Of a stretch of 64,000 nt of DNA, positions 1-64,000 are shown in pieces; within the stretch, counting starts at the first letter, position 1; every line of letters begins with the position of its first letter. The position numbers were made by a program, and so were the translations under genes. Below the pieces are notes generated by a model. That model was given only the letters and a program-made list of their open reading frames with translations. It searched no databases and was not told the DNA's origin. Location: NCBI GenBank assembly GCA_949293335.1, contig CASFDA010000031.1, forward strand, positions 1-64,000. The letters are read 5' to 3'. The stretch comes from an uncultured Spirochaetales bacterium. Its GTDB lineage: Bacteria > Spirochaetota > Spirochaetia > Sphaerochaetales > Sphaerochaetaceae.

Positions 1-136
1 AGTAACAAAGAGCGCTTACATATTAAGATCTTCTTAAAAACCTTGTACTCCAAGGTTCACTTCTTCATGCCCTTTTGTCAACCATCTTGAGTGGAAATCA
101 ATGCCTTCATTTTCTTCTTGACTTACGGGCTCAAAT

Positions 137-163
137 AAAAACCTCCAGAATCTCTTCTGGAGG
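137..163 (-). terminator. Rho-independent terminator after mglC
   Basis: A 9-bp stem (CCTCCAGAA / TTCTGGAGG) with a TCTC loop lies about 20 bases past the mglC stop. On the minus strand it is followed by a run of T. It closes the mglBAC transcript. Bases 1-136 hold nothing else that I can support. Confidence 0.85.
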
Positions 164-185
164 GAAGTATCGAAGAAAGCAAATC

Positions 186-1865
186 TCATTTCTTCTTGAG
201 GTACTTGATACTGTCCAGAGTGACAGCAGCAAGGATGATGAATCCTTTGAACACGAACTGCAGGTTAGTGTCAATTCCAAGGAATGTGAGACAGTAAGTA
301 AGGGATGTGAAGATTATGACACCCAGTACTGCACCACCTATCTTTCCTATACCGCCGTTGAAAGATATACCTCCGACGACACAGGCTGCGATAGCGTCCA
401 TCTCATAGCCTTGTCCAGTTCCTGCGCTCGCATTTGCCCTGAATGCCTCGAGGAATGAACCACAGCCATAGAAAACGCCAGCCATGATGAAGACGCCAAG
501 GGTAACGCCAAACACAGAAATACCTGACACAGCAGCAGCTTCTGCATTTCCACCTACAGCATACATATTCTTTCCGAAAGTTGTCTTGTTCCAGATGATC
601 CAGGCGATGATTGCCGCGATTATAGCGGGGATGATCAACTTCGGGAATGTGATTAACTGTCCGTTGATGACTCCAAGAGTCCAGCGGCCGCCGATAAGGC
701 TTCTGATCGAACTATCGATAGAACCTACAGGAGTACCTGATGTTCCGTAAAAGAGCATTCCGTAGATGATCAGCTGCATTGCCATCGTCGAGATGAACGG
801 ATGCATCTTGAATTTAGCTGTAAAGAAACCTGCGACCGAACTGAACAGTACACAGAGGATTATGGACAGTGTCAGTGCCATTATCACCCGCAATGCCATC
901 GGAAGCGGAGAGAAATCCCACGTGGGCATCCCGAAAAGGGATACGATGTTCATGCCAGGATGCAGGATAAGTCCTGTCGTGACAGAACCGAGAGCAACCA
1001 TTCTTCCGATCGAGAGGTCGGTTCCCGCAAGGAGGATCAAGCCTGCGACACCGAGAGCATAGAACATTCTCGTAGATGCCTGTTCGAGAATCGTGAAGAT
1101 ATTCGGGAGAGAGAGAAGGTTTCCTGATCCGCGAAGCGGAGCTGCGATGATACACACAATGAAGAAGATGATGATCGCAATGTAAAGACCGTTTGCAAGG
1201 AAGAACGCAGAAGGCGTGAAGCTTCTGATGAAATCCTTCCACTTCATCTTCATGTCCTCGCCAAATGCAGCCTTTCCATTCCTCAGTTCCCTGTTCTTCT
1301 GCACGTGATCAACATATGCCTGATGCCTTGCAGCTTTTGCCTTGTCTATCTCATTGAGGTATCTGCTCTTCGAATCAAACAGAGCACTCTTTGTCTCGTA
1401 GCGGCAGATATCAATCTCGCTCTTGAGCATCTGAGGATCACCATTTGCATAGGTTGCCTTGATTTCTTCTTCTCTCTTGGCACCCTCTGCCTTGATCTTC
1501 TCAACTTCTTTCTGATAGAAGCTCTTGGCTCCTTCCATCTTCCTTTTCTGTCTTTCGTTGACTTTCTGTTCGATTTCTCGGGAGACGGAATTCACATATT
1601 TCACAGCCTCTTTCGAAAGGGCATTGACCTCCGCTTTGTTCTTCTCAGCGACGACACTAGCCTCTTCGATTATCTTTTTGAGTTCTTCTATACGCTTCTG
1701 TCTGTCACTATCATCAATCAGCTTGTTTTTCTTCACAGATGTCAGCTCTATCCTGGCATCGTTCAGTTTCGTAACCCCATTCTCTCTCAGCGCTCTGAGT
1801 TTCTGGGAATACTCTTGTACTTTCAGATCCTCTTCCAGTGTCTTTATTTCTCTATCTTCTGCCAT
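186..1865 (-). CDS. mglC: Galactose/methyl-galactoside ABC permease with N-terminal coiled coil
   Basis: This is the membrane permease of the Mgl sugar importer (RbsC/MglC family) and should form the inner-membrane channel that takes sugar from MglB. Residues from about 215 to the end show the usual run of hydrophobic helices and conserved stretches such as AGTDLSIGRMVALGS and VVGGISFNGGIGKIGGAVLG. The first roughly 210 residues are different: highly charged, rich in K, E, A and R, with heptad-like spacing and no membrane segment, so probably a cytoplasmic coiled coil. Ordinary MglC is about 330-400 residues; this protein has 559. An AGGAGAACAGGAA ribosome site precedes the ATG, 11 bases after mglA. 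Family assignment is firm; the role of the extension is unknown. Confidence 0.93.
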   Translation of the reverse strand: MAEDREIKTLEEDLKVQEYSQKLRALRENGVTKLNDARIELTSVKKNKLIDDSDRQKRIEELKKIIEEASVVAEKNKAEVNALSKEAVKYVNSVSREIEQKVNERQKRKMEGAKSFYQKEVEKIKAEGAKREEEIKATYANGDPQMLKSEIDICRYETKSALFDSKSRYLNEIDKAKAARHQAYVDHVQKNRELRNGKAAFGEDMKMKWKDFIRSFTPSAFFLANGLYIAIIIFFIVCIIAAPLRGSGNLLSLPNIFTILEQASTRMFYALGVAGLILLAGTDLSIGRMVALGSVTTGLILHPGMNIVSLFGMPTWDFSPLPMALRVIMALTLSIILCVLFSSVAGFFTAKFKMHPFISTMAMQLIIYGMLFYGTSGTPVGSIDSSIRSLIGGRWTLGVINGQLITFPKLIIPAIIAAIIAWIIWNKTTFGKNMYAVGGNAEAAAVSGISVFGVTLGVFIMAGVFYGCGSFLEAFRANASAGTGQGYEMDAIAACVVGGISFNGGIGKIGGAVLGVIIFTSLTYCLTFLGIDTNLQFVFKGFIILAAVTLDSIKYLKKK

Positions 1866-1876
1866 TTCCTGTTCTC

Positions 1877-3373
1877 CTATAGATACTTCGCCGAGAGCCT
1901 GAGAAGCTCTTCCTGATTTGTCTCTTTCGTATTTACGATTCCAGCAAGACGGTGGTTGCTCATCACAGCTATCCTGTTGGTTATTCCAATGATCTCAGGC
2001 ATTTCAGAAGAGACAACTATGATTGTCTTCCCTTCCTTTGCCATACGGATTATCAACTGATAGATCTCGTATTTCGCACCCACATCGATGCCTCTGGTCG
2101 GTTCATCCATCAAAAAGACTTCAGGAGATCTCTCCATCCATTTTCCAATGATTACCTTCTGCTGGTTTCCGCCAGAGAGTGCTGTAATAAGCTCATCGGG
2201 GGAAACACACTTAGTGTTCATCTGCGCGATTTCCCTGTTTGTAGCTTCATACATCTTCTTGTTGTCGAGGAAATTGAACGTCTTATAGGCCTCAAGGTTC
2301 GTTATTGTCGTATTGAACTTGATCGTGTCCTTTCCAAACATTCCATTCAGTTTCCTTTCCTCTGTCACGAGAGCAAATGAATGATCCATAGCGTCTTTGG
2401 AAGAACGGAAGCGCATTCGTTTCCCGTTCACTTTGATCTCTCCTGATGCGATAGTGCGGATTCCAAAAAGAGATTCAAGCAGTTCGCTTCTTCCAGCGCC
2501 AACAAGGCCATAAAGGCCGAATATCTCTCCCCTGCGCACAGAGAAAGAGATGTCATGGAGAACTGGGGCATACTTGGTGTTCAGCCCTTTCACAACCAGA
2601 TAATCATCTCCTGGGGTATTGTCCACATCAGGATATCTCTTATCCAGCGATCGGCCGACCATTGCAGCAATCAGTTCGTTCATATTTGTATCATGGATGG
2701 ACTTCTTGAATATCATCTTGCCATCCCGGAGGACAGCGACATCATCACAGATCTCGAATATCTCATCCATCTTGTGTGATATGTAAACAAAGGAAACACC
2801 CTGTTTCCTCAAGTCATCTACTATTGAAAAAAGCTTCTTGACCTCTCTTTCTGTCAGAGAGCTCGTAGGTTCGTCGAGAACAATGAGCCTCGCATTGTAG
2901 CTGACGGCCTTTGCAATCTCGACCATCTGTCTCTGGGAAACAGACATTGTCCGCATCACAGTCTGCGGATTGACATTCATCTTCAGGCTTGCAAACAGAT
3001 TATTGCTTTCACGAAGCATTCGCGCCTCATCAACAACTCCACCTTTCGTGGGATACCGTCCAAGGAAAAGATTATCCATGACAGTTCGATCAAGACACTG
3101 CTGCAATTCCTGATGAACCATTGCCACCCCGTTTTCCAACGCCTCTTTAGGGTTACGGAAATCTACTGGGTGCCCGAACAGGGAAATCTGCCCTTCATCC
3201 TTTGCATAGATACCGAAGAGGCATTTCATCATCGTTGATTTGCCAGCTCCATTTTCCCCCATGAGCCCGCATACAGTCCCCTCCTCTACGGTGAGGTCTA
3301 TACCATCAAGTACTCTGTTCTTGGCAAAGGATTTAGAGAGGTTCTTTATCTCGAGTACAGTTTTTCTACTCAT
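1877..3373 (-). CDS. mglA: Galactose/methyl-galactoside ABC transporter ATP-binding protein
   Basis: This is the double-domain ATPase that powers the Mgl importer. The first domain has Walker A GENGAGKST near residue 40, signature VSQRQMVEIAKA and Walker B LIVLDEPTSSL. The second has a degenerate P-loop GLVGAGRSE, signature LSGGNQQKV and LMDEPTRGIDVG, as expected for sugar importers of the Mgl/Rbs/Xyl class. An ATG two codons upstream (3379) is possible, but GAGG sits 6 bases before the ATG at 3373, so I chose that start. It lies between mglB and mglC, and a strong stem-loop separates it from mglB. Confidence 0.95.
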   Translation of the reverse strand: MSRKTVLEIKNLSKSFAKNRVLDGIDLTVEEGTVCGLMGENGAGKSTMMKCLFGIYAKDEGQISLFGHPVDFRNPKEALENGVAMVHQELQQCLDRTVMDNLFLGRYPTKGGVVDEARMLRESNNLFASLKMNVNPQTVMRTMSVSQRQMVEIAKAVSYNARLIVLDEPTSSLTEREVKKLFSIVDDLRKQGVSFVYISHKMDEIFEICDDVAVLRDGKMIFKKSIHDTNMNELIAAMVGRSLDKRYPDVDNTPGDDYLVVKGLNTKYAPVLHDISFSVRRGEIFGLYGLVGAGRSELLESLFGIRTIASGEIKVNGKRMRFRSSKDAMDHSFALVTEERKLNGMFGKDTIKFNTTITNLEAYKTFNFLDNKKMYEATNREIAQMNTKCVSPDELITALSGGNQQKVIIGKWMERSPEVFLMDEPTRGIDVGAKYEIYQLIIRMAKEGKTIIVVSSEMPEIIGITNRIAVMSNHRLAGIVNTKETNQEELLRLSAKYL

Positions 3374-3419
3374 TCTCATCCTCTTTTACACTGACTTGAA
3401 ACAGTCAGAAAATCCGAAA

Positions 3420-3443
3420 ATGGCGGATCAAATGATCCGCCAT
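3420..3443 (-). terminator. mglB-mglA intercistronic stem-loop
   Basis: A perfect 11-bp inverted repeat (ATGGCGGATCA / TGATCCGCCAT) with a two-base loop starts 22 bases after the mglB stop. On the minus strand it is followed by TTTTC. Such hairpins between a binding-protein gene and its ATPase gene usually stabilise the upstream mRNA or terminate part of the transcripts, which gives excess binding protein. That role is inferred here. Confidence 0.75.
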
Positions 3444-3465
3444 GAAGAAGTTCTCTCGAACTTGC

Positions 3466-4689
<1,224 letters not shown>

Positions 4690-4722
4690 CTAACATGAAC
4701 TAAGTACTTATAGCCTACCCTC

Positions 4723-4738
4723 ACGGGATTTGCCCCGT
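4723..4738. promoter_or_regulatory. Inverted repeat upstream of mglB
   Basis: ACGGG and CCCGT flank a 6-base centre in the mglB leader, about 45 bases before the start codon. It could be an operator or a small leader hairpin. I could not place convincing -35 and -10 boxes around it. Confidence 0.3.
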
Positions 4739-4826
4739 CAAATTATTTCTTCCCTTTGTTTACTGAATTTTACTTACAACTGTTTCTAAATGTACTGTAA
4801 GCGAATATGTAAAAGCGCAGGACTGC

Positions 4827-5084
4827 CTATATGGAAAAAATATCCCCCGAGGAAACAGAGTATGGAACATCTGTCTTACGGAAGAATTTGATATCACCGA
4901 CATAAGACACAGACATGCGGGCAAGCCAGTTGAAGTCACTCTCATCGTCCACTCCCATTCCCGATCCGCGATGTACGACGAACCAGAGCATTGCAAGTCA
5001 AAAAATCAGGGCAAGAATAGCAGCAAGGACAGGAATGAGTATCATCATGAGGTTGGAAAGTGCAAGTTGCCGTCTTATGTTCAT
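4827..5084 (-). pseudogene. Sensor histidine kinase N-terminus, decayed remnant
   Basis: A ribosome site GGAGAAAGAGAG directly precedes an ATG at 5084. The frame reads MNIRRQLALSNLMMILIPVL and continues through a hydrophobic helix to an in-frame TGA at 4998-5000. After the stop the frame stays open for 56 more codons to a TAG at 4827, giving a plausible start of an extracytoplasmic domain. This looks like the first transmembrane segment of a two-component sensor kinase of the kind often paired with AraC-type response regulators. The rest of the kinase is absent. It lies just downstream of, and on the same strand as, the AraC gene. The identification rests on general sequence character, not on a motif. 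Confidence 0.5.
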
Positions 5085-5129
5085 CTCTCTTTCTCCATTT
5101 TCATTCTCGCATAAGATTCTAAACAGAAT

Positions 5130-6026
5130 TTAAAGTGTTCCAGTCTTTCTCTTAGAGAGACTCTTCTCAGCTATCTGACCAGACTTTTGTTTTCTTGCCT
5201 TTACAGGCGTGATGCCAAAATTCGATTTGAAAAGATGATAGAAATGGCTCAGGTTCGAAAAACCACACTCCTGACAGACATCTATTATGCTCATGTTGCT
5301 CTGATGGAGAAGAAACATTGAGTATTTCAGCCTCTCTCGATTGATGAAATCTGTCGGCTTTTCACTACAATATTCCCTGAAACAGCGGCAAAGATGATTT
5401 GGAGAACAAGGTGCGAGTTCACACATCCTACTGTACTCCTGTTTGAAATTCTCCTGACGTTTCATCAGGGAAATCAAAGTACAGAGCCACTCAGGCACAT
5501 CTGTATCCATTGCAGTTCCCTCAACAAGAAAGCAGTGCTGCAATGTCTGTGCTATGAGAGTGCGGGCCAGCCCCCTAGCCTCCTCTTTCTTTCCAGAACC
5601 GATACATGTACCAATCTCTTTTATACAGGATGTGATGTATTCGATCTCCAGATACCCTAGATAACGTCTTGGCGGATGCGATGACTCACAAAGGTTCCTG
5701 ATTTTTTCTTCCTGCCCGAGAAAGAGGCAGATATCACTGCAGATTTCATTGCTGAAAGCAAGATTGTACAGAAGGAAGTCGCTGGAGTTATAAAAATTGT
5801 AGCAGTGAACATCATGAGGTCTGATCAGGAAGAGATCTCCCCTTTCCACAAGTTCAACAGATTTGTCCACCATATGCAGTGCCTTTCCATCAACCACGAC
5901 AAAAAGTTCAAAGAAGTCATGGGTATGCAGACCCGGGAGAGTTGAGATCCGACTGATATTGCACGCGATGCCACACTCTGGATCCAGGAAAAAGTTCTCT
6001 CTGCCAAAGACTGGTATGTGTTCCAT
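5130..6026 (-). CDS. AraC-family transcriptional regulator
   Basis: This is a DNA-binding regulator with an N-terminal cupin-like sensing domain (HTHDFFELFVVVDG, then ERGDLFLIRPHDVHCY) and a C-terminal double helix-turn-helix of about 100 residues. The C-terminal domain carries the AraC signature IIDVCQECGFSNLSHFYHLFKSNFGITP. An upstream in-frame ATG at 6083 gives a hydrophobic extension without a ribosome site; the ATG at 6026 has GGTGAGG six bases upstream and begins MEHIPVFGREN, so I chose it. The cupin domain suggests a small sugar-like effector, and the gene is upstream of mglBAC, which makes control of mgl a reasonable but unproven guess. Confidence 0.9.
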   Translation of the reverse strand: MEHIPVFGRENFFLDPECGIACNISRISTLPGLHTHDFFELFVVVDGKALHMVDKSVELVERGDLFLIRPHDVHCYNFYNSSDFLLYNLAFSNEICSDICLFLGQEEKIRNLCESSHPPRRYLGYLEIEYITSCIKEIGTCIGSGKKEEARGLARTLIAQTLQHCFLVEGTAMDTDVPEWLCTLISLMKRQENFKQEYSRMCELAPCSPNHLCRCFREYCSEKPTDFINRERLKYSMFLLHQSNMSIIDVCQECGFSNLSHFYHLFKSNFGITPVKARKQKSGQIAEKSLSKRKTGTL

Positions 6027-6133
6027 GTTCATCCTCACCAAAACATCAATAAAGTACAAAAAAAAAAAGGCAATACAACGCAAGAATATCGAATGTCAGA
6101 GTGATAGATTTCAAAACCGTATTGGAGAATTAC

Positions 6134-7316
6134 ATGAATAAGCCAGTTATATTCTCTCTGCCGGTAATCATTCTTTTCCTGCTGAGTTTTCTTCTCGGAA
6201 CCAGTGAATTTGTAGTCGTCGGTATCCTGCCGGAAATTGCAGACGGTCTGGAAGTAAGTCTGTCGATAGCAGGAACCTCTGTATCTGCCTTTGCATTCGC
6301 ATATGCAATCGGCACACCATTTTTCTCTGCCTATGCAGGTCAGCATGAAAGGCGGTGATTCATGTTCATCTGCACAATCTTATTCATAATTTTCAATGCT
6401 TTCGGCAAACTACATGTCATTCATCAGTTGCAGGATTGTTCTGGCCATACTCAGCGGAACAACTATACTTTCACTTTCAATGACAAGTGCAAATGATATT
6501 GCAAACGACAGCAACAGGGGCAAGATTGTGTCAATGGTATTCACCGGCTTTTCGGCCGCTTCTGTATTCGGTGTTCCTCTGGCATCTTCCCTGAGTCATC
6601 TGTTCGGGTGGAGAGCAGTATTCATCATCATTGCTGTGGCAACTGTCCTGATACTCCCTTTCATGTACCGTGTGATTCCCGAAGGTAAGAAGGAAAGGAA
6701 AACAACTGTGCTCGGCCAGCTCAGGCTATTCAGGAACCGACAGATCCTGCTTGGAATCCTCATCGTTATCTTCACAGCAGGAGCAAGCTACACATTCTAT
6801 ACATATCTCAATCCAATCCTCCAGCAGAGAATCGGCATGAGAGAATCATTCCTCAGCATGGCCCTCATGTTCTATGGATTTGCAGCATTACTGAGCAATG
6901 TTCTCTCTGGACGGATAGCAGAAAAATGGAAGCTTTCCCAGATTCATCCGGTGTTCCTGATTCAGGCGATTTTCCTTGCCGCATTGGTCTTCTGCGGAAG
7001 GAGTGCTGTATTTGGCGGTCTTGACATCATCGTCCTTGGAATCCTGATGTACGTCATCAATTCTCCAAGTCAGCTTTTCTTCCTTTCCGTCACATCTGAA
7101 GAACTACCAGACTGCATCAGTCTGGCTTCATGCCTCAGCCCTGTCTGCTTCAATCTTGGTATCGCTATGGGATCCCTAACCGGAGGTATCGTAATGGATT
7201 TCCTCGGTCTTGACTTTCTAGGTCCTGCAGGAGCGATCATAGCAATCTTTGCAGTGATGACATGTCTCGCTCTAAAAAAGGACAGGTTAAACGCATTGGA
7301 AGAAGAAAGAAAATGA
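6134..7316 (+). pseudogene. MFS transporter (AraJ-like), disrupted
   Basis: Two open segments together cover a 12-helix major facilitator of the arabinose-efflux (AraJ) type. The first runs 6134-6358, beginning MNKPVIFSLPVIILFLLSFL and ending at GQHERR with a TGA. The frame stays readable past that stop (FMFICTILFIIFNAF), then shifts near 6400 into the second segment, which runs to 7316 and carries the remaining helices. So there are two lesions: an in-frame TGA, easily explained by CGA to TGA, and a frameshift just before SANYMSF. The start has GGAG seven bases upstream. Unless both are sequencing errors, the pump is inactive. Confidence 0.8.
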
Positions 7317-7362
7317 TCATATCGACGGTGAAGTCCCAAATACCTCTTTCCTAGAATTTCGC

Positions 7363-7494
7363 AAATCTCCTTATTCTCATATTTCGCCGGATGCCTGATC
7401 TCCGGCCAATACTTCATATCAAGAAAGCTGCCCCATGGTTCCGGGTGATTTGTAAATCTCTTCATGAAAGAGACATAGCAGTACTGGCAAGCTG
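7363..7494 (-). pseudogene. Fragment duplicated from the radical SAM gene at 8699-9586
   Basis: About 130 bases match 9349-9481 with roughly eight mismatches by eye. The minus-strand translation includes YCYVSFMKRFTNHPEPWG, matching YCYASFMKRFTNHPEPWG in the intact gene. The start and end of the gene are absent. The fragment sits right after the broken MFS gene and directly abuts the omega-RNA-like end of the TnpB remnant, so a transposition or recombination event probably left it here. Confidence 0.85.
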
Positions 7495-7502
7495 CAGTCA
7501 AT

Positions 7503-7625
7503 CAACCAGGAGAGCCTTCGGGTCACCCCGTAAGTGGATGGAGTGCCACAGGTAAACCGGCAACGGAGCCTGTGGATGAAGCGTTCACGGCCAAGCCTTC
7601 AGGCTTTCTGATGGTCGTTGACTTC
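7503..7625 (-). ncRNA. Omega-RNA-like structured right end of the TnpB element
   Basis: Downstream of the tnpB remnant, on the same strand, several nested stems can be drawn. They are AAGCC/GGCTT with a TTCA loop (7593-7606), CCACAGG/CCTGTGG (7546-7575) enclosing a CCG/CGG stem with a GCAA tetraloop (7557-7566), and CGGG/CCCG (7519-7530). TnpB guide (omega) RNAs are made from exactly this place, with the guide lying just past the element end. Here that guide would start around 7500 inside the radical-SAM fragment. Whether it is transcribed now is unknown. Confidence 0.5.
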
Positions 7626-7769
7626 TAGCACTATAGTTTAGCTGAAAGCATTTGGTGAATTTGATAATAATTGCTAAACTTTTTAGCAGATATCATGATT
7701 TTTGATTAAAAATCTATCAGTTATAATCTCATCTGGAGAGGCAATGGCAAAACAATGTGACAGTACCAT

Positions 7770-8096
7770 CTAGGCAAGTCTAGAGGCTTCCATGGAGTAT
7801 CCATGTTCTTTTTCCTCGTTCACTGATGCCATGCTTCTTAGGTGCATTGCCGCACGGTCGTCCACAGAGAGCATCTCCGGAGGCTTGACTTCGCCGGCGT
7901 ACCCGGCTAGGGCCTTCAGGCCAAAGGATTCCAGATTCAGGACCGCATTGCGGTCCCGATCATGTTTGGTATGGCACACGGGACACTCCCACTGTCTGTC
8001 ACCAAGCGTGAGCCCTCCATTGCGCCAGCCACAGTCATGACATGTCCTTGATGAAGCAAAGAACCTGTCCGCTATTATGAGCGTCTTTCCAGAAAT
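7770..8096 (-). pseudogene. tnpB: RNA-guided nuclease TnpB, C-terminal remnant
   Basis: The last 109 codons of a TnpB protein remain. They show KTLIIADRFFASSRTC, the zinc-finger cysteines CHDCGW and CPVCHTKH, and the final RuvC motif HDRDRNAVLNLESFGLKALAG. An in-frame TAG at 8097-8099 and loss of homology upstream mark the break: the first two RuvC motifs and the DNA-binding domains are gone. The protein would be catalytically dead. It belongs to the IS200/IS605 remnant described here. Confidence 0.85.
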
Positions 8097-8196
8097 CTAC
8101 GTATCCATACTGCTTTCCATTAAGCTATCCTGTATTCAAGAACCTACTTGAAAATAGAATCAGATGAGAGCATGTCTCAACACAAAATGAAAAGGA

Positions 8197-8649
8197 ATGA
8201 CAACATTGAATATACAAAAGATCGATCAAAACAAAAAACAGCTTCTTCCGCTGCTGCTATTGGCAGACGAGCAAGAAGATATGATTGACAGATATCTGGA
8301 CAAGGGTGTCCTATACGTTCTTGACGATGACGGAATCAAAAGTGAATGTGTAGTGACGGATGAGGGTGGAGGCATCATCGAAATCAAGAACATCGCGACA
8401 TGGCCCGAGTATCAGGGAAAGGGATATGGAAAAACTCTAATTGATTATATTGTCATGAAATACAAAGATAAATACTCTATTCTGCAAGTTGGTACAGGGG
8501 ATAGCTCGCTGACAATTCCATTTTATGAGAGATGCGGATTCACACGTTCTCATAGTATCAAGAATTTCTTTATAGACAATTACAATCACCCTATATTTGA
8601 AAATGGTGTACAACTGGTGGATATGATCGTCTTGCAGAGGAAACTATAA
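8197..8649 (+). CDS. GNAT-family N-acetyltransferase
   Basis: This is a 150-residue acetyltransferase that would use acetyl-CoA on an unidentified amine substrate. The acetyl-CoA-binding motif A is clear: IKNIATWPEYQGKGYGKTLIDYI, with Q/GxGxG/A as QGKGYG. It is followed by the typical motif B stretch TIPFYERCGF. The ATG at 8197 sits directly on the GGA of the likely ribosome site; a TTG at 8206 (reading MNIQKIDQN) has better spacing and may be the true start. It stands alone between the TnpB remnant and a radical SAM gene, so context does not indicate its substrate. Confidence 0.85.
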   Translation: MTTLNIQKIDQNKKQLLPLLLLADEQEDMIDRYLDKGVLYVLDDDGIKSECVVTDEGGGIIEIKNIATWPEYQGKGYGKTLIDYIVMKYKDKYSILQVGTGDSSLTIPFYERCGFTRSHSIKNFFIDNYNHPIFENGVQLVDMIVLQRKL

Positions 8650-8698
8650 CGGAATATTGCACGCACCAGAAGTAACTTAATTTCTTCTTTGCGCACGT

Positions 8699-9586
8699 TT
8701 ATGACTTTCTCGCAGATTTCTTGATTCTCTCGTGATAGAAATAGTTCACCACAACAGGAGGAGAGTCAAATGGCCGCTTTATGCAGTCATCATTGGTTAC
8801 ATAGTCCAGCCCGATTTTGCAGGCATAGCTTTTTAATTCGGCATCAAGCTTTTCCCAATAAGTGCAATCACCAAATTTATAAATTTCCTCAAACAACGGA
8901 AGAAGCCCCGGACGCGTATCTCTGATGTAGTCCACGATAACTACTTTGAAACTGCCACGTAAATTGAGATTTTCCAGCCATATAAGATTGCACTGGTTCT
9001 TTACCCTGTCGATGATGGCCTTTACATCCGTAATGCCAGGAAATATCGGAGAGACAAAACATGTGGTACGGATACCTGCATCATGAAAAATTTTCATTGC
9101 ATTGAGGCGACGTCCGATACTGACGGCATTGTCCGTATCATTTTTAAAACTTTCATCCAGCGTATTGACTGACCAGGAAACGCGAGCATCAGGAAAAGTC
9201 CTGATCAAGTCAAGATCTCTCAATACAAGGTCGCTCTTTGTAGTGATGCTGAGTTTGACATTACAGCCCTTGAACTGTTCCAGTAAAGTTCTGGTACGTC
9301 CGAACACTTTCTCCTCTGGCAAATAAGGATCTGTGACAGAACCGATGAAAATCTCCTTATTCTCATATTTCTCCGGATGCTTGATCTCCGGCCAATACTT
9401 CACATCAAGAAAGCTGCCCCATGGTTCCGGGTGATTTGTAAATCTCTTCATGAAAGAGGCATAACAATACCGGCAGGCATGAGTGCAACCAACATAAGGA
9501 TTCACTGAATAGTCACTCACAGGCAGATTTGATTTGGTGAGAACGCTTTTGACCTGCTTTTCCCTGATAATAGGTCCCATTGGCAT
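8699..9586 (-). CDS. SplB-like radical SAM protein
   Basis: This radical S-adenosylmethionine enzyme has the cluster motif CTHACRYC (C-x3-C-x2-C) in the first 45 residues. It is followed by YASFMKRF and a TIM-barrel-like region with ITTKSDLVLRDLDLI and SVNTLDESF, as in the Rv2578c/SplB-like group. Members related to spore photoproduct lyase repair DNA, but this subgroup is widespread in bacteria with no assigned reaction, so I do not call it a lyase. It has 295 residues, close to family length. A partial copy lies at 7363-7494. The gene is monocistronic inside the accessory island. Confidence 0.85.
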   Translation of the reverse strand: MPMGPIIREKQVKSVLTKSNLPVSDYSVNPYVGCTHACRYCYASFMKRFTNHPEPWGSFLDVKYWPEIKHPEKYENKEIFIGSVTDPYLPEEKVFGRTRTLLEQFKGCNVKLSITTKSDLVLRDLDLIRTFPDARVSWSVNTLDESFKNDTDNAVSIGRRLNAMKIFHDAGIRTTCFVSPIFPGITDVKAIIDRVKNQCNLIWLENLNLRGSFKVVIVDYIRDTRPGLLPLFEEIYKFGDCTYWEKLDAELKSYACKIGLDYVTNDDCIKRPFDSPPVVVNYFYHERIKKSARKS

Positions 9587-9834
9587 ATCATCCTATTTCC
9601 AACTTAAGAAATAAAGCTATTTATCAAAATCGGCAGCATTACACTCCAATGCAGTTCATTTGGATCAGCTGAACTCTTCTCTGAAAGGTGTCCTGAATCA
9701 AATACCAAGGCTGAAAGTCTTTGAAAACAGAAACTAGGATTCTAGAATCTCCGGGCCACATGAAAATTATAAGTTTCTTCTGCCAGTTTCTGTCACAGTT
9801 AAACAGTATCCTTTATTTATCAGAGGAGAAAAGA

Positions 9835-10239
9835 ATGAGAATGAGCAAGTACTTCGGAGCTGGAATGATTCTCTATACCAAAGATCCGGAGAATACTATC
9901 CATGTCCTTCTGGAAAAAAGAGCAGATGACCATACATGGGCCATTCCCGGAGGTGCGCTTGATGATTTGGAAGACTATAAAAGTGCAGCGATAAGGGAAA
10001 CATATGAAGAGACAAAGATCCTGGTAAACTCTGCCTGGTGTGTTGCTCATTACGAGCTGCCCTATTTTTCGTATTGGACTTACGCTTCAGAACTCAAAGT
10101 TCAGGAAACACCTGTGAAGAACTGGGAAGCTGAAGAAATCGCCTGGTTCAGCGTCACTGAACTTCCTGACGGAATGAATTTCATGACAAAGAAAGAGCTT
10201 AAAGATTTTATAAGAAAGGAGAAAAATCATGTGGAGTGA
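9835..10239 (+). CDS. NUDIX hydrolase
   Basis: This small pyrophosphohydrolase has a NUDIX box GALDDLEDYKSAAIRETYEE (G-x5-E-x7-REUxEE) preceded by the usual WAIPGG. The glycine normally after the box is replaced (TKI). Such enzymes cleave nucleoside-diphosphate-linked compounds; the substrate cannot be told from sequence. The ORF extends upstream to 9721, but AGAGGAGAAAAGA directly before the ATG at 9835 marks the start. It overlaps the next gene by 11 bases, so the two are co-transcribed. Bases 9587-9834 hold no gene that I can support. Confidence 0.88.
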   Translation: MRMSKYFGAGMILYTKDPENTIHVLLEKRADDHTWAIPGGALDDLEDYKSAAIRETYEETKILVNSAWCVAHYELPYFSYWTYASELKVQETPVKNWEAEEIAWFSVTELPDGMNFMTKKELKDFIRKEKNHVE

Positions 10240-10504
10240 AGAACTTAAGAAGATGACAACTGAACATTTCGGAGATTTCGGTGCAACGATACTCAAGACT
10301 GTGGTGAAAGGCAAATATTCCTATGCTATCGGATTTGACAAGAATCTCTATATCTCGGATAAGGCAGAATCCATTATTCCTGAAACCGAAAAGGACAAGC
10401 GATATTTCATTTTCACAATGGATGGTTCAAGGACCCCGATATCTTTTATCAAGGCATATGATTTCATAGAAGATCTTGTCGAAGACGGCTGGGCAATCGA
10501 CTGA
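10229..10504 (+). CDS. Hypothetical 91-residue protein
   Basis: I do not recognise this protein. It is small, soluble and acidic at the C-terminus (EDLVEDGWAID), with a beta-rich middle (KGKYSYAIGFDKNLYISD). A clear ribosome site (AAAGGAGAAAAATC) precedes the ATG. It overlaps the NUDIX gene by 11 bases, and the ankyrin gene follows after 8 bases, so it belongs to a three-gene cotranscribed unit. The size and position would fit an immunity or adaptor protein, but nothing in the sequence proves that. Confidence 0.75.
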   Translation: MWSEELKKMTTEHFGDFGATILKTVVKGKYSYAIGFDKNLYISDKAESIIPETEKDKRYFIFTMDGSRTPISFIKAYDFIEDLVEDGWAID

Positions 10505-10512
10505 GGACAAAC

Positions 10513-11790
10513 ATGAACAAATCAATTACGGAACATTACAGACAGATTATTAGAACAGATATTCCTCGATGGGAAGTTGAGGAAGCTTTGTTTGCGGCAA
10601 TCAGAAGTGATGATGCGGATCTTGTCAGGGCATGCAAGGACAAGGGCCTTCCATTATCAGAAGATGAATGGGATAAACACGATATGAAAATGTACCCTAC
10701 CATGTTCGCACTCAGGGAAATGGCAAATGTCTCCACTATCGAAGCTTTGATATACATAGGATTTTCCCTTCCAGAACATCCTGAAATCACGCCATTCTCA
10801 GGGACATCTGAAGAGATAGTCACACTCCTTATGAAAGCAAAAGGAATTGATAGAAGCGAAGCTGTTAAAGAGCATATACACAGCACCAATTATTATCTTG
10901 AAGTCTTTTCAGAAGATTATTCATGCTTCCGCATACCATTCACCATGAACCCAGAAAACATCTTCGAACCGGGATTCTTCTCGTATCTCAGCAATTGGCT
11001 GATCGATTTTGCTGCCTTCTGGATGAAAGAGAGGGACAATTGTGAAGATAGAGACATCTATCCCGCCATCAGCACGTGCGCAAAACATGAAGAACTTTTT
11101 ACAGCACTTGAAGCAATAATTGAATATGGAATACTGAATGAGGAGGATATCGGTCACTGCATGAACTGGGCCATAAGAGGTGATAACGAGATGGCCTTTG
11201 ACCGTCTTCTTAATGTCGCAACCGAAAAATCGCTAGAGAAAATAAGGTTCTACCCAGTCAGAAACATCAATATTCTTAAGAAAATGTTCAACTTGAACAT
11301 ACTTGTACCTGGCTCTGAAAAGGCTTATGAAGCATTCCTATACTTCATTTCCCATGCCTATATGGATGATGAGAATGAAGAGCTTCTTAAATCCATTATC
11401 CACCAATCGTACCTGGGAAGACGAGATGACTCTGGACAGACACATCTCATGCTGGCAATAGAAAGGAACAAGGAGTTCTATTTCCATGCCTGCTCTCTTC
11501 TGGTCAAAGACAGGGAGGAACTGAATGCAAGGGATAAGTACGGTCGTTCAGCCCTTTACTATGTTGCAAAGAACCTTCCCCCAGAATGCATCGAACCACT
11601 GATTGAAGCTGGTGCAGATCCTTATGAAGTGGATGACGACGGGAATACAGTATTGCATGTGTTAATCAGAAACCGCATGTACAACTACTGTGAAGGATTG
11701 AAAGAGGAGATTAAATTTCTCCCAAAAGACATTATAAACAAGCGCAACAAAGCAGGAAAAACACCATTCGATCTTTTCCTGGAACCATGA
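10513..11790 (+). CDS. Ankyrin-repeat protein
   Basis: This 425-residue soluble protein has ankyrin-like repeats, clearest in the C-terminal third: DKYGRSALYYVAKNLPPECI, EPLIEAGADPYEVDDDGNTV and KRNKAGKTPFDLFLEP. The N-terminal half has more diverged helical repeats (AAIRSDDADLVRACKDKGLPL). Ankyrin proteins bind other proteins; no catalytic domain and no signal peptide is visible. It is the last gene of the NUDIX - hypothetical - ankyrin unit. The following intergenic stretch (11791-11904) shows nothing definite. Confidence 0.85.
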   Translation: MNKSITEHYRQIIRTDIPRWEVEEALFAAIRSDDADLVRACKDKGLPLSEDEWDKHDMKMYPTMFALREMANVSTIEALIYIGFSLPEHPEITPFSGTSEEIVTLLMKAKGIDRSEAVKEHIHSTNYYLEVFSEDYSCFRIPFTMNPENIFEPGFFSYLSNWLIDFAAFWMKERDNCEDRDIYPAISTCAKHEELFTALEAIIEYGILNEEDIGHCMNWAIRGDNEMAFDRLLNVATEKSLEKIRFYPVRNINILKKMFNLNILVPGSEKAYEAFLYFISHAYMDDENEELLKSIIHQSYLGRRDDSGQTHLMLAIERNKEFYFHACSLLVKDREELNARDKYGRSALYYVAKNLPPECIEPLIEAGADPYEVDDDGNTVLHVLIRNRMYNYCEGLKEEIKFLPKDIINKRNKAGKTPFDLFLEP

Positions 11791-11904
11791 ACAAAAAGAA
11801 TGCACAGGACGATCGCACCCCGAGAAATCAAACGGAATTCAGGAGGAAAAGGTACCTTATTGATCTTAAAGGACTTTTGAAAAAAAGGATGGATCTGAAA
11901 GCAA

Positions 11905-12681
11905 TCAATCTCCCTCATTCTTCCTTACCAGAAATATATTTCTTCCCTTGACGCTGAAACCAGCTATGATACTATTGTCGTTCTCAATGTGAAATCTGTA
12001 TTGCTTTTCCCCATTTACGGTAACGGTCACCGCCTCAGGCGGGGCAAGTATGAGTCTGTTTCTTTCCGGCCGTACATTGAGAGTGGTCACTCCATCCCTC
12101 TTCTTCGTTGGGAAAGAAGAAGTAAAGACTATTAGCGAAAGACCATACTCCACTGCGACCTTCTTCAATGCATCATAACAGTCAGCATACCCCTTCTCTC
12201 TTGACTCAGCATCAAGATACGGGAAATCAGCATCATCTGAGAGAATGATGACCTTGTATCCTTTCGAGGACAATATTTCAAGTTCATCTTCCACTTCGCA
12301 GAATCTTTTTGCTCTTAATCTTTTCGACAGGAGTGCCCGCACTGACAAACGTTCGATTATCTCTTCATTCGAGTCATATTCTTCACTCAGAAAGGAGAAC
12401 AACATCCGGTTCTGGAAGATGTAAGTTTTTTCATTGCAGGAAAGCATCGCAAATGGTGTGTAGTCAAGAAATGCAGAACGAAGCATGTCAAAGAGGAAAA
12501 AGTAGGAATAATTGATACAGTTCAAATAAACAACATTGCCAGGTGAAAGTTTATCCAGAACAGGTGAGGCGATATCAATGACTCCATTATTCGGGCATTT
12601 CCAGATTGCAAGATTTTCCGGATATGTGTAATCGATGAGTTCACATGCTTCTTTCCAATATGGCGAGAATCTGTCAATCAT
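11905..12681 (-). CDS. Unknown protein, possible degenerate RecA/DnaB-like ATPase fold
   Basis: I do not recognise a named family. The 258-residue protein has an order of elements reminiscent of the DnaB C-terminal (RecA) fold. A strand lies where the P-loop would be (LSPGNVVYLNCINYSYFF) but without GKT/S. Then come PFAMLSCNEKTYIFQNRM, a Walker-B-like strand KVIILSDDADFPYLD, and YDALKKVAVEYGLSLIVFTS, which recalls the helicase stretch LKALAKELNVPVIALSQ. With no Walker A lysine it should not hydrolyse ATP. It has GGAG before the ATG, is transcribed divergently from the WYL regulator, and shares a palindromic operator with it. This reading is by eye and tentative; no function is claimed. Confidence 0.6.
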   Translation of the reverse strand: MIDRFSPYWKEACELIDYTYPENLAIWKCPNNGVIDIASPVLDKLSPGNVVYLNCINYSYFFLFDMLRSAFLDYTPFAMLSCNEKTYIFQNRMLFSFLSEEYDSNEEIIERLSVRALLSKRLRAKRFCEVEDELEILSSKGYKVIILSDDADFPYLDAESREKGYADCYDALKKVAVEYGLSLIVFTSSFPTKKRDGVTTLNVRPERNRLILAPPEAVTVTVNGEKQYRFHIENDNSIIAGFSVKGRNIFLVRKNEGD

Positions 12682-12722
12682 AAATCAAATCTCCTGAATC
12701 ACCTTCAAATGTAATATCCATA

Positions 12723-12741
12723 TGTGTCATATGCTGACAGA
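12723..12741. promoter_or_regulatory. Palindromic operator between the WYL gene and its divergent partner
   Basis: The site reads TGTGTCA-TATGC-TGACAGA, a near-perfect inverted repeat of consensus TGTGTCA-N5-TGACACA. It overlaps the -35 box of the WYL promoter (12734-12739). A second copy lies at 14646-14664. I infer it is bound by the WYL regulator. Confidence 0.65.
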
Positions 12742-12762
12742 GTTTGAAAAACATCAGATAAT
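12734..12762 (+). promoter_or_regulatory. Promoter of the WYL regulator gene
   Basis: A CTGACA -35 box (12734-12739) and a GATAAT -10 box (12757-12762) are separated by 17 bases, each one base from consensus. Transcription would start near 12769. The palindromic operator covers the -35 box, which suggests autorepression. Confidence 0.6.
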
Positions 12763-12783
12763 TTACCAAAGGAAATGAAAAAA

Positions 12784-13809
12784 ATGGCCTCAGATGATCT
12801 GCCAACAAAACTTGGGATTGCAACATACATTGGACTTGGAAATGGACGATCCATTTACGATATTGCAGAACATTTCGGGATTTCTATAAGAACTGCCTAC
12901 CGATTCATCGACAGACTTCAGAATGAAGGCTATGCACTTACAAACGAAGAAAGAAGAAACGGCAAAGAAAAGCTCTGGACAATGCTGGATCTACATAGCG
13001 ATAAGTATGGCAACGCCTTACCATCATCAGAGTTCTCTCAAGAAGAACGTATAATCCTTCACTACATAATGGCAGAACTGAAGAGAAACGAGGAGATTCT
13101 GCCATCGTTCAAGTCCGTCAGGAACAAACTTGCATCAATGCTGAGCCAGAAATCGATAGCATTTCCTTCCCTTGATTATCCTAAGATAATTTCCAGAAAG
13201 CTGTTTCCAATAGAGAATATCAGCACCATCAGCAAGATTGCCTCAAAAGAGACACAGGACATCGTCAAGCAGATTCTGAAGGCCATCAACGGACAGAACA
13301 ATATCTGCATGACATATCGTGTACCAAACAAACCAGTAGCACTTGAGGCAAAGAACATCTCTCCTATTTTCGCATTCTTCTTTGATGGTGGAATGTACCT
13401 GCAGGCGCTTATCGAAGACGGAGCGCTCAGGACATACGCAATTGAGAGAATCGAAAACATAAGCATCATCAAGGACAGCATCGCCATGAAACCAGATTTT
13501 GATCCTTGCATTCTCCTGACGGATCCTTTCGGCCCTTTCATTGGCAGAGAGAAGATAGAAGCTAAAGTTTGGATAGCTCCGGCCCAGGTGCAGTATGTCA
13601 AAGAAAGAAAATGGCCGGATAGCGTCATAATCAGGGACAGCAAAGATGGATCCGCCATCTTCGAAGTGACGACATATGGCGAATGGGAGTTCGTGAACTG
13701 GATACTCTCAATGCGTACAAAGGCAAAGCTTCTTGAACCTGAATGGCTGAGGGATAAAATTGCGTCTATCCTCGATCAGACAGCTACTCTATATCACACT
13801 CAACAATGA
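12784..13809 (+). CDS. HTH-WYL transcriptional regulator
   Basis: This is a regulator with an N-terminal winged helix-turn-helix (GRSIYDIAEHFGISIRTAYRFIDRLQNEGY, about residues 24-54), a linker region, and a C-terminal WYL-like sensory domain (NNICMTYR, then FAFFFDGGMYLQALIEDGALRTYAIERI, then a C-terminal WCX-like part). WYL proteins bind nucleic acid or nucleotide ligands and often control phage-defence or stress loci. GGA lies 9 bases before the ATG at 12784; an ATG at 12775 is too close to the ribosome site. Its promoter carries an operator that also faces the divergent gene. Its 3' end overlaps the convergent gene at 13784 by 26 bases. Confidence 0.85.
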   Translation: MASDDLPTKLGIATYIGLGNGRSIYDIAEHFGISIRTAYRFIDRLQNEGYALTNEERRNGKEKLWTMLDLHSDKYGNALPSSEFSQEERIILHYIMAELKRNEEILPSFKSVRNKLASMLSQKSIAFPSLDYPKIISRKLFPIENISTISKIASKETQDIVKQILKAINGQNNICMTYRVPNKPVALEAKNISPIFAFFFDGGMYLQALIEDGALRTYAIERIENISIIKDSIAMKPDFDPCILLTDPFGPFIGREKIEAKVWIAPAQVQYVKERKWPDSVIIRDSKDGSAIFEVTTYGEWEFVNWILSMRTKAKLLEPEWLRDKIASILDQTATLYHTQQ

Positions 13810-14608
13810 TTTCCTCTTTCAACGCAGTTTCCCAAGACGTCCTTATCAGCTGATCCGACCAGCTATACGGATACGCTTTGAAGAATTCCTCGTAGTCATG
13901 ATATTCGGAAATCATCATTCTCCTTCTCTCATTATCACAAGCCTGGATGACATGCACCATCGCACCATCCAGATCATCAGGTGCGATATTTTTCGGATAT
14001 GAATCGTAAATTGCATTCATCAGAATTCGGTTCACATTCTCCACATTTGGCTGACTGAAGTCAGACGTAGAGACAATATCGCCTTTGTACTGGATTACAG
14101 AGCGTGAGAAAAGTTCTCTGACAAGGATTTCCCTCTCATCATGTATATACTGACTGGCATCAAGTCCAACTCTTATTCCGTTGTTCTCGCTCTCGTATTT
14201 CTCAAAAGTTGCCACGATTCTCGCAAGTTTTTCTGATTTATTCAGAAAGTCCTTATCATCAGGAGTAATTGTAAGCCTATGATAGTCTTTCTCATCAGAT
14301 GTGGTAATCATGATCTGGAAAGGACGGGCAAAATAAGACATCATCGATATTTCGTCCATGAACTCTGAATTCCTGTCAATCGTGAATACAGGTGAAAACC
14401 GAGAGAGAAATGAACTGAACCCCGGGTTCATGCCAGAAATGTCCTTTATGAACATCCCCCTCATCATAGAGGATGTCATGAGAATGTCACGAGTTATCCT
14501 CTCATTCCTATCCTTTGGAGAAATGAAAGGATCATTGGCTTCGGCCTGTGCCAGAAGATAGTGTCTGAGAGCATCAATGTGAGTCTGAATTTTATCTGAA
14601 TAATCCAT
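13784..14608 (-). CDS. Unknown protein with possible MIT_C/PLD-like domain
   Basis: I do not firmly recognise this 274-residue soluble protein. The middle (about residues 95-170) reads as a strand RPFQIMITTS, a helix LARIVATFEKYESENNGIRV, and then a HD-x-REI motif in YIHDEREILVREL. That order recalls the phospholipase-D-like MIT C-terminal domain, whose hallmark is HDREI, here with one extra residue. The N-terminal part (RITRDILMTSSMMRGMFIKD) is helical. GAGGTGAT precedes the ATG. Upstream lies a second copy of the WYL-locus operator, so it is likely under the same regulator, and it converges on the WYL gene with overlapping ends. The domain suggestion is tentative. Confidence 0.6.
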   Translation of the reverse strand: MDYSDKIQTHIDALRHYLLAQAEANDPFISPKDRNERITRDILMTSSMMRGMFIKDISGMNPGFSSFLSRFSPVFTIDRNSEFMDEISMMSYFARPFQIMITTSDEKDYHRLTITPDDKDFLNKSEKLARIVATFEKYESENNGIRVGLDASQYIHDEREILVRELFSRSVIQYKGDIVSTSDFSQPNVENVNRILMNAIYDSYPKNIAPDDLDGAMVHVIQACDNERRRMMISEYHDYEEFFKAYPYSWSDQLIRTSWETALKEEIIVECDIE

Positions 14609-14645
14609 ATATCACCTCTGGGTATTGACAATGATAATGGATAGA

Positions 14646-14664
14646 TGTGACAAAAGCTGACACA
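14646..14664. promoter_or_regulatory. Second WYL-locus operator
   Basis: TGTGACA-AAAGC-TGACACA has the same architecture and core (GC-TGACA) as the site at 12723-12741. It lies 38 bases upstream of the start codon of the 13784-14608 gene. Confidence 0.65.
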
Positions 14665-14669
14665 GTGAC

Positions 14670-14690
14670 GACACAAAATCAACGTGTGTC
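14670..14690. repeat. GACACA / TGTGTC inverted repeat
   Basis: A perfect 6-bp inverted repeat with a 9-base centre sits right beside the second WYL operator and uses the same TGTGTC half-site in reverse order. It may be a further binding site. Between 14691 and 14916 I see nothing definite. Confidence 0.45.
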
Positions 14691-14916
14691 TTGATCTTGG
14701 ACAACAAAACAAGTGACCCCGTGTCGATGAACAATACAACATCCATCATTCAGAGCAAGCTGAGAACCGAAAGATGGACTATGAAATGTGAAGCTTTCTG
14801 ATTTTGTGTAATAATTCCGAACGAAGTATCTTCTCGATTCAAAAAGTCCCTTTCCGATTTCGTCTCAATTCCAAGATGCCATTCTACCTAGCTATTCTTC
14901 ATCCTCCATATATCAC

Positions 14917-14956
14917 TACTCCGAATTTTTAGACAATTTACACTTTCTTCGGAGTA
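14917..14956. repeat. TACTCCGAA / TTCGGAGTA inverted repeat and first 25-bp direct repeat
   Basis: TACTCCGAA (14917-14925) and TTCGGAGTA (14948-14956) form a perfect 9-bp inverted repeat. The right half is the end of a 25-bp unit (14932-14956) that recurs at 15005-15029 with only two C-to-T differences. It lies just upstream of the -35 box of the DUF4143 gene. Confidence 0.7.
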
Positions 14957-14960
14957 ATTG

Positions 14961-14989
14961 TTGACTATCGAAGATGAAATTTCTATGAT
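14961..14989 (+). promoter_or_regulatory. Promoter of the DUF4143 ATPase gene
   Basis: TTGACT (14961-14966) and TATGAT (14984-14989) are spaced by 17 bases, each one base from consensus. The two 25-bp repeats flank it, one upstream and one covering the ribosome site. Confidence 0.65.
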
Positions 14990-15004
14990 TAATACGAATA
15001 TAGT

Positions 15005-15029
15005 GACAATTTACATTTTTTTCGGAGTA
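15005..15029. repeat. Second 25-bp direct repeat, over the ribosome site
   Basis: This is the second copy of the unit at 14932-14956 (23 of 25 bases identical). Its TTCGGAGTA end includes the GGAG ribosome site of the DUF4143 gene. A protein bound to both copies would block both transcription and translation start. Confidence 0.65.
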
Positions 15030-15033
15030 TGAG

Positions 15034-16290
15034 ATGACTGAGATAAAAAGAGACGCATATCTTCAGCGCCTGATCAAAAGAACAGGTAATGGCCGAGCCA
15101 AGATAATCACGGGAATAAGAAGATGCGGAAAAAGCTATCTTTTGTTCACCTTGTTCCGAAACCACATTCTCTCCACTGGTGTTGATGAAGATCACATCAT
15201 TGCCATTGCCCTTGATGATGATGAGAACGAACATCTTCTGGACAGGCATGCTCTTGGATTGGAAATACGCTCAAGAATCAAAGATGAGAAAACCTACTAT
15301 GTATTCCTTGATGAGATACAGAATGTCGATGGTTTCGAGATGGTCATCAACGGGCTTCTTCACAAACCGAATGTTGATGTCTATGTTACCGGAAGCAATT
15401 CAAGATTCCTTTCCTCGGATATCATCACTGAATTCAGAGGCAGGGGCGATGAAGTTAGGGTAAGACCTCTTTCATTCAGCGAGATCAGACCACTTTACGA
15501 TTCGGATGATGAAGCCTGGGATGATTACTTTAACTACGGAGGGCTTCCTGCAATCTATGCAGAAGGAATGGATGATGAACAGAAAGTATCATTCCTCGAA
15601 TATGTCACAAAGACAATCTACATCAAGGACATTGTGGAAAGAAACAAACTGAAGGACGATAAAGGCATTAGCAGCGTGCTTGATCTTCTGTCCTCTGCAA
15701 CAGGGAGCCTGACAAATCCATTGAAGCTCGCCAATACATTCAGGAGCAAGGGGCAAAAAGGAATTACGGACAAGACAATTTCCAATTATCTTCGTTTCAT
15801 TGAGGAAGCTTATATGGTCGAACGTGTCCAGCGATATGACATCAAAGGAAAGGATTATATCGAATCCCCTTATAAGTTCTATTTCTCGGATATCGGTGTC
15901 AGAAACTCCAGAATAAACTTCAGACAGGTTGAAGAGACACATATCATGGAGAACATCATCTACAATGAACTCAAAACAAGAGGATATCTTGTTGATGTTG
16001 GGATTGTAGATCATAGGGATAAGGTAGCTGATGGAACATACAGGAAAAGGCAGTATGAAGTTGATTTCATTGCAAATCTTGCAGGTAAGCGATACTACAT
16101 ACAGTCCGCACTGACACTGCTTGATGAAGGAAAGCTGGAACAGGAGCTCAGGTCTCTTTCTTTAATCAGGGACTCATTCAGGAAGATTGTGATTACAAGG
16201 GACAGAATAAAACCAAGACGTACGGAGAATGGAATTCTGATAATCAACCTCTTCGACTTCCTGCTCAATGCTGGTGCAATAGAACAGTAA
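15034..16290 (+). CDS. AAA-family ATPase with DUF4143 domain
   Basis: This is a P-loop ATPase with Walker A GIRRCGKSYLL (residues about 27-37), Walker B YYVFLDEIQNVDGFE and a sensor-like YVTGSNSRFLSS. A DUF4143-type C-terminal half follows (SNYLRFIEEAYMVERVQRYD, then YFSDIGVRN, then a nuclease-fold-like YEVDFIAN). Its 418 residues are typical of this large family, found across bacteria and archaea with unknown function. The E-VDF pattern resembles the PD-(D/E)xK-like core present in such proteins, though I cannot confirm an active site. It has its own promoter flanked by repeats, and is monocistronic. Confidence 0.9.
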   Translation: MTEIKRDAYLQRLIKRTGNGRAKIITGIRRCGKSYLLFTLFRNHILSTGVDEDHIIAIALDDDENEHLLDRHALGLEIRSRIKDEKTYYVFLDEIQNVDGFEMVINGLLHKPNVDVYVTGSNSRFLSSDIITEFRGRGDEVRVRPLSFSEIRPLYDSDDEAWDDYFNYGGLPAIYAEGMDDEQKVSFLEYVTKTIYIKDIVERNKLKDDKGISSVLDLLSSATGSLTNPLKLANTFRSKGQKGITDKTISNYLRFIEEAYMVERVQRYDIKGKDYIESPYKFYFSDIGVRNSRINFRQVEETHIMENIIYNELKTRGYLVDVGIVDHRDKVADGTYRKRQYEVDFIANLAGKRYYIQSALTLLDEGKLEQELRSLSLIRDSFRKIVITRDRIKPRRTENGILIINLFDFLLNAGAIEQ

Positions 16291-16340
16291 TGCAAGAAAA
16301 CGTAGTCATACGGCAAACATCATAAGTTTAAACTTTCCTG

Positions 16341-16365
16341 AACCTCGGGCGGAGGTTTTGTTGCA
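16341..16365 (+). terminator. Weak terminator after the DUF4143 gene
   Basis: A short ACCTC / GAGGT stem followed by TTTTGTT lies about 50 bases past the stop codon. It is a weak but plausible end for the plus-strand transcript. Confidence 0.4.
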
Positions 16366-16394
16366 AAAAAACTCCTTGCATCCTACAAGGAGTT
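16365..16394 (-). terminator. Terminator after tRNA-Phe
   Basis: On the minus strand AACTCCTTG and CAAGGAGTT form a 9-bp stem followed by seven T. It begins 6 bases past the tRNA 3' end. Confidence 0.85.
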
Positions 16395-16399
16395 CTGAG

Positions 16400-16472
16400 T
16401 GCCGCCTCCAGGAATCGAACCAGGGACACAAGGATTTTCAGTCCTTTGCTCTACCAACTGAGCTAAAGCGGC
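16400..16472 (-). tRNA. tRNA-Phe (GAA)
   Basis: This 73-base cloverleaf reads GCCGCTT at the 5' acceptor strand and AGGCGGC plus discriminator A at the 3' end. It has TAGCTCAGTTGGTAGAGC as the D arm, anticodon loop CTGAAAA (anticodon GAA) and GGTTCGATTCC as the T arm. CCA is not encoded, so it must be added enzymatically. A TATATT box lies a few bases upstream. It stands alone, and its 3' end faces the accessory island at 7.3-16.3 kb, as at many integration sites, although I found no repeat of its 3' end. Confidence 0.95.
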
Positions 16473-16660
16473 AATAACAATATAAGCGTGAGTATCTTAG
16501 CGTCATTGAAAGCTTTTTTTCAAGTACTTTGCCTACAAATTTCTGAAATTCCTTCAGGAAAATGAACATTATTCGTTGTAATTTAAGTTCTGGCATGGTT
16601 TTTGGAATCACAACACCTTCTTTAATTTTATTTGAGAAAAAATTATTATCCTGTTTTGAA

Positions 16661-17998
16661 ATGAACAGAGATTATCTTTTGAGGGAAAAACCACTGAAGG
16701 CAATACTGATACTTGCCCTTCCTATGATAGCAGGAAATTTTTTCCAGCAGTTCTATACGATGGCTGACTCGATGATCGTGGGTCGCCTTGTAGGAGAAGA
16801 GGCACTGGCTGCCATCGGAGCATCGTACGCACTCACCACTGTATTCATTTCAATCGCAATCGGAGGTGGAGTCGGCTCTTCTGTCATAACAAGCCGGGCA
16901 TTCGGAGCCGGGGACTTTCAGAAAGTAAAGAACAGTGCAACGACAGCGATAATAACGTTTGTACTCATCGGCTGTATACTGATGGGAGTCGGACTACTCT
17001 TCGCAGAAGAGATCCTCCTGTTGCTCAATACTCCCCTATTGATACTTGATGAGGCAACCACATATCTTGGTATCTACTTCATGGGATTGCCATTTCTGTT
17101 CCTTTACAATGTCCTGGCATCGATATTCAATGCACTAGGGCGTTCTAAAGTTCCTCTATATCTCCTGATTTTCTCATCATCCCTGAATATCATTCTGGAT
17201 ATTATCATGGTAGGTCCTCTGGGAATGGGTGTTGCAGGAGCTGCCTGGGCAACCCTGATAAGCCAAGGCATATCCGCGCTGATTTCACTTTTTGTAATGA
17301 CAAGGCTTCTTTCGACATATGAGAGCGCGGACAGAGGCAGATTCAGGTCAGATCTGATTGCATCAATGGCGGCAATTGCACTCCCTTCAATATTACAGCA
17401 AGCCACGATATCCATCGGCATGATGCTCGTGCAGTCTGTAGTCAATTCGTTCGGAGCAAGCATGCTCGCAGGATATTCGGCGGGAATGCGGATAGAGAGC
17501 ATTGCGGTGGTCCCCTTCTCCCAGCTTGGCAATGCAATGTCATCATATGCTGCGCAGAACATAGGAGCAAAGCAGGAAGAACGGGTCAGCCTCGGATACA
17601 GGAAGGCACACCTCATAGTATTCTCATCGGCAATTGTGTGCTGCATCATTCTCGAGCTTTTCCATGATGGACTTATAAACCTTTTTCTGGAAAACGGATC
17701 AGCAGAGGCCCTCGCAACTGGCTCAAGCTATCTGAAATTCATCGGATTCTTCTTCGTATTCATCGGGCTTAAAATGATTACAGATGGACTGCTCCGCGCA
17801 TATGGGAAAATGAAAGCATTCACAAGCGCGAACATCCTCAATCTCACATTCCGTGTCGCGTTCTCTTTCGTGATGGCACCCATCTATGGAATTTCGATGG
17901 TCTGGGTCGCACTCCCCGTCGGCTGGATAATCAACTATGTCGTCAGTTTCACTGCCCTGATGTATTACAAAAGAAAAGGTACGCTACTTGTAAAGTAA
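16661..17998 (+). CDS. MATE-family efflux transporter
   Basis: This cation-coupled multidrug exporter has about 12 transmembrane helices. Family landmarks include PMIAGNFFQQFYTMADSMIV near the start and LPSILQQATISIGMMLVQSV at the second half. The sequence after the ATG at 16661 (MNRDYLLREKPLKAILILALP) matches the normal N-terminus of the family; the open frame extends to 16562 without support. No good ribosome site is visible. The substrate cannot be read from the sequence. It ends 40 bases before the ECF ATPase gene, so read-through between them is possible. Confidence 0.92.
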   Translation: MNRDYLLREKPLKAILILALPMIAGNFFQQFYTMADSMIVGRLVGEEALAAIGASYALTTVFISIAIGGGVGSSVITSRAFGAGDFQKVKNSATTAIITFVLIGCILMGVGLLFAEEILLLLNTPLLILDEATTYLGIYFMGLPFLFLYNVLASIFNALGRSKVPLYLLIFSSSLNIILDIIMVGPLGMGVAGAAWATLISQGISALISLFVMTRLLSTYESADRGRFRSDLIASMAAIALPSILQQATISIGMMLVQSVVNSFGASMLAGYSAGMRIESIAVVPFSQLGNAMSSYAAQNIGAKQEERVSLGYRKAHLIVFSSAIVCCIILELFHDGLINLFLENGSAEALATGSSYLKFIGFFFVFIGLKMITDGLLRAYGKMKAFTSANILNLTFRVAFSFVMAPIYGISMVWVALPVGWIINYVVSFTALMYYKRKGTLLVK

Positions 17999-18038
17999 AA
18001 ATATTGAAATTTACTTTACAATACCGTACTATCTCTCT

Positions 18039-18767
18039 ATGCACACATTAACTGTCGACAATCTTTCCCTCAGTGCGGGAAAGAACAAGATACTTGAAAA
18101 TATCAGTTTTGCATCGTCGGGAGGTGAAATAACTCTCGTTGCCGGGAAAAACGGATCTGGAAAATCAATACTCCTAAAGACGATAAAAGGGTTGTGCAGA
18201 GAAAGTAGCGGCTCCATTTCTCTCGATTCCGAGAAGCTCTCATCAAAGGAAAGGATGCGCAAAATTGCACTCTGCTTCCAGGACTCGATGCTCCAAACTG
18301 TAGGCAGAACTGTGAAAAAGGACATACAGTTCGGACTCGAGAATCTGAATCTCAGGAAAGAGGAGATAGACAGGAGACTTGAAACGACAATAAAAGAATT
18401 CTCCCTATCTCCAGTCGCAGACAAGGATCCTGTCATCCTTTCCGGAGGAGAGAGGAAGAAAGCAGCGATCGCTGCTGTAATCGCGATGGATGAAGATGTG
18501 ATCCTCCTCGATGAACCCCTCGGAAACCTGGACTGGCCATCCGCGGTTACTGTAATAAACACACTCGAGATGCTTAAAAAACGCGGCAAGAACATAATCA
18601 TCGTCAGCCATGAGGCAGAAAAACTACTTGCAATCACAGACAGATGTGTAGTCCTTGCTGATGGGAAGAGTGTATATACCGGATCTTCAGAGAGTGCTAT
18701 ACCCTACCTCCGGGCAAACGGTGTATTCGTACCGGATGTGCCATTTGGCATGCTGAGGTGGAATTGA
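18039..18767 (+). CDS. ECF transporter ATPase (EcfA-like)
   Basis: This is the ATP-binding subunit of an energy-coupling-factor vitamin transporter: Walker A GKNGSGKS (about residue 39), Q-loop CFQDSM, signature LSGGERKKAAIA, Walker B VILLDEPLGNLDWPS. Most ECF modules use two different ATPases; only one is present here, so it may act as a homodimer or pair with another encoded elsewhere. The T-component gene begins at its stop codon (TGATG). No substrate-binding S component lies in the window. Confidence 0.88.
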   Translation: MHTLTVDNLSLSAGKNKILENISFASSGGEITLVAGKNGSGKSILLKTIKGLCRESSGSISLDSEKLSSKERMRKIALCFQDSMLQTVGRTVKKDIQFGLENLNLRKEEIDRRLETTIKEFSLSPVADKDPVILSGGERKKAAIAAVIAMDEDVILLDEPLGNLDWPSAVTVINTLEMLKKRGKNIIIVSHEAEKLLAITDRCVVLADGKSVYTGSSESAIPYLRANGVFVPDVPFGMLRWN

Positions 18768-19426
18768 TGGGACACCCGATACTGAACCTGATTTCCCTTC
18801 TCCTGTTTTCGCTCTCCGCAACATCCGGGAAAGAACATGCCCTGCTTGTCTCTTCATCGCTGCTTGTCATCCTTTTTCTGGTGGCGAGAAGAAAGGCAAC
18901 GAGGAAATCCAGTATCTCGAGAGGGCTCATATATCTCCTTTTGTTCATCCTCATCTCGAATCTGATAATCTCGAAGGATGCGTATTATTCGCTCCATCAG
19001 GCCCTGGAATTCGCAACACTTGTAATTGCGTCCATGATGTTCTCCATCCTTACATATCCTGATGAGCTTTCTTCCAGTCTGGGCAATTTCCTCCATCCTT
19101 TTTTAGGCAAAAGAGGCTACAGCGTCGCATCCTCTGCAATGCTCTCGCTATACATGATCCCTCGCATCATGCAGAAGGGGCAGATCATGCTCGATGCAAG
19201 AAAGGCAAGGAACATGAGCTTCATGCGTCATCCGGTAAAAACTATCGGAGAGTATTCGGAAAGCCTAATCACATCACTGATCGATGAATGCAAAGTCATG
19301 GAAGAGGCTCTCTCTTCAAGAGCATTCAGGCCAGATGTCAAACGCTACGGCAAGAAGATCAGATTTCTGGATACACTTCCGCTGATTCTGACTGTAATAT
19401 TCTTCGTGTGGACAAGAGTGAACTGA
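18767..19426 (+). CDS. ECF transporter T component (EcfT/CbiQ-like)
   Basis: This is the transmembrane coupling subunit of an ECF importer, with four to five hydrophobic segments. It has the two cytoplasmic coupling motifs of the family, ARKARN (first Ala-Arg motif) and SSRAFRP (second), which dock on the ATPase. A GTG at 18758 is possible, but the ATG at 18767 overlaps the ATPase stop and has GAGG eight bases upstream. It overlaps the following folate enzyme gene by 19 bases. The S component is not here. Confidence 0.85.
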   Translation: MGHPILNLISLLLFSLSATSGKEHALLVSSSLLVILFLVARRKATRKSSISRGLIYLLLFILISNLIISKDAYYSLHQALEFATLVIASMMFSILTYPDELSSSLGNFLHPFLGKRGYSVASSAMLSLYMIPRIMQKGQIMLDARKARNMSFMRHPVKTIGEYSESLITSLIDECKVMEEALSSRAFRPDVKRYGKKIRFLDTLPLILTVIFFVWTRVN

Positions 19427-19917
19427 GAAAAGAGGCAAGGAGGAGACTTCTCGCCATTTCCAAAGAAGAAAAAGATAAGGAAAGCAGAAGCATATGCGGA
19501 GAGATCTCATCACTGGATGTATATAAGAACAGCAGATGGGTTCTCCTTTACTCTCCTCTTCCTGACGAAGTCGACATATCATATCTCTTTGACGATGAGA
19601 GGGTCCTATTCCCATATATAGATGGCCCTGATATGCATTTTGCCCCACCTCCGCTTGAGAAAGGGAAATTCGGCATTCCAGAACCAATAGAGAAAAGGCC
19701 TATTGAGTTTGACAGCGCCATACTTATCGCGCCCGGCCTTGCTTTCACAGAAGATAAATTCCGTCTCGGAAGGGGATTAGGCTATTACGACAGGTACTTG
19801 AAGAAGATGAGGGGGAAAATATATGCCGTAGGGGTGGTCTTCTCACCTCTCTACGGCATGTCTTTCAAACCTTACGACTCAGACGAGCCTTTTGACCTTG
19901 TACTCAAAGGGACCTGA
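19408..19917 (+). CDS. 5-formyltetrahydrofolate cyclo-ligase
   Basis: This enzyme converts 5-formyl-THF to 5,10-methenyl-THF with ATP, returning the storage folate to one-carbon metabolism. The hallmark nucleotide-binding motif LGRGLGYYDRYL is near residue 127, with KSELRKEARRRL at the start. I chose the GTG at 19408, which gives 170 residues and a normal N-terminus; the frame opens earlier, inside ecfT. Its overlap with the T-component gene hints that the ECF system may import a folate. Its 3' end overlaps the convergent nfnB gene by 14 bases. Confidence 0.92.
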   Translation: MDKSELRKEARRRLLAISKEEKDKESRSICGEISSLDVYKNSRWVLLYSPLPDEVDISYLFDDERVLFPYIDGPDMHFAPPPLEKGKFGIPEPIEKRPIEFDSAILIAPGLAFTEDKFRLGRGLGYYDRYLKKMRGKIYAVGVVFSPLYGMSFKPYDSDEPFDLVLKGT

Positions 19918-21373
19918 GATATTCGTTCATGCTCCTTGCAGCCCTTCGTCCTTCGCCCATTGCGAGGATCACAGTTGCTGCTCCGAGTACGATATCTCCG
20001 CCAGCCCATACTTTGTCCATGCTGGTCTTGCCGTTCTCGTCAACGATGAAATTACCTCTCGAATTGACCTCTATCTCATCTGTAGTGAGCTTGATGAGAG
20101 GATTCGAGGCATTTCCTATAGCGACAATGACCTCATCATACGGGACGACGTAATCACTTCCTTCAACCTCGACAGGTCTTCTTCTGCCATCTTTTCCTAC
20201 ATCCCCGAGGACACACTTCCTGATCTTCAGCCCACTTACCTTGCCATTCTCATCTCCGATGATCTCCACAGGCTGACTGAGCATGATGATATTGCATCCC
20301 TCTTCAACAGCGTGTTCGATCTCCTCCTTCCTCGCAGGCATCTCCTCACGTGTTCGTCTGTAGACAATATCAACTCTCTCAGCTCCGAGCCTCAGTGCAG
20401 TACGGGCGGCATCCATAGCGACATTTCCACCGCCGAGGACCGCAACCCTCTTTGCAAGATACTCAGGCGTATGGCTGTCCTTTCTGTCATAGGCCTTCAT
20501 CAGATTGGATCTGGTGAGATATTCGTTTGCACTCAGGACACCTACGAGATTCTCTCCAGGTATTCCCATGAACTTCGGAAGCCCTGCCCCGCTACCAATG
20601 AAGATCGCATCGAACCCATCTTCGTCAAGCAATTCATAGATAGTCCTGGTCCTTCCGATAAGAACGTTCTTCTCGATCCTGACACCCATCTTCCCGAGCT
20701 TGTCCATCTCCTTCTCCACAAGTTTCTTCGGAAGACGGAATTCAGGAATTCCATAACTCAAGACACCTCCCGTCTTGTGGAGTGCTTCGAACATCACAAC
20801 CTCGTGTCCTTCTCTCCTGAGATCAACAGCTGCGGAAATAGAGGCCGGACCCGATCCGACTACCGCAACTTTATGCCCTGTAGGAGCAGAAACAGGAGGA
20901 ACTTCCGCGTCCTTGTTCCAATCCGCGACAAAACGTTCGATCCTTCCGATAGCAACTGCCTTATCGACATCCTTCAATGCCTTTCCGAGAGTACAATACT
21001 TCTGGCACTGCACCTCCTGAGGACACACGCGACCGCAGATCGCGGGCAGAATCGAAGAGGAAGAAATGACTTCGTATGCACCTTTATGATCGCCTTTAGC
21101 GACCCGTGAAATGAAAGACGGGATATCAATGGATACCGGGCACCCCTCGACACACGGCTTGTTCTTGCAATCAAGACATCGTGATGCTTCCGCCATGGCC
21201 ATGCTCTCTGTGTATCCCAGTGCAACCTCGTTCATGTTGGAAATCCTTTCCTTCGGATCCTGACTTGGCATCTCCTGATGCGCTATCGCCATCCTCTCTT
21301 TCGGAGTAAGGGTCTTTCCTTTTATCTCATTGAGGATCTTCTTTGCCTCTCCATCCATTTCATTGATGTTCAT
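19904..21373 (-). CDS. nfnB: NfnB: NADPH-binding large subunit of the NADH-ferredoxin:NADP+ oxidoreductase
   Basis: This is the large, GltD-like subunit of the flavin-based electron-bifurcating enzyme that couples reduced ferredoxin and NADH to NADP+ reduction. It shows two N-terminal cysteine clusters for [4Fe-4S] centres (CLDCKNKPCVEGCP and CGRVCPQEVQCQKYC), an FAD-binding VVGSGPASISAAVDLRREGH, and an NADPH-binding VLGGGNVAMDAARTALR. The ATG at 21373 overlaps the stop of the small-subunit gene (ATGA). Alone it could be called a glutamate synthase small subunit, but the pairing with the gene upstream argues for Nfn. Confidence 0.9.
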   Translation of the reverse strand: MNINEMDGEAKKILNEIKGKTLTPKERMAIAHQEMPSQDPKERISNMNEVALGYTESMAMAEASRCLDCKNKPCVEGCPVSIDIPSFISRVAKGDHKGAYEVISSSSILPAICGRVCPQEVQCQKYCTLGKALKDVDKAVAIGRIERFVADWNKDAEVPPVSAPTGHKVAVVGSGPASISAAVDLRREGHEVVMFEALHKTGGVLSYGIPEFRLPKKLVEKEMDKLGKMGVRIEKNVLIGRTRTIYELLDEDGFDAIFIGSGAGLPKFMGIPGENLVGVLSANEYLTRSNLMKAYDRKDSHTPEYLAKRVAVLGGGNVAMDAARTALRLGAERVDIVYRRTREEMPARKEEIEHAVEEGCNIIMLSQPVEIIGDENGKVSGLKIRKCVLGDVGKDGRRRPVEVEGSDYVVPYDEVIVAIGNASNPLIKLTTDEIEVNSRGNFIVDENGKTSMDKVWAGGDIVLGAATVILAMGEGRRAARSMNEYLRSL

Positions 21374-22218
21374 GCCTCTCCCTCCTTGATGCCGTATTCG
21401 GCGTGGCATCGGTGATGCATCTCTCCTTCAAACTCTCTGAATGTCCTCTGCCTGGACATCAGATTCTGCCAGTCAACCTGATGGGCATCGAACTCAGGAC
21501 CATCGACACATACGAACTTTGTCTTCCCACCGATTGACACACGACAACCTCCGCACATTCCCGTTCCATCGATCATTATGGTATTGAGCGAAGCGATAGT
21601 GGGCGTCGAATACTTGAGCGTCAGTTCGGATGCGGCCCTCATCATGACAGCAGGTCCGATGACAACGACCAGATCTGGCTTTTCTGAAACAAGGAGTTCT
21701 TCGAGAGGCATTGTCACAAGTCCTTTCCTGCCATAAGAACCATCATCTGTCACGACAATGAGATCTTCATCAAGAGCCCGCATCTCCTCTTCTTCAATGA
21801 CAAGTGACTTGTTCCTCGCGCCAATGATGATCCTTATATCGTTTCCTTCTTCCTTCATCGCCTTTGCAATCGGATAGAGGGGAGCGACGCCAACACCACC
21901 GCCAACAAGTACGACTTTCCCATATTTCTTTATATCTGTGGGCCGTCCGAGAGGGCCTAGAACATTCTCTATCTCATCGCCTTCATTCATCATTGCGAGA
22001 CGGTGCGTTCCCTCCCCCACTGCCTGGAATACGATATCTATCGTACCCTTTTCCTTATCGCTGTCGGCAATCGTGAGAGGAATGCGCTCCTCAAAATCGC
22101 CACCTTTCTGGATGATCACGAACTGACCTGCTTTCCTTTCCCTTGCTATCATGGGACACGACAGGGTGAAGCGGAAAACTTCTGGAGAGAGTTTCTCCTT
22201 TCTCAATATCCTGTACAT
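21370..22218 (-). CDS. nfnA: NfnA: FAD/NAD(H)-binding small subunit of the NADH-ferredoxin:NADP+ oxidoreductase
   Basis: This 282-residue ferredoxin-NADP reductase-like subunit binds FAD and NAD(H) and carries one iron-sulfur cluster. RIPLTIAD is the flavin-binding region, VLVGGGVGVAPLYPIAKAM the pyridine-nucleotide region, and the C-terminal GTGMCGGCRVSIGG with KFVCVDGPEFDAH supplies the cluster ligands, the classic NfnA/PyrK-like ending. It is the first gene of the nfnAB pair, with a 4-base overlap, and is divergent from the polymerase gene. Confidence 0.9.
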   Translation of the reverse strand: MYRILRKEKLSPEVFRFTLSCPMIARERKAGQFVIIQKGGDFEERIPLTIADSDKEKGTIDIVFQAVGEGTHRLAMMNEGDEIENVLGPLGRPTDIKKYGKVVLVGGGVGVAPLYPIAKAMKEEGNDIRIIIGARNKSLVIEEEEMRALDEDLIVVTDDGSYGRKGLVTMPLEELLVSEKPDLVVVIGPAVMMRAASELTLKYSTPTIASLNTIMIDGTGMCGGCRVSIGGKTKFVCVDGPEFDAHQVDWQNLMSRQRTFREFEGEMHHRCHAEYGIKEGEA

Positions 22219-22337
22219 CTGTTCTCCTCGGAAAAAAATATACCTACTTAAATATCACGATTTTACCATATACAACAACGATGGAAAACAAACAAAGACC
22301 AACGCATTTACCCACCTATGGGCTATATTCTACAAGT

Positions 22338-23798
22338 ATGGAGAAAAGGACATATATCGCTATCGATCTGAAATCATTCTATGCTTCTGTAGAGTGCCGG
22401 GAGAGGAATCTCAATCCCCTTGATGTGAATTTGGTCGTCGCGGACAGTGAAAGAAGCAGCAAGACAATATGCCTTGCCGTGACACCTGCGCTCAAAGAGC
22501 ATGGGATAAAAAGTAGGTCCCGCCTTTTTGAAATCGAAGAGAAAGTGAGAAAGATAAATGAGCAGAGGAAAGCAAATTACCGACATGAATTCAGAGGATC
22601 ATCCTATTCGAAAGCAGAACTCCAGAGAGACAGATCGCTTTCCCTGGCTTATATCACAGCTCGCCCGAGAATGGCTCTCTACATAGAATACAGTTCGAGA
22701 ATTTATGAAATATATCTCCGTTTCGTATCAGCGGAAGACATACACGTTTACTCAATTGACGAGGTATTCATAGATGCAAGCGATTATCTGAACGCCCTTG
22801 GAATAAGCAGCGAGGAATTTGCAAGAAGGATAATACGGGAGATATTCAGCGAAACGGGAATAACCGCAACAGCAGGCATTGGAGAGAACCTTTACCTTGC
22901 AAAAATTGCTATGGACATCATGGCAAAGAAGACAGAAGCCGATGAATACGGAGTGAGGATCAGCACGCTTGATGAAATGAGCTACAGGAAGAAACTGTGG
23001 GATCATACACCCATCACAGATTTCTGGCGAGTCGGAAAAGGATATGCCAGGCGTCTTGAAGAGCACAGAATCTTCACTATGGGGGATATAGCCAGGACAT
23101 CAATCGAGAATGAAGCACTTCTGTTCAGGCTCTTCGGCATCAACGCAGAACTGCTGATCGATCATGCATGGGGTTACGAGCCTTGCACGATGAAAGATAT
23201 AAAAGAATACCACCCTGAAGAGAAAAGCATATCATCAGGGCAAGTTCTCCAGACTCCATATGATTATGAGAAGGCAATGCTTGTCGTGAAGGAAATGGCC
23301 GATGCCCTCGCATTCTCACTCTCCGAGAAAAACCTTCTGACAGATCAGATAGCGCTTTCCGTCGGATATGACATTGAGAATCTGAAAGATCCTGAGGTTG
23401 TATATGAAAATAAAATTGATCTGGTTGAAGACTATTATGGAAGAATCATTCCAAAAGGGGCACACGGAAGCATATACCTTGGAAGGATGACATCCTCATC
23501 ACGCCTGATAATGAAAAAGGCTGAAGAATTATTCAGGAGAATCATCTCAGAGGATCTCCTTGTAAGGAGATTCTGCATCACTGCCCTTGACGTGAGAAAA
23601 AGAGGTCTTGATGGAACGCAGCTGGAACTCTTTCCAGAGGATGACGGAAATGATGAAGAGAAGGAAGAAAGCCTCAAGAAGGCGGCTATCGAAATAAAGA
23701 GGAAATATGGGAAGAATGCAATACTGCGCCTGATGGACTTTGAAGAAGGCGCGACGGCAAAGGAGAGGAACAAACAGATCGGAGGGCACAAGGCGTGA
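22338..23798 (+). CDS. Y-family DNA polymerase (UvrX/UmuC-like)
   Basis: This translesion polymerase has the catalytic motifs IAIDLKSFYASVECRERN near the N-terminus and YSIDEVFIDASDYL about residue 140. The fingers/thumb region has TATAGIGENLYLAKIAMDIMAKK, and a little-finger domain follows. The C-terminal LDGTQLELFPEDD resembles the beta-clamp-binding QLxLF. The ATG at 22338 (MEKRTYIAID) fits the family; the frame opens at 22281, and neither start has a clear ribosome site. The next gene, a YolD-like protein, overlaps it by 4 bases, the arrangement seen with UvrX/YqjW in Firmicutes. Confidence 0.9.
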   Translation: MEKRTYIAIDLKSFYASVECRERNLNPLDVNLVVADSERSSKTICLAVTPALKEHGIKSRSRLFEIEEKVRKINEQRKANYRHEFRGSSYSKAELQRDRSLSLAYITARPRMALYIEYSSRIYEIYLRFVSAEDIHVYSIDEVFIDASDYLNALGISSEEFARRIIREIFSETGITATAGIGENLYLAKIAMDIMAKKTEADEYGVRISTLDEMSYRKKLWDHTPITDFWRVGKGYARRLEEHRIFTMGDIARTSIENEALLFRLFGINAELLIDHAWGYEPCTMKDIKEYHPEEKSISSGQVLQTPYDYEKAMLVVKEMADALAFSLSEKNLLTDQIALSVGYDIENLKDPEVVYENKIDLVEDYYGRIIPKGAHGSIYLGRMTSSSRLIMKKAEELFRRIISEDLLVRRFCITALDVRKRGLDGTQLELFPEDDGNDEEKEESLKKAAIEIKRKYGKNAILRLMDFEEGATAKERNKQIGGHKA

Positions 23799-24202
23799 GA
23801 GGAAAATATGACGACATACTGAATATGCCACGTCCTGAGATGAAACATGACCGCATGCCAAGAAAAGCAAGGGCTGTCCAGTTTTCACCTTTCGCAGCTC
23901 TTTCGGGACATGAAGAGGCAATCAGGGAAAGAGAAAGGAGCACAGAACCTTTCAGGGCACTCGACGAGAACGAGAAAGCCATACTCGACGAGAAGTTCTC
24001 CTCCCTTTCTTCCGGAGACTACTTCACAGTCACCTACTTTGAAAAAGACAGGAAGAAAGATGGAGGGAAATATATAAAGGAAGTCGCAAGACTATTGAAG
24101 ACAGATGCTGAGAAAATGGAACTCGTCATTCAGGAAGGAAGACGGATACCAATTCAAAACATCATCTCCATCTCCCCTCTTCATACTCCGCTTGAACCAT
24201 AG
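23795..24202 (+). CDS. YolD-like protein
   Basis: This 135-residue protein shows the N-terminal signature MPRKARAVQFSPFAALSGHEE that typifies YolD-like partners of UvrX-type polymerases. A small beta-rich domain follows (DYFTVTYFEKDRKKDGGKYI, IPIQNIISI). A GTG start overlaps the polymerase stop (GTGA). It probably modulates the polymerase, as proposed for YolD proteins. Its 3' end overlaps the convergent asnB by 22 bases. Confidence 0.85.
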   Translation: MRGKYDDILNMPRPEMKHDRMPRKARAVQFSPFAALSGHEEAIRERERSTEPFRALDENEKAILDEKFSSLSSGDYFTVTYFEKDRKKDGGKYIKEVARLLKTDAEKMELVIQEGRRIPIQNIISISPLHTPLEP

Positions 24203-25767
24203 TTCGGGAGAACACGGGCAGAAGGGTCGGAGACATTGCAGTTCTTCCACGTCGGATTGGGCATCCAGAAGCCAGGGATCATATCAGATCCACCAGGATA
24301 GTAATGCTCGAATATCATGCGGTAAAGAAGAGATTCGGCAGTGAACGGCCTTCCTTTCTCAGGATATTTCAGACACTCCTTCTTCCAGTCCTTTCCCTCG
24401 AAGAACTTCTCCGCATACTCCTTCAGATCATCCGCCAGACTGTGGCCTACCGCATCGCTAAATGCCGCCTTATCCCTCCAGAGAATGGAATCAGGGAGAT
24501 ACGTACCGTCATCAAATGCCTTTCGCAGGAGGTATTTTCCATGGCCTGTGTGATTCATCTTCATTTCAGGATCTATAGAAAGGACATAAGATGCAAAATC
24601 AAGGTCTCCGAATGGAACACGTGCCTCTATGCTGTTGTCCGCAATGCATCTGTCAGCACGCAGAACATCATATGCATAAAGCTCGCGTACCCTCTTCTGG
24701 CTCTCTTTCTCAAATGCATCTGCGTCAGGAGCGAAATCTGTATACTTGTAACCGAAGAGTTCATCTGAAACTTCACCTGTCAGGAGAACACGGACATCAG
24801 TATTCTTATGTATGTACTTGCAGATAAGGTACATGCCCATGCTCGCCCTTATAGTAGTGATGTCATAAGTTGCAAGTGACGCTATTACCTCTTCGAGCGA
24901 TGAAATCACATCATTGCGCGTTATGACTACTTCTGTGTGATCACTGGAAAGATAGGATGCGACGATCTTCGCATATTTTGCATCAATCGCATCCTTGTCC
25001 ATTCCGATTGCGAATGTCCTTATCTTTTTTCCGAGCAATCGGCTTGCAATAGAACAAACAAGGGAACTGTCGAGACCGCCAGAAAGGAGAAAGCCAAGAG
25101 GGACATCTGAATCCAGCCTTTTCTCAACACCAGCAATCAGCCTTGTGCGTATGCCTTCCGTGATCTCTTCCTCACTGCCTTTCACAACTTCCTTGACCTC
25201 TCCGATATCTCTGTAGCGATAAAACGAACCTTGCTTGTAATAACATCCCGGAGGAAATGGTCTCACGTCGTTTATGAAAGGAAACAGCAGACAGGCCTCA
25301 CTTGCAAATGCAATCTTCCCCTTCTTGTCATAACCATAGAAAAGCGGTCTGATACCGATAGGATCGCGTGCAGCGATCAATCCTTCTTCACTGGAATATA
25401 TCACTGAGGCATACTCAGCATCGAGCTTTCCGAATGTATCTGTACCATATTCCATGTACATGGGATTCAGGATCTCGCAGTCAGAATCCGATGAGAATAC
25501 ATATCCCTTCTTTTCCAGATTTTTCTTCTCTTTTCTGAAACCATAGAATTCCCCATTGGTCACACTGACCAGATGGCCCAGATGGAACGGTTGCATTCCC
25601 CTTGAATCGGGACCCATTATCGATAGGCGCTGGAAAGCTATGAAACCGCCATCAGGGAGAGCTTCTATCCTCTCATCATCCGGTCCTCGCCGTCTTGTCT
25701 TCCTGAGGATGCCCTTCACTTCCTCCAAGCAAAGCTCATCTCCCTCATATGCAAATACAGTACACAT
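24181..25767 (-). CDS. asnB: Asparagine synthase (glutamine-hydrolysing)
   Basis: This enzyme makes asparagine from aspartate, ATP and glutamine. After Met comes the catalytic Cys2 (MCTVFAYEGD) of the glutaminase domain. The synthetase domain has the PP-loop LLSGGLDSSLVCSIA at about residue 235 and a later EVSDELFGY. I chose the ATG at 25767 because removal of Met exposes the nucleophile and AGGAG lies 8 bases upstream; the frame extends to 25869 but covers a leader hairpin. About 528 residues, the normal size. Confidence 0.93.
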   Translation of the reverse strand: MCTVFAYEGDELCLEEVKGILRKTRRRGPDDERIEALPDGGFIAFQRLSIMGPDSRGMQPFHLGHLVSVTNGEFYGFRKEKKNLEKKGYVFSSDSDCEILNPMYMEYGTDTFGKLDAEYASVIYSSEEGLIAARDPIGIRPLFYGYDKKGKIAFASEACLLFPFINDVRPFPPGCYYKQGSFYRYRDIGEVKEVVKGSEEEITEGIRTRLIAGVEKRLDSDVPLGFLLSGGLDSSLVCSIASRLLGKKIRTFAIGMDKDAIDAKYAKIVASYLSSDHTEVVITRNDVISSLEEVIASLATYDITTIRASMGMYLICKYIHKNTDVRVLLTGEVSDELFGYKYTDFAPDADAFEKESQKRVRELYAYDVLRADRCIADNSIEARVPFGDLDFASYVLSIDPEMKMNHTGHGKYLLRKAFDDGTYLPDSILWRDKAAFSDAVGHSLADDLKEYAEKFFEGKDWKKECLKYPEKGRPFTAESLLYRMIFEHYYPGGSDMIPGFWMPNPTWKNCNVSDPSARVLPNYGSSGV

Positions 25768-25786
25768 ACATAAGCTCCTGATAAAG

Positions 25787-25850
25787 AAAAGGGCGTCGGG
25801 AGAAGAGGATGCATCTACACCCTGTTTCTCCTGACGCCCTTGTCCGGATA
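25787..25850 (-). promoter_or_regulatory. Leader hairpin upstream of asnB
   Basis: A 14-bp near-perfect stem (GGGCGTC-x-GGAGAA with TTCTCC-x-GACGCCC, one G-T pair) with a loop of about 21 bases lies in the asnB leader. On the minus strand it is followed by TTTTCTTT and then the asnB ribosome site. It looks like an intrinsic terminator used as an attenuator. I see no T-box sequence or other sensor upstream. Confidence 0.6.
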
Positions 25851-25915
25851 TAGGAGGGAATTTATACAAAAAACTGAAATAGTGGAAGAGGAGAACAGGA
25901 AATTTGCATCAAATA

Positions 25916-25945
25916 TTGACAAAAATAAGGAGAGAAAGCTAGAAA
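25916..25945 (+). promoter_or_regulatory. Promoter of pyrG
   Basis: TTGACA (25916-25921, consensus) and TAGAAA (25940-25945) are spaced by 18 bases. Transcription would start at or next to the GGG at 25950-25952. Confidence 0.6.
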
Positions 25946-25954
25946 TAGCGGGAT

Positions 25955-26003
25955 AAGGACAAAGAAGTCTTCTTTACAGGGAGGATATCTTTGTCCTTTT
26001 TTA
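25955..26003 (+). terminator. Attenuator in the pyrG leader
   Basis: AAGGACAAAGA (25955-25965) and TCTTTGTCCTT (25988-25998) form a perfect 11-bp stem followed by a T-run, between the promoter and the ribosome site of pyrG. No plus-strand gene ends upstream, so it must act in the leader. pyrG leaders in Gram-positive bacteria are attenuated in response to CTP; a similar role is inferred here. Confidence 0.8.
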
Positions 26004-26018
26004 TTTTGGAGGACAAAA

Positions 26019-27650
26019 ATGGGCAGGAAGCACATATTCGTGACAGGCGGTGTCGTCTCGGGACTGGGAAAAGGCGTTACAGCTGCAAGCCTGGGAAGGC
26101 TGCTTAAAGAGCGGGGGCTGAAGGTAGCGGCCCAGAAACTGGATCCATATATGAATGTTGATCCAGGAACTATGAGTCCATACCAGCACGGCGAAGTATT
26201 CGTCACAGAAGATGGCGCGGAGACAGACCTTGACCTCGGACACTACGAGAGATTCATCGACGAAGATCTGAACAAACTGTCCAACCTGACATCAGGCCGT
26301 GTCTACTGGGACATCCTCCACAAAGAGAGACGAGGGGAGTTTCTCGGAGCGACAGTACAGATCATTCCGCATGTGACAGATGCGATAAAAGACGCTATAT
26401 ACAACGTCGGCGAATACACCGAAGCGGATGTAGTCATCACTGAAATCGGCGGAACTATCGGAGATATGGAAAGCCAGCCATTTTTGGAAGCGGCAAGGGA
26501 AGTGAAGAGCGAGATCGGGAAAGATGCGATGTTCATCCATGTTGTCCTGGTCCCCTATCTCAACTGTTCAGGTGAATACAAGACAAAGCCGGCCCAGCAT
26601 TCTGTACATGAATTACAGAGCATGGGAATAATGCCTGACTGCATAATCGCAAGAGCAGACAAAATACTCGAAGATGCGCTTCTGGACAAGATTGCTCTAT
26701 TCTGCAATACAGAACGAAGGGCTGTGATATGCAATGAGAACATAAGCCCGCTTTATGAAGTCCCTCTCAAGTTGCACGAACGAGGATTCGATGACTATGT
26801 GGTCTCAAGGCTGTCTCTGGATGTGAGGGAACCTGACTTGAGTGACTGGATCGAATCTGTGAACAAGATGAAGAACCCGAAAAAAGAGGTAACAATCGCA
26901 ATATGCGGAAAGTATGTGCGATTGCACGATGCATATCTATCGATCATGGAATCACTTTTCCACGCAGGGGCAGCGAACGAGGTGAAGGTGAATCTCGAAT
27001 TCATAGATAGTGAGGAAGTCGAGAAGGAAGGTGCGGAAAAACTCCTTTCCAATGTAAGTGGCATCCTTGTTCCCGGAGGTTTCGGAGAGCGTGGCATCGA
27101 AGGCATGATACTGGCAGCAGAGTATGCGCGGAAAAACAATATCCCCTACTTTGGAATCTGTCTCGGAATGCAGATCGCAGTCATAGAAGCGGCAAGACAT
27201 ATGGCTGAACTTGATGGCGCGAACTCCAGAGAGTTCAATCCGGAGGGGAAGTACTCTGTAATCGATCTCATGGACGAGCAGAAGGAGAAGACAGACAAGG
27301 GAGGGACTATGAGACTCGGCTCATACCCATGCCTCACCAAAGAAGGAACGCTGCTGAGGAAACTCTACGGCACAGAACTGATCGGAGAAAGGCACCGACA
27401 CAGATATGAAGTCTCCAATGCTTTCAGAAAGCAGATAGAAGAAAGCGGGATAGTATTCTCAGGAACTAGCCCCGACAACCTCCTTGTAGAAGCGATGGAG
27501 AACCCAAAATGTTCATTCTTTGTCGGAGTTCAGTTCCATCCTGAATTCAAGAGCAGGCCGAACAAGGCACATCCTCTTTTCAAGGGATTTGTAAAAGCAG
27601 CAGTGAATTATCAGGAAAGTATTGACGGAGAAAAATCAAAAACAATATAA
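26019..27650 (+). CDS. pyrG: CTP synthase
   Basis: This enzyme converts UTP, ATP and glutamine to CTP, the last step of pyrimidine nucleotide synthesis. The amidoligase domain starts [22 protein letters not shown] with the P-loop, followed by [25 protein letters not shown]. The glutaminase domain has the nucleophile motif [10 protein letters not shown] and a His-Glu pair in VQFHPEF. It has 543 residues, full length. GGAGG lies before the ATG. It is preceded by a leader attenuator and followed by a terminator. Confidence 0.97.
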
Positions 27651-27677
27651 TCCGCCCAAGAAACAGCAATGGCGCTG

Positions 27678-27718
27678 CAGATATGGAAAAGAATCTGTGG
27701 CGCCTTTTCTTTTTACGG
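27678..27718 (+). terminator. Terminator between pyrG and the GSI gene
   Basis: GGCGC-tg-CAGAT pairs with ATCTG-tg-GCGCC and is followed by TTTTCTTTTT. It ends just before the ribosome site of the glutamine synthetase gene, so it can both stop pyrG transcripts and gate entry into the GS operon. Confidence 0.7.
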
Positions 27719-27726
27719 AGATCGAT

Positions 27727-29013
27727 ATGGACATAGAAAAGATAAGAAGCTTAATTGACGAATTTGAAATAAAGTTCATCAGACTTGCTTTCTCAGATAT
27801 CTATGGCAGGCAGAAGAATATAGCGATTATGAGCGATCAGCTCGAGCATGCTCTCAAATACGGTGTATCCTTCGATGCATCACAGATCAAGGGATTCATG
27901 GATGTGACAAAATCCGATCTGTTCCTCTTTCCTGACCTCGATACATTCTCAATCGTTCCATGGAGGCCGAGCGAAGGTGGCGTTGCCAGATTCTACTGTT
28001 ACATCAAATACCCGGACGGACGACCATTTGAGGGAGACGGCAGATATCTCCTCATGCAGAGGGAAGAAGAAGCGAGAAAGAAAGGGTTTTCATTCCTCGT
28101 AGGTCCTGAGTGCGAATTCTATCTCTTCCAGCTTGATGGAGATGGATACCCGACAGAAACGCCATATGACAGGGCAAGTTACTTCGACATATCCCCTCTC
28201 GATAAGGGAGAAGACATCAGGAGGGACATCTGCTTCGCGCTTGAGGATATGCATGTAACTCCAGAACGCAGCCATCATGAGCAGGGCCCGGGACAGAACG
28301 AAGTTGATTTCCGATGTTCATCCCCGCTCAAAGCAGCAGACGATCTCATGACATTTAAGACTACAGTCAAGGCGATAAGCCAGAGCTATGGCCTTTTTGC
28401 CTCATTCTTGCCAAAGCCCCTTCTGAGCGAAAGTGGCAGCGGACTCCACGTGAACCTTTCCATATTCGAGAATGGAAAAAATCTGTTTGCAGATTTCCAG
28501 AAAGACCCAAATCCAAAAGCAACCTCCTTTATGCAGGGAATACTGAACAGAATCGGAGAGATCACGCTGTTCGCCAATCAGCTCCCGGGCTCGTACGCAA
28601 GATTCGGAAAATGTGAGGCACCAAGCCATGTCAGCTGGAGCTCTGAAAACAGGTCAACGCTCGTGCGAGTACCTGCAGCAAAAGATGAGGATTCGAGAAT
28701 GGAGGTACGCAGCCCCGACCCTGCGGCAAATCCATACCTTTTGTTCACCCTTCTTCTTGCTGCAGGTTTCGAGGGAATCGAGCAGGGTTCTGTACTCAGT
28801 GAGGAAAAGAAGACTCCAAGCCATGCGAAGGATCTTCCGACTTCGCTGTCAAAAGCTGTGAAACTTGCCAGGAACAGCCAGTTCGTCTCTTCAGTAATTC
28901 CTGAAAGCACACTCTCAAACTTCCTCGAAGAGAAGCAGAGGGAAGCGATGGAATATGAAAAGGCTGAAAATCAGCATCAGTACGATATGGAGCGGTACTT
29001 CCCGTATATTTAA
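27727..29013 (+). CDS. glnA: Glutamine synthetase, type I
   Basis: This enzyme makes glutamine from glutamate, ammonia and ATP. GSI motifs are VGPECEFYLFQ (metal-binding Glu), SHHEQGPGQNEVDF, GSGLHVNLSIF and RVPAAKDEDSRMEVRSPDPAANPYL. At 428 residues it is short for GSI. The C-terminal part has no NLYDLPP-like adenylylation tyrosine, so covalent control is unlikely. GGAG precedes the ATG at 27727; the frame opens earlier. It is the first of three tightly spaced genes, followed by an ANTAR regulator and a type III synthetase. A glutamate ligase acting on another amine is possible but less likely. Confidence 0.88.
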   Translation: MDIEKIRSLIDEFEIKFIRLAFSDIYGRQKNIAIMSDQLEHALKYGVSFDASQIKGFMDVTKSDLFLFPDLDTFSIVPWRPSEGGVARFYCYIKYPDGRPFEGDGRYLLMQREEEARKKGFSFLVGPECEFYLFQLDGDGYPTETPYDRASYFDISPLDKGEDIRRDICFALEDMHVTPERSHHEQGPGQNEVDFRCSSPLKAADDLMTFKTTVKAISQSYGLFASFLPKPLLSESGSGLHVNLSIFENGKNLFADFQKDPNPKATSFMQGILNRIGEITLFANQLPGSYARFGKCEAPSHVSWSSENRSTLVRVPAAKDEDSRMEVRSPDPAANPYLLFTLLLAAGFEGIEQGSVLSEEKKTPSHAKDLPTSLSKAVKLARNSQFVSSVIPESTLSNFLEEKQREAMEYEKAENQHQYDMERYFPYI

Positions 29014-29025
29014 GGTCTGATATAA

Positions 29026-29607
29026 ATGGAAAACATCCTCATAGTCTCGAAGAATGAAAGGAAAAAGGACATTGCAAAGCTCTTTTCCCCAAAGAGCTAT
29101 GTTATCCTGCACACGGAGACTGTGAGGGAAGCTAAGAAGATGATCCTGGACAAGACCATCTCCTTGGTCATAATAGATTTCCCTACAGAAGGGGGCACTG
29201 TAAAAGATCTTCTGAAAGACGGAGTGAACACAAACCCGGACATGATCATTCTCACCCCGGGAAACCTGTACATTACCCTCTCTGCCCTGTACTCTAAATA
29301 TGGCCTGTATGTTATGCAGAAATCGGTACAGGAAAGGGAAATGCAGCTGTTGCTGCGACTTCTGGAAGTCAACAGGATAAAGCTTGGGGAACTTGCAGCA
29401 AAGAATGCAAGACTCCAGAAACGCCTGGAAGACGAGAAGATGCTCTCAAAAGCGAAATGCCTTCTCGCAAAAGAGAAAGGGATGAGCGAAGAAGAGGGAC
29501 ATCGCACCATCGAGAAGATGGCGATGAACAAAAGAATTGGCCTTTCTGAGGCTTCAAAGGAAATAATTCGAGATCTCAGTAGAGAGGGAGAAGGAAAATG
29601 GACATAA
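29026..29607 (+). CDS. ANTAR-domain antiterminator (degenerate receiver)
   Basis: This is a response-regulator-like protein. The N-terminal 110 residues have a receiver fold (ENILIVSKNERKKDIAKLFS, LVIIDFPTEGG), but the acidic pocket is incomplete, so phosphorylation is doubtful. A coiled-coil linker (ELAAKNARLQKRLEDEKM) leads to a C-terminal ANTAR domain (SKAKCLLAKEKGMSEEEGHR, MAMNKRIGLSEASKEII). ANTAR domains bind paired hexaloop hairpins and prevent termination in nitrogen genes. It lies 12 bases after GSI and overlaps GSIII by 10 bases, so it probably controls or senses this operon. Confidence 0.85.
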   Translation: MENILIVSKNERKKDIAKLFSPKSYVILHTETVREAKKMILDKTISLVIIDFPTEGGTVKDLLKDGVNTNPDMIILTPGNLYITLSALYSKYGLYVMQKSVQEREMQLLLRLLEVNRIKLGELAAKNARLQKRLEDEKMLSKAKCLLAKEKGMSEEEGHRTIEKMAMNKRIGLSEASKEIIRDLSREGEGKWT

Positions 29608-31670
29608 GCGAAATTTTTCAAAGCATGGTATTCAGTGACAAAGTGATGCGACGCATGCTGCCAGAAAAGGTATACGCTTCGCTCAAGAAGACGATGCTCG
29701 AAGGCACTGCCCTGGATGAGGGAGCATCAGATGTGATTGCCTCGGCTATGAAGGACTGGGCGATCTCCAAAGGAGCTACGCACTTTACACACTGGTTCCA
29801 GCCAATGACCGGAATCACAGCTGAAAAGCATGATAGCTTCCTTACATTCGAGAAGGACGGATCCCCTATCATGGAATTCTCGGGAAAGGAACTTATCAAA
29901 GGAGAGCCTGACGCATCATCCTTTCCTTCAGGAGGCCTGAGATCGACATTCGAGGCAAGAGGATACACAGCATGGGATCCGACGAGTTATGCATTTGTAA
30001 AGGATAACACCCTTTACATTCCTACTGCATTCTGTTCATTCAAAGGAGAAATCCTCGACAAGAAGACTCCTCTATTAAGGAGCATTGATGCACTAAGCAA
30101 GGAGTCTTGCAAAATCCTTTCCCTCTTCGGGCGCAGTGCGAAGAGAGTACAGGCCACGATAGGAAGCGAGCAGGAATATTTCCTCATTTCCAAAGATGAT
30201 TATGCAAAGAGACTTGACCTGAAGCTCACAGGAAGGACACTCCTTGGTGCCCACAGCGCAAAGGGCCAGGAAAAGGAAGATCACTACTTTGGTTCAATCA
30301 AGCCAGGGGTAAAAGCATTCATGAAAGAGCTTGATGAAGAGCTCTGGAAACTTGGTGTCCCATCCAAGACAGAACACAATGAGGTAGCTCCTTCCCAGCA
30401 TGAAATGGCGGCTGTTTTCGACAATGCCAACAAGTCTTGTGACGAGAACCAGATCACGATGGAGATGATGAAGAAGATAGCAGAAAAGCACGGCTATGCA
30501 TGTCTTCTCCATGAAAAGCCTTTTGAGGGAATCAACGGATCCGGAAAACACAACAACTGGTCCATTGCCGACGATCAGGGCAGGAACCTCCTCAATCCAG
30601 GAAAAACTCCGGCAGAGAATGCGGAATTCATGCTCCTTCTCACAGCTGTGATAAAAGCTGTCGATGATTATCAGGACCTGCTGAGAATTAGCGTTGCAAG
30701 CGCAGGAAACGATCATAGACTTGGAGCAAATGAAGCTCCTCCGGCAATCGTATCCATATTTGTGGGAGATGAACTTGGAGAAGTAATCTCGTCCATCATC
30801 GACGATCAGCCTCTCTCTGGAGACAAGAAGAAGCGAAGCATCGATATCGGCACGAGCGTACTTCCGAAACTTCCCACAGACAACTCCGACAGGAACAGGA
30901 CAAGTCCGTTTGCCTTTACAGGGAACAAGTTTGAATTCAGGATGCCTGGATCTTCCTTCAATACAGCTTGCATCAATGTAATGATCAATACAGCTGTCGC
31001 CGAATCACTTCGCGTGTTCTACGATGAGCTTGCAGGTGCAAAGGATTTCAATGCAACCTTGTCTGCTCTGATCAGAAGAGAGCTAAAGGCCCATCAGAGG
31101 ATCATCTTCAACGGCAATGGATACTCCAAAGAATGGGAAATAGAAGCAGAAAAGAGAGGACTCTCAAACTACAAGACGACTCCAGAGGCTGTGATACATT
31201 ACGATGATGAGAAGAATGTCGCACTCTTTGCCCAGCACAAGATCTATACAAAAGAAGAGATCATGGCCAGAAAGGAGATCGCGCTCGAAGAGTACGTGAA
31301 GACGATCAATATCGAGTGTGAGGTAATGCTGGAGATGCTCAAGAAGGAAGTCCTTCCTGCTGTGATTTCCTTCTCGAAGGATCTTGCGATCTCGGTTCGA
31401 GAGAAAGAAGCTCTTGGAATAGATACAACTGGAGAGAAGGCACTTCTGAAGAAAATCGGAGAAGAGGAGAACAAGCTGTTTGCTGCAGTATCTGCACTTG
31501 AAAGTGAAAAGGAAAATGCGTCAGATGATGTCACGAAAGAGGCATTCCACTCCTCAGAAAAGCTCATTCCTCTAATGGAAGAAGCAAGAAAACACTCTGA
31601 TGAACTTGAGAAGATAGTAGGAAAAGAGTACTGGCCATTCCCGACCTACTCTGAAATGCTCTTCAGGTAA
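29598..31670 (+). CDS. glnN: Glutamine synthetase, type III
   Basis: This is the large (690-residue) GSIII form found in Bacteroidetes, spirochaetes, cyanobacteria and some Firmicutes. Diagnostic stretches are THFTHWFQPMTGITAEKHDS, GSEQEYFLIS, HNEVAPSQHEMAAVFD, HEKPFEGINGSGKHNNWS and the ending EYWPFPTYSEMLF. Its start lies within the ANTAR gene and GGGAGAAGGAAA precedes the ATG. The presence of two synthetase types in one operon suggests different affinities or stabilities under changing nitrogen supply; this is inferred. Confidence 0.95.
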   Translation: MDISEIFQSMVFSDKVMRRMLPEKVYASLKKTMLEGTALDEGASDVIASAMKDWAISKGATHFTHWFQPMTGITAEKHDSFLTFEKDGSPIMEFSGKELIKGEPDASSFPSGGLRSTFEARGYTAWDPTSYAFVKDNTLYIPTAFCSFKGEILDKKTPLLRSIDALSKESCKILSLFGRSAKRVQATIGSEQEYFLISKDDYAKRLDLKLTGRTLLGAHSAKGQEKEDHYFGSIKPGVKAFMKELDEELWKLGVPSKTEHNEVAPSQHEMAAVFDNANKSCDENQITMEMMKKIAEKHGYACLLHEKPFEGINGSGKHNNWSIADDQGRNLLNPGKTPAENAEFMLLLTAVIKAVDDYQDLLRISVASAGNDHRLGANEAPPAIVSIFVGDELGEVISSIIDDQPLSGDKKKRSIDIGTSVLPKLPTDNSDRNRTSPFAFTGNKFEFRMPGSSFNTACINVMINTAVAESLRVFYDELAGAKDFNATLSALIRRELKAHQRIIFNGNGYSKEWEIEAEKRGLSNYKTTPEAVIHYDDEKNVALFAQHKIYTKEEIMARKEIALEEYVKTINIECEVMLEMLKKEVLPAVISFSKDLAISVREKEALGIDTTGEKALLKKIGEEENKLFAAVSALESEKENASDDVTKEAFHSSEKLIPLMEEARKHSDELEKIVGKEYWPFPTYSEMLFR

Positions 31671-31685
31671 AAATTCATTTCAAAT

Positions 31686-31718
31686 CCTTCTTGTTTACAG
31701 CAATGTTACAAGAAGGAC
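31686..31718 (+). terminator. Stem-loop after glnN
   Basis: TCCTTCTTGT and ACAAGAAGGA form a 10-bp stem; an inner ACA/TGT pair closes a GCAA tetraloop. The following CACTTTACTTTTC is only moderately T-rich, so it is an imperfect terminator or a 3'-end stabiliser. Confidence 0.55.
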
Positions 31719-31727
31719 ACTTTACTT

Positions 31728-31757
31728 TTCACAGGAAGCTGTTACCTTCTTTATAAG
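31728..31757 (+). promoter_or_regulatory. Promoter of the candidate ncRNA
   Basis: TTCACA (31728-31733) and TATAAG (31752-31757), each one base from consensus, are spaced by 18 bases. The start would be near 31764, at the beginning of the structured region. Confidence 0.5.
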
Positions 31758-31763
31758 AAAAAA

Positions 31764-31942
31764 AGTTCGGGAACTCGATTCCCGTGAAAAGATAAAGTCC
31801 TAGCCGTGAAAAATACAGAGAGAGGCGGCAAGGAAGTGCTCTTGAAGGGGAGCCGTGAGCTGACGGTATGAAAGCCTCCCAGCTAAGGCATGGATGAGGC
31901 GTACTCAGAAATCAGAAGGCTTTCCCTTGGAGCTTTTTTTTT
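31764..31942 (+). ncRNA. Candidate structured non-coding RNA, about 180 nt
   Basis: A non-coding stretch has its own promoter and ends in a T-run. The 5' end (31758-31773) can pair with the 3' end (31922-31940): an A-run with the T-run, GTTC with GGAGC, then GGGAA with TTCCC. Inside are a stem CCT-a-GCCG / CGGC-a-AGG (31799-31806 / 31826-31833), a two-part hairpin GGGAG-CCGT / ACGG...CTCCC (31848-31880), and TGAG/CTCA (31895-31907). CGGGAA at 31768-31773 can instead pair locally with TTCCCG at 31779-31784, so two folds compete. I recognise no Rfam class. It may be a free RNA or a riboswitch-type leader; a second promoter just downstream favours a free RNA. Confidence 0.45.
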
Positions 31943-31946
31943 CTTC

Positions 31947-31976
31947 TTGACCAAAATAATGTTTTATGAGGATAAT
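31947..31976 (+). promoter_or_regulatory. Promoter of the EIIC-like gene
   Basis: TTGACC (31947-31952) and GATAAT (31971-31976), each one base from consensus, are 18 bases apart. It lies just after the T-run that ends the candidate ncRNA and about 90 bases before the EIIC-like start codon. Confidence 0.6.
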
Positions 31977-32068
31977 CGCACCAACGGAAGCCTGCCTTGG
32001 CATTGAAAATGATGACAAGCTGTCCTGCTATCCGAAATCCAGAAGAAATTTTATCGGAGAGAAGGACG

Positions 32069-33094
32069 ATGCCTTTGGATAAAGAAAAGGGCATTGGCTC
32101 AAGTGTGGTCAATGTACTTAACGGCATGGCCCAGGGACTTTTTTCATCCCTTATCATCGGGCTCATCATCAGTCAGATCGGAACTTATGCGAACATCAGC
32201 TGGCTTACTCAATTCGGCAAGATCGCACAAAGCCTCACAGGACCGGCCATCGGAATCGGAGTTGCCTGGAGCATCGGGGCGAAGGGACTTTCCCTCTATG
32301 CCTCAGCAGCAGTCGGAGCAATTGGCGCAGGAGCTATAAAGATTGCAGAAAGCGGAGCAATGACCATCTCCGCAGGAGAGCCATTAGGAGCGTGTATAGC
32401 TGCGCTCGTTGGGGCATATATTGGAAAGAAGATCACGGGAAAGACAAGAGCCGATATAATCCTCGTTCCTCTGATAACAATCCTTTCAGGAGGACTTACA
32501 GGTCTGTTCATATCACCTGTAGTCTCTGCACTGATGAACGCCATTGGAGCATTCATAAACAGCCTCACTACACTCTATCCACTCCCAATGGGAATCCTGG
32601 TTTCAATCGTAGTCGGAATGGTGCTCACTCTCCCGATCAGTTCAGCGGCAATCTGCATCTCACTTGGTCTTGACGGATTAGCAGCAGGAGCTGCATGTGC
32701 AGGTTGTGCAGCACAGATGATTGGATTTGCATTCATGAGCTACAGGGAAAACGGAATAAGCGGGATAATCAGTCAGGGGCTCGGTACTTCGATGATCCAG
32801 ATTCCGAATATCTGGAAGAACTGGAAGATCTGGATTCCTCCAACGCTTGCAAGTGCAATCACGGGACCGATATCGACATGTGTTTTCAAGATGACAAATA
32901 ACGCATCGGGAGCGGGCATGGGAACCAGCGGACTTGTCGGACAATTCAACGCTGTCGCCAAAATGGGAACTGGAGCCATTCCACAAATCATACTGGTACA
33001 CTTCATCCTTCCTGCGATCCTTTCGGTACTCTTCTGTATCTGCATGAGAAAGAAAGGATGGATCAGGGAAGGGGATCTGAAACTCAGCGTGTAG
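32069..33094 (+). CDS. PTS EIIC-like membrane protein (PfoR/COG3641 family)
   Basis: This integral membrane protein has about ten helices rich in Gly and Ala. Stretches such as NVLNGMAQGLFSSLIIGLI, AAVGAIGAGAIKIAESGAM and LPISSAAICISLGLDGLAAGAA match the PTS_EIIC_2/PfoR group. No IIA or IIB domain and no phosphorylation-site cysteine or histidine domain is visible, so it may be a transporter outside the PTS. The ATG at 32069 has GGAGAGAAGGA upstream; the frame opens at 31997. The next gene follows after 17 bases. Confidence 0.8.
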   Translation: MPLDKEKGIGSSVVNVLNGMAQGLFSSLIIGLIISQIGTYANISWLTQFGKIAQSLTGPAIGIGVAWSIGAKGLSLYASAAVGAIGAGAIKIAESGAMTISAGEPLGACIAALVGAYIGKKITGKTRADIILVPLITILSGGLTGLFISPVVSALMNAIGAFINSLTTLYPLPMGILVSIVVGMVLTLPISSAAICISLGLDGLAAGAACAGCAAQMIGFAFMSYRENGISGIISQGLGTSMIQIPNIWKNWKIWIPPTLASAITGPISTCVFKMTNNASGAGMGTSGLVGQFNAVAKMGTGAIPQIILVHFILPAILSVLFCICMRKKGWIREGDLKLSV

Positions 33095-33111
33095 TGTGGT
33101 AATATTTCCAT

Positions 33112-33882
33112 ATGGAAATCATCGCCCGCAGAGTATTCACCCTGCCATACATATTCCTGGACAGTGCGTTCCTTATTCTTCTGTTTTTGCTTCTTATATG
33201 GAAGAAAAGGTACATGACAACCATTGTCGGATTTGTCATGGGGATTGTTTACATGGCAGTTGATTATGGGATCTTCCACTTGCTTCTCAAAACCAGATCA
33301 ATTAGCGGTGGAAGCCTTTTCTGGACTCTTCTATGGATGTCAATGAGCTATGGGTTTACGAATTTCGTATGGATATGGCTCTATCTGAGAAAAGATGAAT
33401 TCCTTTTTGAATTCTCATTCCTGATAATCCTCTGGTGGTTCACCTGCCCTATCATATCGTCTTTTTTGGGAAGAAATCTTGAGCCAATCACGATAGAACG
33501 GACAACAGGGGCATACCATTTCTACATGGCAATAATACTCTTTCTAGGATACGTGTTCACAATAATGTGGAATCTGAAAAAGGAGAAGAAATACAGGATA
33601 GATATTCCTCGCCTCCTCTTCATAGGCATAGTTGTACAGTTTGCCTGGGAGGCGTCCCTGCTTCTCGGAGGGATCAGAAGTAGCGGATTATCCCCAGCAG
33701 AAAGTCTCTCCACCCTTGTCGTCAATTCGCTATTGGAGACTAATCTGGGAATGGGGTATGTATATGCCATCTTCATAGGGATAACCGCAAAAGTGACAGA
33801 GAATCTGAAAAGAAGAAACATATCTCTTGCATTCAGAGAACGGATAGAAGAGAACAACAGGGAAAAAAGCGTATCAGTCTAG
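33112..33882 (+). CDS. Hypothetical integral membrane protein
   Basis: I do not recognise a functional family. The 256-residue protein has six or seven hydrophobic helices, many aromatic residues (SYGFTNFVWIWLYLR, LWWFTCPIISS) and a charged C-terminal tail. It follows the EIIC-like gene by 17 bases and probably shares its transcript, but the function is unknown. Its end overlaps the convergent ABC ATPase gene by 9 bases. Confidence 0.8.
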   Translation: MEIIARRVFTLPYIFLDSAFLILLFLLLIWKKRYMTTIVGFVMGIVYMAVDYGIFHLLLKTRSISGGSLFWTLLWMSMSYGFTNFVWIWLYLRKDEFLFEFSFLIILWWFTCPIISSFLGRNLEPITIERTTGAYHFYMAIILFLGYVFTIMWNLKKEKKYRIDIPRLLFIGIVVQFAWEASLLLGGIRSSGLSPAESLSTLVVNSLLETNLGMGYVYAIFIGITAKVTENLKRRNISLAFRERIEENNREKSVSV

Positions 33883-34434
33883 AACAATCATCTCACTGAC
33901 AGAGAACAGGTTCTCGTCGTCCTCATCATGAGAGACAATAACAGTCGTGATATTTGGAAATTTTTCTACTATCAGAGCAGCCATCTTCCTCCTGTTCTCA
34001 TCATCGAGAGCGCGTAATGGTTCATCCAGAAAAAGTGCATCGCCAGAAAGAAGGAGAATCCGAGCAATGGAAAGTCGTCTTCTCATCCCGCCAGAGAGTT
34101 CTGAGGCCTTCACTTTCTCTTCCCCTCCAAGCCCTACGCTATAAAGCGCGGTACGGGCTTTTTCCTTATCATCTGTTACCATCATCAGATTTGAAAGGCA
34201 TGAGATATTAAGTGACAGCCGATCTTCCTGGAATAGTATGACAGGAAATTTCTTCTTACCCTCAAGGCTTCCAATGTAATCACCATCAAGTCCCGAAAGG
34301 ATACGGAGGAGAGTCGTCTTTCCACATCCGGAAGGTCCTTTGATCAGTGTTTTCTTCCCTTCCTTTATCTCAAACTTCCTGTCTTCGAATATTATCTTCT
34401 CTCCGAACGCTTTCCTCTTTATCTCTACGATCAT
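33874..34434 (-). CDS. ABC transporter ATP-binding protein (NMT1/TauB-type importer)
   Basis: This is the ATPase of a three-gene importer. Walker A GPSGCGKTTLLR (about residue 35), Q-loop LFQEDR, signature LSGGMRRRLSIARI and Walker B ALFLDEPLRALD are intact, followed by the switch histidine in IVSHDEDD. At 186 residues it is short: the C-terminal part usual in TauB/SsuB proteins is missing, though all catalytic motifs remain. It overlaps the permease gene by 4 bases. Confidence 0.87.
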   Translation of the reverse strand: MIVEIKRKAFGEKIIFEDRKFEIKEGKKTLIKGPSGCGKTTLLRILSGLDGDYIGSLEGKKKFPVILFQEDRLSLNISCLSNLMMVTDDKEKARTALYSVGLGGEEKVKASELSGGMRRRLSIARILLLSGDALFLDEPLRALDDENRRKMAALIVEKFPNITTVIVSHDEDDENLFSVSEMIVLD

Positions 34435-35186
34435 AGGCTTATCCTTCTCAGAATAGCGGAAGAAAATGACACGAGCACTTTCTCTAGCACGAACGAAAGA
34501 ATGATTATGACAAATGTCCAGCAGAACAGTTCTGGCGTTTCGAGATACACCTTCGCATCATACAGCCTCTCACCTATCGAGCCAGACGGAATGGAGATCA
34601 CTTCTGCTGCAATTCCGCTTTTGAAACTCAGCCCGACAGAAAGGGAGATGGCACTCTCGAGGTATGGAAGCACATACGGAACGTATATGTATCTGATTTT
34701 CTTTCTCCTCTTTACCCTATAGCATTCAGCCATCTCAAGAAGGTTTTTATCTGTCTCATCTATGCCCTTCAAAGTGTTTTCATAAATGATCGGGAAAACC
34801 ATCAGGAAAGAAATCACAAAAGAGAGGTTACGACTCTCAATCCAGACAAGGAGAAGTATCACTATAGAAGCGACAGGAGTTGACTTTATGATCTTCACAA
34901 GAGGAGAAAAGAGATCGCGGATGAGATGGAAGGAGGAAGATAAAGAAGAAAGCAAAACTCCGATTCCTATCCCAGCCAAAAGCCCAAGAAGAATTTTCGA
35001 AAGTGTTGTGAAAAGTGCATGATAGAACGAAAGTTCAAATATGAGAACAGAGAAAGTTCTGAACACCAGGAAGGGAGAAGGCAGGAGCAGTACTTCATCC
35101 AGAACAATGCAGGCAATCTCCCAAAGGACAATATAGAAAAGAAAGATTAGGACTTTCGAACAGATCTCAGATCTTGTAGAAATCAT
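34431..35186 (-). CDS. ABC transporter permease (SsuC/ThiX-like)
   Basis: This inner-membrane permease has about six helices and the coupling-loop region AECYRVKRRKKIRYIYVPYVLPYLESA, typical of permeases paired with NMT1/taurine-type binding proteins. A TTG at 35207 would extend it by seven residues; the ATG at 35186 still overlaps the binding-protein gene by 20 bases. Its partners are the ATPase downstream and the binding protein upstream. Confidence 0.87.
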   Translation of the reverse strand: MISTRSEICSKVLIFLFYIVLWEIACIVLDEVLLLPSPFLVFRTFSVLIFELSFYHALFTTLSKILLGLLAGIGIGVLLSSLSSSFHLIRDLFSPLVKIIKSTPVASIVILLLVWIESRNLSFVISFLMVFPIIYENTLKGIDETDKNLLEMAECYRVKRRKKIRYIYVPYVLPYLESAISLSVGLSFKSGIAAEVISIPSGSIGERLYDAKVYLETPELFCWTFVIIILSFVLEKVLVSFSSAILRRISL

Positions 35187-36105
35187 TTTCCGGAAGTGCT
35201 CCTCCAATGCTCTCTTTATCCATCGAGTACAGAAAGTCCAAATATGGAATGAGGATTCTCTTCATCTCTTCTCCAGAGATCATGACGATATTCGCATTTT
35301 CTATCGCTCTCTCTGCAATCTGAGCGGGTACGATATTGAATTTGCCGACAAGAACAGCACCATCTTTGACATCATCATTCAAGAAGGAAACAGATGACGC
35401 ATACTCGGCAAGGAAAGAAGGAAGAAGTTCTTTGTCATCTTCAAGTGCATCTTCATTTGCAATCGTTACTCCAGTAACCATGCTCAGGCCAGTAAGACGT
35501 TCCCATTCTTTGTTGATATCCAACACAACCTTGAGATCAGGATTATTCATGACAGCTGCAGAAAGAAAAGGTTCTGGAAGAAGTGCGAAAGAATCATTCT
35601 CCTCACCTATCTTCACGAGGCACTCTGTGTGCTCGTTTCTCCACTCGACAAAGACATCCTTCCCTATTTCAAGTCCATTTAGAGAGAGAATGTATTGCAA
35701 TGCGTACTCTGGTGTAGCACCCCGACCTGCAGAATATATCGTCTTTCCCCTTAGGTCTTCTATCGATGAGATATCATCATATCCGGCAAGATAAAGCACT
35801 CCGAGTGTATTGATTGCCACCACAGAGATATCACCTTTTGTCCTCTGATAAAGCACGGATGCCAAATTCAAAGGGAGGGAGGCAAACGTGAAATCCTTCT
35901 GCACTATGCGGGGAATGAGCATATCAGGAGCAGCTTCTATTGCGAAATTATATTCATATTCAGTATCCCCTCTCTCCGCCCTTTCCATCAAAGGCGCCAT
36001 TCCCATGGCAGTAGGCCCCCTGAGAAGCAGGACATCCACAACAGGAGAGGAAACAAGAGGATATAGCGACAATACAAAAAATACAGAAAGAAAAATCTTC
36101 TTCAT
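35167..36105 (-). CDS. NMT1-like ABC substrate-binding protein
   Basis: This is the periplasmic binding protein of the importer, with a signal peptide ending near YPLVSS. Family landmarks are LRGPTAMGMAPLMERA, INTLGVLYLAGYDDISSIED and LRGKTIYSAGRGATPEYALQYIL. The class takes up thiamine precursors, taurine, nitrate or aromatic compounds; no thiamine gene is nearby, so the ligand is open. No clear ribosome site precedes the ATG. Confidence 0.87.
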   Translation of the reverse strand: MKKIFLSVFFVLSLYPLVSSPVVDVLLLRGPTAMGMAPLMERAERGDTEYEYNFAIEAAPDMLIPRIVQKDFTFASLPLNLASVLYQRTKGDISVVAINTLGVLYLAGYDDISSIEDLRGKTIYSAGRGATPEYALQYILSLNGLEIGKDVFVEWRNEHTECLVKIGEENDSFALLPEPFLSAAVMNNPDLKVVLDINKEWERLTGLSMVTGVTIANEDALEDDKELLPSFLAEYASSVSFLNDDVKDGAVLVGKFNIVPAQIAERAIENANIVMISGEEMKRILIPYLDFLYSMDKESIGGALPENDFYKI

Positions 36106-36168
36106 ACGAAAGAAGTATAGTTAGAAATCTTATCTTGGGAATAAGGATGCACGACCGATTTCACACAA

Positions 36169-36217
36169 TTGGGTCATAAAGCACAGAAAAGAGAATTTCC
36201 TGTCCCTTATAACCCAA
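36169..36217. repeat. Inverted repeat between the kdgK end and the NMT1 operon
   Basis: TTGGGTCATAA (36169-36179) and TTATAACCCAA (36207-36217) are an 11-bp inverted repeat with one mismatch, 12 bases past the kdgK stop. No T-run follows, so it is probably a 3'-end stabilising structure of the catabolic operon rather than a clean terminator. Confidence 0.5.
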
Positions 36218-36228
36218 AAGTTGTTTTA

Positions 36229-37263
36229 CTATCGCAGGACACGACCAGAACCATCGCCTTTTAAAAGAGCCTCTATTTCAGAAAGCCTTGATAAATTGAA
36301 ATCACCACTTACTGAATGTTTCAGGGCAGAGGCCGCAACTGCAAAATTTATTGATTTCTCTTCGTCATCAAAATGTGAGAGAGCATATATCAGTCCGGCA
36401 GCAAACGAATCTCCCCCACCCACTCTATCTACAATATCGGTAATCTCATAATGCCTTGAATGATAGAATCCAGTTTGGCCATGAAGGACAGCGGACCATC
36501 CATTGTGATCTGCGCCTTTGGATTCTCGTAGTGTAATTGCAACTACTTTTATGTTTGGAAAACTCTCCTTGACATTCTCTGCAAGAGTTTTATACACATC
36601 AATTTCAAGTTTTCCAGATGTAACATCGCTTGTAGCCTCAATGCCAAGGCATTTCTGTATATCCTCTTCGTTTGCAATGACGACATCAGCATATTTTACT
36701 ATCTCACACATTACTTCAGGGGCTGTCCTTCCATAATTCCAAAGCTTTTTGCGATAATTAAGGTCTATTGATACAGTAGCCCCTTTATCCTTTGCTTTTT
36801 TAACTGCCAAAAGTGCAGAATCGGCTGCTTTCTGACTTAATGCTGGAGTAATACCTGTGATGTGAAACCAAGTTACATCTTTCAAAGAGGTATCAAAATC
36901 AAGAAGTTCAGGGGATGCTTCTGCAATGGCACTATTAGCGCGGTCATACACTACCAGCGATGGCCTCTGATTTGCTCCTGTTTCTAGAAAATATATTCCC
37001 AAACGCGAATCAGGAACCATTTTTATTTTTGATATATCTACACCATATTTCCTTAGCTCCATCAAGGCAGCTTCTCCTATCGCATTCTTTGGGATAGCAG
37101 TGATGAAGGAAACGTCCTCCCCTAAGAGAGCAAGGGAAACTGCCACGTTCGCCTCACCACCCCCGAAAGTTGCCTCAAGTATCGGTGTCTGAAAAAGGCG
37201 GTAATGTTCTGTACTTCTCAAACGAAGCATAATTTCTCCAAAAGTCACATATCTATTAGCCAT
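36229..37263 (-). CDS. kdgK: 2-keto-3-deoxygluconate kinase (PfkB family)
   Basis: This kinase phosphorylates 2-keto-3-deoxygluconate at C6 to give KDPG, the substrate of the aldolase gene just upstream in the same operon. PfkB signatures are the N-terminal FGEIMLRL, GGGEANVAVSLALLGEDV and the C-terminal catalytic ITDIVDRVGGGDSFAAGLIYAL with the base Asp. It has 344 residues. It is the last gene of the long minus-strand operon, 17 bases after the aldolase. Confidence 0.88.
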   Translation of the reverse strand: MANRYVTFGEIMLRLRSTEHYRLFQTPILEATFGGGEANVAVSLALLGEDVSFITAIPKNAIGEAALMELRKYGVDISKIKMVPDSRLGIYFLETGANQRPSLVVYDRANSAIAEASPELLDFDTSLKDVTWFHITGITPALSQKAADSALLAVKKAKDKGATVSIDLNYRKKLWNYGRTAPEVMCEIVKYADVVIANEEDIQKCLGIEATSDVTSGKLEIDVYKTLAENVKESFPNIKVVAITLRESKGADHNGWSAVLHGQTGFYHSRHYEITDIVDRVGGGDSFAAGLIYALSHFDDEEKSINFAVAASALKHSVSGDFNLSRLSEIEALLKGDGSGRVLR

Positions 37264-37280
37264 TTCTTTTCCTCCTATTT

Positions 37281-38249
37281 TTACATTGTCTTTATGAGAT
37301 GAATTGCAAAACCACCTATTTCCTGTCGTAAATAACAGGATTTAATTGTCCCTCTTGCATCATATGAGAATGTTTCATCATCAACTTGAAATCCCTTTTC
37401 GCTGAGATAACGAAGGGTTCTTTCTACATCAAAACATCTAAATGCAAGATGTCCATTTCCACCTTTGTAAATTTTCTTTACTACTTCTATCTCAGTATTC
37501 ATGAAAATAGAAGAATTTCCGTTTTTGTCTTTCATTGAGAAATTCTTGAGAGCAGAGGCTACTTCAAGAGCAGCAGACTCATTTGGTGTATTTATTCCAA
37601 CATGAGCGAATTCCAAGCCCTGAAACCTCTCTCTTGCCTCGGCTGCAAGTGTTGCAATCTCTTCCCACTTTTCACCATTGATAAGTTCTGCTTTCACCAT
37701 CCATGACCCTCCAATAGCTAATACGTTTGGAGCTTTTGCATAACTTTGAATATTTGTCATATCAATTCCTCCAGTAGCTATGAACTTGACTTTAGGAAAT
37801 GGTCCGGAAAGAGCTTTCAGCATACTTACTCCTCCCAGCGTCTCAGCCGGAAAGAATTTAAGGACATCAAGCCCTAAAGAGAGGCCCAATTCTATCTCGG
37901 ATGGAGTCGCAATACCAGGAACAACTGGAATCCCATTTGAAATACACCATTTTACAGTTTCAACATTCAATCCTGCAGAAACAATGAAAGAGGCCCCTGC
38001 TCTTACTGCTTTTTCTGCAAGACTAGGATTAATTACAGTACCAGCCCCCACAACAATTTCCGGACATTCATTGGCAATTTTCCGGATTGCGCCTTCCGCT
38101 GCATCAGTTCTGAAGGTTATCTCAATGTAACTAATACCACCTTTGTTCAAAGCCTTGGCTAAAGGAATAGCATTGTTTTCGTCATCAATTTTTACAACAG
38201 GTAAAACCCCTATATCGTGGATTTCTTTAAAAAGTTCTTTTTTCGTCAT
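37281..38249 (-). CDS. eda: KDPG aldolase fused to a C-terminal VOC-like domain
   Basis: Residues 1-210 are a 2-dehydro-3-deoxy-phosphogluconate/4-hydroxy-2-oxoglutarate aldolase: catalytic Glu43 in IEITFRTDAAEGA, Schiff-base Lys131 in LKFFPAETLGG, phosphate-binding FIATGGID. It cleaves KDPG to pyruvate and glyceraldehyde 3-phosphate. Residues of about 214-322 (LEFAHVGINTPNE, GGNGHLAFRCFDVERTLRYL, GGFAIHLI) look like a vicinal-oxygen-chelate (glyoxalase-like) domain. A plain Eda has about 210 residues. The gene has its own promoter in addition to operon read-through. Confidence 0.9.
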   Translation of the reverse strand: MTKKELFKEIHDIGVLPVVKIDDENNAIPLAKALNKGGISYIEITFRTDAAEGAIRKIANECPEIVVGAGTVINPSLAEKAVRAGASFIVSAGLNVETVKWCISNGIPVVPGIATPSEIELGLSLGLDVLKFFPAETLGGVSMLKALSGPFPKVKFIATGGIDMTNIQSYAKAPNVLAIGGSWMVKAELINGEKWEEIATLAAEARERFQGLEFAHVGINTPNESAALEVASALKNFSMKDKNGNSSIFMNTEIEVVKKIYKGGNGHLAFRCFDVERTLRYLSEKGFQVDDETFSYDARGTIKSCYLRQEIGGFAIHLIKTM

Positions 38250-38281
38250 GAAGTAAATCCTTTTAAGTCATGAAATAATAA

Positions 38282-38310
38282 TTCATACTGAGTACGATCT
38301 CAGAAATCAA
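38282..38310 (-). promoter_or_regulatory. Internal promoter with palindromic spacer before the aldolase gene
   Basis: On the minus strand TTGATT (38305-38310) and TATGAA (38282-38287) are 17 bases apart. The spacer contains a CTGAG / CTCAG inverted repeat with a 6-base centre, a likely operator. The surrounding 100 bases are AT-rich. Confidence 0.5.
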
Positions 38311-38348
38311 TTTAATTACTTATATATTAACTAATTAGATCTAGGTTA

Positions 38349-38726
38349 TTAGACTAAAGTACCTTCTTTCTCTTTCGCCCAATGATCAACTATTGTATTA
38401 GGGGAGTAGATGAACATCATATGAAGTTCTCCTTCGCCTGTGTTCTGCAACGCATGACTCTTTCCAGAAGGAATAAAGATGTAATCACCTTCGTGTACTT
38501 CTTCTTTCTCATCCCCCACTGTCATAATCCCAGTGCCTTTTAAGATTGTATAAGATTCAATGTTCTCATGCTCGTGTGCAGGAATTCCGCCGCCTTTGTA
38601 AATCACGACATAGCCTTGACAGATTCTCTCTCCTTTGATTGCACCATTGAGACCAATCATGACTCTTGTTCTTCTTCCTGCAGGATATTCAGTTCCCTCT
38701 ATCTTCCATATATTATTCTTCTCCAC
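38349..38726 (-). CDS. Cupin-domain protein
   Basis: This single-domain cupin of 125 residues has metal-binding motif 1 around GGGIPAHEHENIESYTILKG (H-x-H ... E) and motif 2 with the histidine in GDYIFIPSGKSHALQN. In sugar-acid clusters such proteins may be isomerases, lyases or sensors; its activity cannot be read. It lies 2 bases after the LacI gene. A second cupin at 50336-50701 opens the same operon. Confidence 0.85.
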   Translation of the reverse strand: MEKNNIWKIEGTEYPAGRRTRVMIGLNGAIKGERICQGYVVIYKGGGIPAHEHENIESYTILKGTGIMTVGDEKEEVHEGDYIFIPSGKSHALQNTGEGELHMMFIYSPNTIVDHWAKEKEGTLV

Positions 38727-38728
38727 TT

Positions 38729-39733
38729 TTATTCCTCCTTTGGAAATGTCACAGATTCACGCTCAATGAGATTTCCTTTGAATAATGTGACACTATGTTT
38801 GTTGTTATGATTCCGATTTTCTGCCATCAGTGCATCGAATATGTACTGTGCATTATCAGCACTCGTATGTCGTATTGTAGTCAACGGTGGATTCAAATAC
38901 CGTACTTGTAAAGTATCATCGAAACCCATTACAGATATGTCAGTAGGAATCGACAGTCCATTTTTGTTAATAGCCTTATAAACTCCGAATGAAAGATAAT
39001 CATTGAAAATAAAGAAAGCTGTGGGACGTTCACCAGAGTTGAGCATTCTATCAGTCTTCTCATAAGCATCTTCAATTGAATCAATGTTTCTTATGATGAA
39101 TTGTTCGTAATCCTTTATTCCATTCTCTTTGAATGCTTTTATCGAACCAGAAAGCCGATCCTTGTTATACTGGTTTTCTGTATTGTTAATCAGTACAGAT
39201 ATTTTCCTATGGCCAAATTTGATCAGGTAATTAACGGCATCATATGCTGCTTGTGCATTATCCAACGATATACATGGAGCCTCAACATCATAAACACGAT
39301 TCAAAAAAACCAATGGAATTTTCCCGATATATGGTCTGATGTGCTCAATTGAATTAGTTGAGGAAATGAATATAATGCCATCAACAAAAAGGTGCATAAG
39401 CGACTCAAAGAAACGTTTTTCCTTTTCCGCATCACCCAAAGTTTCACAAAGAATCATTGAACATCCTGCGTTGTTAGCTACTTGTTCAATCTTTTTTACC
39501 AGTTCAGGGTAATACGGATTAGTAATATCAGGAATGATGAGGCCAAACATTTTGTTGCTGCCTCTGTTCTTGAGCGAGCGTGCGGCATAATTCGGTTTAT
39601 ATCCAAGCTCCTTCATTGCATTTAGAACCTTTTCTTTCGTATCTGGTTCTACATAGGCATTCCCAGACAATACTCTTGATGCGGTACTTGGTGAAACATT
39701 TGCTAACTTAGCTACATCTCTTATTCCAGCCAT
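38729..39733 (-). CDS. LacI-family transcriptional regulator
   Basis: This is a repressor with an N-terminal helix-turn-helix and hinge (IRDVAKLANVSPSTASRVLS, then YKPNYAARSLKNRGSNK) and a periplasmic-binding-protein-like effector domain (MFGLIIPDITNPYYPELVKK, IPTDISVMGFDDTLQVRYLNPPLTTI). It is encoded inside the catabolic operon, so it most likely controls it. Four TGAAAACGG-type palindromes at the two transporter promoters are the obvious targets, as the CG-centred form is typical of LacI operators. Confidence 0.9.
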   Translation of the reverse strand: MAGIRDVAKLANVSPSTASRVLSGNAYVEPDTKEKVLNAMKELGYKPNYAARSLKNRGSNKMFGLIIPDITNPYYPELVKKIEQVANNAGCSMILCETLGDAEKEKRFFESLMHLFVDGIIFISSTNSIEHIRPYIGKIPLVFLNRVYDVEAPCISLDNAQAAYDAVNYLIKFGHRKISVLINNTENQYNKDRLSGSIKAFKENGIKDYEQFIIRNIDSIEDAYEKTDRMLNSGERPTAFFIFNDYLSFGVYKAINKNGLSIPTDISVMGFDDTLQVRYLNPPLTTIRHTSADNAQYIFDALMAENRNHNNKHSVTLFKGNLIERESVTFPKEE

Positions 39734-39750
39734 TCCTGCTTTTCTCCTTC

Positions 39751-41685
39751 TTACTGCATGAAGAATTTGTTATATTCTTTCCACACATTCTCAAAGAAAT
39801 TATTCCGAAACGGAATAGAACGTGCATTTCTCCATTGAATGGAACATTCTGTTTCTGACAGAGTAATCTCCTGTATCATGTTCTCAGTACTCTCATCTTC
39901 AAGCTGAAATCTGAGAAGTTCAGGTATATTCTTGCCTTTCGGTAAATCTCCATTTTTTGAAGAATAAAGGGCACTTCCCCTTGAACCTTTTTCTCTTTTG
40001 GCATAATCAAGCATAGCAGCCAAATAAACATACTGGCTGATGACAATACCTCTTAATCGAAGAAAATTATCCACTTGATGTAGACCACTGATGTTTATTC
40101 TTTTGCTGAAATTGACAATCAGATCCTTAAGAACGACAAGGTATTCTTCAATAGCATTTTTATCTCTAATAGCAGCACCAATTTGACTCATACGGCTTCG
40201 CAAAACATCAAAATAATAATTTAAATTGGATTTCCCATCAGGAGTGACGGCAGACTCAATAAGAAGGCGTATATCCTTAAGATGCATATCTGCAATTGCC
40301 CGTTCCTTATCACTTACCATCATCTCATTATAATCGTGCTTTTTACAAATGGACAAAGCAGCTTTTAATGATCCCACTTGCCCCGAATTGAGAGCACTTC
40401 CACCAGGGCGATATACCCCATGAGTTCCTGCAACTTCGCCAACTGCATAAAGCCCTTTTATATTTGTTTCCCAGTTTTCGTCTACGGAGAGCCCTCCGTT
40501 GTTATGTTGAATGCAAAGATTAATTTCCAGCATTTCTTTTTCAATATCGATGCCCTTCTCAAGAAACAGTTTATATGCTGGCATATTCATCTTCTTTAGT
40601 CTTTCAACTGGTGTTCCAAAACACACTCCTGCATTCTTGATATATGAATATGCTTCCGCAGAAAGATTCTTCTCATTCAAATCTTTTCCACCTGAATTTC
40701 TGGTGAAATCTAGATAGACCCTACGGTTTTTCAAGAATCTTTCAATATATACCAGCACATCTATTATCGAACTACCTGAAATTATTTTCCTGACATCAAA
40801 AGGCCATTGGTAGCCTTTGAAGAAAATTAGGTCTTCAATCTTATCTTCCTCGCCAAGATAATCGTAAAGGAATTCCCTTTCATCACTCCCATCATTTTCT
40901 TTTGAGACAAAGCGAGGAATAACCTGCATATAGGAACCACTGACGTTCCATCTTGGAGAAACTGAGGCAAGGCCAGACTGCCACTCAGTAAGATTTTTTC
41001 CTGTTGCACCAATTTCGAGCGCAAATCCAGTTGCTCCAAACTGAGAAGCAGGATATACGCTAGAGGCATACATTCCAGCAGGGCCACCTGTCGCCAAGAT
41101 GATATTTTTGGCAAAGAAAACAGAGAATTCATTTTCTTTGGAATTATAAGTTATCAAACCAATAATATGCTCTTCATCTCTCAGTAGCCTTACAACTTGC
41201 TGATTGTCCAGTACTTCTATGCCTTTTTCCAGAACAGCCTTTTCAAGACATTCGGTCATCATCTTTGACGTATATGGTCCTACACTGGTACCTCGAGACG
41301 CAGAATCATGATCTGTCTTATAGCCAACATACTCGCCATATGCATTGTGAGGAAAAGGAATCCCAAGATTAACAAGTTTAAAAAAACATCTTGCAGACAA
41401 TGCTGATTCAATAAGGGCATGTTCTCCATCCATACACTTGCCATCAAAATAAGATTGGGCCATCTGCCCGATACTATCAGGAGAATCGCCAGAGAGTGAC
41501 AATTTATAATACGTTTGCTTATCTGAACCTGTGTTGCGGGAAGTTCCTGAGAGAATTCTTTCACTTAGTACAACAATATTCTTTACTCCCAATTGATAAA
41601 GGGAGTCTGCAGCATTGTATCCCGCAGCACCTGTTCCAACAACAATAGTATTGTATGAATATGATTTAAGCCCAAATTGAATCAT
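39751..41685 (-). CDS. FAD-dependent oxidoreductase (fumarate reductase/L-aspartate oxidase-like flavoprotein)
   Basis: This 644-residue flavoprotein has an N-terminal dinucleotide-binding motif VVGTGAAGYNAADSLYQLG, a later IILATGGPAGMYASSVYP, and the C-terminal stretch LYAVGEVAGTHGVYRPGGSALNSGQ that holds FAD in this superfamily. It resembles the large subunits of fumarate reductase, aspartate oxidase and APS reductase, but has no signal peptide and no iron-sulfur partner nearby. In this cluster it probably acts on a dicarboxylate or unsaturated acid; that is inferred. It overlaps the IlvD-type gene by 4 bases. Confidence 0.8.
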   Translation of the reverse strand: MIQFGLKSYSYNTIVVGTGAAGYNAADSLYQLGVKNIVVLSERILSGTSRNTGSDKQTYYKLSLSGDSPDSIGQMAQSYFDGKCMDGEHALIESALSARCFFKLVNLGIPFPHNAYGEYVGYKTDHDSASRGTSVGPYTSKMMTECLEKAVLEKGIEVLDNQQVVRLLRDEEHIIGLITYNSKENEFSVFFAKNIILATGGPAGMYASSVYPASQFGATGFALEIGATGKNLTEWQSGLASVSPRWNVSGSYMQVIPRFVSKENDGSDEREFLYDYLGEEDKIEDLIFFKGYQWPFDVRKIISGSSIIDVLVYIERFLKNRRVYLDFTRNSGGKDLNEKNLSAEAYSYIKNAGVCFGTPVERLKKMNMPAYKLFLEKGIDIEKEMLEINLCIQHNNGGLSVDENWETNIKGLYAVGEVAGTHGVYRPGGSALNSGQVGSLKAALSICKKHDYNEMMVSDKERAIADMHLKDIRLLIESAVTPDGKSNLNYYFDVLRSRMSQIGAAIRDKNAIEEYLVVLKDLIVNFSKRINISGLHQVDNFLRLRGIVISQYVYLAAMLDYAKREKGSRGSALYSSKNGDLPKGKNIPELLRFQLEDESTENMIQEITLSETECSIQWRNARSIPFRNNFFENVWKEYNKFFMQ

Positions 41686-43349
41686 CCCAACCTCGCTCCT
41701 TTGTTTGCGGGGCCTCCATATTTCTTGTATAGATTCAAGATGCCCTTATAATTTCTCTTATCTTTTGGATTCTTTGCCGCTTCTCTCTTGAAAATTCCAT
41801 CATTTACAACTTCAATCGTTCGTGATGGAATATCTATTCTTATCAAATCCCCATCTTTTAGATAAGCAAGAGGTCCATTTTTTGCAGCTTCTGGAGAAAT
41901 CTGACATACACCAAAACCCCTAGCAAAACCAGAGAATCTTGCATCTGTGATCACAGCAACATCCTTATCCAATCCCATACCACAAACAGTTGCCTGCACA
42001 GCATAAATATCAGGCATGCCAGGACCACCAGAAGGTCCTTCAAATCTGACAACCATAACATCACCTTTGCAGATTTTTCCTTCTTTCAACGCGAGAAGAG
42101 CATCTTCTTGAGAATCAAATATTTTTGCAGGCCCTTCATGATGGAGATTTTCACGGTACCTTGCAGACTGCCTAAGTATTGCACCATCGGGTGCCAAATT
42201 GCCCCGTAGAACTGCAATTCCACCATCTTTGGATATTGGAGAAGAAAGGCTATAAAGTACATTCCTATCTACTTTTACTGTCTCTAAGTTTTCAAGATTT
42301 GATTTCAGGCTTTCTCCATTTGCAGTGAGGACATCCAAATTAAGCAATGAACGTACCTCTTTCATGGCCTGAATCATTCCTCCTGATTTCTGAAAATCAG
42401 TGACATGATAAGGACCATTCGGTTTTACATTCACAAGACAAGGTGTTCTTTTGCTCACATCTGAAATGAAATTGAGATTGATCTTATCCCCAAAGCCAAG
42501 TTCTTCAGAAAGAGCAAGAATATGGACAACAGAATTAGTTGAACCACCGAGAACCATCATCATTGTAACCATGTTCTCTATGGCTTCTTCTGTCATGATG
42601 TCACAAGCCTTTATATTTTTCTCCACCAATCTTACAATTTGATTGCCGCTAAGCTTCGCATAACGAAGAAGCTCTGAAGATGTCGCAAGAAGAGTTGAAG
42701 CTCCAGGAAGGGTAAGGCCAACTGCCTCAGATAGACACTGCATAGTATTTGCTGTCCCCATCAATGGACAAGCACCCCAAGTAGGACACGCCTGGTTTTC
42801 CATCCTTCTTATCTTCTCTGCTGATACTTTTCCAAGAGGCCATGCCCCCATTACTTCTTCATCGAGATCAGACAAGGAAAATGCTTCACCATCCAGTTCT
42901 CCATGAGCCATAACGCCAGCACACACAAATATCGATGGCAAGTTAAGTCTGGCAGCAGCAAGGAGCATGCCTGGAACAACCTTGTCACAAGCTGTAATGA
43001 ACACAATTCCATCAAACATTTGGGAGTGCACTATAGTCTCAATGTCAAAAGAAACCATTTCCCTTGTTGGAAGATCATATCTTATGCCATCAAGGCCTAA
43101 TGTGAGTGTTCCACATTGAGATATTGTCGTAAATTCAACAGGCATTCCACCCTCTTGGTATATTCCTTCATGGATCTTCTGACTGAGCAGATTCATGCCA
43201 TAATGCCCGGGACATACCTCTCCCCAGCTATTTACAATCGCAATAATGGGTTTCTCAAGATCTTTATCTGTATAACCCATTGCCTTATAGATTGCCCTTC
43301 TATGAGCACCTTCTACACCAGTCATGTATTTTTTAGTTGGATAATCCAT
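41682..43349 (-). CDS. IlvD/Edd-family dehydratase, probably sugar-acid
   Basis: This iron-sulfur dehydratase has the cluster cysteines in TISQCGTLTLG, FITACDKVVPGM and PTWGACPLMGTANTM, and the C-terminal TDARFSGFARGFGVCQISPEA. The family includes dihydroxy-acid dehydratase (branched-chain synthesis) and sugar-acid dehydratases. Because KDG kinase and KDPG aldolase follow in the operon and no ilv gene is near, conversion of an aldonate to a 2-keto-3-deoxy acid is the better guess. It has 555 residues, the normal length. Confidence 0.87.
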   Translation of the reverse strand: MDYPTKKYMTGVEGAHRRAIYKAMGYTDKDLEKPIIAIVNSWGEVCPGHYGMNLLSQKIHEGIYQEGGMPVEFTTISQCGTLTLGLDGIRYDLPTREMVSFDIETIVHSQMFDGIVFITACDKVVPGMLLAAARLNLPSIFVCAGVMAHGELDGEAFSLSDLDEEVMGAWPLGKVSAEKIRRMENQACPTWGACPLMGTANTMQCLSEAVGLTLPGASTLLATSSELLRYAKLSGNQIVRLVEKNIKACDIMTEEAIENMVTMMMVLGGSTNSVVHILALSEELGFGDKINLNFISDVSKRTPCLVNVKPNGPYHVTDFQKSGGMIQAMKEVRSLLNLDVLTANGESLKSNLENLETVKVDRNVLYSLSSPISKDGGIAVLRGNLAPDGAILRQSARYRENLHHEGPAKIFDSQEDALLALKEGKICKGDVMVVRFEGPSGGPGMPDIYAVQATVCGMGLDKDVAVITDARFSGFARGFGVCQISPEAAKNGPLAYLKDGDLIRIDIPSRTIEVVNDGIFKREAAKNPKDKRNYKGILNLYKKYGGPANKGARLG

Positions 43350-43351
43350 TT

Positions 43352-44119
43352 TTACATCCTCTTGATATGAAAGCCGCCATCGACATCGATATAGTTTCCT
43401 GTTGTATATATGAATCTGTCACTGCACATAAGAGAGACAACGTCAGCTATATCTTCTGGATATCCCCATCTCTTTATTGGGAACAGCCCGTCCTCTATCA
43501 TTTTTGAATACTTCTCGTGAACAACCTTTGTCATGTCCGTATCAATTACACCAGGACGTACTTCATGAACCATAATGCCTTCAGCAGCAAGTCTATCCGC
43601 AAGAACAACAGTCAGCATTCCAACTCCAGCTTTTGAAAGACAGTACTCCGCTCTGTTTGGGGAAGAAACAGTAGAAGATGCAGATCCTATATTTATAATT
43701 GTTCCTCTCTTCTTTCCTGCCCAAGGTTGCTTGATCATCTGATTGGCAACAAGTTGTGACATAAACAGGGTACCTTTGAGGTTTGTCCCTACTACATAAT
43801 CAAAACTCTCTTCAGTCATTTCGAGGATATCCTTACGAATCTTAGGAGCAACACCAGCATTATTCACAAGAACATCTATATGTCCAAATGTTTTTACAAC
43901 AAGATCAATAAATTCTTTCCTGTCAGATGAATCTGTAATGCTTCCTTTGAAGAAAAAATTCTTCTGATTGAACTCTTTCAGTCCTTCAATGTTTTCTTTA
44001 TATGTATCAGAGACATTGATATCCATGACAGCAACTAGATAACCATCTTCGGCCATACGCTTTGCAATACCATATCCAATGCCCCGAACTCCGCCAGTAA
44101 CCACTGCAACTTTTTCCAT
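43352..44119 (-). CDS. Short-chain dehydrogenase/reductase
   Basis: This classical SDR has the cofactor-binding TGGVRGIGYGIAKRM, the NNAGVAPK motif, and the catalytic Ser of IINIGSAS with YCLSK (Tyr-x3-Lys). The C-terminal GNYIDVDGGFHIKRM is typical. An Asp after the second strand (VMDINVSD) suggests NAD(H) preference. It is annotated in many genomes as 3-ketoacyl-ACP reductase, but the context points to oxidation of a sugar acid or polyol. It lies 2 bases before the dehydratase gene. Confidence 0.88.
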   Translation of the reverse strand: MEKVAVVTGGVRGIGYGIAKRMAEDGYLVAVMDINVSDTYKENIEGLKEFNQKNFFFKGSITDSSDRKEFIDLVVKTFGHIDVLVNNAGVAPKIRKDILEMTEESFDYVVGTNLKGTLFMSQLVANQMIKQPWAGKKRGTIINIGSASSTVSSPNRAEYCLSKAGVGMLTVVLADRLAAEGIMVHEVRPGVIDTDMTKVVHEKYSKMIEDGLFPIKRWGYPEDIADVVSLMCSDRFIYTTGNYIDVDGGFHIKRM

Positions 44120-44141
44120 TGTTCAATCTCCTCCTCGTTGA

Positions 44142-45164
44142 TTATGGGTTGAGAATTATCTTAAGCGGCTGATCGCCTTTTACATTCTTCACGTTCATCG
44201 CTTCGTTGACTTCCATGAGCGGCCAATGGTTTGTGATCAATGGTTTTAAATCGACAACACCAGTAGATGAGAGTTCTATTGCCCTCTCAAAATCCCAACA
44301 ATAACTTGACGTTCCAATTACCTCGAGCTCTTTTACCATTGCATCAACAAGACTCTTTGTACTGAATTCATCTTCAAAAATTCCGAAGATTATTGCCTTT
44401 CCCCCTTTCCTTGTAAGTTTCATTGCCAGATTGAATGTCACTGGAATTCCAACAGCTTCAAAAGAAACATCAACACCACGGCCTTCTGTCTCATCCATTA
44501 TCTTTTCCAAAGCATTGTCATCGTTATAGATAGGAATGCATCCATAAGATTTAGCAATTGCAAGATTCTTCTCCTGCAATCCCAAGACAAAGACCTTAGT
44601 AGCTCCTGAGACCACAGAAAGTCTGGCAAGAAGCAATCCAATAGGTCCGTCTCCAAGCACACAAACACGATCACATAGCTTAATGCCAGCTTTCATTACA
44701 GCATGCACGGTACAGGAAAAAGGCTCCATTAAAGCACCTTCATCAAAAGATAGTGAAGAAGGCAGGATATGCACCCATTTTTCTTCTGCATAGTAGTATT
44801 CAGCATAACCACTATATCCATTGCGATATTTTAACTTAAGATTCTCGCAATAGTCATATCTTCCATGCTTGCAGTAATAACAAGTACCACACGTCATGAG
44901 TGGTTCAACCGTTACCCTGTCCCCCACCTTTATTCTTGAAACATTCTTACCAACCGATTCAACGACACCAGCAATCTCATGCCCTATTGTTGTTGGAAGT
45001 TTTGTGTAAGGATGCTTTCCTCGGAAAATATGCATATCGCTTCCACAGATTGCAGATGAATAAATCTTGATAAGTACCTCATCATCATGAGGTGCTCTCT
45101 TTTCTATTTCCTCAAATACAATGTTTCCTGGACTTGCCAATATTCCACGTTTGAATTTTTCCAT
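44142..45164 (-). CDS. Zinc-dependent alcohol dehydrogenase (sorbitol/threonine dehydrogenase-like)
   Basis: This medium-chain dehydrogenase has a catalytic-zinc site (CGSDMHIFRGKHPY, then TIGHEIAG), a structural-zinc loop CGTCYYCKHGRYDYC, and an NAD-binding VCVLGDGPIGLLLARL. It has 340 residues. It would oxidise a secondary alcohol of a polyol or sugar acid with NAD. It lies in the middle of the operon, 13 bases after the enoate-reductase-like gene. Confidence 0.9.
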   Translation of the reverse strand: MEKFKRGILASPGNIVFEEIEKRAPHDDEVLIKIYSSAICGSDMHIFRGKHPYTKLPTTIGHEIAGVVESVGKNVSRIKVGDRVTVEPLMTCGTCYYCKHGRYDYCENLKLKYRNGYSGYAEYYYAEEKWVHILPSSLSFDEGALMEPFSCTVHAVMKAGIKLCDRVCVLGDGPIGLLLARLSVVSGATKVFVLGLQEKNLAIAKSYGCIPIYNDDNALEKIMDETEGRGVDVSFEAVGIPVTFNLAMKLTRKGGKAIIFGIFEDEFSTKSLVDAMVKELEVIGTSSYCWDFERAIELSSTGVVDLKPLITNHWPLMEVNEAMNVKNVKGDQPLKIILNP

Positions 45165-45177
45165 TTTTCTCTCCTAA

Positions 45178-47208
45178 TCAAATCGCATCTGCTAGTTCAT
45201 ATGCTCTATGGAAAGCTTTGAGAGCGTTACCAATTTTCTCAACGTCTCCAACTTTATAGAAAGCGCCTTTATAATCAGTAAGAAGATTCTCTATCGAGTT
45301 CGAAGCTTCAATCTTTGTGCTTACAATGACAGTGTCTGCACTAACCTTGAATTCGATTCCTTCTTTCTGACATAACAAACCACCAGGTATTGCTTTCAAT
45401 ACTTTTGTTTTTGTTGAGACATTGATATTTTTAGGGAAGAAACGTTTGAACATGTTTCCTCTGTTCGTGAATCCCATTCCAGGAACAAAGCTATCTCTTT
45501 CCGTGATGATCGATACTTTATGTCCCTTATCTGCAAGATCCTCAGCTACATCTGCTGCGGCATGTCCCATTGCACACGCATAAGTTTCACTTGTCTTCAG
45601 TCCTACAACATCATCTGGTATCTCATGAGAAACAACATGACAGGTCCATGGACAACCAAATGAGCAGGCAACAACAGTGACATACTTTCCGATTTCTTTA
45701 CCACCATCGAGCGCTTCTTTTGGGGTTATGACATGTTCCATATCCATTCCAGGTAAGTTTGGCTTCTTGAATTCACAACCTGTAGCATCTACAACAACAT
45801 CTGCCTTTACTTCATCTATAAGATCTCTTCTGAATGGAGTATTGAGGCGGACATCGACACCACTTTGAGAAAGCGCATGAGAAAAGAAGACAAATAAATT
45901 TCCAACTTCTTTCTTGAGTTCTGTATAGCTACAGTAAAAATAATTTCCTCCTAAAAAATTATTCTTATCTATCAAAGTTACAGAGTGTCCAAAGTCTGCC
46001 AATGAGAGTGCTAGTTCACAACCGCTAGGACCTGCTCCAACTATGAGCACATTCTTTTTATTGCGTTTCTTTGCTTTTCTCTCTTCAAGATATTTTATTT
46101 TCCTCCCAACCGATGGATTCACCATGCACGTGATTGGCTTTTTCATCCAGAGTTCGTCATAGCAACCCTGACAACAGGATGTACAAGGTATCATATCCTC
46201 TATACGATCTTCGAGAATCTTATTTGCAAACTCGGAATCACAAATTGCCTGTTTCCCAAAAGCAACAAAATCTGCCGCACCTGTCTTAATGGTAAGCTCA
46301 GCAATTTCAGGAGAAAATCTCTTTACTATAATGACAGGAATGGATACAGTGCGTTTTATTCTGTCCCCGAGATGTATCCAAGCACCTCTAGGCTGACCAG
46401 AAGAGTGATCATTGAAACTAAGTTCAGAATCTCTCATTCCTCCTGAGACATTCAAGGCATCTGCTCCTGCCTTTTCCAAGCACTGTGCGATCAGTTCAGC
46501 CTCAACAATGCCATTTCCGTCCTGTTTGATAAAATCATCACCATTTATTCTAGGAACTACAGGAAAATCACTTCCACACGCATCTTTGATGGCTTTTACA
46601 ATTTCCACACAAAACTTGATACCTCCTTTCAACCCTCCATATTCATCAGTTCTCTGATTTGAAATTGGAGAAAGGAAGTTATTAGCAAGATAACCATGTG
46701 CCATGATAATCTCTACACCATCCAGTCCTGCTTTCTTTGCTATAACAGCTGCCTTCTGGAACTTTCCTATTATCTCTTCTATATCCTCTTTAGAGAGAAC
46801 CTTAGGAGTATCAGGATAAAGCGGAGATTTACTGGCTATCGGAGAAGGAGCGACAGGATCCATTCCAGTTGTACTTCTCCGGCTTTGCCTTCCAACATGA
46901 CTGAGCTGAACTAAAACTTTTGCCCCATACTTATGACAACCATCTGCTATTTGCTTAAATCCCGGGAGGTATTTCTCATCATCAATAGCTGGATTGAGAA
47001 CAGATCTGCTTCTAGGGTAATCGACAGAGGTAGCCTCTACTATTACCAGACCAGCACCTCCTTTTGCTTTTGATACATAAAAATCAATCGATTCATCTGT
47101 CATGAATGCTGCATGAGTGTAATTGTTATTCAAAGCAGGTACTACAATCCTGTTCTTTATGGTTATGGTTCCAATCTTCCCCTCTTTTGCTAAATACTCA
47201 TATTTCAT
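45178..47208 (-). CDS. NADH:flavin oxidoreductase / 2,4-dienoyl-CoA reductase-like protein
   Basis: This 676-residue old-yellow-enzyme fusion has an N-terminal FMN barrel (VLVQLSHVGRQSRR, AHGYLANNFLSPISNQRTDEYGG), cysteines for a [4Fe-4S] cluster (CTSCCQGCYDELWMKKPITC), and C-terminal FAD/NAD(P)H domains (VLIVGAGPSGCELALSLADFGH). Relatives reduce enoates, dienoyl-CoA, trimethylamine or steroid intermediates. Its place among sugar-acid genes is unusual; reduction of an unsaturated acid is one possibility. It overlaps the TctA gene by 4 bases. Confidence 0.87.
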   Translation of the reverse strand: MKYEYLAKEGKIGTITIKNRIVVPALNNNYTHAAFMTDESIDFYVSKAKGGAGLVIVEATSVDYPRSRSVLNPAIDDEKYLPGFKQIADGCHKYGAKVLVQLSHVGRQSRRSTTGMDPVAPSPIASKSPLYPDTPKVLSKEDIEEIIGKFQKAAVIAKKAGLDGVEIIMAHGYLANNFLSPISNQRTDEYGGLKGGIKFCVEIVKAIKDACGSDFPVVPRINGDDFIKQDGNGIVEAELIAQCLEKAGADALNVSGGMRDSELSFNDHSSGQPRGAWIHLGDRIKRTVSIPVIIVKRFSPEIAELTIKTGAADFVAFGKQAICDSEFANKILEDRIEDMIPCTSCCQGCYDELWMKKPITCMVNPSVGRKIKYLEERKAKKRNKKNVLIVGAGPSGCELALSLADFGHSVTLIDKNNFLGGNYFYCSYTELKKEVGNLFVFFSHALSQSGVDVRLNTPFRRDLIDEVKADVVVDATGCEFKKPNLPGMDMEHVITPKEALDGGKEIGKYVTVVACSFGCPWTCHVVSHEIPDDVVGLKTSETYACAMGHAAADVAEDLADKGHKVSIITERDSFVPGMGFTNRGNMFKRFFPKNINVSTKTKVLKAIPGGLLCQKEGIEFKVSADTVIVSTKIEASNSIENLLTDYKGAFYKVGDVEKIGNALKAFHRAYELADAI

Positions 47209-48704
47209 TTTGTTTTCTCCTCCTTTTTGCTAGAAAACAATTTCATTATTGGTTTGAATATGTCCTTTCCACATACGATAATCAAAAGAAGTATGAGGAT
47301 GATACATACAGGTCTTGTGAAAAACGGTGTCAAGCTACCATCACCAGCGAGAATAGCTCTCCTGAAATTTGAATCGACAAGATCTCTTCCCACCACTATG
47401 CCAAGAACCATTGGAGCAATTGGCACACCACCCTTGTTCATCAGCAGACCAATGACTCCAAAAACAAACATGATCACGATATCACTTGTCTTTGTTGAGT
47501 TGCTAAAAGCTCCCATTGTGCAAAGAGCAACGACTGTCGCCATGATTATTGGAAGAGGAGCTGTCAAAACCTTTAGAATTGGACGGCAAAGGAATGTGCC
47601 GACAAGAAGGAATACAATACCAGCAAACAAAAGAGCAAGGACAAGAACATATATGAAATCAGGATTGTTTTGAGCAAAGAGAACACCTGTCTGAACCCCT
47701 TTTACAGTAAGAACTCCAAGAACAACTGCTGTTACTCCATCTCCCGGGATACCAAGCGCCAAAAGTGGTGCATAAGTCCCAGGAACACATGCATTATTAC
47801 TTGTTTCTGATCCGATTAAGCCTTCAACTGCACCATGCCCAAACTGTTCTTTATTCTTGCTAGCAGAATATGCCTGATTATATCCAACCCAGGATGCAAT
47901 ATTAGCACCAACTCCAGGAATTGCACCGATAATAAAGCCAGTAATAGCTACTTTCAACGCTGTATACTTGTATTTCCAAACTTCCCCAAATACAAAGAGT
48001 TTCGATTTATTGACACGCATTGATCTCACTTCACCTGTTGTAAGTGTTGTGAATACCTCGCTTAGCCCATAAAGACCAACCATTGCAGGAATGAGACCAA
48101 TACCATCACGAAGAGATCTTAGGCCAAAAGTAAACCTTGACCCCGCTGCTCCGTAAATTGGATCTGCTCCAACAAATGAAACCATCAGACCAAGACAAGC
48201 AGAAAAAAGTCCTTTCTTTATATCTCCTCTAGAAAGATCAGCGCATATGATCAAACCAAAAACTGAAAACCAGAACATTTCCCATGAACCGAAGTACATG
48301 ACAAGTGTTAGGGTAAGAGGGAAAACGATCAGAAGCAGAAGGGCACCAATCGTATTTCCGACAAATGATGAACAGACATTCAAGGATAATGCTTTCTGAG
48401 CATCCCCTCTTTGAGCCATCGGATAGGCCTCCAAGGCAGTTGCCGCAGATGCAGGAGTTCCAGGTATGTTCAATACAGTGGCAGCAATGGATCCTCCATA
48501 AGTACTTCCAACCTGAGTTGCCGCCATGAACATGACAGCTTCCCTATAACCCATTGTTAATGCAAAAGTAGCCATTAAAGCAGCTGTAGTTGTGGAGGAA
48601 ATTCCTGGAAGTGCCCCACCGATTATTCCAATTACAACTCCAGTCAAAAGCAAAAAGAATATCTCCAGAGAAAAAGCATCAAGAATTAGAGATAAATCAA
48701 ACAC
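47205..48704 (-). CDS. tctA: Tripartite tricarboxylate transporter, large permease (TctA)
   Basis: This large membrane subunit has about 12 helices. The N-terminal GGALPGISSTTTAALMATFALT matches the signature of the family, as do STYGGSIAATVLNIPGTPAS and the mirrored IPGVGANIASWVGYNQA. The frame opens at 48902, but AGGAGG seven bases before a GTG at 48704 marks the start (499 residues). It works with the small permease TctB and the binding protein TctC encoded just upstream, importing an organic acid with sodium or proton gradient energy. Confidence 0.92.
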   Translation of the reverse strand: MFDLSLILDAFSLEIFFLLLTGVVIGIIGGALPGISSTTTAALMATFALTMGYREAVMFMAATQVGSTYGGSIAATVLNIPGTPASAATALEAYPMAQRGDAQKALSLNVCSSFVGNTIGALLLLIVFPLTLTLVMYFGSWEMFWFSVFGLIICADLSRGDIKKGLFSACLGLMVSFVGADPIYGAAGSRFTFGLRSLRDGIGLIPAMVGLYGLSEVFTTLTTGEVRSMRVNKSKLFVFGEVWKYKYTALKVAITGFIIGAIPGVGANIASWVGYNQAYSASKNKEQFGHGAVEGLIGSETSNNACVPGTYAPLLALGIPGDGVTAVVLGVLTVKGVQTGVLFAQNNPDFIYVLVLALLFAGIVFLLVGTFLCRPILKVLTAPLPIIMATVVALCTMGAFSNSTKTSDIVIMFVFGVIGLLMNKGGVPIAPMVLGIVVGRDLVDSNFRRAILAGDGSLTPFFTRPVCIILILLLIIVCGKDIFKPIMKLFSSKKEEKTK

Positions 48705-48715
48705 TTTAGATCCTC

Positions 48716-49192
48716 CTAGAAGAGACGCATATTGAATGCAACTGCAAATACTAGATATAGAAGAGCTGTAAGAGCAGCAGCTATCAAAATTGCCCAATAG
48801 AACTTGATGCGTCGTACATAGAACATTGTGATTCCCGCAATTAGAACAAAACTGGAAATATAGAACCCGATATAAAGAACGGAAAGTATATATATTCCAC
48901 ATATGCCAATGGCTAATAGCATACTTCTTGTCTTCTTTTCTTTAATTGAATCAGATATGGAAGACTTAAGCTCAGAAAAAGAGAGATGCCCTTTATTCTT
49001 GATGTTCTGTACTAGTCCAGAAATTGACAGAATAAACATGAAGGCTTCTGTGATCAAAGGAAGAAGCTTGGGACTTTCAGCTATGGATTCTCCCCTTCTG
49101 TTGATCGTCAGAGTAGCAATGAATAGTACTACAGTAACAATCAAGAAAACGGTATAGACCAATACATTTTTCGATTCTTTTGAGAGCTGCAT
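48716..49192 (-). CDS. tctB: Tripartite tricarboxylate transporter, small permease (TctB)
   Basis: This four-helix membrane subunit of about 158 residues has an N-terminal helix (VLVYTVFLIVTVVLFIATLT) and the conserved ESPKLLPLITEAFMFILSISG in the first half. I chose the ATG at 49192 with GAGGAAT upstream; the frame opens at 49255 inside the intergenic region. Its stop codon is adjacent to the TctA ribosome site, which implies coupled translation. Confidence 0.85.
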   Translation of the reverse strand: MQLSKESKNVLVYTVFLIVTVVLFIATLTINRRGESIAESPKLLPLITEAFMFILSISGLVQNIKNKGHLSFSELKSSISDSIKEKKTRSMLLAIGICGIYILSVLYIGFYISSFVLIAGITMFYVRRIKFYWAILIAAALTALLYLVFAVAFNMRLF

Positions 49193-49241
49193 AAAATATT
49201 CCTCTTCTTTGAAGGGGGCACAAAACATGTGCCCCACAAAA

Positions 49242-50285
49242 CTATGGCCTTTCAACTCCTACTTCAGAAGGATCCCTTGTGCCATCTCCAAGATCCCAGA
49301 GAAGATATGAACTTACGCGACAAGACTGTTCAAAATATGCCTGTGCCTCTTCTCCGTAACTCATATCCTCAACGTTATTGCCATTAGCTCTCACAAGGTT
49401 CTGAACTTCTTCCTGAGAACATGCATACTTAAATGCTTCAATCAATTTGTCCTTGATATACTGAGGTGTTTCGTTCGATACACAGAAGCCTCTCCATCCA
49501 CCAATAATATCTGCGGTATCAGCCATTTCAGGTGCATACTTTACAATTGATGGAACAATACCAAGATGGGCATCGTTCATATCTTCTGTACTGAAAACTG
49601 CAAGCATCTTGCATAATCCCTGTTCAAAATATGAACCAGCATTTGCATAATCGATTGCTGCCCAATCGCATTCATGCTGTGCAACAGCAAGGGCTGTTCT
49701 GCTTCCGCTATCGTAAGGGACAAACCTTACGTTATCTTCACATCCCAGCTGGCTAGCAAGTTCAGCCGCAGGAATATGCCACATAGAACCAACACCTGCT
49801 GTTGCGGCTGTTGTGCGATGTGTCTTAAGATAGTCAATGAATTCTTCCATTGTATCAATACCAAGTTCTGTATTGACAACAACTCCTACATTTCTGCAAA
49901 GATAAGGCATCGCAAGCATATCAAGTTGAAGATAAGATGCATCGCTATTTTCTGTTGTTGAAAAAGCTGACATCGATGAACTTGTTCCAAGAATTGTCTG
50001 ACCGTCTGGCGCTTGATCAAGCACATAATCTGTTGCAATTCCGCTACTTGAACCTGGCATGTTCTGTACGATCACATCACACCCAAGATACTCTCCAAGG
50101 AAAGGAGCAACTGTTCGACACATGACATCTATTCCACCGCCTGCGCTGAATCCAAGTACAATGGTAATTGGTCCATCTGGAGTCCAATCTGTCTCTTCTG
50201 TCACTGAATTATCAGCTGATCCTCCAGCAAATAAGCCAGTTAAAGTGATCAGCATGATAAGTAAGATTGCGAATAATTTTTTCAT
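49242..50285 (-). CDS. tctC: Tripartite tricarboxylate transporter substrate-binding protein (TctC)
   Basis: This is the periplasmic binding protein of the TctABC importer, of the Bug-receptor type: after the signal peptide (MKKLFAILLIMLITLTGLFAGG) come PITIVLGFSAGGGIDVMCRTVAPFL and DVIVQNMPGSSSGIATDYVL, which match the family. The carboxylate-binding loop is the expected region. A GGAG ribosome site precedes the ATG at 50285; the ATG at 50294 is less likely. The ligand is an organic acid, possibly a sugar acid. Confidence 0.9.
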   Translation of the reverse strand: MKKLFAILLIMLITLTGLFAGGSADNSVTEETDWTPDGPITIVLGFSAGGGIDVMCRTVAPFLGEYLGCDVIVQNMPGSSSGIATDYVLDQAPDGQTILGTSSSMSAFSTTENSDASYLQLDMLAMPYLCRNVGVVVNTELGIDTMEEFIDYLKTHRTTAATAGVGSMWHIPAAELASQLGCEDNVRFVPYDSGSRTALAVAQHECDWAAIDYANAGSYFEQGLCKMLAVFSTEDMNDAHLGIVPSIVKYAPEMADTADIIGGWRGFCVSNETPQYIKDKLIEAFKYACSQEEVQNLVRANGNNVEDMSYGEEAQAYFEQSCRVSSYLLWDLGDGTRDPSEVGVERP

Positions 50286-50335
50286 AAATACCATCTCCTT
50301 TTGTTTCTTTGCCCATAAGGGTTCTATTGGCTAAC

Positions 50336-50701
50336 TCAACTTTTAAATTGATCTTTATCTGCCGGAGACTTGATGATTATGCATCTGCATACTTCATCGT
50401 ACGGATTATATGTTGCATGCCTCAAAGCAGCAGGGACATGAGCAACACAGCCAGGATAAAGATCAATTCTTCCAGTATCTGTCTCTGTTATGGCTTTTCC
50501 ACTCAAAACAATGATCACCTCTTCCTGTTCTGGATGAATGTGGGAGGAATGCTGAAAATGTGGAAGATATTCTGTAATCTTAACCAGAAGCCTTTCTGAT
50601 TTAGCTTTACAGAATCTACCCACCAGTTCCTTGGTCTGTCCCCATTCAACTTTGTTAAATGGAATCTCTTCAATAATTTGAACTGTTCTATCCTGTGACA
50701 C
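50336..50701 (-). CDS. Cupin-domain protein
   Basis: This 121-residue cupin has HSSHIHPEQEEVIIVLSGKA (motif 1) and a histidine in VAHVPAALRHATYNPYDE (motif 2). It is the first gene of the Tct-catabolic operon, right behind its promoter and operators. It may be a sugar-acid isomerase or lyase, or a small sensor; the sequence does not decide. Confidence 0.83.
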   Translation of the reverse strand: MSQDRTVQIIEEIPFNKVEWGQTKELVGRFCKAKSERLLVKITEYLPHFQHSSHIHPEQEEVIIVLSGKAITETDTGRIDLYPGCVAHVPAALRHATYNPYDEVCRCIIIKSPADKDQFKS

Positions 50702-50723
50702 AGTAACTCTCCTTTAATGTCCG

Positions 50724-50737
50724 TGAAACCGTTATCA
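50724..50737. promoter_or_regulatory. LacI-type operator, downstream copy at the Tct operon
   Basis: TGAAACCGTTATCA is a CG-centred near-palindrome about 10 bases after the expected transcription start and 42 bases from the second copy at 50766. Confidence 0.65.
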
Positions 50738-50753
50738 TAATATACTTATGTTC

Positions 50754-50783
50754 ATTATTTGTTTATGAAAACGGTTTCGTCAA
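50754..50783 (-). promoter_or_regulatory. Promoter of the Tct-catabolic operon with operator in the spacer
   Basis: On the minus strand TTGACG (50778-50783) and AATAAT (50754-50759) are 18 bases apart. The spacer contains the operator TGAAAACGGTTTCG (50766-50779). Repressor bound here would exclude RNA polymerase. The same arrangement occurs at 54177-54206. Confidence 0.7.
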
Positions 50784-50853
50784 GAATCAAAAAACTTTTT
50801 TCATATCAAAACAATTGCTAGATATTCCTTAATAAATTGAAACATCAAGTAGA

Positions 50854-51099
50854 TTAATCATCCTCATCTTTTATATTTGCAATCTGAGCATCCATCACAG
50901 GTTCGTCTTCAACGACATAACCAATCTTCTTCAAATAGAAAAGATAAGCGAACCAAACAATAGCAATACTAACGATTGATATGAATACAAAGAGTGCAAA
51001 GTTCCTATGATGCAGACGATAATGCGCAAGTATCATCGTAGGGACAAAGAACATTGCAATAAAAATCCATTGGATAAGCAGATCTTTCTTATTACTCAT
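50854..51099 (-). CDS. Small two-helix membrane protein of the TRAP operon
   Basis: This 81-residue protein has two hydrophobic segments (LIQWIFIAMFFVPTMILA and FALFVFISIVSIAIVWFAYL) and an acidic C-terminal tail (DAQIANIKDEDD). It overlaps the fused TRAP permease by 4 bases and closes the operon. I do not recognise a family; it is probably an accessory subunit of the TRAP importer. Confidence 0.75.
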   Translation of the reverse strand: MSNKKDLLIQWIFIAMFFVPTMILAHYRLHHRNFALFVFISIVSIAIVWFAYLFYLKKIGYVVEDEPVMDAQIANIKDEDD

Positions 51100-53024
51100 G
51101 CCAACACCTCCCCCACTTTTGGAGTTTGATTCTTCTTATACTTTACAAATTGAACAGCAATCATGATTACCAAAAGTGTATAAGCTGTAATATTCGTTGC
51201 CATATGAGGTGCTGTGACTAAAAGACATATAGCAAGTCCGATAAGACGCTCGATTATATTAAGACGGAAAATAACAAACCCTACAATGCAGGCAGCAAGG
51301 CCAAATATGGCAATAGCGCCATCGATACAAGCAATTGCGATCTCCCCTGGTGTCCCTATGCCGAGGGTTGCCGGATGATAGACAAACAAGAAAGGAATGA
51401 TATACGCAGCAGATCCAATTACAAAGGCCTTGAATCCTGTCTTCATTGGAGATGCACCTGCAATGGCAGCACCTGCAAAAGCCGCAACACAAACAGGAGG
51501 TGTGATATTTGAAACTACAGCAAAATAGAATGCAAAGAAATGAGCAGCCATAGGTGTAATCCCCATCTGCGTGAGAGCAGGAATGATTGTCATTACAAGA
51601 ATCAAATAAACACCAACAGAAGGCATTCCACAGCCTAGAATCAAAGAAAATACAGCAGTAAGAATTAGAACAACAAGAACATTATTGTGTGCAAGATCAA
51701 TGATGATATTCGACAGACTCAGACTTAATCCTGAAGCATACATACACCCAATGATGATTCCTGCAGCTGCACACGCGGATCCAACTGAGAGAACCATTTT
51801 CGCCGTTTTCTCAAAAGCTCTAACCATCTGAATCGGTTTGAGTCGTGTTCCTTTTCTGACAAACGTAAGAAGAAACAATACCACCACACCCCAAAAAGCA
51901 CCCATGGTTGTCGTGTATCCAAAAATAAGAAATACAACAAGACAGACAAGAGAGAGGATCAAATGCCCGCCTTCAATGATACTTTTCTTGGCACTAGGTA
52001 GATTTTCCGGTTTAAGAGGCACCATTCCTCTCTTCTTACCTGAAAAATGAACATAAAGAAGAAGTGCCATATAATACAAAAGCGCAGGAATAATGGCATG
52101 TCCTACAATAGTAATATATGGAACACGAAGATATTGTGCCATGACAAAAGCAACTGCACCCATAATTGGCGGCATGTAATTGCCTCCGGTAGATGCGACT
52201 GCTTCAGTAGCACCTGCTTCTTCTGGTGATATTCCCGTAGCCTTCATAAGAGGTATTGTGAAACATCCTGTTGATACTATATTTGAAACAGAAGAACCTG
52301 AAATACTTCCAAAAAGCGCACTGGCTATAACTGCCGTTTTAGCTGGCCCTGCTGTGAATCTACCTCCTACCGAATAAGCAATATCGATAAAGTATTTTCC
52401 TGCTCCACTCTCTTCCAGTATTGTGCCGAACAAAAGAAAAAGAATGATATAAGATGCCATGGTCTGAATAGGTTCAGAGAACAGTCCCTGTTCTGAAACA
52501 AGAATATCTACAAGCCTTCTCCAAGATGTGGGAGCTCCTCTTAAAAAACCTGGAAAATAATTTGTGAATACGGTTAGAAGCAGGAAGAATATAACGACAA
52601 ACAGCATTGTAAGTCCAACAGCTCTTCTAGTTGCCTCTAATATTAAAAAAACAAGTATTGTGCCAAAAATTGTATCGAGCATATTGGGCATGAACATCCG
52701 TAGCTGCCAGCCCTCCAAATCAGAAAGGTAATAGATGACACAAGCTATGGCACAAACTGTACAAAAGAAGTCCCAAATAGCTCCTAATGTAAACTTGTCA
52801 TTCCATGATTTTCTTCCTGTCGGCTTTGAAAGATAAATCATCATCACCACTAGTGACACAAACATAAGGCGATGAGCTAAAGCTACAGGAGTTCCACTGC
52901 TAGCAGTAACTATAAAATAGACACAAGTATATACAGATAAAATACTTAAGAGCATACCTATAATACTCTGTGACGTAATTTTTCTGCTTGATGTGACAAA
53001 TTCAAAGTAGTCTTTCTTACTCAT
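51096..53024 (-). CDS. TRAP transporter fused small and large permease (DctQM type)
   Basis: This large membrane protein of about 642 residues has roughly 15 or more helices and combines the 4-helix DctQ-like and 12-helix DctM-like parts. Typical stretches are GTILEESGAGKYFIDIAYSVGG, ASALFGSISGSSVSNIVSTGCFTIPLMK and CGMPSVGVYLILVMTIIPAL. This fused form is standard for TAXI-type TRAP systems. GGAG lies six bases before the ATG at 53024; the frame opens at 53051. It pairs with the binding protein encoded upstream. Confidence 0.92.
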   Translation of the reverse strand: MSKKDYFEFVTSSRKITSQSIIGMLLSILSVYTCVYFIVTASSGTPVALAHRLMFVSLVVMMIYLSKPTGRKSWNDKFTLGAIWDFFCTVCAIACVIYYLSDLEGWQLRMFMPNMLDTIFGTILVFLILEATRRAVGLTMLFVVIFFLLLTVFTNYFPGFLRGAPTSWRRLVDILVSEQGLFSEPIQTMASYIILFLLFGTILEESGAGKYFIDIAYSVGGRFTAGPAKTAVIASALFGSISGSSVSNIVSTGCFTIPLMKATGISPEEAGATEAVASTGGNYMPPIMGAVAFVMAQYLRVPYITIVGHAIIPALLYYMALLLYVHFSGKKRGMVPLKPENLPSAKKSIIEGGHLILSLVCLVVFLIFGYTTTMGAFWGVVVLFLLTFVRKGTRLKPIQMVRAFEKTAKMVLSVGSACAAAGIIIGCMYASGLSLSLSNIIIDLAHNNVLVVLILTAVFSLILGCGMPSVGVYLILVMTIIPALTQMGITPMAAHFFAFYFAVVSNITPPVCVAAFAGAAIAGASPMKTGFKAFVIGSAAYIIPFLFVYHPATLGIGTPGEIAIACIDGAIAIFGLAACIVGFVIFRLNIIERLIGLAICLLVTAPHMATNITAYTLLVIMIAVQFVKYKKNQTPKVGEVLA

Positions 53025-53092
53025 TTTGACTCCGAATGTGATTAGAAACATGTGGCTGATACTACACTTGCATCAGCCACAAAGATACCCTT

Positions 53093-54100
53093 TTACTCTA
53101 CAATACCAATTTCACGGTAATATTTGAGAGCACCTGGATGAATTGGCATATTTGGATCAATTCCAGAAAGCGGTGCACCTGGAATAAGAGCATAATCTTC
53201 GCCAAAATACTGATAAAGCGAAGACGCATTCTCATAAATTGCTTTTGTCACTTCATAGACAATTTCGTCATCCAAATCTGCACGGCAATATAGACTTGTT
53301 ACTATAGATACAGTTGTGATGTCTTCTGTTTGATTTTCATTAAAACTACCAGCAGGTATAACCAAAACTTCAGTTCCAGGTACTTCTTCCTGGATCTGTG
53401 GTATTACAGCTGGATCCATTCCAATCAGCTCAATTCCAGGAGAAAGACTCATGCTTTGGAGGTTGCCATTGTCTAGAGGAAGAAGTCCTGTCATTAGATC
53501 AAGCTGTCGGTCACGAAGAAGATCCATTCGTTCACTATCACCCAGCATACTATTAAGTCCTGTAAACGATGCAGGATCGTCAATATCGATTCCATGGGCC
53601 TTAAGAACAGCACGGGCAAGGACAAATCCTGTCTGTCCTGCCTTTCCAAGCGAAATATCTTTGTCTTTCAAGTCATATACAGTATTGATACTGTCATCGT
53701 TAGCGAGTTTCACCATTAAAAATGGCAGGTAATTTATCGCTATGACAGCATTAAGATCAGGGCACGGATTATCTACGAAGTCACCTTCTCCTTTATATGC
53801 CTGATAACCTACCCCACTATAAACAAGACCAAAATATCCATCGCCACTCTGCAAAGTAAGAGGATTAGCATTTCCTCCACCAGCAGCAACTTTAGAAGGG
53901 ATTCCAGTCGCTTCTTGAGCAAGATTTGCAATTTGTGCACCGACTTGATACCATGAACCACCTTGAGATCCACTATAGAATTCCAAAAACTGTGGAATTA
54001 CCTTCCCAGATTCAGATACAGTAGCAGAATCTGAGCCACCACCAGCAAATACAGGAAGACATAGAATCGATATTAGCAAAACGATGACTACCTTTTTCAT
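53093..54100 (-). CDS. TRAP transporter TAXI-family solute-binding protein
   Basis: This is a periplasmic receptor of the TAXI type, with a signal peptide ending LPVFAGG. Family landmarks are FYSGSQGGSWYQVGAQIANLAQE, then KDISLGKAGQTGFVLARAVLKAHGI, then RDRQLDLMTGLLPLDNGNLQSM, and a C-terminal HPGALKYYREIGI. TAXI receptors bind organic acids such as glutamate, 2-oxoglutarate or related acids; the ligand here is unknown. It is the first gene of its operon, directly behind the operator-bearing promoter. Confidence 0.92.
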   Translation of the reverse strand: MKKVVIVLLISILCLPVFAGGGSDSATVSESGKVIPQFLEFYSGSQGGSWYQVGAQIANLAQEATGIPSKVAAGGGNANPLTLQSGDGYFGLVYSGVGYQAYKGEGDFVDNPCPDLNAVIAINYLPFLMVKLANDDSINTVYDLKDKDISLGKAGQTGFVLARAVLKAHGIDIDDPASFTGLNSMLGDSERMDLLRDRQLDLMTGLLPLDNGNLQSMSLSPGIELIGMDPAVIPQIQEEVPGTEVLVIPAGSFNENQTEDITTVSIVTSLYCRADLDDEIVYEVTKAIYENASSLYQYFGEDYALIPGAPLSGIDPNMPIHPGALKYYREIGIVE

Positions 54101-54145
54101 TTTTTCTCCTTTTTGAATTTATTTTTACAAACCCTCTTGTTGTCC

Positions 54146-54163
54146 CATGAAACCGTTTTCATG
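54146..54163. promoter_or_regulatory. LacI-type operator, downstream copy at the TRAP operon
   Basis: CATGAAACCGTTTTCATG is an 18-base palindrome with one mismatch, about 10 bases after the expected start and 40 bases from the copy at 54189. Confidence 0.75.
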
Positions 54164-54176
54164 AGAATACATCTTA

Positions 54177-54206
54177 ATTATTAGTTCATGAAAACGGTTT
54201 CGTCAA
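54177..54206 (-). promoter_or_regulatory. Promoter of the TRAP operon with operator in the spacer
   Basis: On the minus strand TTGACG (54201-54206) and AATAAT (54177-54182) are 18 bases apart. The spacer holds TGAAAACGGTTTCG (54189-54202). The boxes and operator match those at 50754-50783 base for base in the core, so the two operons are controlled together. Confidence 0.75.
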
Positions 54207-54424
54207 GAAAAAACTATCACCTAAGACTAATTCTCCAGAAAAGAACTGTTGCCAATAAAAGTAATTATTTAATCCTCATATTTTGACACCAAGGATTATT
54301 TCTTTCCAAATAAAATAATAGAAAACCAAATATCTTCCATATCTGATGTTGAATTTTTATCGTCTTTCATACCTTTATCTCCACTATCAGTATGAATTTT
54401 ATAATAAGAGAAGATCTGTATTAC

Positions 54425-54458
54425 AAAAAGGACCGAAGCCTTATTCAAGACTTCAGCC
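54425..54458 (-). terminator. Terminator after the lipoprotein gene
   Basis: On the minus strand GG-g-CTGAAG and CTTCGG-t-CC form a stem followed by TTTTTG, about 45 bases past the lipoprotein stop. The stretch 54207-54424 shows nothing else that I can support. Confidence 0.65.
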
Positions 54459-54503
54459 CAAAATCTTTCGATTTTACCGTATGCATTACTCCTTTTATAT
54501 TCA

Positions 54504-55373
54504 CTAAAGGATTGAAATGTAAGTAGGATTATTGAAAGATGCAATTGCCTCAGCAGAAAGGGAATAGCCTTCATATTCAGCACTTGTGAGGGTGAATGTT
54601 GTATCAGCATAGGTACCTGTCACGGTCACAGTTGTTGGCGCTTCTGTTCCGACCGTAATAGTTCCATTGAATGTGACAATCTCTTCTGTTGAGCTTGCAT
54701 CTTTTTCAATTGAGACAGAAATGTTTTCATCCCAAGGAATCACTTTAGGAACATTTGTTCCATCATAATCTTTGCAAGCAGCTATGATCTCACTCACTGT
54801 TCCATAAAGATTTGCGTCGCTAACAGAATAAACATTGTTTTCCACAGTGACAGAACCATCACTTGCAACCGAACAATCTTTATCCAGAGTTGCCTTAAGC
54901 ATAGTACTTCCTGAAGCAGATACATCAATCACGCAATCAGATGCAGATAGTGAAAAAGTCCCTGCTGTACTGTATGTCACATCCGCAGAGCCTGTGATTG
55001 AATAATCTACATTTACCCCAGGTACAGTACCTGAAGTCGGAGAAAATGTCGCAGTGTAAGAATAGTTATCTGAGTCTGTAAAACTAGTTAGCGTTATCTT
55101 TCCCAGATTGATTATACTCAACAACGTGAACTCTTGTTCTTTTCCGACATTCTCTGCAGAGAAAGAGGATTCTGCAAAACCATTGAGTGTACCTAACAAT
55201 TCATAGAAGTTGTCCACATAGTTCAGATCTGTGACAGCTGTACTGAACGACGCATCAGAGTCGATTACTGTTGTTGTCTCTGAATGGCTTGGACTTGAAT
55301 CACAGGATGCAAATAGCAGCATGATGCTGGCAATTGCAATGGTCATCAAGATCCATTTTTTTTTCTTTGACAT
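54504..55373 (-). CDS. Hypothetical secreted lipoprotein
   Basis: The N-terminus MSKKKKWILMTIAIASIMLLFASC is a type II signal peptide with lipobox LFASC, so the mature protein is probably anchored to a membrane by its cysteine. The rest is Ser/Thr/Val-rich and beta-rich, with repeated strand patterns (SFTDSDNYSYTATFSPTSG, VDYSITGSADVTYSTAGTF, VTVTGTYADTTFTLTSAEYE). I recognise no family. Spirochaetes carry many such proteins. It stands alone. Confidence 0.85.
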   Translation of the reverse strand: MSKKKKWILMTIAIASIMLLFASCDSSPSHSETTTVIDSDASFSTAVTDLNYVDNFYELLGTLNGFAESSFSAENVGKEQEFTLLSIINLGKITLTSFTDSDNYSYTATFSPTSGTVPGVNVDYSITGSADVTYSTAGTFSLSASDCVIDVSASGSTMLKATLDKDCSVASDGSVTVENNVYSVSDANLYGTVSEIIAACKDYDGTNVPKVIPWDENISVSIEKDASSTEEIVTFNGTITVGTEAPTTVTVTGTYADTTFTLTSAEYEGYSLSAEAIASFNNPTYISIL

Positions 55374-55434
55374 TTTTGACCTCCTTAGTCAACGATGCGT
55401 GCAGGATAAGCCATATAGGAGGCAAAAGGCAAGA

Positions 55435-55470
55435 GATAACGAACATATTTTATTAGTTTTGTTCGCTATC
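55435..55470. repeat. Inverted repeat upstream of the lipoprotein gene
   Basis: GATA-a-CGAACA and TGTTCG-c-TATC form a 12-base inverted repeat (10 of 12 pairs) with an AT-rich centre, about 60 bases before the lipoprotein start. It could be an operator or leader hairpin. Confidence 0.4.
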
Positions 55471-55550
55471 TTCACACAAAGAACAAAAGAAATGGCTAAT
55501 AGCAATAGCAAGAAAGAAACAGACAGTCAGTACATTTACAGCAATAAGCA

Positions 55551-56852
55551 TCAATAGCTGATGCCTTCTATGATGAACTTCAGAATGAACAGAACAGTCA
55601 GAATCAGCGTTGTAACCGATATATCCTCGACTTCCTTTCTGAAAGCCTTGATGAATACATAAGATATCACTCCGAACATTATGCCATCGGAAATTGAGAA
55701 CGATGTAACCATCATCAGGATAGTCAGAAACGCGGGGATACCTAGAACAGGATTTGCAAAATCAATATTCCTGATCTCCCCTATCATAAAATAACCAACT
55801 ATAACCAGGACAGGTGTTGTCGCAGCGAGAGGGACTGAGAGAATCAGCGGAGAGAGGAAAAGTGACAGGAAGAACAGAATGCTGACAGCCGCAGCGGTAA
55901 GTCCTGTCCTTCCACCAGAGACAATCCCTGTGGAACTTTCCACCACAGTTGTCACTGTCGATGTTCCTAAAATAGCGCCTACTGTCGTACCTACGGCATC
56001 AGCCAAGAGAGCTTCTTTTGCGCCCTGTACCGTTCCATCCTCTTCCACCATGCCAGCTTTCGTTGCACAGGCAATCAGGGTGCCGACTGTATCGAACATA
56101 TCGACAAACAGGAACGAGAAACAGACGATAATGAAATCCACCGGATGCGCGGCAACCTCATCGAATGCGAATTTCCAGAAAGTCGGCTCAAGAGAAGGAG
56201 GCAGCCATGACCCCTCATGAACTTTCGTCAGCCCAACTGGAATTCCCAGCAGTGTAGTGAGGACTATGCCGATCAAAAGAGCACCCTTCACCTTGTAAGC
56301 AAGAAGAACAGACGTAATAAGAAGACCGCAGACAGCAAGCAAGGCAGGTCCAGATGTTATATCCCCGAGTTCCACCAACGTTGTGCCACTTACTATTATT
56401 TCTGCATTCTGCAGACCAATGAAAGCAATGAAGAACCCTATTCCGACGCTTATCGCGCTTTTGATATTCTTCGGTATAGAGCTTATTATCGCTTCCCTGA
56501 CATTCAAGAGGGTAAGAATGATGAATAATATTCCCTCGACAAATACTGCTGTTATGGCAAACTGCCACGAATACCCCATTATCGTGCAGACAGTAAGAGA
56601 GAAGAAAGCATTCAATCCCATTCCAGGAGCAAGGGCATAGGGAAGATTTGCAAAGAGAGCCATCACAAGTGTGGCAATTCCCGCAGATATCGCTGTTGCC
56701 GAAAATACTGCTCCCCTATCCATTGATGCGGCGGATAGAATCGCCGGATTGACTGCAAGGATATATGCCATTGCCACAAACGTCGTCAGTCCTGCGATCA
56801 GTTCTGTCCTCACATTAGTGTTGCGCTCTTTCAGTTTGAAGAATTTTTCCAT
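55551..56852 (-). CDS. NCS2-family purine permease (AzgA/PbuG-like)
   Basis: This membrane permease for hypoxanthine, guanine or adenine has 433 residues and about 14 helices. AzgA-type landmarks are ELIAGLTTFVAMAYILAVNPAILS, YALAPGMGLNAFFSLTVC, FVDMFDTVGTLIACATKAGM and VVESSTGIVSGGRTGLTA. GAGG lies 6 bases before the ATG at 56852, so I prefer it to 56864. I looked for a purine riboswitch in the 56853-57016 region and saw none. Confidence 0.9.
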   Translation of the reverse strand: MEKFFKLKERNTNVRTELIAGLTTFVAMAYILAVNPAILSAASMDRGAVFSATAISAGIATLVMALFANLPYALAPGMGLNAFFSLTVCTIMGYSWQFAITAVFVEGILFIILTLLNVREAIISSIPKNIKSAISVGIGFFIAFIGLQNAEIIVSGTTLVELGDITSGPALLAVCGLLITSVLLAYKVKGALLIGIVLTTLLGIPVGLTKVHEGSWLPPSLEPTFWKFAFDEVAAHPVDFIIVCFSFLFVDMFDTVGTLIACATKAGMVEEDGTVQGAKEALLADAVGTTVGAILGTSTVTTVVESSTGIVSGGRTGLTAAAVSILFFLSLFLSPLILSVPLAATTPVLVIVGYFMIGEIRNIDFANPVLGIPAFLTILMMVTSFSISDGIMFGVISYVFIKAFRKEVEDISVTTLILTVLFILKFIIEGISY

Positions 56853-56963
56853 CGGCATCCTCATGTTCTTTTAATTGTAAGCCCTCATGCCTTTCTTTGC
56901 AAAAATTAGGAAAAACTTAACATTATTTACAGCCTCTTAATCTACTTTTTGTCCCTCTGAGAG

Positions 56964-56969
56964 TATAAT
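56964..56969 (+). promoter_or_regulatory. TATAAT box of the phosphofructokinase gene
   Basis: A consensus -10 hexamer lies 47 bases before the start codon; no clear -35 box is placed 16-18 bases upstream. An AAGGAGG ribosome site precedes the ATG. Confidence 0.45.
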
Positions 56970-57016
56970 ATCTGATACACTTTTCTTGTTCATATGCAAG
57001 AAAAGGAGGCTTTAAT

Positions 57017-58105
57017 ATGAAAATCGGTATCCTCACCAGCGGTGGAGACTGCCCGGGACTCAACGCAGTTATCAGGGGCTTCGCGAAATATGTCTACAAT
57101 CAGATTCCAAAGGCCGAAATTATCGGCATCTCTGACGGTTACGGCGGTCTTATCTCAGGAGAGGCACACACTCTCAAGGAATCAGATTTTTCAGGTATCC
57201 TCAATGTCGGAGGAACTATCCTCGGAACATCCAGGCAACCTTTCAAACTGATGACACAGGAAGACCAGAACGGACAGAGCAAGCTGGATATGATGAAGAA
57301 GAACTACAAGAAGCTCGGTCTGGATCTTCTTGTAACCCTTGGAGGAGCGGGAACACACAAGACAGCAGCACTCCTTTCTCAGAACGGCTGCAATGTTATC
57401 GGGATTCCAAAGACGATCGATAACGATATCTGGGGAACAGATGTCACTTTTGGTTTTCATACTGCAGTTGATATCGCGACAGAATGCATCGACCGAATTC
57501 ATACGACAGCAGCAAGCCATGGCCGTACAATGCTCATCGAGATCATGGGAAACAAGGTTGGCTGGCTGACCCTTTATGCTGGTGTCGCAGGAGGTGCGGA
57601 TATAGTTCTCATTCCAGAACTCCCGTTCGAACCTGATGAAGTTGTGAAGACAGTCAAGAAGAGGATCGATAAGGGCAAGGCATTCAATATCATTGCGATC
57701 GCAGAAGGTGCAATGACCAAGCATGAGAGCAAAATGAAGAAGCAGGACAGGCTGGAAGCAAGAGGAAACGATACAACAATAACCAACGCACTTGCGAAAT
57801 ACATCGAGGAAAAAGCAGAGGTCGAGACCAGAGTTGTTGTTCCCGGACATCTGCAGAGAGGCGGAAACCCCAGCCCGTATGACCGGTTCCTCTCGACAGA
57901 GATGGGTTGTTTTGCAGGAAAGCTTGTGGAAGAAGGTAAGTTCGGCACTACAGTGTCCGTACAGGGAAACAAAATAACATCGAATTACCTTATGGACATT
58001 GCAGGAAAGACGAAATACATTCCTAAAGATCATCAGATAATCGAAGTTGCCAGAAGCATTGGCATTTCTTTCGGCGATGGAGAGAAATACGAGAAAATAG
58101 TTTGA
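57017..58105 (+). CDS. pfkA: 6-phosphofructokinase
   Basis: This enzyme phosphorylates fructose 6-phosphate in glycolysis. The phosphoryl-donor loop KIGILTSGGDCPGLNAVIRG, the catalytic GIPKTIDNDIWGTDVTFG and the substrate loop IEIMGNKVGWLTLYAGVAGG are intact. The donor-specificity motif, GGDGS in ATP enzymes and GGDDT in PPi enzymes, reads GGAGT here, so the donor cannot be assigned by rule; PKTIDND is more usual in PPi or mixed-group enzymes. It has 362 residues. Confidence 0.92.
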   Translation: MKIGILTSGGDCPGLNAVIRGFAKYVYNQIPKAEIIGISDGYGGLISGEAHTLKESDFSGILNVGGTILGTSRQPFKLMTQEDQNGQSKLDMMKKNYKKLGLDLLVTLGGAGTHKTAALLSQNGCNVIGIPKTIDNDIWGTDVTFGFHTAVDIATECIDRIHTTAASHGRTMLIEIMGNKVGWLTLYAGVAGGADIVLIPELPFEPDEVVKTVKKRIDKGKAFNIIAIAEGAMTKHESKMKKQDRLEARGNDTTITNALAKYIEEKAEVETRVVVPGHLQRGGNPSPYDRFLSTEMGCFAGKLVEEGKFGTTVSVQGNKITSNYLMDIAGKTKYIPKDHQIIEVARSIGISFGDGEKYEKIV

Positions 58106-58129
58106 TAAATTACCTCAAGGAGCAGAGTT

Positions 58130-60181
58130 GTGAAACGTATTGACAGAGCCCGACAGTTCAAGAACGGGGCATTCATCAACAGAGAATACTCATGGATCGA
58201 ATTCGACAGAAGGGTTCTGGACCAGGCAAGGGACAAAGATAACCCCCTTTTGGAAAAATGCAAGTTCCTGTCGATCTTCAAATCGAATCTTGACGAGTTC
58301 ACTATGGTCCGTCTGGGCTCCTTGAGAAATATTGAAAAAACAAACCCAAAAGACAGGGATGACAAGACAGAGATGACCGCATCAGAACAAATAGACGGCA
58401 TCCTCTCCTTGTACCCTGATCTCTACAGGGAGGCTGACGATGTATTCAGAACTCTCAATAAAGAGTTATACAAAGTCGGCCTTGATTTCCTGAAGCCAGA
58501 GCTGATGAGCACAAAACAGAGGGAAGAGGCGCATAAGCATTTCGATGAGTTCATACTTCCGATGGTCTCCCCTCTTGTGTTAGATGCGAAACATCCGCTG
58601 ATCAGGTTCTGGAACCTCAGGACATACATGGTACTTCTTCTCGAAAGAGGAGGAAGGACGCTATTCGGAGTTGCCTCAATGGCAAATTCGGTAGAGCGCA
58701 TGTTCCTCATACAGGGCAAGAAGAAACATATCGTGACCGCAGAAGATCTTCTCTATGAGTTCGGAGACGAAGCTTTTCCTGGCTACAAGATCATAGATAA
58801 AGCTCTGATTAGAGTCACCAGGAATGCGGACTTCGATGCCCATATGGAAGATGCTGACATGGAGTATAACTTCGATTTCTCGAACTTCATAAAGACAAAA
58901 GTAGAGGAAAGGACAAACCTAGAATGCATCAGAGTGGAAATGAACAAACCATCTGAGCAAATCAGGAGTTACCTCTCAAAACAGGTTGGAGTCAGAAAAT
59001 CGAGTTTCTTTGTCAGCGAAACTTATTTCGATTACAAATTCCTGTTCAAGATCGGAAAGTACTTCTCTGAAAAGGAGCTGAGCAATCTCAAGTTCCCTGA
59101 TTTCAGAGGACATATCAGCGACAGGCTGCTGAGCTCTGACCTGATAAGCGAAGTTGAGAAGAAAGACATATTCCTGTCATATCCTTATGACAGCATGGAC
59201 ACTCTCATCAGACTGCTGAATCAGTGTGCATGTGATGAGAGCGTAACCAGTATAAAGATCACGATCTACCGGCTTGCAGACCACTCAAAGGTGGTCGACG
59301 CCTTGATAAAGGCCGCGGAGAACGGAAAAGAAGTAATTGCAGTAATGGAACTGTGTGCTCGCTTTGATGAAGAGAACAACCTCTACTATGCAGACATGCT
59401 TCGGGAAGCGGGATGTACAGTATTCTATGGTATCGAGAATTACAAAGTGCACTCGAAAATCGTCTCGATCGTCAGAGAGAAGGACATGAAGGTCAAGTAC
59501 ATCACTCACCTCGGGACTGGCAACTACAATGAATCGACAAGCAAACAGTATACCGATCTGAACATCATCACGGCAAATGAGGATATCGGAAGGGACGGTG
59601 TCGAATTCTTCCGCAACCTCGCAGTGAGGAATGTCGAGTACAACTACAGAAAGCTTCTGATCGCACCATATACATTGAAAAGTGGACTCATCAAAGAGAT
59701 CGACAAAGAAATCCAGAAAGGCAAGGATGGCGTGATAAAGGCAAAGTTCAACAGCCTTACAGACAAAGCGATCATTGACAAGTTCATAGAAGCAAGCCAG
59801 AAAGGCGTAAAGATATCTCTGGTAATCAGGGGCATTTGCTGTATGCTTCCAGGAGTCCCTGGCCTTACAGACAATATAAGGGTGATAAGCATCGTAGGAC
59901 GATTCCTTGAGCACTCGAGGATCTATGCGTTTGGGAAGGGAGATGATGAGAGAGTGTATATCTCTTCTGCCGATCTGATGACCAGAAATGTCAACAGACG
60001 CATTGAGATCGCCACTCCCGTGCTAGATCCGGATGCAAAGAAAAGGGTCATGAAACTCCTTGATCTGATAATATCCGATAATGTGAAGGGACGTATCCTC
60101 CACTCGGATGGAAGCTATTCGAAGATAAAGGGAGAAGGTAAGAAGATAAACAGTCAGGAAGTATGTCTGGCTAAACCTTAG
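58130..60181 (+). CDS. ppk1: Polyphosphate kinase 1
   Basis: This enzyme makes polyphosphate from ATP reversibly. The N-terminal helical domain (NREYSWIEFDRRVLDQARD and FKSNLDEFTMVRLGSL) and the two PLD-like catalytic domains are present. The autophosphorylated histidine lies in ENYKVHSKIVSIVRE, the second in LEHSRIYAFGKGDDERVYISSADLM. It has 683 residues, the full length. A GTG start has AGGAG seven bases upstream. It follows the kinase gene by 24 bases and overlaps the convergent vsr gene by 4 bases. Confidence 0.95.
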   Translation: MKRIDRARQFKNGAFINREYSWIEFDRRVLDQARDKDNPLLEKCKFLSIFKSNLDEFTMVRLGSLRNIEKTNPKDRDDKTEMTASEQIDGILSLYPDLYREADDVFRTLNKELYKVGLDFLKPELMSTKQREEAHKHFDEFILPMVSPLVLDAKHPLIRFWNLRTYMVLLLERGGRTLFGVASMANSVERMFLIQGKKKHIVTAEDLLYEFGDEAFPGYKIIDKALIRVTRNADFDAHMEDADMEYNFDFSNFIKTKVEERTNLECIRVEMNKPSEQIRSYLSKQVGVRKSSFFVSETYFDYKFLFKIGKYFSEKELSNLKFPDFRGHISDRLLSSDLISEVEKKDIFLSYPYDSMDTLIRLLNQCACDESVTSIKITIYRLADHSKVVDALIKAAENGKEVIAVMELCARFDEENNLYYADMLREAGCTVFYGIENYKVHSKIVSIVREKDMKVKYITHLGTGNYNESTSKQYTDLNIITANEDIGRDGVEFFRNLAVRNVEYNYRKLLIAPYTLKSGLIKEIDKEIQKGKDGVIKAKFNSLTDKAIIDKFIEASQKGVKISLVIRGICCMLPGVPGLTDNIRVISIVGRFLEHSRIYAFGKGDDERVYISSADLMTRNVNRRIEIATPVLDPDAKKRVMKLLDLIISDNVKGRILHSDGSYSKIKGEGKKINSQEVCLAKP

Positions 60182-60633
60182 ATCTTTAATTCATCATCGG
60201 GGAAGACAACTAATTTGTTCTTCCCCTTCCTTATCTCATCGGCCAGACTGAGCATCAGGCTGACATAATCATCCTTCTTTCTGATTGCACACTCCCATAT
60301 GATGATCACCCTGAATCCCTGATCAAGCAGTTTCGATACGTTTCGCTCATCCCGTCTTCTATTTTCAGCTATCTTATCTTTCCAGTATTCTTTATCTGGA
60401 AGATGAAAAAGGTGGCAACCTTCATGCCCATGCCAGAAACAACCGTTTACAAAAATCACAGTCTTATAATTTGGCAAAAAAATATCTGGAGTACCTGGGT
60501 ATCTTTTGTCATTTTTCCTATATCTGAAACCAAGTGAGAAAAGACCCTTCCGGACAAGGTTCTCGATACGAGTGTCCTTTCCATGAATATTCCCCATCAA
60601 AAGGGATCGTTCCTCTTTTGAAAACCTGTCCAT
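60178..60633 (-). CDS. vsr: Very-short-patch mismatch repair endonuclease (Vsr)
   Basis: This strand-nicking enzyme corrects T:G mismatches that arise by deamination of 5-methylcytosine. Family motifs are MGNIHGKDTRIENLVRKGLF, the catalytic region YPGTPDIFLPNYKTVIFVNG, and zinc- and DNA-binding CFWHGHEGCHLFHLP. The ATG at 60633 (MDRFSKEERS) matches the family start. No cytosine methyltransferase gene is in the window, although vsr usually accompanies one. Confidence 0.93.
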   Translation of the reverse strand: MDRFSKEERSLLMGNIHGKDTRIENLVRKGLFSLGFRYRKNDKRYPGTPDIFLPNYKTVIFVNGCFWHGHEGCHLFHLPDKEYWKDKIAENRRRDERNVSKLLDQGFRVIIIWECAIRKKDDYVSLMLSLADEIRKGKNKLVVFPDDELKI

Positions 60634-60658
60634 GCAACTAATATAGAACATCAAAAAT

Positions 60659-60688
60659 CAATAAGAAAGGGATCTCCTGAGAGATCCC
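60659..60688 (-). terminator. Terminator after the nucleoside ABC operon
   Basis: GGGATCTC and GAGATCCC form a perfect 8-bp stem around a four-base loop; on the minus strand it is followed by TTTCTTATT. It lies 27 bases past the permease stop. Confidence 0.75.
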
Positions 60689-60714
60689 CCACCACGAATT
60701 CGAACCGATAAGGT

Positions 60715-61659
60715 TCATGCCCTTATTTCTCTGTTGAATGGTTTGCCCAGAGCCGCTGGCGCTGACTTCTGATCGCGTGATGAGAATGCAAGTACAACTA
60801 TTACAAGTATGTATGGAAGCATGACTGCAAACTCATAAGGGAACGAAATACCAAGACTCTGAATGACAGACTGGAATGTCTGTGCAAGAGAAAACAGAAG
60901 TGCACCTAACATTATCTTATAGGGACTCCAATGGCCGAAATAGACAAGAGCAACCGCAATGAACCCTCTTCCACTTATAAGCTCATCAGAGAACATCTTC
61001 GCCTGACAGAGAGAAAGGTATGCACCGGCAAGGCCTGCAAGAAGTCCTCCGACGAGGAGAGCTTCATAACGGGTCAGGGAAACATTGATTCCCATACTGT
61101 CAGCAGCCCTTGGATGTGTTCCGACAGCCCTCACTTTCAAGCCCCAGCTTGTCTTATAGAGAATGAAGCTTGATACAACAACCATTATGAATGCAAGATA
61201 TACGACAATGTTATGGGAGAAGAAGATATCTCCGATTACAGGTATTTTCGATAGAATTGGAATCGGTGTGTTCGGTACCCCAGGCACCGACTGAGTACCA
61301 CCGACGAAATACCTGAACAGCGTTCCCGCAGTTCCAACGCCGAACATCTGCATACCTATTCCGGCAATGCCCTGAGGAGCACGGAACGTTATGACTACAA
61401 GTCCGAAGAGAAGGCCCAAAAGTGCCCCCACTACACCAGCAAGGACAAAACCAAGGAAGTTGTATACCATCGGAGTCGGACCGCCACCACCGACAATGAA
61501 TGGCACGAGCATGCCGGAAAAAGCACCCATTGCCATTATGCCCTCACAGCCGAGGTTGAAGATTCCTGCCCTCTGATTGAACATCTCCCCCAGAGATGCC
61601 AAAAGAAGCGCAACAGAGAACGGAATGCACATGGATAAAATACTTACTACCAGACTCAT
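60715..61659 (-). CDS. BmpA-type nucleoside ABC permease (NupQ/YufQ-like)
   Basis: This second permease of a nucleoside importer has about 8-10 helices. Landmarks are FSVALLLASLGEMFNQRAGIFNLGCEGIMA and GLKVRAVGTHPRAADSMGINVSLTRY, the latter the coupling region. ATG at 61659 overlaps the stop of the first permease gene (ATGA). The frame opens at 61695. It works with the other permease, the ATPase and a BmpA-like lipoprotein that must lie outside the window. Confidence 0.9.
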   Translation of the reverse strand: MSLVVSILSMCIPFSVALLLASLGEMFNQRAGIFNLGCEGIMAMGAFSGMLVPFIVGGGGPTPMVYNFLGFVLAGVVGALLGLLFGLVVITFRAPQGIAGIGMQMFGVGTAGTLFRYFVGGTQSVPGVPNTPIPILSKIPVIGDIFFSHNIVVYLAFIMVVVSSFILYKTSWGLKVRAVGTHPRAADSMGINVSLTRYEALLVGGLLAGLAGAYLSLCQAKMFSDELISGRGFIAVALVYFGHWSPYKIMLGALLFSLAQTFQSVIQSLGISFPYEFAVMLPYILVIVVLAFSSRDQKSAPAALGKPFNREIRA

Positions 61660-62750
61660 GCCTTTTCCTCCTTTCTCTTCCTGATTTCCTGCCATTTCCT
61701 CCAGAGCCTGTCCTGGAAATACTTGTCAGAAAGGACCATCTGGGCTGTGACGATGACAAGGATGATCACACCCTGCATCACGTCGACTATATTGGCGGGA
61801 ACATTGACCTGCCGAGGACATAATGTCGAGCCATAAATCAGAAGACCGAAGAAGAACGACGCAGGTAATATTCCTAGCGGATGTAGTCCGCCAAAAAGGG
61901 CAACGACAACAGCAGAAAATCCGTAATTGTTCGTTATCCCCTCGATTGCCCTGCGGTGTACGCCTGCAATCTCGATTCCACCGGCAAGCCCTGCAAACGC
62001 TCCGGAGATAACCATTGCGCTTACCACATAAAGAGGAACCTTTATTCCACCGTAATTAGCAGCACGTGCTTCTGCTCCTGACGCTCTCATCTTGTATCCT
62101 ATTGTAGTCTTCCAGAGAAGTATGTAGATGAGAAGAGCCAGGACGATGGCGATTATAATGCCATAATGGAGACGGCCGGAGATCCTGCCCAGCCACACAT
62201 TCTCAGTAAGGCGCATCGACTGTGGAGTTCCTCCTCCGCTCATTTTCTCTGCAGGATCCATCATGACAACACGCAGACAGAATGTATAGAACTGTGCGGC
62301 GATGTAATTCAGCATGACTGTACTCAGCAGTTCAGAGACCTTCAGCTTCGCCTTGAGTATCCCGGGAATGAAGCCCCAGATGCCACCTCCTACCATTGCG
62401 GCAAGAAGCGCCACAGGCAGAAGTATCACACGAGGCAGCTCAGGAAAAGCCAGAGCGATCGCAGTGAAGGCAAGAATGCCCATCGCCATCTGCCCCTCTG
62501 CTCCAATGTTGATTATCCCGGAACGGTATGCAACTGAAACACCTATAGCAGTAATAGCAAGAGGAATGGCTCTTATCAGGATTTCTGTTATGTGCAGTGA
62601 TCTTGTAAGAGGGAGAATACATATCGTATAGAAAGTCCGGAGAACTGGAGCATCTATCAGGACAAGAATTATTGAACTCATGAAGATGACAGCCAGTACA
62701 CTTATGATAATGATACCTATCTTATAGAAAAGCTTGAACGTGTTACTCAT
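61656..62750 (-). CDS. BmpA-type nucleoside ABC permease (NupP/YufP-like)
   Basis: This first permease of the nucleoside importer has 364 residues. AVIFMSSIILVLIDAPVLRTFYTI starts it; SGIINIGAEGQMAMGIL and YKMRASGAEARAANYGGIKVPLYVV are hallmark stretches of the family. It overlaps the ATPase gene by 8 bases and the second permease gene by 4 bases, so the operon is translated in a coupled way. Confidence 0.9.
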   Translation of the reverse strand: MSNTFKLFYKIGIIIISVLAVIFMSSIILVLIDAPVLRTFYTICILPLTRSLHITEILIRAIPLAITAIGVSVAYRSGIINIGAEGQMAMGILAFTAIALAFPELPRVILLPVALLAAMVGGGIWGFIPGILKAKLKVSELLSTVMLNYIAAQFYTFCLRVVMMDPAEKMSGGGTPQSMRLTENVWLGRISGRLHYGIIIAIVLALLIYILLWKTTIGYKMRASGAEARAANYGGIKVPLYVVSAMVISGAFAGLAGGIEIAGVHRRAIEGITNNYGFSAVVVALFGGLHPLGILPASFFFGLLIYGSTLCPRQVNVPANIVDVMQGVIILVIVTAQMVLSDKYFQDRLWRKWQEIRKRKEEKA

Positions 62751-64000
62751 CTTCCTTAACTCCTGCCATCAGAATGCCAAGTTTGCTTCTTGTCGCATCC
62801 TTTTTATCCATTACGCTCTGGATCTGTCCTTTGTAGATGACTGCAATACGATCTGAAAGGTTGATGATCTCATCAAGCTCTTCACTTATAAGGAGTATGC
62901 CGATTCCTTCTCCACGCTGCTTAAGCAGTTCTTTGTGGATGAATTCTACAGCACCCATATCAAGTCCTCTGGTCGGGTATACTGCGGTAATGAATTTCGC
63001 ACCTCTCGACAGTTCCCGAGCAAGGATCAGTTTCTGTATGTTTCCACCTGAAAGAGATCCTCCGGCAGTAGTTATACCGGCACTCCTGATATCAAACGCA
63101 TTCCTCAGTTTCTCCGCATTCTCATCGATCTTCTTTCTCCTGAGGATCTTCCGGATACTGAAAGGTTCCTTCTCAATATCTTTCAGAACAAGATTCTCGC
63201 GAATTGAGAAAGTCGGGACGATTCCTTCTACGTTCCTCTCTTCAGGGATGTAGCCCATACCTCTCTCAATTACTTGATACGGAGTATTGTTTCCGATCTC
63301 AGAGCCATAGAATGCAATGCTGCCATCCTCGATCTTCCTGATTCCATTGATCGCCTCCGCAAGCTCTTTCTGACCATTTCCACTGACACCGGCAAGGCCC
63401 ACGATCTCGCCACTATGGATCTGGAGAGATAGCCCATCGAGAGCCAAATTACCTCTGTCTCCCTTTACTTTGAGCCCTTTGATATCGAGAACGGTATCTC
63501 CACCAGTGCTCTTTTCGTCGTTTGACGGCAAAATGACCTCATGACCTGTCATTTTTGCTGCGATCTCGCTTGATGTGTAGTCGTTTGTGTTTCCAGAGAA
63601 AACGACCTTGCCATGTCTCAGTATAGTCACTTTGTCAGATAGCGCCTTGACCTCCTGAAGCTTATGACTGATGAAGATGATCGAAAGTTCTTTTGTCATG
63701 TTCTTCAACAGTGCGATAAGCTCATCTGTCTCCTGTGGAGTAAGTGCGCTTGTAGGCTCATCGAGAATTAGGAATTTCGCTCCAAGCGAAAGTGTCTTCA
63801 CAAGCTCGACTCTCTGCTGTTCTCCAACAGAAAGCTGCCAGATATATGCGTCCGGGTTTACCAGCAACCCGTATTTTTCTGATACTTCAACGATTCGGGA
63901 CCTAACCATCTTCAAATCGATCAGTCCCTTCTTCCATGCTGCCTTATAACCCAGTGCTACATTCTCAGTCACTGTCATGTTCGGAACGAGCATGTATTCC
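62743..64000 (-). CDS. BmpA-type nucleoside ABC ATPase (NupO/YufO-like), partial
   Basis: The gene runs past the window edge, so the N-terminal Walker A of the first ATPase domain is missing from view. Visible are the first-domain signature LSVGEQQRVELVKTL with Walker B LILDEPTSALTPQE, and the complete second domain: GLAGVSGNGQKELAEAINGI, signature LSGGNIQKLILARELS, and AVYPTRGLDMGAVEF. An ATG at 63993 is internal, not the start. It powers uptake of nucleosides. Confidence 0.9.
   Translation of the reverse strand, partial: EYMLVPNMTVTENVALGYKAAWKKGLIDLKMVRSRIVEVSEKYGLLVNPDAYIWQLSVGEQQRVELVKTLSLGAKFLILDEPTSALTPQETDELIALLKNMTKELSIIFISHKLQEVKALSDKVTILRHGKVVFSGNTNDYTSSEIAAKMTGHEVILPSNDEKSTGGDTVLDIKGLKVKGDRGNLALDGLSLQIHSGEIVGLAGVSGNGQKELAEAINGIRKIEDGSIAFYGSEIGNNTPYQVIERGMGYIPEERNVEGIVPTFSIRENLVLKDIEKEPFSIRKILRRKKIDENAEKLRNAFDIRSAGITTAGGSLSGGNIQKLILARELSRGAKFITAVYPTRGLDMGAVEFIHKELLKQRGEGIGILLISEELDEIINLSDRIAVIYKGQIQSVMDKKDATRSKLGILMAGVKEDE

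Follow-up and report, generated by a model that had tools for sequence, protein, structure and literature searches.

The 398-base gap (31671–32068) between the end of glnN (31670) and the ATG of pfoR (32069) was found to carry two separate RNA elements, named RNA-A and RNA-B, in the window, i.e. the whole 64,000-nucleotide stretch of DNA analysed. They probably represent two independent plus-strand RNA units, a stand-alone RNA-A and a pfoR leader, RNA-B, whose transcription and function we infer from the sequence. Neither matches a described RNA family and both are candidates, RNA-B being the better supported discovery: it is most likely a genus-specific, cis-regulatory, riboswitch-like leader with a putative switch, and RNA-A is most likely a rare stand-alone small RNA of presumed function. 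The gap had already been described in the initial annotation as a 398-base gene-free region between glnN and an EIIC-like gene, and no convincing gene was found inside it; the initial annotation missed RNA-B (31986–32033), the best conserved RNA of the gap, and the fact that positions 31768–31784, when taken on the minus strand, read like a T7 terminator. The genes around the gap and the elements associated with pfoR were as follows.

29598–31670, plus strand: glnN, type III glutamine synthetase, the upstream neighbour (GSIII_N and Gln-synt domains of Pfam; 47 of 48 genus genomes have an ortholog)
31685–31718, plus strand: terminator-like hairpin 3′ of glnN with a weak U-tract (10-bp outer stem, −15.3 kcal/mol)
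31947–31976, plus strand: pfoR promoter TTGACC-18-GATAAT (promoter scan; similar boxes before most genus orthologs)
31986–32033, plus strand: RNA-B, predicted structured pfoR leader, GGARGCC...GYYAUCC stem-loop (27-sequence alignment, with two-sided changes in 8 of 13 pairs)
32056–32059, plus strand: GGAG, likely pfoR ribosome-binding site (from sequence; position kept in most orthologs)
32069–33094, plus strand: pfoR, PTS_EIIC_2 membrane protein (Pfam PF13303, E 7e-105; orthologs in 27 of 48 genus genomes)
33112–33882, plus strand: membrane protein, family unassigned (its ortholog in genome G001 lies directly 3′ of the G001 copy of RNA-A)

The mechanical caller gave a longer pfoR ORF, but ortholog alignments mostly start within residues 10–35 of it, and the pfoR start was therefore placed at ATG 32069 rather than at TTG 31997. 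The 33112–33882 protein had no Pfam or NCBIfam match. It was also observed that a gene for an ANTAR-domain regulator (29026–29607) sits between a glnA-like gene and glnN, just ahead of the latter.

Alignment of the regions before pfoR orthologs revealed a conserved stem-loop, GGARGCCUUCG...GCGRUGUCYUGYYAUCC, which in the window lies 3′ of the conserved TTGACC-GATAAT promoter, just outside the region covered by the initial annotation. This element, RNA-B, is a stem-loop of 48 nt in which an A is bulged out and a UCCU/UCU bulge is conserved; it was present before pfoR in 27/27 genus orthologs (48 genus genomes searched), and its covariance model found one copy per genome, ahead of pfoR, the match in the window being at 31974–32040 (E 6.5e-15). 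In the alignment of 27 sequences, 95.2% of cells were paired and the covariation score was 0.418, versus a mean of 0.199 for shuffled and 0.02–0.21 for slid alignments. Pair 17-59 (alignment columns) switched from A-U to G-C in 11 distinct sequences, and at pair 29-43 (alignment columns) U-A, C-G, G-C and A-U all occurred. The genes flanking pfoR vary between species while RNA-B remains, which indicates that RNA-B belongs to pfoR.

Beyond the genus, RNA-B was absent before the PfoR genes of other spirochaete families, and the weak model matches (G173, G446, G481 and G226) were judged to be due to chance, as all of them lie over long open frames that are not pfoR. RNA-B had no match in Rfam at gathering or relaxed thresholds, and no publication describing a leader RNA of PfoR turned up in literature searches. 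In one other spirochaete genus the PfoR genes share a different leader, TTACGTTTG-N-GATGACC...CAAGTATATCAA (L144-L147 and L150-L153), for which there was no Rfam match and a quick consensus fold gave no structure.

RNA-B would be transcribed from the conserved TTGACC-GATAAT promoter as the 5′ leader of pfoR and, on sensing a ligand or a protein, would most likely control the pfoR messenger at the level of translation or stability. Since no terminator was visible, and the structured part stops 22 bases ahead of the GGAG ribosome-binding site, such control appears likelier than attenuation. The 3′ strand of the basal stem could pair with the ribosome-binding site (UCC/GGA), to which it is complementary; strand and site from one species matched no better than those from different species (p about 0.14 and 0.3), and the expected anti-Shine-Dalgarno pairing showed no within-species covariation. 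RNA-B resembles the orphan riboswitch candidates and structured bacterial leaders in being a compact covarying stem-loop with invariant bulges, placed between a promoter and one gene and moving with that gene, but differs from them in matching no Rfam class and in being confined to one genus and one gene. That RNA-B is instead a protein-binding leader, i.e. the site of an RNA-binding repressor and not a metabolite riboswitch, we regard as a substantial possibility somewhat short of even: it is a short single stem-loop with one copy per genome, a monocistronic target and a distribution limited to one genus, whereas its strongly conserved internal bulges resemble small aptamers and no candidate protein was found. 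We know of no established substrate for PfoR/PTS_EIIC_2 proteins, and with RNA-B as a constant partner of pfoR, whatever alters its folding would hint at what PfoR handles.

RNA-A lies upstream of the pfoR promoter, with the following features.

31728–31757, plus strand: candidate RNA-A promoter TTCACA-18-TATAAG (5/6+5/6 match; no equivalent found at the G001 counterpart)
about 31764–31942, plus strand: RNA-A, candidate stand-alone small RNA, ends predicted (fold z −2.17; promoter spacing and T9 run; no Rfam match)
31768–31784, no strand assigned: local hairpin CGGGAACTCGATTCCCG (pair probabilities 0.78–1.0; the minus-strand reading is a T7 terminator in the scan)
31839–31932, plus strand: conserved hairpin of RNA-A (homolog L033:1176-1262 in G001; all 18 pairs present in both, 3 of them with two-sided changes)
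31860–31871, plus strand: invariant strand CTGACGGTATGA (identical in G001)
31900–31911, plus strand: invariant strand CGTACTCAGAAA (identical in G001)
31934–31942, plus strand: T9 run, predicted terminator tail after the RNA-A hairpin (from sequence)

Both promoters named in the initial annotation, TTCACA-18-TATAAG and TTGACC-18-GATAAT, were present, and two 5/6+5/6 sites within the gap were seen in 0 of 1000 dinucleotide shuffles. The T-run that it had pointed out is the T9 at 31934–31942, which follows the long hairpin. Its folded region of 180 nt was upheld in part: the fold (−60 kcal/mol) exceeded shuffled sequences modestly (z −2.17; 5 of 200 shuffles equally stable), but the "paired ends" (GAAAAGA with the U-run) were weak A-U/G-U pairs only. 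The bistable 5′ end did not hold, as the fold that joins GGGAA to the 3′ UUCCC was 6.6 kcal/mol worse, with a probability of 0.0, and the pairs of the local hairpin had probabilities of 0.78–1.0. The RNA-A promoter lies within the span of a long inverted repeat, CTTTACTTTTCAC (31720–31737) and GTGAAAAGATAAAG (31780–31798); in G001 the equivalent place is occupied by a shorter TTCACA/TGTGAA pair.

Searching the 48 genus genomes by blastn gave one notable match to RNA-A, in G001, with an E value of 0.001 that was calculated for that genome and is not decisive given that 48 were searched. The G001 copy is immediately 5′ of the ortholog of the window gene 33112–33882, and a chance match is therefore very unlikely. 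Two 12-base strands, CTGACGGTATGA and CGTACTCAGAAA, are identical in both genomes and followed by [TC]CAGA, so that 24 core bases are unchanged between the two species; the remainder has diverged. The outer and inner helices are rebuilt from other bases, with 36 of 36 cells pairing and 3 pairs changed on both sides, the invariant strands themselves being incapable of showing covariation. Cells were paired to 100% in register versus 42–56% when slid, and flank shuffles folded as well in 10 of 2000 (G001) and 33 of 2000 (window) cases; a two-sequence shuffle control was weak (62 of 500). Covariation of the stems in relatives, a point raised earlier, was thus seen as compensatory changes at a syntenic place, but in only one other genome. 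By this comparison RNA-A appears to be a genuine structured element, for which there is one conserved relative. The spacing between CTGACGGTATGA and CGTACTCAGAAA differs by 7 bases between the window and G001, so that a reading frame is not kept, and a small protein gene in RNA-A was rejected on this ground.

The invariant strands can pair in two ways that differ by no more than 2 kcal/mol, either CUGA with the second CAG together with UGA/UCA, or CUGA/UCAG together with GUAUG/CGUAC; two sequences are too few to choose between them. The strands would form a conserved internal-loop or bulged-helix element, most likely a platform to which a protein or another RNA binds.

At the 3′ side, an intrinsic terminator was recognised in both species, as the hairpin and T9 in the window and as a hairpin with T6 downstream in G001, by eye and folding; the pattern scan (loops of 3–8) lists neither. 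The G001 RNA-A hairpin itself has only a UUUU tail, and the separate hairpin-T6 terminator (−17.7 kcal/mol) lies between the RNA-A copy and the gene; in the window, pfoR and its own promoter stand between RNA-A and the 33112–33882 gene. RNA-A resembles intrinsic terminators in having a hairpin followed by T9; it differs in that the hairpin is 94 nt long with two invariant internal strands and that the U-tract in G001 is separate from it. That the hairpin is simply an elaborate terminator of glnN readthrough, having no function of its own, is suggested by the long hairpin followed by T9 in the window, but a terminator does not need 24 invariant internal bases, the tail in G001 is UUUU with a separate terminator 3′ of the hairpin, and glnN already has its own hairpin at 31685–31718; we consider this reading quite improbable.

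Slightly less improbable, though still unlikely, is an origin of RNA-A as a transcription attenuator (a riboswitch-like leader) of the 33112–33882 gene family, with the pfoR unit inserted later in the window and cutting the link. Hairpin, terminator and gene are indeed consecutive within about 190 bases in G001; however, 12 other genomes carry the 33112–33882 gene without RNA-A, and promoter-like boxes, judged by eye, frequently stop right before the ATG of this gene, as though it were leaderless. A stand-alone RNA-A is favoured because different genes follow it in the two species, with terminators in between. It would be transcribed from its own promoter and end at the U9 run after the long hairpin, these transcript ends being predicted. 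Of the promoter and terminator of its own proposed in the initial annotation, the T9 terminator stood, but no TTCACA-TATAAG-type promoter was found at the G001 locus; the candidate RNA-A promoter is a good match to the consensus but is not conserved.

The minus strand was also considered, and a small chance is left for an antisense unit because the local hairpin of RNA-A reads there as a T7 terminator (31784–31758). A functional minus-strand transcript ending at this terminator, which came from the scan of that strand, would be in keeping with the folding of the reverse strand (−29.9 and −28.3 kcal/mol), but on that strand the G-U pairs of the covarying helix turn into A-C mismatches, and no equivalent minus-strand T-run was visible in G001, so that we judge it very unlikely.

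RNA-A is known from two genomes, that of the window and G001, and the closest named record sharing it is an uncultured Spirochaetaceae bin. A 22-base pattern searched in about 85,000 species genomes, a collection that may omit the window's own record, matched G001 solely, and the covariance model, run on 139 genomes of the order, yielded no other credible copy; its weak matches in G009, G119 and G127 were rejected for lying inside coding sequence. RNA-A was not found in relatives at the loci around glnN, pfoR or the 33112 gene, and a loose motif pattern gave fewer matches than its reversed control. The 22-base pattern had no match in viral contigs, nor was RNA-A matched in phages and plasmids, and a phage or plasmid origin was rejected for these reasons. 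With one other genome only, a family conserved across many relatives is not supported, and RNA-A is either rare or diverged past the reach of these methods.

The link to nitrogen metabolism proposed initially was not borne out, since glnN orthologs elsewhere in the genus have no RNA-A downstream, no ANTAR hexaloop target was found and glnN has its own terminator-like hairpin; a glnN-linked regulator was rejected on account of the absence of RNA-A 3′ of these orthologs in genus relatives. ANTAR-target RNAs consist of two tandem hairpins with A1/G4 hexaloops. The ANTAR-domain protein encoded just ahead of glnN recalls the leader RNAs of the NasR/AmiR type, but tandem hexaloop hairpins are absent from the whole window and an ANTAR target was thus rejected. 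RNA-A as a leader of pfoR was likewise rejected, as a promoter and a leader of its own precede pfoR, and the G001 pfoR is on a different contig.

Comparison of RNA-A with the 4227 families of Rfam, at gathering and relaxed thresholds, gave no credible match. Few small RNAs have, to our knowledge, been described in this bacterial group; RNA-A would add a small-RNA family to it, within the limits that a two-species distribution sets on such claims. That RNA-B is a new small riboswitch class sensing the PfoR/PTS_EIIC_2 substrate and RNA-A a separate new small-RNA family with an invariant internal-loop pair is, taken together, a tentative proposal that we hold to be doubtful.

6S RNA binds sigma-70 RNA polymerase and templates pRNA. 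RNA-A resembles it in size (about 180 nt) and in its long irregular hairpin, but had no match to RF00013 at E up to 10, and a 6S-like RNA of the genus occupies another conserved locus. The Rfam 6S model gave weak matches in 13 genus genomes, all under the cut-off (best 26.6 bits, versus a gathering cut-off of 46.4 bits). Inspection of 10 loci showed that 8 (L154-L157 and L159-L162, G001 included) belong to one family of 169–185 nt with the pattern CTCTTGGAGCAAACC...CCTTG[AG]AC...GTTCAAGAGC, whose members mostly have related genes as neighbours; L158 and L163, the remaining two, were unrelated to it. The G001 member is at C27:6955-7139, away from the RNA-A copy on C20. RNA-A is therefore not 6S, an identity rejected on the missing Rfam match and the separate locus; the initial annotation had called its branched interior unlike that of 6S. 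For the window's own genome, Rfam detected no 6S RNA. The 6S-like RNAs of the genus are likely to be missed by standard annotation. As a lead only, complementarity was noticed between GCTCTTGAA (31838–31846) of RNA-A and the conserved TTCAAGAGC of these 6S-like RNAs, with a chance probability of about 0.1 by rough estimate.
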